DNA from: a virus
Reading direction: 5' to 3' (one strand)
Length of the DNA: 22,927 bases
Virus record (IMG/VR): IMGVR_UViG_3300030419_000299
Span: 1 to 22,927 of that record
How positions within the stretch are numbered: the stretch's first letter is position 1; each line of letters starts with the position of its first letter. The notes beneath the pieces are model-generated. The model made no database searches. It was not told the DNA's origin and saw only the letters and a list, made by a program, of their open reading frames with translations. Position numbers and translations under genes: made by a program. Below, one piece after another: positions 1 through 22,927 of the stretch.

Positions 1-959
1 ACACTTGCCATAGCATCAGCAAGCATTTTTCCTGCTTCTGTTTCTGTTCCAGTTTCAAGACCTTCCTCTAAAAGTCGTTTAGCTTCTTCCTTATCTTTTC
101 TTCGTTGATCTTCATCAAATTTTATAACAGCATCCTCTAAACTTTGATTATTTACTTCTTCTGTAGATGCTTCTGCTGATCCACCAATACTAGCATCAAC
201 ATCATCTCCGCCTCTAGTGCCAATAAAACTAGCACCAGAAACAGCAGGCACAGTTCTGCTATAAAATGGATTAGATAAACTTAATGGTCTTGGATTAAAA
301 TATTGACCAGCTCTTTTTAATACATCTTCTCCTAGTTTTGCTGATCCTTCCATTCTTCCAGTAGCAGGATTACGAAAAGCATACGGTCCTGATCCAGTAA
401 ATCCTCTTTTTGCAGCTTCTCTTTCTCCAAGCTTTTGTATGCCTTTTTTCCTTAAAGAAGAAAGCCCAGCTTTTGCACCAGAGTATAATGCTTTTCCACC
501 AAGACCAAGAGCGGTTGCGGCTCTACCGCCTATAGGAATAGCAGACAAACCAAGTAATGCTACATCGACTGGATCGTTTGGATCAAAAATAATGCCATCT
601 TCACCAAAATAAACAGTTTCTCCTTCTTGGTATCTTCCTATATCACCACCCTCTCTCATCTGCATAGGCGCATTCTGAGGCATTTGTTCTTGCATCATAG
701 GGTCTTGCATCATTTGTTGTTGCATTGCATTAGGATCGATATTAGGGATTCCCTGTAATTCCATAGCCTGTTCTTCAGCAACACTCATTTGAGGCTGTTG
801 ATTCATCTGCATTTGATATGAATTACGCATATCGTTTCGTCTTTTAATTTCTGTAGCAACTAAAAAACTAGGTGCAATCCCTGTGGGTTGCATCATCTCT
901 TGAGCCAGTACCTCATCAGGGTAATACTCAAGTTCTCTTTGTTGATCAATTATACTCAT
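1..959 (-). CDS. Putative internal virion protein, 3' end cut by window edge
   Basis: An ATG at 957-959 overlapping the previous stop (ATGA) opens a frame that runs with no stop to the left edge, giving about 319 residues of a longer protein. It begins MSIIDQQRELEYYPDEVLAQ. Next comes a Met/Gln-rich segment (residues about 60-100, with MQQQMMQDPMMQEQMPQ), then MREGGDIGRYQEGETVYFGE, and FDPNDPVDVALLGLSAIPIG, which mirrors DPTDMALLGLGLAPLPGS of the 439-residue protein. A basic middle part follows (SSLRKKGIQKLGEREAAKRG) and the visible end is acidic and helical. In this type of phage the gene after a gp14-like gene usually encodes the large ejection protein (gp15/gp16-like), so the missing part is probably long. 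No lysozyme or transglycosylase motif lies in the visible part. Confidence 0.7.
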   Translation of the reverse strand, partial: MSIIDQQRELEYYPDEVLAQEMMQPTGIAPSFLVATEIKRRNDMRNSYQMQMNQQPQMSVAEEQAMELQGIPNIDPNAMQQQMMQDPMMQEQMPQNAPMQMREGGDIGRYQEGETVYFGEDGIIFDPNDPVDVALLGLSAIPIGGRAATALGLGGKALYSGAKAGLSSLRKKGIQKLGEREAAKRGFTGSGPYAFRNPATGRMEGSAKLGEDVLKRAGQYFNPRPLSLSNPFYSRTVPAVSGASFIGTRGGDDVDASIGGSAEASTEEVNNQSLEDAVIKFDEDQRRKDKEEAKRLLEEGLETGTETEAGKMLADAMAS

Positions 960-2098
960 CGTGTTCTACCGCCCCCCATGCCTTGATAAAGTCCCAGAGC
1001 ACCTAGCCCTGCGCCTAATGTAGATTGAAATAAACCGGGTCGTTGTGCATAACTGCTAACAGTTTGTGATGGTTGCAATTGAAGCCCTCTAATAATATCA
1101 CTTTGAAACCCAATTTGTCGTCTTGGATATCCTTCTTGTCTAAGGAAGTCCTCATATCCAATATCGAGTCCAGCTTGTCTAAAGCCTCGTCTTTGACCAC
1201 CTACACCACCAAGAGCACCAATTCTTTCAAGTGCCATTTGTTGTGCTTGTGGTGCAAATCCACCTAGTAGCTGTGCTCCGCTTAGTTGTTGTGCTTCTTG
1301 AGCCATTCTAGCCGCACGATCTCTTTCAAATTGTTGTTGTGCTGATTCAAAGCCAGACTGCAACCCTTGTGTTTGTATATTACTTAGGTTTCTAAGTAAA
1401 TCTCTATTAAGATTAGATTCAACAATGCCTTCTCTATATCCACCCAAAGCACCTTGTGAAGCTGCATCCAAACCAATTTCTGACCTTCTTCTATTTGCAT
1501 CTCTTATCGCTTGCTCTTTTGCAATGTCAGTAACGCCCTGTTGATAAGGAGACATATATCTTTGCATAGGAGATTGATATCTTGGCATTGGAGGAAATGG
1601 AGAAGGTCTGCGTGGACTAAGACCTCTTAATCCAAAACTTCTTTTTCCTCTTTGCATTCCTTGCATTGCACGATCTCTGCCACCAAATATAGGTACACCA
1701 AAACTATCTACAGCATTCATTGGATCAAACGAAGGAAACATAGGTTGAAAAGGTCTTTGTTGTTGATAACCACCATATATAGGTTCTCTTGGTTGTTGAA
1801 AACCTGTGAATGGTTCAAAAGGTCTGCCTTGTGCAATTTGTGTTGCTGTTTGTTCTGCTTGTCTTTGAGAAAAAGGAGTGCCTTGCATAGCAAGATTTCT
1901 TGTCATACCAAAAGCCTGTTGCTCTTCTGGAGCAAACTGAGCTAAACGCTGACTTGGATAAGCCGCATAAGGTTGCAAACTTTCTGCTTCTCCTCTTGAA
2001 AGCAGACGTTGATAATAAGGTTTCGCCTCTTCGGGAAACTGTGTCTGTGTTACTGTTTGTTCTACTGGTTGACTAGAGCCACCGCTACTTCCGCCCAT
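956..2098 (-). CDS. Putative internal virion protein (gp14-like), Gln/Arg-rich
   Basis: The protein has 380 residues. It begins MGGSSGGSSQPVEQTVTQTQ, then FPEEAKPYYQRLLSRGEAES, then YPSQRLAQFAPEEQQAFGMT. The middle (about 110-180) is rich in Pro, Phe, Arg and Gln. The second half holds helices (YMSPYQQGVTDIAKEQAIRD, then RRRSEIGLDAASQGALGGYR, then SNLNRDLLRNLSNIQTQGLQ) of a kind seen in marine phage proteins at the gp14 position. The last part is Gly/Leu-rich (LGAGLGALGLYQGMGGG), as in proteins that enter membranes. A role in forming the DNA ejection channel is inferred from composition and position. The ATG has GGAG at nine bases. The stop overlaps the next start (ATGA). Confidence 0.65.
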   Translation of the reverse strand: MGGSSGGSSQPVEQTVTQTQFPEEAKPYYQRLLSRGEAESLQPYAAYPSQRLAQFAPEEQQAFGMTRNLAMQGTPFSQRQAEQTATQIAQGRPFEPFTGFQQPREPIYGGYQQQRPFQPMFPSFDPMNAVDSFGVPIFGGRDRAMQGMQRGKRSFGLRGLSPRRPSPFPPMPRYQSPMQRYMSPYQQGVTDIAKEQAIRDANRRRSEIGLDAASQGALGGYREGIVESNLNRDLLRNLSNIQTQGLQSGFESAQQQFERDRAARMAQEAQQLSGAQLLGGFAPQAQQMALERIGALGGVGGQRRGFRQAGLDIGYEDFLRQEGYPRRQIGFQSDIIRGLQLQPSQTVSSYAQRPGLFQSTLGAGLGALGLYQGMGGGRTR

Positions 2099-2101
2099 TT
2101 A

Positions 2102-2554
2102 TTACTCCTGTATTCTAACTTCAAAAAAGGTGGCGTGTTTTTTCCACCCTATGTTTTTAATCCAATTCCAAAAACCCTTTCTGCCAATTCCTTCTATGCC
2201 ATCGTAACCATTTTTTTTGCAAAAATTAATTAACATTTCTAATCCATCATCCATCCATCTATTCATGTCACTGCCTGATATATGATCTATATGCAACATC
2301 CTTAAATTTGTAGGATATTCTTTTAAAAAAGTAACAATGCAACCTATAATTTTAAGAGTAGATGTATCATAAACTATCCACATTTGGCATCGACCAGAAT
2401 CAACATCTCTATAAACATCATCAATCGTGACACGACCACCGCTTCTTTTAACTGATCTTTTTAGTAATTTTGCACACTCATCCCAACATTGATCTAATAT
2501 TTCTGGGTGTACCATTGACCACTCTAGTTCATGTTTTAAAGCAGGTTGATTCAT
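2102..2554 (-). CDS. GNAT-like protein, T7 gp13-type
   Basis: The protein has 150 residues. The order of elements fits a GNAT fold: an N-terminal helix (WDECAKLLKRSVKRSGG), then DVYRDVDSGRCQMWIVYD, a central beta pair (LKIIGCIVTFLKEYPTNLRM), a helix (MDDGLEMLINFCKKNGYDGI) and EGIGRKGFWNWIKNIGWKKH. This matches phage acetyltransferase-like proteins related to T7 gp13, an internal virion or assembly protein that is usually not known to be an active enzyme. The position between ejection-type genes agrees with that. No clear acetyl-CoA-binding P-loop is visible, so activity may be lost. The gene is linked by ATGA in front, and its last codons with the stop form the CAGGAGTAA element for the next start. 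Confidence 0.72.
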   Translation of the reverse strand: MNQPALKHELEWSMVHPEILDQCWDECAKLLKRSVKRSGGRVTIDDVYRDVDSGRCQMWIVYDTSTLKIIGCIVTFLKEYPTNLRMLHIDHISGSDMNRWMDDGLEMLINFCKKNGYDGIEGIGRKGFWNWIKNIGWKKHATFFEVRIQE

Positions 2555-4077
2555 ATTGGCATTACCTCTCTGCTGTCAATCGGCTCTGCTTGTTTTGTTG
2601 TTCCTGTTTTAGCCATGCGAGTTCTATCTAACATTCCATCTAGTTTTCTTGAACCTTCTTCAGAATTGCCATCCCCTAATTGAGAAACCACATCTGCTGG
2701 AACTATATATTCACCCGGTGATGCAGCTATTCTATTTTGATCACCAGCAATGCCTTCAACAAAATCATCCATACCACCACCAAAACCCTCTATCATTCCT
2801 TGTGTTTGTGCTTGACCATTAGGGTTTAATACTTGTTCTCTTAAAGACATAAAGGCTTCTTGTCCATACAGTCCAATAAACTGATTAATAATAGCATCTG
2901 CTGTTGCTTGATCTGGAGCCATTCCTTGAATAACCATAATTGTTGCTTGTATAAGCTGTTCATTACCTTCAGTCATCATACCATCATCTAGTCCAGCAAT
3001 GCCTTGACCTTCTTGATAACGAATGTCTCCACCTTCAGCAAAGGTTAATGGATTATTAATATCAACTTGTGGCATATTTAATCCTTGCAATAAAGACTGT
3101 AATCCACCTAGTTGTGTACCTAATCCACTTAATTGACCAGACAAATCAGAAAACTGTTGTGAATAATCAGGAGTTTCATAAGTAGGCATTTGGAAATTAC
3201 CAAACATATCAGTTATTCCTCCTAACTGAGAGGATAGATCAGAAAACTGTTGACTGTAATCAGGGGTTTCGTATGTTGGCATTTGGAAGTTTCCAAATAT
3301 ATCGGTTAAATTACCAATACCTTGTTGCAATCCTTGAAACTGTTGAGAATAATCAGGCATATCATAAGTAGGAAAATTAATTTGACCAGCAAGATTGCTC
3401 GCTAACTGATTATAATCAAAGTCAGGAACCTCATATGTTGGCATTTGGAAATTACTAAATTGATCTGTTAGTCCACCTAAACCTTGTTGTAAAGATTGAA
3501 GTTGATCAGTGTAGTCAGGCATCTGAAAATCAAGCATTTGAAACTGAGATTCATTAAAATCAGGAATATTTATTTTACTAGCTAAAAGATCATAATCTAT
3601 TACAGGTTGCTGAAACATATTTTGATTTTGAAATATGTTAGATAAATCAATTCCTTCAGCAGTTGTATCACCAAGATTAATCCCACCAAGTAAATCTTGC
3701 AATCCCGGTAATCCACCGATTCCACCAAGATTTATAGAAGGTGTTGATGGCGGTGTTATCCCATATGGATATTGACCTACTGCTGAAGCAGGCGGATTTA
3801 AGTTTGGAAAATAATTAAACTCAGGATCAATGCCGGGCCTATATCCAGCAGGCGGAGCTTGTGGAACTCTTGCTTGTGTTGGAACTATGTTTGGATTATT
3901 AAAGTTTGAAAAACCATAATTGTAATTATTATATGGAGAAAAACTCATAGGCGGATAATTAAAACTATAAGGATCAAATGAAGAACCATCCATTGGGCTA
4001 TAAGACACAAAAGATGAATCAAAATTTTGAGGAGGGGAGCTAAACATTTCTCTGCTTATATTTCTTAAAAAACTCAT
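2551..4077 (-). CDS. Repeat-containing putative internal virion protein, 508 residues
   Basis: The first 110 residues are rich in Pro, Phe, Tyr and Asn. From about 187 to 325 there are 31-residue repeats with the pattern PDYSQQFxxLxxxLGxLTD, then FGNFQMPTYET, in about three clear copies plus diverged ones. A linker LTFAEGGDIRYQEGQGIAGL leads to a globular part at about 375-480 (QGMAPDQATADAIINQFIGL, then SPGEYIVPADVVSQLGDGNS, then GSRKLDGMLDRTRMAKTGTT). The GEY(I/V)VPADVVSxLGDGNS segment is familiar from marine phage virion proteins. The gene lies among ejection-type genes and overlaps both neighbours by ATGA. No catalytic residues are obvious. An ejected or tail-tip role is inferred from context. 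Confidence 0.65.
   Translation of the reverse strand: MSFLRNISREMFSSPPQNFDSSFVSYSPMDGSSFDPYSFNYPPMSFSPYNNYNYGFSNFNNPNIVPTQARVPQAPPAGYRPGIDPEFNYFPNLNPPASAVGQYPYGITPPSTPSINLGGIGGLPGLQDLLGGINLGDTTAEGIDLSNIFQNQNMFQQPVIDYDLLASKINIPDFNESQFQMLDFQMPDYTDQLQSLQQGLGGLTDQFSNFQMPTYEVPDFDYNQLASNLAGQINFPTYDMPDYSQQFQGLQQGIGNLTDIFGNFQMPTYETPDYSQQFSDLSSQLGGITDMFGNFQMPTYETPDYSQQFSDLSGQLSGLGTQLGGLQSLLQGLNMPQVDINNPLTFAEGGDIRYQEGQGIAGLDDGMMTEGNEQLIQATIMVIQGMAPDQATADAIINQFIGLYGQEAFMSLREQVLNPNGQAQTQGMIEGFGGGMDDFVEGIAGDQNRIAASPGEYIVPADVVSQLGDGNSEEGSRKLDGMLDRTRMAKTGTTKQAEPIDSREVMPI
3103..3519 (-). repeat. 31-residue (93-base) tandem repeats within the 508-residue gene
   Basis: Copies begin at P-D-Y near residues 187, 251, 282 and 313, with a diverged unit in between (PDFDYNQLASNLAGQINFPT). 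The two units from about 251 to 312 differ only at scattered places, so this part is a fairly recent duplication. The corresponding DNA (about 3150-3300) shows the same two blocks with third-position changes. Confidence 0.75.
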
Positions 4078-5393
4078 AGTCGATAATCTCCATCAATATA
4101 TCGTTTTTTGTATAGTGATCCGCCTTCTCTAGCATAGTAAGGTATGTTTTCAGGATACATACGATAAATCTCTGCTTCTCTTTCTTCTTTTTCTTTTTGC
4201 ATATTTGCAAGCAAATCTTCATATCTATTTTGAGCAGTTCTTTGTGCTTTTAATCCTTCTGCTGCTATAAGAGGCAAGCCAGCTTTAGAAATTAAAGCGT
4301 CTTTTATACCACCAAGTCCTGCTGCTCCAACATTTTTAATGTTTCCAGCAAAAGTAGGAGCAGGCATATTAGACATAGCTACATCTGATAATCCTGATGC
4401 AAAAGAAGAAATCTGTTCTGGTTTAGCTACTGTAGATAAATAAGCAGATGGGTTCATTCCTCCGCTTACCGCTTGTTGAAAGGCAGTAGGATCAATCCCA
4501 GAACTTGTAGCAATATCTGCAAAACCTTCTGGACCAACTCCTTGCATAGCTTGACCAAACGCATCTGGAGTTGCTAAAGCATCTGTTGCCGCTTGATTAG
4601 CAATGTTTGTTGCGCCAGTGTCCATTATATTACTCATAACCTTATTGCTTAATCCAGCCATAGCAACATTTCCAAGAAAGTCTTTAAAATCTCCTCCTTC
4701 AAGTGCTGTTCTTCCTGCACCACTAATTGCTGCAGAGGCTAAAGGTCCAATTCCCGGTATCATTCCTACTAAAAATGGCAATCCAAATCCTAGTATATCT
4801 CTAAATAAACCAGCTTCAGGCAATCCTGTTTGTGGGTTTACTGTCATCAAACCCGGTGCAAGAGATGCAATTCCTGCAACCTCATCAGGTGTAACGTGCA
4901 TAAGCATTGTGTCATCACCACGACCAGCTTGTGCAAGTCGTTGTGCTTGACCCATAAGTTTTCCACCACCAGCTTTTTTTTCTGGTTCGTTTTGTTCCAT
5001 ATATTCAATCATATCTTTACTAAAAGCATCTGGGTCTTTTTCATAAGCCTCAAAAAACTTTTCTAATCTTTCATCTGATTTTTCTTGTTGTTTTTTATCT
5101 TTAATTAATTGCTCAATTGTTTTTCCTTCTGTTCCTTTAAGTTTTTTCATACCTTTATCCAAACCAATAACCATTCCAGCAGGCAAACCAACACCAGTTC
5201 CCATATAAGCAAGAAAATCAGTCATTGGATTAGGTCGTGCAATATTTTTAAACTTCCTTCCAAGTCTAGCCATACGAATTGCCATTGGTATTCTTGATCC
5301 CGGTAAAGGAGCTAATCCTAAACCCAACAAAGCCATATCAGTAGGATCAACCATTCTTTCAGGCATTACATCTTGTTCAGTTTTTTTTTCCAA
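4074..5393 (-). CDS. Putative internal virion (ejection) protein, 439 residues
   Basis: A TTG start is chosen because of the strong Shine-Dalgarno just before it. The N-terminus contains DPTDMALLGLGLAPLPGSR, a hydrophobic segment also found in a similar form in the gene at the left edge. A charged helix at about 85-140 (KTIEQLIKDKKQQEKSDERL, then FFEAYEKDPDAFSKDMIEYM) is followed by KKAGGGKLMGQAQRLAQAGRGD, then DTMLMHVTPDEVAGIASLAP, a motif set I recognise from marine phage proteins downstream of the tail nozzle. Hydrophobic stretches at about 190-225 (GFGLPFLVGMIPGIGPLAS) could enter a membrane. The C-terminus has REGGSLYKKRYIDGDYRL. The role is likely delivery with the DNA at ejection. It overlaps the next gene by ATGA. 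Confidence 0.65.
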   Translation of the reverse strand: MEKKTEQDVMPERMVDPTDMALLGLGLAPLPGSRIPMAIRMARLGRKFKNIARPNPMTDFLAYMGTGVGLPAGMVIGLDKGMKKLKGTEGKTIEQLIKDKKQQEKSDERLEKFFEAYEKDPDAFSKDMIEYMEQNEPEKKAGGGKLMGQAQRLAQAGRGDDTMLMHVTPDEVAGIASLAPGLMTVNPQTGLPEAGLFRDILGFGLPFLVGMIPGIGPLASAAISGAGRTALEGGDFKDFLGNVAMAGLSNKVMSNIMDTGATNIANQAATDALATPDAFGQAMQGVGPEGFADIATSSGIDPTAFQQAVSGGMNPSAYLSTVAKPEQISSFASGLSDVAMSNMPAPTFAGNIKNVGAAGLGGIKDALISKAGLPLIAAEGLKAQRTAQNRYEDLLANMQKEKEEREAEIYRMYPENIPYYAREGGSLYKKRYIDGDYRL

Positions 5394-5405
5394 TTTATCC
5401 TCCTA
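5391..5405 (-). promoter_or_regulatory. Stop-embedded Shine-Dalgarno with TTG start (TAGGAGGATAAATTG)
   Basis: The TAG stop of the 111-residue gene runs straight into AGGAGGA, a near-perfect Shine-Dalgarno, with the TTG start five bases further on. The first in-frame ATG is nine codons later and would leave the element too far away, so TTG is chosen. Confidence 0.75.
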
Positions 5406-5738
5406 ATCGTTGGTTGTTTCACAACCGAATACATTAAAACTCATGTCTACAGCACTTGTGTAAACTTTTAAAACATCTGTTTGATTTAGTGTTATGCCTA
5501 TTACAATTGTTAGCGAATCATTAGCCGCAACTGATTTGTCATAGTATAAATATTGTTTATCGTCAGCTCCTGCTCCAGCAACATGAACGCTTAATCTAAA
5601 TGTTATAGCAGAGCCTGTTCTATTTGCTGCCACAATAGAACTAATTGTGGTCATTGTTTTATCAGGAACAGTATATAAAGTCGTTGTTGTAGTCGCTGAT
5701 GGATCAACCTGTCCTAAAACCTTTAAGGTATCAGCCAC
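5403..5738 (-). CDS. Beta-sandwich-like virion protein, 111 residues
   Basis: The start is a GTG at 5738 lying inside the end of the previous gene, with a GGGAG element about seven bases before it. The segment TLKVLGQVDPSATTTTTLYT, then VPDKTMTTISSIVAANRTGS, then ITFRLSVHVAG is a recognisable family in marine phages. Strands then follow (KQYLYYDKSVAANDSLTIVI, then LNQTDVLKVYTSAVDMSFNV). It looks like a single beta sandwich, possibly a decoration or fibre-joint protein. Location beside the nozzle gene supports a tail role. No enzymatic motif is seen. The stop TAG forms part of the next Shine-Dalgarno. Confidence 0.68.
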   Translation of the reverse strand: MADTLKVLGQVDPSATTTTTLYTVPDKTMTTISSIVAANRTGSAITFRLSVHVAGAGADDKQYLYYDKSVAANDSLTIVIGITLNQTDVLKVYTSAVDMSFNVFGCETTND

Positions 5739-5934
5739 CAGATGCTCCCATTAATAAAAACTGATGCCTTCTTACAGATAAAGAAGAAGGTTTACTTTTT
5801 AATCTGTTTGCATTTCCAATATCATTATTCATATCAAGCAATGCACCTTCAATGGTTGATCTTAATATTGACTGGTCAATATTAGAATATTCTGGAGTAG
5901 CAACTGGTAAAGGTATTGATGTTTTTTCAGCCAT
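5731..5934 (-). CDS. Small conserved phage protein, 67 residues
   Basis: The sequence starts MAEKTSIPLPVATPEYSNID, then QSILRSTIEGALLDMNNDIG, and ends SVRRHQFLLMGASGG. The head (IPLPVATPEY) and tail (RRHQFLLMGA) are motifs I recognise from marine phage genomes, always next to the hub/nozzle gene and often followed by the family encoded next here. The protein is probably helical in the middle. It has no membrane segment. Function is unknown; a plug or connector bound to the nozzle is a guess. Start and stop both overlap neighbours (TAATG in front, an eight-base GTGGCTGA overlap behind). Confidence 0.68.
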   Translation of the reverse strand: MAEKTSIPLPVATPEYSNIDQSILRSTIEGALLDMNNDIGNANRLKSKPSSLSVRRHQFLLMGASGG

Positions 5935-7781
5935 TATTGTCTCCCATCTAATCTAGTGTCTAATCTAAAGTGTCCCAATCTCCATCCATATCCTGTTCCA
6001 GTGCTTTCAAACCTTAATACAGCCTGTCTTGATCGGCATCTTACAAATGCTTGTTGCGTTGAACTCGTTACAGAAGAAGTAGATAAAGTTGATAAACTAT
6101 CGCCCGGATAGTTTCTACCTTTTATAGAAACATCTAATTCATTACCACTGTCAGCATCTTTAAACTGTATATCTGGTATAACTCTTGATACCAACATAAA
6201 ATTATTTCCATCTTCTAAATCAAAGTCTGCTGTTTCAATATATGCTGTCATAGCACTTCCATCGTCATCATGACCAAACTCTTGATTATACAAATAATTA
6301 GAATCAGTTCCTGATTTACCAGCCGCAATTGGATTGTTTTCTAAATGTGCTTCAATCCAAGCTGTTCTAACCATTGTGCCTACAGACCATATATCTTCAA
6401 TGTAGTTGTATATTACATAACGATCTATTTCTTCTGATCCTGATGATGGATAAAACCACATAACTTCATTAAAATCTATATTAGCAGTGCCAAAAACTTT
6501 ATATGCTTGAGATAAATTTATGTCTCCATAAATATAGTCTCTTACCGCACATGGCAATGGACTAACTTGACCTGAATAAGTAAAGAAACTACCTCGATCC
6601 ATAAAATAAACAATACCATTTGCGTTAACAGCGGCATTTGGTGAAATCATAGATACGCCTGATTTTAATTCATTAAACGAAAATATAAATGGAGCACCTA
6701 CAAATCTCATTGAATGTAAGCCTGAATCAGTCCAAATAAGAATTTCTTGTCGAGTTCTTAATGCACCTACAATTTTACTGCCACTACTTATTTTTACTCC
6801 GCCTGCTGAATTAGTAGATGAAGGTGTCCAATCAATAGCAGACTCTTGATCTGACCATCTAACCAATAATGGGTCTAAAGAAGAAGAGCCTATAGGGTTA
6901 GCACCAAAGCAAATAATGTGACGATCTACATCAGATACCATTATTTGTAATGCTTTTGTTGGTACATCAGATGCTCCTGATAAAGATGTAAAATTTACTG
7001 CTCTTGTACTTGTTCCAGAACTTTGATCCCAATAATAAATACCGCCTGCTCTTGGATTAAAAACTAAATCATCACCAAAATTGTCTTGGCTGTATTGTCT
7101 TAGTTGATTTGTATCATCTAAAGATGCCGCAGAACCAAATGTTCCACTACCCCAAGGTCCAACACTCCAACCTGTAGAGGAAACATAATCATCAAGCCCT
7201 ATATTAATTTGGTATGTTCCAACAACGCTTGATCCACCATTGCCAGAGTCACTTGCATTTGCTGTAACTGTAGCACCATCGGTGTCTTTCGCTTCAATGG
7301 TGTAGCTATTGGCATTAACAATCGTTGCTATTTCATATTCTTGATTAAGAACACTAGCAGTAATTAACCCGCCTAAAGTAGCGGCACCACTAAATGTTAC
7401 AAAATCTCCTTTAACCGCTCCATGTGCTGTATCAGATACAGTAATAGTTGCATCACCATTTGTTGCAGAAAAAGTAACATCACCTGCACTTGTGGTTGAT
7501 CTTATTGGGGTTATATCGTTGTAGTTTGTGCCATCTGCAATATAAAATTTAAGATGTGTTCCAATGCCAATATAATTAGTTCCACTAGAAGCACCATAAT
7601 TATATAAAGATCGTGCAGTTCCTAAAAAAGTATTACTTGAATATTTAGCCCATCCACCTATTTTTTCTGCATGACCAGACCGAAAACGAATTTTATCAGA
7701 GTCATACCACCCAAACTCATTAGTATAAGAAGTTCCTTCTTTATCTATTCCCGGTTTAAATTGATACTTTAATAGTGGCAT
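5934..7781 (-). CDS. Tail hub/nozzle-like structural protein
   Basis: The protein has 615 residues. The N-terminus (KYQFKPGIDKEGTSYTNEFG, then WYDSDKIRFRSGHAEKIGGW) is a strong signature of a large protein family in marine short-tailed phages. A beta module at about 101-175 (DTAHGAVKGDFVTFSG, then YEIATIVNANSYTIEA) is FCCH-like. The rest is a series of beta strands with blade-like repeats (LVRWSDQESAIDWTPS, then ILIWTDSGLHSMRFVG, then GIVYFMDRGSFFTYSG), fitting a propeller-type nozzle or hub as in T7 gp12 or P22 gp10. It probably closes the tail and carries the fibres. The comparison to gp12/gp10 is by shape and position, not by sequence identity. It overlaps the next gene by TAATG. Confidence 0.72.
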   Translation of the reverse strand: MPLLKYQFKPGIDKEGTSYTNEFGWYDSDKIRFRSGHAEKIGGWAKYSSNTFLGTARSLYNYGASSGTNYIGIGTHLKFYIADGTNYNDITPIRSTTSAGDVTFSATNGDATITVSDTAHGAVKGDFVTFSGAATLGGLITASVLNQEYEIATIVNANSYTIEAKDTDGATVTANASDSGNGGSSVVGTYQINIGLDDYVSSTGWSVGPWGSGTFGSAASLDDTNQLRQYSQDNFGDDLVFNPRAGGIYYWDQSSGTSTRAVNFTSLSGASDVPTKALQIMVSDVDRHIICFGANPIGSSSLDPLLVRWSDQESAIDWTPSSTNSAGGVKISSGSKIVGALRTRQEILIWTDSGLHSMRFVGAPFIFSFNELKSGVSMISPNAAVNANGIVYFMDRGSFFTYSGQVSPLPCAVRDYIYGDINLSQAYKVFGTANIDFNEVMWFYPSSGSEEIDRYVIYNYIEDIWSVGTMVRTAWIEAHLENNPIAAGKSGTDSNYLYNQEFGHDDDGSAMTAYIETADFDLEDGNNFMLVSRVIPDIQFKDADSGNELDVSIKGRNYPGDSLSTLSTSSVTSSTQQAFVRCRSRQAVLRFESTGTGYGWRLGHFRLDTRLDGRQ

Positions 7782-7782
7782 A

Positions 7783-8223
7783 TTATCTCTTTACTAGGCT
7801 TCCGCCAAAATACATTCCAATTATAGCTGATACTAAATTTGTATCTAGCTGTGTTATTACAAGTCCTTGAAAAGTGACCCATTCAAAAATTTCTCTTCCT
7901 TCTCTAAAAAACCAAAAACCCGGATTCCAATTAGTATAACCAACAGTTACATCTACATTAGGGTAAAATACAGCAACAAGTTTTGGCAAAAGTACAATCG
8001 CAAATATAGCAGTTAATGCTATTATTCTTCTTGTCCAAGCAAATCCTTTGTCTTTTAAACTATGATCTAAGGCTTGTTTCCTTGTTTTCATATCAAACTC
8101 ACCCCTTGTTATTAGGAGTTTTTGTTCTTCAGCTTTTGCTTTTCGACTTTGCGACCAAATACTTAAAAGACTACTCAAAAGAGTAGAACCGAGCATTGTA
8201 ATAATCTCGAAGGGAAAGCCCAT
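7783..8223 (-). CDS. Three-span holin (GTA-type 3TM holin-like)
   Basis: The protein has 146 residues. It begins with GFPFEIITMLGSTLLSSLLS (first membrane segment about 5-22), followed by a charged linker with WSQSRKAKAEEQKLL and TRKQALDHS. A second span is at 62-86 (WTRRIIALTAIFAIVLLPKL) and a third at 125-142 (LDTNLVSAIIGMYFGGSLVK). I recognise this arrangement from the family called holin of 3TMs for gene-transfer release, common in marine phages. It would insert in the inner membrane and open holes late in infection to free an endolysin. No endolysin gene is recognisable nearby. A weak AAGG precedes the ATG by about ten bases. Confidence 0.75.
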   Translation of the reverse strand: MGFPFEIITMLGSTLLSSLLSIWSQSRKAKAEEQKLLITRGEFDMKTRKQALDHSLKDKGFAWTRRIIALTAIFAIVLLPKLVAVFYPNVDVTVGYTNWNPGFWFFREGREIFEWVTFQGLVITQLDTNLVSAIIGMYFGGSLVKR

Positions 8224-8234
8224 AATTTTGAGCC

Positions 8235-8414
8235 TTACTTCTTTTTTGGCTTAACGGCAACTGTTGTATAAGCCTCATCTACATCTGGAGTAGATTTATC
8301 ATCACCTACAAATTGACCATCTTCGTTTCTTGCACGAACTTTTTTTTCTTCATAACCAAGAAACTTTGTTTTAAACCAAGTTGTTAAACCTATTTTTTTT
8401 GCATACCAAACCAT
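8235..8414 (-). CDS. Small 59-residue protein, short enough to be missed
   Basis: An ATG at 8414 opens a frame of 60 codons ending in TAA at 8235-8237. It fills the only apparent gap in the operon, with 10 and 11 bases left on either side. The protein starts MVWYAKKIGLTTWFKTKFLG, continues YEEKKVRARNEDGQFVGDDK, then STPDVDEAY, and ends in KPKKK. A canonical Shine-Dalgarno (AAGGAG at 8421-8426) sits seven bases before the ATG. The segment RARNEDGQFVGDD-STPDVDEAY looks like a conserved small phage protein next to holin genes. It has an amphipathic N-terminal helix with aromatic residues that might lie on the membrane. Function unknown. Confidence 0.78.
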   Translation of the reverse strand: MVWYAKKIGLTTWFKTKFLGYEEKKVRARNEDGQFVGDDKSTPDVDEAYTTVAVKPKKK

Positions 8415-8420
8415 AATTTA

Positions 8421-8426
8421 CTCCTT
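8421..8426 (-). promoter_or_regulatory. Shine-Dalgarno AAGGAG for the 59-residue gene, overlapping the upstream stop
   Basis: On the minus strand the run is GAATAAGGAGTAAATTATG: the TAA stop of the holin-like gene is the start of the AAGGAG element. This supports the ATG at 8414 as a real start and suggests that ribosomes ending the upstream gene start again here. Confidence 0.75.
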
Positions 8427-8808
8427 ATTCTTTACCATCTTTTTTATGTGTACCTGCATAGAGTCCAAACCAAGCTGCGCCACTACCGACAACAATTGAT
8501 ATTAATCCTGATTGTTCAAAGGTTGGGTCTGGCAAATCCATAAACCACATAACAGTGTAATACAAAAGATACATATATATACCAAGAAACGCTCTTGGAA
8601 TTATCCTCCAAGCATCAACTGCTTGTGCAACGAAAATAACTTTTTGATATGGGTTGTCGTTTTTTTCATCTTCAAGTTCTCTTATACGATCTTTTAATTC
8701 TGATTTCTCTTGAAGCAATGCCATAAATTTATTGAGATCAATTTCAACCTCGTTGCGATCCATGTCGCCACCAAATCTAGGACTTCCGTAATGTTGTTCG
8801 TCACTCAT
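8425..8808 (-). CDS. Holin-like membrane protein
   Basis: The protein has 127 residues. It begins with a hydrophilic N-terminus that contains a short coiled coil (MALLQEKSELKDRIRELEDE). The hydrophobic half then shows AWRIIPRAFLGIYMYLLYYT and WFMDLPDP around the first membrane segment (about 68-90), and SGLISIVVGSGAAWFGLYAG as the second (about 100-118), with a charged KKDGKE end. This ordered set of motifs recurs in marine phages in the holin position. Two membrane spans with a short charged tail fit a class II-type holin or related membrane-disrupting protein. The stop TAA is part of the Shine-Dalgarno of the following small gene. Function is inferred from topology and context. Confidence 0.65.
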   Translation of the reverse strand: MSDEQHYGSPRFGGDMDRNEVEIDLNKFMALLQEKSELKDRIRELEDEKNDNPYQKVIFVAQAVDAWRIIPRAFLGIYMYLLYYTVMWFMDLPDPTFEQSGLISIVVGSGAAWFGLYAGTHKKDGKE

Positions 8809-8809
8809 A

Positions 8810-9175
8810 TTAATTCGCTAATGGGTTATCGTTTTTGTTTTTCAAGCTTTGAACATCATCATACATAGAGTCAATGCTTGAGTTGATCCCTGCAATACTT
8901 GTTTGTATTGCAACAATGTCATTTTTAATTGGACTTAAATCTTGTGTCTCAACATTTAATGATTTAATTTGTTCACCAACCGCAACCACATTTTTATCTA
9001 ATGCAGTAACTTGATCAGCAAGAGCATCTATTTCATTAATATAACGAGTCATTTTAGACTCAAGGTTTTCTATGCGATTAACATATGTAGCACCTGTATA
9101 GCCAAAGCCAGCTAATGTGCTAACAATTCCAGCCAATGCAATAAGTTGAGTTGTTTTATTTTGAAACCAATCCAT
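8810..9175 (-). CDS. Membrane-anchored coiled-coil protein (inner-spanin-like)
   Basis: The protein has 121 residues. An N-terminal membrane segment at about 9-31 (TQLIALAGIVSTLAGFGYTG) is followed by a long coiled-coil region at 33-115 (IENLESKMTRYINEIDALAD, then VTALDKNVVAVGEQIKSL). This is the shape of an inner-membrane spanin, with a short cytoplasmic N-terminus and a periplasmic coil that joins an outer-membrane partner, but also of various other phage membrane coiled coils. No outer-membrane lipoprotein partner with a lipobox is visible in the neighbouring frames. It lies right before two holin-like genes, which supports a lysis role by context. The Shine-Dalgarno is AGGAAAG. Confidence 0.6.
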   Translation of the reverse strand: MDWFQNKTTQLIALAGIVSTLAGFGYTGATYVNRIENLESKMTRYINEIDALADQVTALDKNVVAVGEQIKSLNVETQDLSPIKNDIVAIQTSIAGINSSIDSMYDDVQSLKNKNDNPLAN

Positions 9176-9183
9176 ATACTTTC

Positions 9184-9498
9184 CTATAAAATTTTAGTAA
9201 CTTTTCTACGATCTGGCATAACTGCACCACATCCTCTTGCAATAAAACCACCTTTAGCTTTTCTATGTGGTCTTACTTTTTTAGCAATTCTTTTAGGTTG
9301 TTTAGAAAATTGTTTACCCTTTTTAGTATCTTCTCGTTTCTTACGAGTAGTAGCAGCATACTCAGAAGAACTTAAAGACTTTATAGCACTTTCTGGTAAA
9401 TACCTTTCTCCAGTATCAGCAGATTTTTTACCAGACTTTGTTCTCCATTTTTGTTTAGTCCACTTTTTTAAAGACTGTTGTGATTTTGCAAGAGCCAT
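9184..9498 (-). CDS. Small basic phage protein (DUF5872-like), 104 residues
   Basis: The pattern MALAKSQQSLKKWTKQKWRT, then SGKKSADTGERYLPESAIKS, then LSSSEYAATTRKKREDTKKG and KQFSKQPKRIAKK is a well-kept family in phages that I link, from memory, with the label DUF5872. It contains several short basic helices. Relatives occur as single small genes near lysis and virion genes. The charge suggests binding to nucleic acid or membrane lipid, and no function is established. Its stop codon TAG forms part of the Shine-Dalgarno (TAGGAAAG) of the next gene, so translation should pass directly from one to the other. Confidence 0.72.
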   Translation of the reverse strand: MALAKSQQSLKKWTKQKWRTKSGKKSADTGERYLPESAIKSLSSSEYAATTRKKREDTKKGKQFSKQPKRIAKKVRPHRKAKGGFIARGCGAVMPDRRKVTKIL

Positions 9499-9680
9499 TA
9501 TTTGCCTCTTTGCGACATTGCTTTTTTCTTAGCTTTTTTACTTAATTCACCATAATGAAAAACAGGTTTGCTTGTTTTAGTATGCGTTTTATTTGTATGC
9601 AATTTTCCATTAGGCATTTTGTGATATGCACCCTTCCAAACTGTTCCATCTTTTAAATAATGTTTTACACCTTTTGCCAT
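9498..9680 (-). CDS. Small basic phage protein, 60 residues
   Basis: The sequence opens with MAKGVKHYLKDGTVWKGAYH, then KMPNGKLHTNKTHTKTSKPV, then FHYGELSKKAKKKAMSQRGK. The GxxxHxMPNGxLHTxxxHT pattern recurs in marine phage small proteins I recognise. It is rich in His and Lys, with a beta-hairpin-like first half and a basic helix at the end. The histidines could bind metal, but no fixed motif is present. It is locked between TAATG overlaps on both sides, so it is very likely translated with its neighbours. Confidence 0.7.
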   Translation of the reverse strand: MAKGVKHYLKDGTVWKGAYHKMPNGKLHTNKTHTKTSKPVFHYGELSKKAKKKAMSQRGK

Positions 9681-9883
9681 TACCGATAACCTCCACCTGC
9701 TTTTTTATAAGCCTTTGCAAGCATTTGTGCTTTACGAGCAGACCATTGACCCGGTTTACCACCTTTTGAACCAGACTTAATTCTACTAAATAACCTTTTA
9801 CGCATAGTTGGTTTAGTATAATTACCAGCCTTATTTACAGTAGATTTGGTTTTTCTTTTTCTAGTTGTTTTTTTTCTTGGCAT
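9680..9883 (-). CDS. Small basic phage protein, 67 residues
   Basis: The N-terminus is a run of Lys, Arg and Thr (MPRKKTTRKRKTKSTVNKAG), followed by a conserved-looking core (MRKRLFSRIKSGSKGGKPGQ, then WSARKAQMLAKAYKKAGGGY). I recognise this core from many marine phage genomes, where it is a hypothetical protein. The core probably makes two short helices joined by the glycine-rich turn. It starts one base after the stop of the previous gene (TGATATG) and its own stop overlaps the next start. A nucleic-acid-binding role is inferred from charge alone. Confidence 0.7.
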   Translation of the reverse strand: MPRKKTTRKRKTKSTVNKAGNYTKPTMRKRLFSRIKSGSKGGKPGQWSARKAQMLAKAYKKAGGGYR

Positions 9884-9884
9884 A

Positions 9885-10193
9885 TCAGCACTTCCACCTT
9901 CTTCTTGCTTGCCTAATTCTTGAATTAGGATTGTTTCTAGTTTTTTTAGAACTTTTTTTCAGTTGTCCTAAAGACCTTGCGCAATAAGATTTTCTTCTTT
10001 TTGCAGCTTTACTTCCTTTTTTAACTTTACCTGTAACCGCAGTTTTTAATTTAGAACCGGGATTTGCTTTACGATAAGCACGAACCCCTTTTCTTGTCAT
10101 TCCTGCACCCTTTTTAGTAGGGCGATAATTAGCGCCTTTTCCTTTAGTGGTGCGCCTTATAGGTTTAGCTCTTTTTCTTTTTTGTGTTGCCAT
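9885..10193 (-). CDS. Small lysine/arginine-rich protein (DUF6321-like)
   Basis: The protein has 102 residues and starts in a TAATG overlap. It is extremely basic along its whole length. The segment GAGMTRKGVRAYRKANPGSK, then LKTAVTG, KKGSKAAKRRKSYCAR and a final RRRWKC, matches a recurrent phage family that I associate with the label DUF6321. The charge and small size suggest binding to DNA or RNA, and members are often encoded near virion genes, so packaging with the genome is possible. Two cysteines (in SYCAR and the terminal WKC) might bind metal or form a disulfide. It is the first of four consecutive small basic genes. Confidence 0.75.
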   Translation of the reverse strand: MATQKRKRAKPIRRTTKGKGANYRPTKKGAGMTRKGVRAYRKANPGSKLKTAVTGKVKKGSKAAKRRKSYCARSLGQLKKSSKKTRNNPNSRIRQARRRWKC

Positions 10194-12487
10194 TATAAAT
10201 TCGGTTGCATACTTATTAATTGATTTGAACTATTTAAATTATCTCTATATAAACTCATAAATGCATTGTTATTATCTGGTATAACTACATTAGCATAAAT
10301 ATCTTCTGGCTCATACCATACAGCAAGTTCTGGTATTTCAATTTGTGTATATCCATTAAATCCTTGAACATATCCCATGTATGCAATCAATTGAGATTCA
10401 TCTGCATACTCACCTGTCTCTTGTTGTTGTTGCTTTAACTGTTCTTGTTGATCTTCTATATTCTGTGCAACGATTTGATCTGCAATAACATCTGCATCTG
10501 ATTGACTAACTGATGTATTGCTATCAACTATAGTATCGCTAACTCCTGTACTACCACTACTTGTGTTATTTGCAACACTACTGCTTGTATTCGTTTCAGT
10601 GGTTGTTGTAGTGGTTGAGCCTACTGCTGTGTTGCTACCACTGTTGGTATCTCCTACTGTTGTATTTTGCGAAACCATTGTACTTCCAACACTGCTGTCG
10701 GCATTAAACGAACTAAGCACTTGTTGAGTCTGCATTGCAGAACTTGCAACTTGTGCAGATATACTAGGCGAATTACTGGTGCTTATACCGCCTCCTGAAG
10801 CTGAACTAGCCACTGCTGTACTCGTAGGGTTAGAAACGCCACCAGAAGCCACAGAAGAAGCGTAGGAGCCTCCTGATGATATAGATGTACCTGTAGCCTG
10901 TGCAGATGTTCCAGCAGTTGTACCGCTTACACTACTCGTTGCTGCTCTAATTGTATTAGCAACAACATTTAATTGTTCTGCTTTTTTGTTGTCTTTCTTT
11001 TCTTCATTCTCTGCGACAACAAGCTCGATATCTTCATCTCTGTCTTGTACTTCTTGCTCAACTGTCTGCGAATCATCCAAGTCTCCAGCTTCCTCCTCAG
11101 ATAAATCTGCCAACTCTTCCAATATTTCTTCACTGTCCTCTTGTTCAATCCACTCCTCCAGTTCTTCTATCGTTTCAAACTCTAAATACTCAATAACCTC
11201 TTCTTCTATATATTCTTCAATGTGTTCTTCATATTCAAAATGATCTAATAGAACATCATTTAATCTAGGTAAATCGTAATTAATTACAAATATTTCTTCT
11301 ATTGGTATTATTTCTTCATATATATTTTCAATATATATTTCTTCTTCAATATAACTTAAAGGAATAAGCTCCTCTTCAACAATTAAATTAAATTCTTCAA
11401 TGTATGGATCAAAATATTCTTCTTCAAAAAATAATGTTTCTTCAAAATATAATTCTTCTTCATAAAACTCTACCCCTTGTAACTCAGTAATATATACAGG
11501 ACTTTCTTCAAAGAAATAAATTTCTTCTTCATAGGGATCATAATATCCGTACTGATCGTCTTGATAGTCGTCATAACCAAACATATCGTCTTGATAATAG
11601 GTATCTTCAACAAATGTTTCGACCATGTAACCAGCACAGGTTGGAGAGTATTGAGAATCCAACGAGCATTCATAATCAAAAAGATCATCCCAATAATTAG
11701 GACATTGAGTAGAATACAATCCATCTAAATCACATTGTTGTGTTAGGTAAGCAGCATCATAACCAGAACAAGATGTATCATTTAAAGGATTGCTACAATC
11801 AATACTATTTCCTGATCCAACACCATACAAGCTACCCCCATTTTCAAGTAAAGTATTTGAGGCAGAAGCATTCCAAGTTACATTTACACAAGTTCCTGCA
11901 ACATTAGTTGTGCCTTTGCCACATTGGTCATAAAATAAATATGTATAAAGTTCGTCTGATGCGCCTTGTTCTCCAATTAATACATCATGATTAATAATAT
12001 TTAATGCGCCATATCTAAATTCAAAACTATCGTCTGATTTCCAAAGTATTACCTCAAACGAATTGTCTGTATTGCTTCGATTGTATTCTCTTAGGTTGTA
12101 CCAACCAAACACGCTTTTATCAGTAAAGTTTTTGGCTAATACTTTTGAGCCGTTGTCTCGTATTAAATCAGTCCAAAAAGGATATAAGGTGTATGTAATT
12201 TCAGGCAAAGGATCAGGTGTGTAGTCATTACAATAACCTCCTGACGACCCAAAGTGTAGACAACCATTGGTTGCCATTCGAGCAGATGTAAAATCCTCAC
12301 CATAAAATGTAAAAGTAAAATCTAAATTAAAAACACCGGATACTTGGTCATCACCAACACCCATGTTCGTTGTATTACTTTCGCCTGTTAAATCAATTAA
12401 AGATTGATTTGCTTCATAGATATAACCTGCATTAATTGTAGATACAAATAATAATGCAGATAAACTAACTGCCCTTATCAAACTCAC
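10193..12487 (-). CDS. Large exported protein: nidogen-like domain, Cys repeats, acidic tract, Ser/Thr-rich region
   Basis: The protein has 764 residues. It starts at GTG (12487), only codons after an in-frame stop; no better upstream start exists and this one gives a clean signal peptide (residues 1-20, cut after STINA). Residues 25-200 look like a nidogen-type (NIDO) beta domain: LYPFWTDL, then NSFEVILWKSDDSFEFRYG. Residues 231-286 hold three Cys-pair repeats with the form C-x8/9-C-(S/P/A)-x-Y. Residues 291-500 are extremely acidic, alternating Glu/Asp with Ile, Tyr and Phe. Residues 515-665 are low-complexity Ser/Thr/Gly/Ala and the tail is Gln-rich. The protein is likely periplasmic or on the cell or virion surface, acting with the exported protein encoded just before it; function unknown. 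Confidence 0.7.
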   Translation of the reverse strand: MSLIRAVSLSALLFVSTINAGYIYEANQSLIDLTGESNTTNMGVGDDQVSGVFNLDFTFTFYGEDFTSARMATNGCLHFGSSGGYCNDYTPDPLPEITYTLYPFWTDLIRDNGSKVLAKNFTDKSVFGWYNLREYNRSNTDNSFEVILWKSDDSFEFRYGALNIINHDVLIGEQGASDELYTYLFYDQCGKGTTNVAGTCVNVTWNASASNTLLENGGSLYGVGSGNSIDCSNPLNDTSCSGYDAAYLTQQCDLDGLYSTQCPNYWDDLFDYECSLDSQYSPTCAGYMVETFVEDTYYQDDMFGYDDYQDDQYGYYDPYEEEIYFFEESPVYITELQGVEFYEEELYFEETLFFEEEYFDPYIEEFNLIVEEELIPLSYIEEEIYIENIYEEIIPIEEIFVINYDLPRLNDVLLDHFEYEEHIEEYIEEEVIEYLEFETIEELEEWIEQEDSEEILEELADLSEEEAGDLDDSQTVEQEVQDRDEDIELVVAENEEKKDNKKAEQLNVVANTIRAATSSVSGTTAGTSAQATGTSISSGGSYASSVASGGVSNPTSTAVASSASGGGISTSNSPSISAQVASSAMQTQQVLSSFNADSSVGSTMVSQNTTVGDTNSGSNTAVGSTTTTTTETNTSSSVANNTSSGSTGVSDTIVDSNTSVSQSDADVIADQIVAQNIEDQQEQLKQQQQETGEYADESQLIAYMGYVQGFNGYTQIEIPELAVWYEPEDIYANVVIPDNNNAFMSLYRDNLNSSNQLISMQPNL
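10988..11617 (-). repeat. Low-complexity acidic tract (Glu/Asp alternating with Ile/Tyr/Phe)
   Basis: About 210 codons encode short EEE, EEY, YEEE and IEE runs separated by aromatic or aliphatic residues, then a more purely acidic helix-like part (IEELEEWIEQEDSEEILEEL). There is no fixed period. Short GAA/TAT/TTT codon runs make the DNA look TTC-repeat-like on the plus strand. Confidence 0.75.
11630..11797 (-). repeat. Three Cys-pair repeats of about 22 residues in the exported protein
   Basis: The units begin at C231, C252 and C274 and each contains a second cysteine nine or ten residues on (C240, C262, C284), followed by a tyrosine. The shared pattern is C-x-(N/L)-(P/D)-x-(L/Q)-(N/Y)-x-x-x-C-x-x-Y. 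Disulfide pairing within each unit is plausible in the periplasm. Confidence 0.7.
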
Positions 12488-13607
12488 GCTTACAAGTCAG
12501 TCTTGATTTATTTTGTCCAGCCGAGTTTTCTGTTCTAACGCATTTGGCAACATAGCTGGCTTTCGCTTCTTTGTAATCTGGTCGATCTTTGGGGTTAGCA
12601 GCCCATGCTGCTCTTGCTTCCTCGCCTATCTTGCCCTCATACGGACAAGGCGTGCCTGCCATATACATGGCACTAAACACTCTTACATCTTGGCACATAA
12701 TAGCAACTGCTGCGACTTTCATGCCCATATCATAAAGATACTTTCCAAGTTTTAATCTTTCACAATTTTCATCTCTAACTGTTCTACCAGCCGACAAACC
12801 AAATACTTGTCCTTGAAATGCACCCGACCTTCCTACAGTACAAAGGTCTTGGCTATAGCTCATTATAGAAGGAGCAATCGCAGAAGCAGGCGGTGCTTCA
12901 GTCTTGATGTTCTGATTAATAGTTTGTTCAGACTTTGACTCGTTAATGTTTCGATTTGTGTTATCAGATGTACTTTTGTTTTCATTTACATTTTTGTTAT
13001 TGGTTTGCACATTTGATGTAGATGTTGATTCATTTACATTCTTATTGGTGTTATTCGATGTAGAAGTATTTACATTCGTATTTGTATTCGTATTGTTCGA
13101 TGTGCTGTTGTTTGTGTTCGTATTAGTTGATGTCGAAGTATTTACATTGTTGTTTGTGTTTGTGTTTGTACTCGTTGATGTATTTGTATTGGTGTTGTTA
13201 TTTGTACTAGTCGCAGTCGATGTACTGGTATTTGTATTGTTATTAGTATTCGTTGCAGTTGAAGTATTAGTATTAGTATTAGTATTGCTATTTGTGTTTG
13301 TTGCAGTCGATGTACTGGTGTTCGTATTAGTATTATTGTTTGTATTGCTATTCGTATTAGTAGCAGTAGTAGTCGTTGTATTTGTATTGGTGTTTGTATT
13401 TGTATTTGTATTGGTGTTTGTGTTTGTATTTGTATTAGTGTTTGTATTGGTGTTCGTATTAGTTGTTGTTGCAGTCGATGTAGTAGTCATCGAGTTTTGT
13501 TCACAATACTGATCCCCAGCAGTACAGTCACCCGTCTGATCTGCTTTAACAGCAGGAACATTTAAAAATAATGTTATTAAAAATAATACTGGTAAATATT
13601 TTTTCAT
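12465..13607 (-). CDS. Exported Thr-Asn repeat protein with cysteine-rich C-terminal domain
   Basis: The protein has 380 residues. Residues 1-22 are a signal peptide (MKKYLPVLFLITLFLNVPAV, then KA before the likely cut). Residues 41 to about 205 are a near-pure Thr/Asn tract with some Ser, long alternating TN runs and later NNTNTSTS-type variants, which shade into a charged Asn/Lys/Ser linker up to about 240. Residues 245-380 are a compact domain with six cysteines (C256, C282, C305, C321, C356, C372) and motifs CTVGRSGAFQGQVFG, DENCERLKLGKYLYDMGMKV and CPYEGKIGEEA. Two more cysteines lie at 28 and 35. I recognise the C-terminal domain loosely from marine phage hypothetical proteins but know no function. 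The build suggests a periplasmic or surface protein on a flexible stalk. The gene overlaps its exported neighbour by 23 bases. Confidence 0.7.
   Translation of the reverse strand: MKKYLPVLFLITLFLNVPAVKADQTGDCTAGDQYCEQNSMTTTSTATTTNTNTNTNTNTNTNTNTNTNTNTNTNTNTTTTTATNTNSNTNNNTNTNTSTSTATNTNSNTNTNTNTSTATNTNNNTNTSTSTATSTNNNTNTNTSTSTNTNTNNNVNTSTSTNTNTNNSTSNNTNTNTNVNTSTSNNTNKNVNESTSTSNVQTNNKNVNENKSTSDNTNRNINESKSEQTINQNIKTEAPPASAIAPSIMSYSQDLCTVGRSGAFQGQVFGLSAGRTVRDENCERLKLGKYLYDMGMKVAAVAIMCQDVRVFSAMYMAGTPCPYEGKIGEEARAAWAANPKDRPDYKEAKASYVAKCVRTENSAGQNKSRLTCKREFDKGS
12993..13487 (-). repeat. Thr-Asn coding hexamer-type repeat tract
   Basis: About 165 codons consist almost entirely of ACN and AAY. Long runs alternate Thr and Asn, giving an imperfect six-base repeat. 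Codon choice varies (AAT and AAC; ACA, ACC and ACT mixed), so the amino-acid pattern is kept better than the DNA pattern. The complementary strand shows a matching Val/Phe-rich open frame that is only a shadow. Confidence 0.85.
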
Positions 13608-14023
13608 ATACTATCTGGATCAAACCAACCTTTTGCTATTAAAGTTTGTCTATTTCTAATATGTTCTTCCTCAATCTCTTCTTTGCTTTGACCATCGTAA
13701 GAAACAGCGTAAAAACCATGTATCATCATTTGATTGATATTTATGTCGTTAACATAAAGTTCACCAAGTATTCTTCCAAACTTTCCTTTTTTATCTTTCT
13801 TAGTTTTTATAACAACATCGCCTTTAGATAATTCTTTAACCAAAAAATCTTTACTCATTAGACCTCTAGCTTTTTCATCTTTATCTCTAGTGCGTGATTC
13901 TGGAGTATCAATGCCATACATACGAACTCTTACTTTATGGAATATAGAAAAACCACAATCAATAATTACATCGACTGTATCACCATCTACAACTCTATCT
14001 ACTTCACATTTATATTCGTACAT
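13604..14023 (-). CDS. Staphylococcal-nuclease-like nuclease
   Basis: The protein has 139 residues, the size of a bare SNase domain. All key positions of the thermonuclease family can be lined up: VVDGDT with D15, VRMYGIDTPE with R34, D39 and E42, and KFGRILGELY with R84. These match the calcium ligands and catalytic Arg, Glu and Arg of the Staphylococcus enzyme. The C-terminal helix (EEEHIRNRQTLIAKGWFDPD) is also typical. The expected reaction is calcium-dependent cleavage of DNA or RNA. Unlike most bacterial thermonucleases there is no signal peptide, so the product should stay in the cytoplasm or be packaged. It overlaps the gene for an exported protein by four bases. Its use (host DNA breakdown, recycling or defence) cannot be told from sequence. 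Confidence 0.88.
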   Translation of the reverse strand: MYEYKCEVDRVVDGDTVDVIIDCGFSIFHKVRVRMYGIDTPESRTRDKDEKARGLMSKDFLVKELSKGDVVIKTKKDKKGKFGRILGELYVNDININQMMIHGFYAVSYDGQSKEEIEEEHIRNRQTLIAKGWFDPDSI

Positions 14024-14220
14024 TATCCACCAAAAATAATTGATGCCATTCCAACTACTAAAGTAATCAGTGTGGCTACAATAAAATGTTCAATTCTTTT
14101 TACACGATTAAGCATTTCAAGCCATCGTTCTGCACAAACTGCTTCGTGTTTTTCTATTCTTGTATGCACATTTGATATTCGAGTATTTAACTCAAACTCC
14201 ACATCAGATATTTTGGTCAT
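14023..14220 (-). CDS. Small coiled-coil/membrane protein (XhlA-like)
   Basis: The protein has 65 residues. The N-terminal 42 residues are a charged helix with heptad-like spacing (ISDVEFELNTRISNVHTRIE, then WLEMLNRVKRIE), followed by one transmembrane segment at about 45-63 (HFIVATLITLVVGMASIIFG). This two-part build resembles haemolysin XhlA-type proteins and other small phage membrane proteins near lysis genes. It would sit in the inner membrane with the coiled coil in the cytoplasm or periplasm. It is coupled to both neighbours (ATGA in front, TAATG behind). A role in lysis or in excluding other phages is possible, but neither is shown by the sequence. Confidence 0.65.
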   Translation of the reverse strand: MTKISDVEFELNTRISNVHTRIEKHEAVCAERWLEMLNRVKRIEHFIVATLITLVVGMASIIFGG

Positions 14221-14942
14221 GCTGCTTCTTCAACTTCCCAACAATTAAGGTTAGAAGCAACTGTTCGTCTTTCGCCTTCGCCTCTAAATGGATAAACCAT
14301 GTGAGAAAGCCAAGAAGGAAAAATATACAGTTTTCCTACTTCAGGCTGTACTTCAAAACTTTGTGGTGGTCTTAATCGTTCTACATTCATTATTTCATTA
14401 CGACCATAGTTAAACGCTAGATACCCATCACAAGCACCAGACGCTTCGTATTTGTTATACATAGGACTTCCAGCAGCAGGTTGATCCAGTATTTGTTGTG
14501 GTACTTTGGTCCAACAAGTCGTTGATATACCCATAATCGTTTTAGTGCCGTGATCATGTATTGGGTTGTAATCACCAGCATAACTATGCACCGACCAAGT
14601 TTCATCTATAGCAACTTGTCTATTTTTAGGTAAAGATTGCCCTGTGCTTTTCATAAAGTGATTAATGTATTGAGCACCTAACAAAGTTACAAACTTAGAA
14701 TACTGCCTGACTTTTTCGTGCTCTGGGTCCATGTTTAATTGCTCACCATGAGCAATCTGTCCTACCAATGAATGTGCCAATGATTCTTTATCTGCTTGTT
14801 CTCTAAGATCGTCAAGATAAGTATTTAAATCCTCAACCATGCCGTCTGGCATACGAGTCTCTAATACAAACACCGCAGGCATTGTCCAGATATTAACATC
14901 AATATCTGCTCCCTCTACAGGCACTGCCTCTTTGTCAGCCAT
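14217..14942 (-). CDS. 2OG-Fe(II) oxygenase-like protein
   Basis: The protein has 241 residues. Features of the 2-oxoglutarate/Fe(II) oxygenase jelly-roll are visible: a tryptophan-led strand (ETWSVHSYAGDYNPIHDHG) with candidate metal ligands H129 and D130/H131, and a distal segment GKLYIFPSWLSHMVYPF with H214, followed by R225-R226, one of which would bind 2-oxoglutarate. The layout matches the 2OG-FeII_Oxy_5-like group often found in marine phages. Such enzymes hydroxylate a protein or small substrate using oxygen and 2-oxoglutarate in the cytoplasm; the substrate here is unknown. The first metal site reads H-D-H rather than a plain H-x-D, so the exact ligand set is uncertain. It overlaps the next gene by four bases (ATGA). 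Confidence 0.75.
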   Translation of the reverse strand: MADKEAVPVEGADIDVNIWTMPAVFVLETRMPDGMVEDLNTYLDDLREQADKESLAHSLVGQIAHGEQLNMDPEHEKVRQYSKFVTLLGAQYINHFMKSTGQSLPKNRQVAIDETWSVHSYAGDYNPIHDHGTKTIMGISTTCWTKVPQQILDQPAAGSPMYNKYEASGACDGYLAFNYGRNEIMNVERLRPPQSFEVQPEVGKLYIFPSWLSHMVYPFRGEGERRTVASNLNCWEVEEAA

Positions 14943-14944
14943 GC

Positions 14945-15322
14945 TTAACTAGAAGGTACTGCAAAGTCGTTGTCTGGTACTGGATCGCTAGGCGGATTCG
15001 TAATCACTGAATCTACCTGACTTGCAAATACAGTATCCCAATGTGAAACAGGACACAATGCTGTCAAAGCTGCCAGATTAAACGAACTTTTAGCTGCTTT
15101 AGTAAAATTATTTTCGACTACTGCTGCTACATTGTTACCATCGGAATCAGTATAAGCCTTTGATATTACAGTTTGCCACGGAACATTTATAGTAAATACA
15201 GACTTGTAATAAGTTGCATCGCCTTCACTGTCGTTTTCGTAAGTCATTTCTAAATCCCATTGCTCAACCTTGCTAGATTTTACATGGGGAATAGATTTCG
15301 TTAGCTTTTTAGTTACTGCCAT
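14945..15322 (-). CDS. Small conserved phage protein, unknown function
   Basis: The protein has 125 residues. The start (MAVTKKLTKSIPHVKSS) is served by a Shine-Dalgarno (GAGGAATAA) that lies in the last codons of the fibre gene. The N-terminal half is beta-rich (KVEQWDLEMTYENDS, then YYKSVFTINVPW), the middle is helical (NFTKAAKSSFNLAALTALCP) and the tail is acidic and proline-rich (ITNPPSDPVPDND). I recognise this family from marine phages, where it regularly sits next to the fibre, but I know of no function. It could be a fibre chaperone or a virion decoration protein; both are guesses from location. No signal peptide or membrane segment is visible. Confidence 0.6.
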   Translation of the reverse strand: MAVTKKLTKSIPHVKSSKVEQWDLEMTYENDSEGDATYYKSVFTINVPWQTVISKAYTDSDGNNVAAVVENNFTKAAKSSFNLAALTALCPVSHWDTVFASQVDSVITNPPSDPVPDNDFAVPSS

Positions 15323-15325
15323 TTT

Positions 15326-18300
15326 TTATTCCTCTATTTTAGATTTTAATTGCTCAACTTCTGTCGAGAGTTCTTGGACTGCTTTTACAAGACTAGGTAT
15401 AAACTTAGAATAAGTTAAACCATACATACCCCCATCACTGCTAAGAGTCGTGGTTAAGTTGGTTTCGTCTTCTATTTTATAACCATATTCTTCTTCGAGT
15501 TTTTCAACATCTTGTGCCAAGAAACCTGTGTCTAGCCAGTCTTCTTTATGCTTGCCATTAGGTGTAACACTTAGGTCATCGCTATACTTACTTCTTTTAT
15601 CCCAACGATAAGTAACTGGTTCTAATTTGTTAATAAAATCTAGTCCTGTTTTGAGAGGCTCGACATCTGTTTTATCTCTTTTGTCTGATGCAACTGTCCA
15701 AGAAACTTGAATATTGGCTTCTCCTATATTCTCATCACCTAAGAAAATAGCATTACTTCCTGTTGTTTGATTGCCACCCGGACTTCCTGTAATACCAGCA
15801 TCTTTACCTAAACAAATGTTATTAGTACCAGTTGATATGTTTAAACCAGCACTTTTACCTAATGCAGTGTTGTTTTGTCCTGTAGCATTATTCAATGCGT
15901 TCATTCCAACTGCGGTACAATCGTCTGCGTCTGTGAGGTCTACTAGTGTGTTTGCTCCTATTGATGTGTTTCTTTGTCCAGTAGTAATATTTAGCTGTGA
16001 AGCCCAACCCATAGCTGTATTATCAGCACCTGTCGTAAGGTCCTCCATAACCCTAGTTCCAACCCCAACATTCTCTGAACCAGTGGTGCAAGCCGTTAAA
16101 GTATCTTTTCCCACCGCAACATTGTTTGAAGCTGTAGTGTTTGCTCTTAATGCTCCATAACCAAGTGCTGTATTAAAACTACCTGTTGTGTTTGCGCTTA
16201 AAGACCTAGCACCTACGGCAACTTGATTCGCACCTGTAGTATTTGCATCACCAGACTCAGAACCAATCATTGTATTAAAGTCGCCTGAAGTGTTTTGCAA
16301 CATAGAATTATAACCAACACAAGTATTATGAGAACCAGTGTTTGCTCCACCTAATGCTTCATCACCTATTGCTGTGCATTGTGAAGCAGTTGTGATTTTG
16401 TCTCCAGCTAAATAACCGATAAGCGTGTGTCCAGCACCAGTAGTTATGTCGTTACCTGCTTCGTGACCTATACATACATTTTCAGTTCCAGTTGTATTTG
16501 CTTTTAATGCACCTTTACCGATGGCTATGTTTCCATTAGCTTCAGTCGCTGTTTCATATGCTTCGACACCAATCGCAATGTTATTGGAACCTGTTGTAAT
16601 TGATTGTCCTGCATCACGACCCATACCAATGTTGTTATCGCCTGTCGTGTTTGCTGTTAATGCGTCTTTACCAACTGCTGTTAAAGAAGTTCCTGTGGTG
16701 TTTGATTGTAAAGCTGCATATCCCAATGCTGTGTTATTGGATGCTGTTGTGTTTGCATTTAATGCGCCTCTACCGATTGCCGTGTTATTTGCTCCTGTGG
16801 TGTTAAGCTCTAGGTTTGTTGTTCCTATTGCAGTATTATAATTGCCAGTGGTATTTGTTTTTAAAGCCTCAGTACCCATAGCCACATTTTGAGTACCTGT
16901 GGTATTTGCTCCTAAAGCCTGTACACCTATAGCAACATTATTATTAGCTGTTGTGTTTGCATCTAAGGCATTAGAACCTATCCCTATATTGCTTGCTCCT
17001 GTAGTATTTGCAAGCAGTGTCTCAGCACCTATAGCAATATTGTCCGATGCAGTTGTGTTGTTTGCTAATGCTGTAAGACCAATGCCTACATTTCCACCAC
17101 CAGTTGTATTATCTGTTAATGCTTGATGACCAATGGCAACATTATTAGATGCTGTGGTATTTGCATCTAAGGCATTAGAACCTACAGCTACGTTCTGAGT
17201 TCCTGTGGTGTTTGCTGATAAAGCCTGATGACCTACAGCCGTATTGTTATCGACTGTTGTTGCCACTGCTAAAGTGTTATTACCTATTGCTACATTGAAA
17301 TCGCCTGTCGTGTTTGCTTCTAATGCAGAAACACCCACTGCAATATTTTGAGCCCCTGTTGTGTTCGCAGTCAATGATACTCTTCCAACAGCTACGTTTG
17401 AATGACCTGTTGTACTGGCATCTAGTGACTCCGATCCCACTGCCGTGTTGTTGTAACCTGTGGTGTTTGCTACTAAAGAATTATAACCAACTGCGGTGTT
17501 GTTGGATGCGGTGGTGTTTGCTCCTAATGAACCAGCTCCTAAAGCGGTATTAGTTGCACCTGTCGTGTTTGCTGTCAAAGCATTTTTACCAACTCCAGTG
17601 TTGTTAGATGCGGTTGTATTAGCCACTAGAGCAGCCGTTCCTACTGCTACGTTAGATGCTCCAGTTGTGTTTGCTTCTAATGCTCGTCTACCAATTCCAG
17701 TATTAGCATTGGCTGTTGTATTTGCTGCTAGTGCGTTTTGACCAACCGCAGTATTAGCTGTTCCTGTGGTATTAGCTGTTAAAGCATCTTTTCCTACTGC
17801 TGTGTTGTTATCTGCGGTTGTGTTTGCTTCTAATGCTTGATCGCCAAGTGCTGTATTAGAAGCACCTGTTGTGTTTGTTGTTAAAGCTAAATAACCAACA
17901 GCTACATTATTAGAAGCAGTTGTGTTTGCTCCTAAAGAAGCACCACCAATTGAAACATTCTGATCGCCTGTTGTATTCGCATCTAATGCCCTCATTCCAA
18001 CAGCCACGTTGTTTTCACCTGTGGTATTTGCTTCAAAAACAGAAGCACCAACACCTACATTATACTGACCAGTTGTAGTTGCTTTACCCGCATCATCACC
18101 AACAAAAGTATTGTTTCCACCACTGGTTAATGCTGCTCCAGCACCTTGACCTATAGCTACATTGTCTATTCCTGTCGTAATTGCTGTACCAAGTGCGCCA
18201 GAACCTAGTCCAATATTATCTGTACCGCCTGTTAGATCGAGTACATCGGTGACTGCTGCGCCTGATCCAGCACCATCGGTAACAACCATCTTGATTCCGC

Positions 18301-18643
18301 CATTCGGAATGACAACATTTGCGCCTGTGCCTTGAGATATAGTTACTGTATCACCTGCGCTGTTTTGAATAATCCAACACTTATTTACTGTGTTCGGTGC
18401 TAAAGTAACTGTGCAAGCTTGCGATAAAGAACCTGTAAGAGTAAGAGCCATTGCTCTAGCTGCATCAGATGTACCATCTGCCATCGTAATCGTTGCGGTT
18501 GAAGCATCAGATAGTGCTTCAGAACCACTGCCAAACGCTTCCGCAATTAATTCTAAATTTGTATTGGTACTCGTTCCCCAAGTACCCGACTCATCGCCTG
18601 TAGCGATTTCTTTAAGTCTTAAATCATTTACATAAGTTGCCAT
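15326..18643 (-). CDS. Giant tail fibre with YadA-like repeats and S74 intramolecular chaperone
   Basis: The protein has 1105 residues. Its ATG is preceded by a good Shine-Dalgarno (GAGGAAA). Residues 1-140 form the virion-attachment head (MATYVNDLRLKEIATGDESG), common in marine phage fibres. Residues 143-964 hold about 48 copies of a 17-residue unit, consensus NTAVGxxALxANTTGxx, recalling the YadA/Hia head repeat and suggesting a trimeric beta roll. The C-terminus is a peptidase S74 chaperone: S986-D-K-R-D-K991 gives a Ser/Lys pair five residues apart, the known dyad spacing, followed by a conserved-looking LEPVTYRWD and GFLAQDVE and a terminal coiled coil. By family knowledge the last 120 residues cut themselves off between A985 and S986 after trimerisation. 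It would be the main receptor-binding or long fibre; the receptor is unknown. Confidence 0.9.
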   Translation of the reverse strand: MATYVNDLRLKEIATGDESGTWGTSTNTNLELIAEAFGSGSEALSDASTATITMADGTSDAARAMALTLTGSLSQACTVTLAPNTVNKCWIIQNSAGDTVTISQGTGANVVIPNGGIKMVVTDGAGSGAAVTDVLDLTGGTDNIGLGSGALGTAITTGIDNVAIGQGAGAALTSGGNNTFVGDDAGKATTTGQYNVGVGASVFEANTTGENNVAVGMRALDANTTGDQNVSIGGASLGANTTASNNVAVGYLALTTNTTGASNTALGDQALEANTTADNNTAVGKDALTANTTGTANTAVGQNALAANTTANANTGIGRRALEANTTGASNVAVGTAALVANTTASNNTGVGKNALTANTTGATNTALGAGSLGANTTASNNTAVGYNSLVANTTGYNNTAVGSESLDASTTGHSNVAVGRVSLTANTTGAQNIAVGVSALEANTTGDFNVAIGNNTLAVATTVDNNTAVGHQALSANTTGTQNVAVGSNALDANTTASNNVAIGHQALTDNTTGGGNVGIGLTALANNTTASDNIAIGAETLLANTTGASNIGIGSNALDANTTANNNVAIGVQALGANTTGTQNVAMGTEALKTNTTGNYNTAIGTTNLELNTTGANNTAIGRGALNANTTASNNTALGYAALQSNTTGTSLTAVGKDALTANTTGDNNIGMGRDAGQSITTGSNNIAIGVEAYETATEANGNIAIGKGALKANTTGTENVCIGHEAGNDITTGAGHTLIGYLAGDKITTASQCTAIGDEALGGANTGSHNTCVGYNSMLQNTSGDFNTMIGSESGDANTTGANQVAVGARSLSANTTGSFNTALGYGALRANTTASNNVAVGKDTLTACTTGSENVGVGTRVMEDLTTGADNTAMGWASQLNITTGQRNTSIGANTLVDLTDADDCTAVGMNALNNATGQNNTALGKSAGLNISTGTNNICLGKDAGITGSPGGNQTTGSNAIFLGDENIGEANIQVSWTVASDKRDKTDVEPLKTGLDFINKLEPVTYRWDKRSKYSDDLSVTPNGKHKEDWLDTGFLAQDVEKLEEEYGYKIEDETNLTTTLSSDGGMYGLTYSKFIPSLVKAVQELSTEVEQLKSKIEE
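15752..18217 (-). repeat. Tandem array of about 48 units of 51 bases (17-residue beta-roll repeat)
   Basis: Almost every unit carries NxAxG at its start, AL or SL in the middle and NTT(G/A) at its end. Unit length is 17 residues with very few exceptions: the first counted unit is 18, one near the end is 16 and the last is about 23. The first three units and those from about the 32nd onwards are more diverged, while the central ones are close to consensus with scattered synonymous changes. Confidence 0.9.
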
Positions 18644-18662
18644 ATTGTTTCCTCATAATAAA

Positions 18663-19496
18663 TTAAGCTGCCTCATCTTTCCAGTTTGGCGACTGTGATG
18701 GACTAACATTTGAATAAGATGGTGACTGACTTGCACCAGCATCTACCCAATTTGGTGTTTGATCAGGAGCAACTGGACTCCAAACCAATAATCCTCCTAG
18801 TTTACTTGTGCCTACAATTCCTGTAATTGAAACACTTACACTAATACTAGCTGTTAAGTCTCCAACCTGACCTGTTCCAGCTAGTCCTGTTATTGAAATA
18901 ACATTATCATTAACAGTGCTAATTGTTCCTAATGCACTTGTTGCTGAAACTCCTGTTGGATAAACATTTGCATCGCAAGTAACTGTTTCATCGCCTTGTG
19001 CGACAGTCGATGCTGTGCCGCTAACACCAACAAGAGCAACACCATTTGCAACAACTGTGCCAACAGCACCTGTACCAGCGACTCCTGTTTCACTGACATT
19101 GGCATCACCGCTAACTGATTCTGTGCCTAAAGCACTAGTACCAGCAACTCCTGTTACAGAAAGATTAGCTACACCTGTAACAGTTAAGCTACTTACTGCT
19201 CCTGTTCCTGATACTCCTGTTTCGCTAACATTCGCATCAGCAGTTATACTTAATGATCCAACCGCTCCTGTTGCAGCAACACCTGTTTCTGTAACATTTG
19301 CAACACCTGTTACAGTTAAACTGCCGACAGCACCTGTAGCTGCAATACCTGTCTCTGCGACATTAGCATCACAACTAACGGTTTCTGTTCCTAGTGCACT
19401 TGTTCCTGCAACGCCTGTTACATTAACTGTAACATTAACAATTGCAGGTTCACCCCAAGGACCAGCACCCCATGTGGACCGACCCCAACCAGACAT
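18663..19496 (-). CDS. 22-residue tandem-repeat structural protein
   Basis: The protein has 277 residues and an ATG start seven bases after the previous stop, with no clear Shine-Dalgarno. Residues 1-16 are a Trp-Gly-rich head (GWGRSTWGAGPWG). From about residue 26 to 245 there are roughly ten copies of a 22-residue unit with the consensus ETGVAGTGAVGSLTVTGDANV, each probably forming a pair of beta strands. The last 35 residues contain repeated SQSP and PNW motifs (TPNW, SQSPSYSNVSPSQSPNW). Repeats of this kind are common in phage tail or fibre proteins, and the gene directly precedes the large fibre gene. It may therefore be a second fibre, a spike stalk or an attachment piece. No receptor-binding or enzymatic domain is apparent. 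Confidence 0.65.
   Translation of the reverse strand: MSGWGRSTWGAGPWGEPAIVNVTVNVTGVAGTSALGTETVSCDANVAETGIAATGAVGSLTVTGVANVTETGVAATGAVGSLSITADANVSETGVSGTGAVSSLTVTGVANLSVTGVAGTSALGTESVSGDANVSETGVAGTGAVGTVVANGVALVGVSGTASTVAQGDETVTCDANVYPTGVSATSALGTISTVNDNVISITGLAGTGQVGDLTASISVSVSITGIVGTSKLGGLLVWSPVAPDQTPNWVDAGASQSPSYSNVSPSQSPNWKDEAA
18762..19421 (-). repeat. About ten tandem 66-base units encoding a 22-residue repeat
   Basis: The encoded units all start with (E/V/P/I)TG(V/I)xGT and contain an LG or VG turn followed by a TV or SV strand. The central units are the most alike and the first and last are more diverged. The DNA copies differ at many third positions, so the array is old rather than a fresh duplication. 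Confidence 0.75.
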
Positions 19497-19503
19497 AACT
19501 GGT

Positions 19504-19935
19504 TTACGCTATTCTAATAACAGCGTTACTTGCGTCTGCGGTTGGAAAAGATATTGTAAAACTACCTGCTGTACTTGTTTTGTCTCCACCAAAATCAAAA
19601 ACGGCAACTGCTGGATCGCCAGTAGCTGTATCATTATAAATCATACAACCTCTTGCAGTGACAGTAGCTGTTCCAAAAGTCAAATCAGAAAAATCAGTAA
19701 ACGCAGTTGTTCCTGATGATGTAGGGTTGACGTTTGTTAAAGCTGCTCCACCCGCAGTATAGTTTGTTCCCGATGCTTCTTGACTTGTGCTATAGGCTGT
19801 GGTCGAAGCACTCATAGTCGCGGAGCTAGTATATAAAGCAAGTTTAAAGGTATTACCTCCAGTCGCTTTAAAATTATGTGTGCCTTCAAGAAGTTCTTTC
19901 TTAAAAGAAGTACACATCGCTTGTGTTATAGCCAT
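19504..19935 (-). CDS. Beta-rich virion-associated protein
   Basis: The protein has 143 residues. The start MAITQAMCTSFKKELLEGTH, followed by NTFKLALYTSSATM, is a signature I recognise from a widespread family in marine and other environmental phages, usually annotated as hypothetical or structural. After the N-terminal helix the chain is rich in Thr, Ser, Ala and Gly with alternating beta strands (TAFTDFSDLTFGTATVTARGC, then AVAVFDFGG) and ends in a strand with IRIA. That composition fits an exposed virion component such as a tail tip or decoration protein. It lies just before two repeat proteins that look like fibre components. No catalytic residues are recognised. The structural role is an inference from family habit and location. 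Confidence 0.6.
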   Translation of the reverse strand: MAITQAMCTSFKKELLEGTHNFKATGGNTFKLALYTSSATMSASTTAYSTSQEASGTNYTAGGAALTNVNPTSSGTTAFTDFSDLTFGTATVTARGCMIYNDTATGDPAVAVFDFGGDKTSTAGSFTISFPTADASNAVIRIA

Positions 19936-20225
19936 TATAGCCTCCTAATAATTTCTGCAAGGTCTTTATGTCCTTGCGCTTCTAATTGATTGCCTATTGT
20001 ACACATGTGATTTTTAATCGCTTCACGCATGTAAAAAGCAATAATAACCTGACACGAATTTCTGAAGGCATGGGCTTGCGCTTTGATCGGTTCTGGTGCT
20101 GTGTCACTCACCGAAACCAATTTATTAGTAGCCATTTCAGCAACTTCTTCTACTGTATGGCCTCTACCATGTGTTGTTTTTACTCCAAGGTTTCCTATGG
20201 AGATTTTAAACGAATCAGTTTCCAT
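19935..20225 (-). CDS. Small helical protein, unknown function
   Basis: The protein has 96 residues and starts at an ATG in a TAATG overlap. It is largely alpha-helical by composition: a short beta-like N-terminus (FKISIGNLGVKTTHGRGHT), a helix at about 24-35 (VEEVAEMATNKL) and longer helices at 48-94, ending in LAEIIRRL. It carries two isolated cysteines, no signal peptide and no membrane segment. Similar small proteins occur next to the tail genes of marine phages, where they are listed as hypothetical. Being coupled on both sides by TAATG, it is likely made at a level similar to its neighbours and could be a chaperone or assembly factor for the tail proteins that follow. That role is a guess from context only. 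Confidence 0.6.
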   Translation of the reverse strand: METDSFKISIGNLGVKTTHGRGHTVEEVAEMATNKLVSVSDTAPEPIKAQAHAFRNSCQVIIAFYMREAIKNHMCTIGNQLEAQGHKDLAEIIRRL

Positions 20226-20941
20226 TAATATTTCTCTGGTTCTGGTGGACCAATGTCTTGTCTTCCCGAAAGTCCTGTAAGTGGTTTTTCTTCTAAAACT
20301 TCCGAAACTTTTCCAACAACTAATTCACCTTTGTCTAAATATACCACAGGTGGATCATCAAGCCTATGGTATCCATATAATTTTTCTTGTATAGATACGT
20401 TTGTGTCTAGTAGTGAAGAAGACGGCGCAATCGCAACATCTATTCCTTCTTGAATACATTTAGATAACCAAAACTCGCAACACGCTCGTCCCATTTCTCC
20501 AAAATGCACATTGGTTTTGTATGTAAAATCTGCGCCAAACATATTGATAGATCCTACTTCTTGATACAACGCATAAGCAATGGCGTATGCAATTGAGTTG
20601 TTAAAATAAGCACAACCTGTTTTTTGAATAACTTCTTGCAGAGGATATAAAACAATTCCAGGAACACGGTTGTCTTCTACGCAAGAATAAATTGGAATAT
20701 CGAGTTTTGGCAGTGTTTTGCGCATTATTTCTGTTTGAGGGCCAGCGTCGTTTGTGTCAAAAAAACGAGTAGCTGGGTCCATAACAAAAGCTCTGTCTGG
20801 GGTTATAACTGCGCACATTGAACCTATTGTCCAAACTTCATCGTATTCTTGACTATGGCTGATGGACAAATGATAGTCTAGTTGACTTCTGCCCATAGCA
20901 ACTATGGCAATTTTCTTGCCTTTAAGTTTGTTTTCTAACAT
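20225..20941 (-). CDS. Rossmann-like protein of unknown function
   Basis: The protein has 238 residues. It begins with a basic stretch and a hydrophobic strand (KGKKIAIVAMGRSQLDY), which looks like the first strand and loop of a Rossmann-type fold. A second strand follows (EVWTIGSMCAVI), then DRAFVMDPATRFFDTNDAG. Further alternating strands and helices run to about residue 185, and the C-terminal tail is proline-rich. The shape brings to mind glycosyltransferase-like or DUF115/MAF-like proteins, but no diagnostic catalytic motif is visible, so function is left open. I have seen relatives in marine phage genomes labelled hypothetical. Sitting inside a structural operon yet not looking structural, it may be an accessory (moron) gene. 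Its stop shares one base with the next start. Confidence 0.6.
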   Translation of the reverse strand: MLENKLKGKKIAIVAMGRSQLDYHLSISHSQEYDEVWTIGSMCAVITPDRAFVMDPATRFFDTNDAGPQTEIMRKTLPKLDIPIYSCVEDNRVPGIVLYPLQEVIQKTGCAYFNNSIAYAIAYALYQEVGSINMFGADFTYKTNVHFGEMGRACCEFWLSKCIQEGIDVAIAPSSSLLDTNVSIQEKLYGYHRLDDPPVVYLDKGELVVGKVSEVLEEKPLTGLSGRQDIGPPEPEKY

Positions 20942-21604
20942 TTATTGAGGCGAAGCAGAAACAAAACCTCTTTGTCTATCAAATCGGTTTTCGTCTCTCG
21001 TAGATCTTCCTTCCATTAAATTACTAAGTCTAACTAAATTTTCTTGAAAACGAGCCTCAAACATATTTGTCTCGTTTAAGTCTTGTTTTAAAAATACGCT
21101 TGCTTCCACTAACGTTCCATACAACAGTAAATCGGGAGCATTTTTTGAAACCCAAGTTGTACCACTGTCCCCTGCCGCAGTTAATGAATTTGGTTGATAT
21201 AGATAATGCAGTTCAAAAGTTAAATTAGCGTTTGGTGTTGGCGCTAAAATAAATGTGTCATCATCAAACTGTCCGTAATATTTAGGCGATCCTGTGGTAG
21301 CCGCTGTAGTTGTATAGTTGCGTATGAAACTAGGGTGCTTTAACAATAGATAAGTGTAATTATTACTACTATCTAAAACAGCCAAACTCAAAGGAGAGAT
21401 AAAATCCGTTGGTGCAGACAAATATTGATTTCCAGAAGCAGCTGTACCTGTTACATTTTTACGAAAAACATTCAGCTCAATAGTGTTAAAAATTCTATTT
21501 TCCGCTTGTTGTATAAACGTATCCAACGTGTTTACAAAAGTGGTTTCAGAACTATCTATATAGTTCTGTACCGCTGTCTTTAGTCCGCTGTATGTAAAAC
21601 TCAT
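20942..21604 (-). CDS. Tail adaptor protein (SU10-type/gp11-like)
   Basis: The protein has 220 residues. The N-terminal part (MSFTYSGLKTAVQNYI, then FIQQAENRIF, then FRKNVTG and APTDFISP) matches a family seen in many short-tailed phages and often annotated as an adaptor or head-tail connector protein. Such proteins form a ring between portal and tail nozzle. The middle is beta-rich and the C-terminal 60 residues are helical (LLYGTLVEASVFLKQD, then FQENLVRLSNLMEGR), as expected for an adaptor with a helix bundle and a beta barrel. It is translationally coupled to the previous gene by ATGA, and its TAA abuts the next ATG with no spacer. This is one of the better-recognised structural genes in the window, though no homology search was possible. 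Confidence 0.75.
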   Translation of the reverse strand: MSFTYSGLKTAVQNYIDSSETTFVNTLDTFIQQAENRIFNTIELNVFRKNVTGTAASGNQYLSAPTDFISPLSLAVLDSSNNYTYLLLKHPSFIRNYTTTAATTGSPKYYGQFDDDTFILAPTPNANLTFELHYLYQPNSLTAAGDSGTTWVSKNAPDLLLYGTLVEASVFLKQDLNETNMFEARFQENLVRLSNLMEGRSTRDENRFDRQRGFVSASPQ

Positions 21605-22362
21605 GTTGTAGGTCCTGCTGTTGCTTTAGAACCACCACCGCTAACATCACCAGCAGTAGCCGTTCCTGTTGAAGTAAACTTATAATTATTATCGTCTACA
21701 ACTGTTATTGTATATCCATCTGAAGCTTCAAGTACAGTTGTTGTTATGCCATCAAAAGCTTTTGTGTTACGAAACCTAACCGTGTCTCCTGTAGTTCTGT
21801 TGTGTTTAAACTCTGTAACTTGAATTTCAGCGTTTGCTCCAGAAGTTAATGTTTTAAATGGATCTAAAGGCAAAAGAGCTTGCGCTGGTCCTACTGAAAC
21901 AAAACCGCCTCCGCCTCTAATAGCACTAGTTGCTGTGCCAGAAGAAACACCAAAACTGTATGTGTCTGTGTTTATAACCGTAATTGAGTATGCGTCAGGA
22001 TCTTCTAAAACAGACGCAGAGAGTCCAGCAAAAGATTCAGTTCCTCTAAACCTAACTTTATCACCAGTTGTTCTTCCATGATCGTCTTCAAAAACAGTTA
22101 CTACTGCGCTAGAAGCCGTAGACAAGAAAGGGTTACTTACTAACAAAGCTTCCGCAACAGGTTCTGTTCTGTCTGGTCTAGGGTTTCTTAACGCTTGTGG
22201 ATCTGTGGCTATATGCGGTGGATCTAGTTGTGGGTGTTTCGTGTCAAACTGATCGTAACCAACACGAAGACCGTTCCACTGCGTTTTCATGTCTTTTAGT
22301 CTATATCTTTGACCAGAAATATCGCAGATTCCCCACGCATACTTACCAGCAGAAAAAGCCAT
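21601..22362 (-). CDS. Virion structural protein with two FCCH-like beta modules
   Basis: The protein has 253 residues and starts at an ATG overlapping the previous stop (TAATG). Residues 1-65 form a conserved-looking head (GICDISGQRY, then KHPQL, then DPQALRNPRPD) that I recognise from marine phage structural proteins. Two homologous beta-rich modules follow at about 80-146 and 174-238. Both carry an H-x-R-T-T-G-D-x-V-R-F-R core, then a V-L-E-x-x-D-x-Y-x-I-T-V segment. They resemble the small FCCH-type beta domain found in many phage tail proteins. The location between two connector-type genes suggests a virion part at the neck. The gene ends in ATGA, overlapping the next start by four bases. 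No enzymatic motif is seen, and the precise role is unknown. Confidence 0.7.
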   Translation of the reverse strand: MAFSAGKYAWGICDISGQRYRLKDMKTQWNGLRVGYDQFDTKHPQLDPPHIATDPQALRNPRPDRTEPVAEALLVSNPFLSTASSAVVTVFEDDHGRTTGDKVRFRGTESFAGLSASVLEDPDAYSITVINTDTYSFGVSSGTATSAIRGGGGFVSVGPAQALLPLDPFKTLTSGANAEIQVTEFKHNRTTGDTVRFRNTKAFDGITTTVLEASDGYTITVVDDNNYKFTSTGTATAGDVSGGGSKATAGPTT

Positions 22363-22927
22363 TATATAACTGTCCTAGACGGAAGAAAATGAGAACTTAC
22401 AGAATCAATGTCCTCAAAGGCTGCTCTATCAAACTCCTCGTCGTAAATTTGTTTTAACAACTGTACTCTATCTGGCGCTCTTTTTATTGCTATGTAATAC
22501 GCTAAACCAGCGGCCATGCACGGAAGAAAACGAAAAACTGTTTCCATAGTGTTTGTATAGTCCCCTACGTCTTGCATCCTTGTTAGTGCGTAATAATAAA
22601 CTACGTCTGTAGAGTTTTCTGGTGTTGGGTATAAATGTATTCTAGGTGTTATGTGTCTTTCTAAGAAAAACTGAGTTGGTCTAGCTTTATCCGCTTTTTC
22701 TGGTGTGTACAAAAAATCAGATCTGCTTATACGCTCAAGTTGAAAATCTGTGTTGTCTCTTTGAATGACAGCCGATGTTATGTCTATAACATCAGTACCT
22801 AGGTCTACATAGTTTGTGCCTTCAGTAACTGTAAAATTTTTCTGCTCAATTAACCACTGATTAAGGCCTCTGTTTGCCCATTCAGCAATCATAAGATTCA
22901 ACGAACGACGTGCGGTTTCTAAATCGT
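22362..22927 (-). CDS. Head-tail connector/adaptor-like protein, 5' end cut by window edge
   Basis: The frame stays open to the right edge, so the true start lies outside the window. The first in-window start-like codon is a TTG at 22901, but the residues before it (DLETARRSLNLMIAEW) continue the protein sense, so TTG is unlikely to be the start. The pattern of a helix ending in L-x-x-M-I-A-E-W-x-x-x-G followed by a short strand resembles P22 gp4-type head-completion/connector proteins and their marine phage relatives, which sit under the portal and start the tail. About 188 residues are visible. The stop overlaps the next gene by one base (TAATG), which suggests coupled translation. The position just ahead of another adaptor gene supports the call, but exact family membership is inferred. 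Confidence 0.7.
   Translation of the reverse strand, partial: DLETARRSLNLMIAEWANRGLNQWLIEQKNFTVTEGTNYVDLGTDVIDITSAVIQRDNTDFQLERISRSDFLYTPEKADKARPTQFFLERHITPRIHLYPTPENSTDVVYYYALTRMQDVGDYTNTMETVFRFLPCMAAGLAYYIAIKRAPDRVQLLKQIYDEEFDRAAFEDIDSVSSHFLPSRTVI

Follow-up and report, generated by a model that had tools for sequence, protein, structure and literature searches.

How can a phage tail fibre change its length and its tip while the fibre itself stays intact? The question is raised by a minus-strand ORF with a long and regular array of repeats, found in a stretch of 22,927 nucleotides (the window) of the IMG/VR record IMGVR_UViG_3300030419_000299. The first-pass annotation, which gave no strand, had described here a fibre with about 48 repeats of 17 residues and an S74 end, and its checkable numbers for the ORF, the repeats and the S74 end were all correct: a position-specific scan counted 48 units over residues 143-958, A985, S986 and K991 are indeed the residues found at those positions, and 120 residues lie between 986 and 1105.

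The gene, its modules and its relatives

The protein matched PHROGs 23837, 4636 and 6002, which are families of virion structural or tail spike proteins (E values between 1e-133 and 1e-178), and with this fibre homology and a position among tail genes it has what defines a caudovirus tail fibre. It is a tail fibre of known type and a member of a large family of marine caudoviruses; fibres bearing S74 domains, marine phage fibres with YadA-like domains and the hypervariability of marine fibre C-termini had been described beforehand (PMC3909814, PMC7029224, PMC8326128). The boundaries of its modules are observed as follows.

15326..18643, minus strand: tail-fibre gene, whole ORF, 1105 aa (ORF call and the PHROG matches above)
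18224..18643, minus strand: residues 1-140, conserved N-terminal domain, putative virion anchor (aa identity of 81-99% among the 80 best IMG/VR contigs; also starts different fibres)
15770..18217, minus strand: residues 143-958, shaft of 48 units of 17 aa (position-specific scan; solenoid when residues 1-400 are modelled by AlphaFold, the repeats having a pLDDT of about 80)
15689..15769, minus strand: residues 959-985, short tip between the last unit and the cleavage site, with A985 as the predicted end of the mature fibre
15329..15688, minus strand: residues 986-1105, intramolecular chaperone of the S74/ICA type carrying the dyad S986/K991, the piece predicted to be released (PF13884, 7dc3 profile, Foldseek, invariant S/D/K)
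15332..15412, minus strand: residues about 1078-1104, helix at the C-terminus, expected to trimerise as the coiled coil of the ICA domain (helix 279-305 in the model of residues 800-1105; conserved VKAVQELS...L)

We compared the gene with about 100 relatives, all of them metagenomic loci. The N-terminal domain was at least 81% identical in the best 80 IMG/VR contigs and, where the contig was long enough, it nearly always preceded the same type of array. At 31-57% identity the same anchor also starts quite different fibres, those of the Roseobacter phages CRP-901/902 and of the Pelagibacter phages HTVC023P/HTVC027P (the last by alignment only). Pelagiphages of the HTVC023P type and roseophages of the CRP-901 type thus share with the window the N-terminal fibre domain and a related virion stabilisation protein, but the bodies of their fibres have neither the 17-residue array nor S74. 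The reverse combination was found as well. The putative tail fibres of the Pelagibacter phages HTVC112P and HTVC111P and a fibre of the Prochlorococcus phage P-SSM2 have the same shaft type (tblastn over 64-87% of the protein), and the HTVC112P fibre (756 aa) has 17-residue units and an S74 end like those of the window, but its array is shorter and its N-terminal anchor unrelated. That one anchor stands on unrelated bodies, and that the same shaft and S74 end stand on another anchor, supports the modularity of these fibres. Judging from the shared anchor, the shaft homologues, the stabilisation protein and two SU10-adaptor-like proteins encoded in the window, it belongs to a marine caudovirus whose structural genes are related to the HTVC023P/CRP-901 group. 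A search of MAG contigs gave two distant contigs only and no host link, and scans of the window for tRNAs and Rfam RNAs found none.

Other genes of the window, all on the minus strand, have features of their own. The two SU10-adaptor-like proteins are separate ORFs (20942-21604 and 22362-22901), both matching the SU10 adaptor family PF24175. Adjoining the fibre, at 18663-19496, is a 277-aa protein with repeats of ~22 residues (66 bp, 3.5 copies detected, 19142-19372) and no Pfam, PHROG or NCBIfam match, and two genes downstream of the fibre a 2OG-Fe(II) oxygenase is encoded (14217-14942), a gene class that HTVC023P and DSL-LC04 also have close to their fibres. The ORF at 13604-14023 had a weak thermonuclease (SNase-like) match, below the cut-off. 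A signal-peptide-like start is followed by ~170 residues of nearly pure Thr/Asn low complexity at 12465-13607, unusual for a phage structural region, and another such start opens a 764-aa protein with a very acidic, Tyr/Glu-rich middle and no family match (10193-12487). At 9184-10193 four small proteins in a row (60-104 aa) are strongly basic.

The chaperone end and the repeat shaft

The C-terminus matched Peptidase_S74 (PF13884) over residues 986-1053 with 45.7 bits, the cut-off being 22, and the sequence profile of the chaperone region matched the ICA domain of MyRF (7dc3, E 8.8e-8). In a medium-confidence model of residues 800-1105 we found the ICA fold with its C-terminal helix, and Foldseek gave 7dc3 (prob 1.00, E 0.012) and 3gw6 (prob 0.99, E 0.12). 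Sequence and fold matches thus lead to MyRF, to 3gw6, which is the intramolecular chaperone of K1F, and to 3gud. The conservation of the catalytic residues is plainly seen in the family alignment: the S, D and K of the motif S-D-x-R-x-K were invariant in all 47 aligned proteins, over a mean column identity of only 34%, and VKAVQELS...L is conserved in the C-terminal helix. The catalytic Ser and Lys are S986 and K991, five residues apart, as in the dyads S911/K916 of endoNF and S587/K592 of MyRF; in both of these the dyad is indispensable for cleavage, and cleavage of MyRF needs trimers (PMC8326128). Autocleavage before S986 is therefore very probably to be expected, given the invariant S, D and K and the indispensable dyad of the two homologues. 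S986, K991 and the motifs after them were taken earlier as the mark of chaperone release of the last 120 residues; a chaperone with an invariant Ser-Lys dyad is supported here, the release itself being a prediction. The endosialidase endoNF of phage K1F, the L-shaped fibre of T5 and the neck appendage of GA-1 are fibres or spikes with S74 (ICA) chaperones too, with the C-terminal domain, a Ser-Lys dyad five residues apart and the C-terminal helix in common with our fibre. The body differs, being a repeat shaft of 48 turns where the known S74 proteins have an enzyme or a triple beta-helix spike, and here the cleavage is predicted.

The consensus of the 17-residue unit is NVAVGYNALEANTTGSN. The spacing is 17 residues throughout, with the exception of one unit of 18 and one of 16 at the ends of the array, and the self-identity at lag 17 was 0.45, the maximum over 1000 shuffles being 0.16. 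Part of the array follows a super-period of 34 residues in which NTTG and NTTA alternate, marginally stronger than the period of 17 (0.46 vs 0.45). AlphaFold2, given an alignment of 44 sequences, modelled residues 1-400 as a solenoid with a regular strand every 17 residues, i.e., one turn per repeat (pLDDT about 80 over the repeats). Foldseek found for this model a YadA-like head, that of BoaA (3s6l), as a weak match (prob 0.85, E 1.1, TM by target 0.46). In the 44 family members scanned, Pfam hits as weak as E 10 included no model of the YadA head families, the single sequence matched no solved structure, and the profile of residues 1-400 matched nothing meaningful. The shaft fold is likely a beta-roll, as had been proposed earlier, in so far as the model is a repetitive beta solenoid; its assignment to the YadA-like type is weak. 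With the left-handed parallel beta-roll heads of YadA-like proteins (BoaA, BpaC) it shares short strands, one turn per repeat and an NxAxG-like core, and the 42 layers of the BpaC roll are comparable to the 48 turns counted here (PMC9543794). It differs from them in its unit of 17 residues (14-15 in YadA-like heads), in having no Pfam YadA match and, in the case of BpaC, in its diverged repeat DNA. The BpaC roll rises 4.8 Å per layer (PMC9543794) and, at that rise, the 48 turns would make a shaft of about 23 nm, so that the fibre would be of medium length and not the very long one first supposed.

Variation of the array among relatives

Variation in unit number is a direct observation: the 50 complete ORFs sharing the N-terminal domain have arrays of 19-73 units. 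The search of related contigs for other repeat numbers that the earlier annotation had proposed thus rules out a fixed count. The pattern of similarity between relatives was that of replaced blocks. Considering the 124 pairs with a DNA identity of at least 88% at the base of the gene (membership of the pairs overlaps), similarity ended at nt 450-650 of the ORF, that is at units 1-4, in 108, which are not independent events, and it returned near or downstream of the end of the gene in 17 of the 124. None of the 22 array blocks that were shared outside the base match (at least 150 bp, at least 90% identity) kept its register; the shift was often a whole-number multiple of 51 bp, and in several cases exactly 2.00, 3.00 or 8.00 units. 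One case is a pair from the same sample (L002/L004), 99.9% identical over 6280 bp up to nt 1596 of the ORF; beyond this point the distal shaft, the tip and S74 are different, and similarity returns in the final coil and further downstream. The S74 DNA of L002 was 90% like that of L003 and 68% like that of L004. Another pair (L003/L006) repeats the pattern, with unchanged base and proximal shaft and a different tip. Overall, the N-terminal identity hardly predicted that of S74 (r = 0.19 over 49 complete ORFs, 1176 non-independent pairs). For most of the replaced arrays no donor turned up among the relatives compared. The differences in length among relatives appear to stem mainly from block replacement, and not from recent slippage, as this sequence comparison suggests.

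Slippage during replication or unequal crossing-over between adjacent units of one genome, with the differences at the tip being secondary, would be another explanation for such an array, after what has been proposed for the near-identical tandem repeats of some adhesins. It would account for the 19-73 units and also for the matches shifted by whole units, which unequal exchange inside one array could produce as well. However, the array shows little repetition in its DNA: Tandem Repeats Finder reported a single stretch of 2.2 copies, units within this array are ~54-55% identical in DNA, and their synonymous codon identity was 0.47 (0.42 expected), without clear decay with distance; synonymous sites between units are saturated, with no marked excess between neighbors. 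Only one of 79 arrays had any two units at least 95% identical, and it reaches the contig end; arrays of near-identical units could be missed in this count, assemblers breaking on them. Besides, no gain or loss of whole units was seen in the shared array of nine near-identical contig pairs. Slippage within the array was rejected for this genome on these grounds, and as an explanation of its shaft length it is largely refuted and in our judgment unlikely. The suggestion that repeat number is a site of rapid change holds, then, for the variation of the count, and fails for rapid expansion and contraction, with saturated units, no unit indels in near-identical pairs and block replacement instead. 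L069 alone had 100% identical units, namely 16 and 38; unit 38 lies where the contig ends, and the identity is probably an end effect of assembly. Fast point mutation without recombination, with diversifying selection on surface positions, was a further way in which arrays could diverge. Most of the variety of the units sits at positions 6, 7, 10, 16 and 17, and positions 16 and 17 had raised pN/pS values (0.50-0.60), which speaks for this explanation. Yet over the stretches still alignable at 85% or more no class of positions was above 1: pN/pS was 0.10 for core and 0.22 for those variable positions in the in-register array, and 0.26 and 0.55 in transposed blocks, the out-of-register block of L052/L053, which contains a gap, being excluded. 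The alignable arrays are under purifying selection and their synonymous divergence (0.157) is no higher than that of the N-terminal domain (0.190), so fast mutation is not needed. Elevated mutation or positive selection was not found by pN/pS. Near-identical blocks recur at other positions and similarity ends abruptly instead of fading, and we consider this explanation very improbable.

Assembly of a repetitive gene from metagenomes might itself create apparent exchanges. Many contigs end inside the array, L002 and L004 come from one sample, and the close pairs are all metagenomic contigs, so that in a single pair what looks like a tip swap could be a chimera joined within a shared stretch. 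Against this, the units are too diverged to confuse assemblers (adjacent units average 53% DNA identity across the collected arrays, which provided 2458 distinct units), and the break at the start of the array is also found between long contigs (44-61 kb), with homology resuming downstream in several pairs. Gross assembly error is unlikely because different metagenomes gave contigs with identical complete arrays (L115/L116, L089/L091, L015/L016, L107/L110), and we give an artefact behind the block exchange only a slight chance. The gene could finally be read as a cell-surface or secreted adhesin, a cargo gene similar to trimeric autotransporters and no virion fibre at all. The repeat does resemble those of YadA-type heads (consensus NxAxG..A, and the weak match to 3s6l). 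Nevertheless, the fibre sequence has no signal peptide or beta-barrel anchor, its C-terminus is the S74 phage chaperone and the Pfam scan gave no YadA anchor. The PHROG matches are to virion and tail families, the gene lies among tail genes near the SU10-adaptor proteins and its anchor is common to annotated tail fibres, all of which makes an adhesin extremely improbable.

A proposed fixed base with exchangeable shaft and tip

We consider it quite probable that the gene combines a fixed anchor, a beta-roll-like shaft and an S74 tip, with shaft and tip replaced by block recombination in whole units. By analogy with its homologues, from which trimer formation, cleavage and receptor binding are deduced, the product would be a homotrimeric receptor-binding tail fibre of four modules, namely the anchor, the shaft of 48 turns, a short variable tip and the S74/ICA chaperone. 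The latter would trimerise the chains, aid their folding and then cut before S986 by means of S986/K991, leaving A985 as the mature end. Shaft length and tip would differ between relatives mainly through recombination that swaps array blocks, sometimes together with the tip, and joins them at different units. Any unit would fit any other, and so reading frame and fold would be preserved. Shaft and tip would form an exchangeable cassette between a conserved base and a conserved C-terminal coil. No conserved DNA recombination site was seen inside the unit, where the constant residues are encoded by freely mixed codons.

Similar arrangements had been detected by Mizuno et al. (2014), who described metaviromic islands and hypervariable host-recognition modules of marine phages from read recruitment (PMC3909814). 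The pelagiphage tail fibres of that work have, as here, a conserved N-terminus, a repeat region and a variable C-terminus, and one has a YadA domain. New in our comparison is that shaft blocks are seen transposed by whole units, and that distal shaft and tip are exchanged while the base is unchanged and the proximal shafts are identical. We would go further only tentatively, with the rather doubtful idea that the array is a diversity generator, i.e., a set of diverged but frame-compatible and interchangeable turns whose blocks can be traded at any unit boundary. If true, the reach, the surface and the tip of the fibre would change together over a constant base of the particle, in what would be a phage counterpart of the shuffling of surface-antigen cassettes.

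Fibre genes rich in repeats do not have to evolve by slippage, and the contig breaks found in them may reflect exchange of host-recognition parts at the level of strains. Block exchange offers a concrete model that can be tested: a common group of marine phages would change the length and the tip of its fibre, while keeping the fibre intact, by joining at any of dozens of compatible turns.
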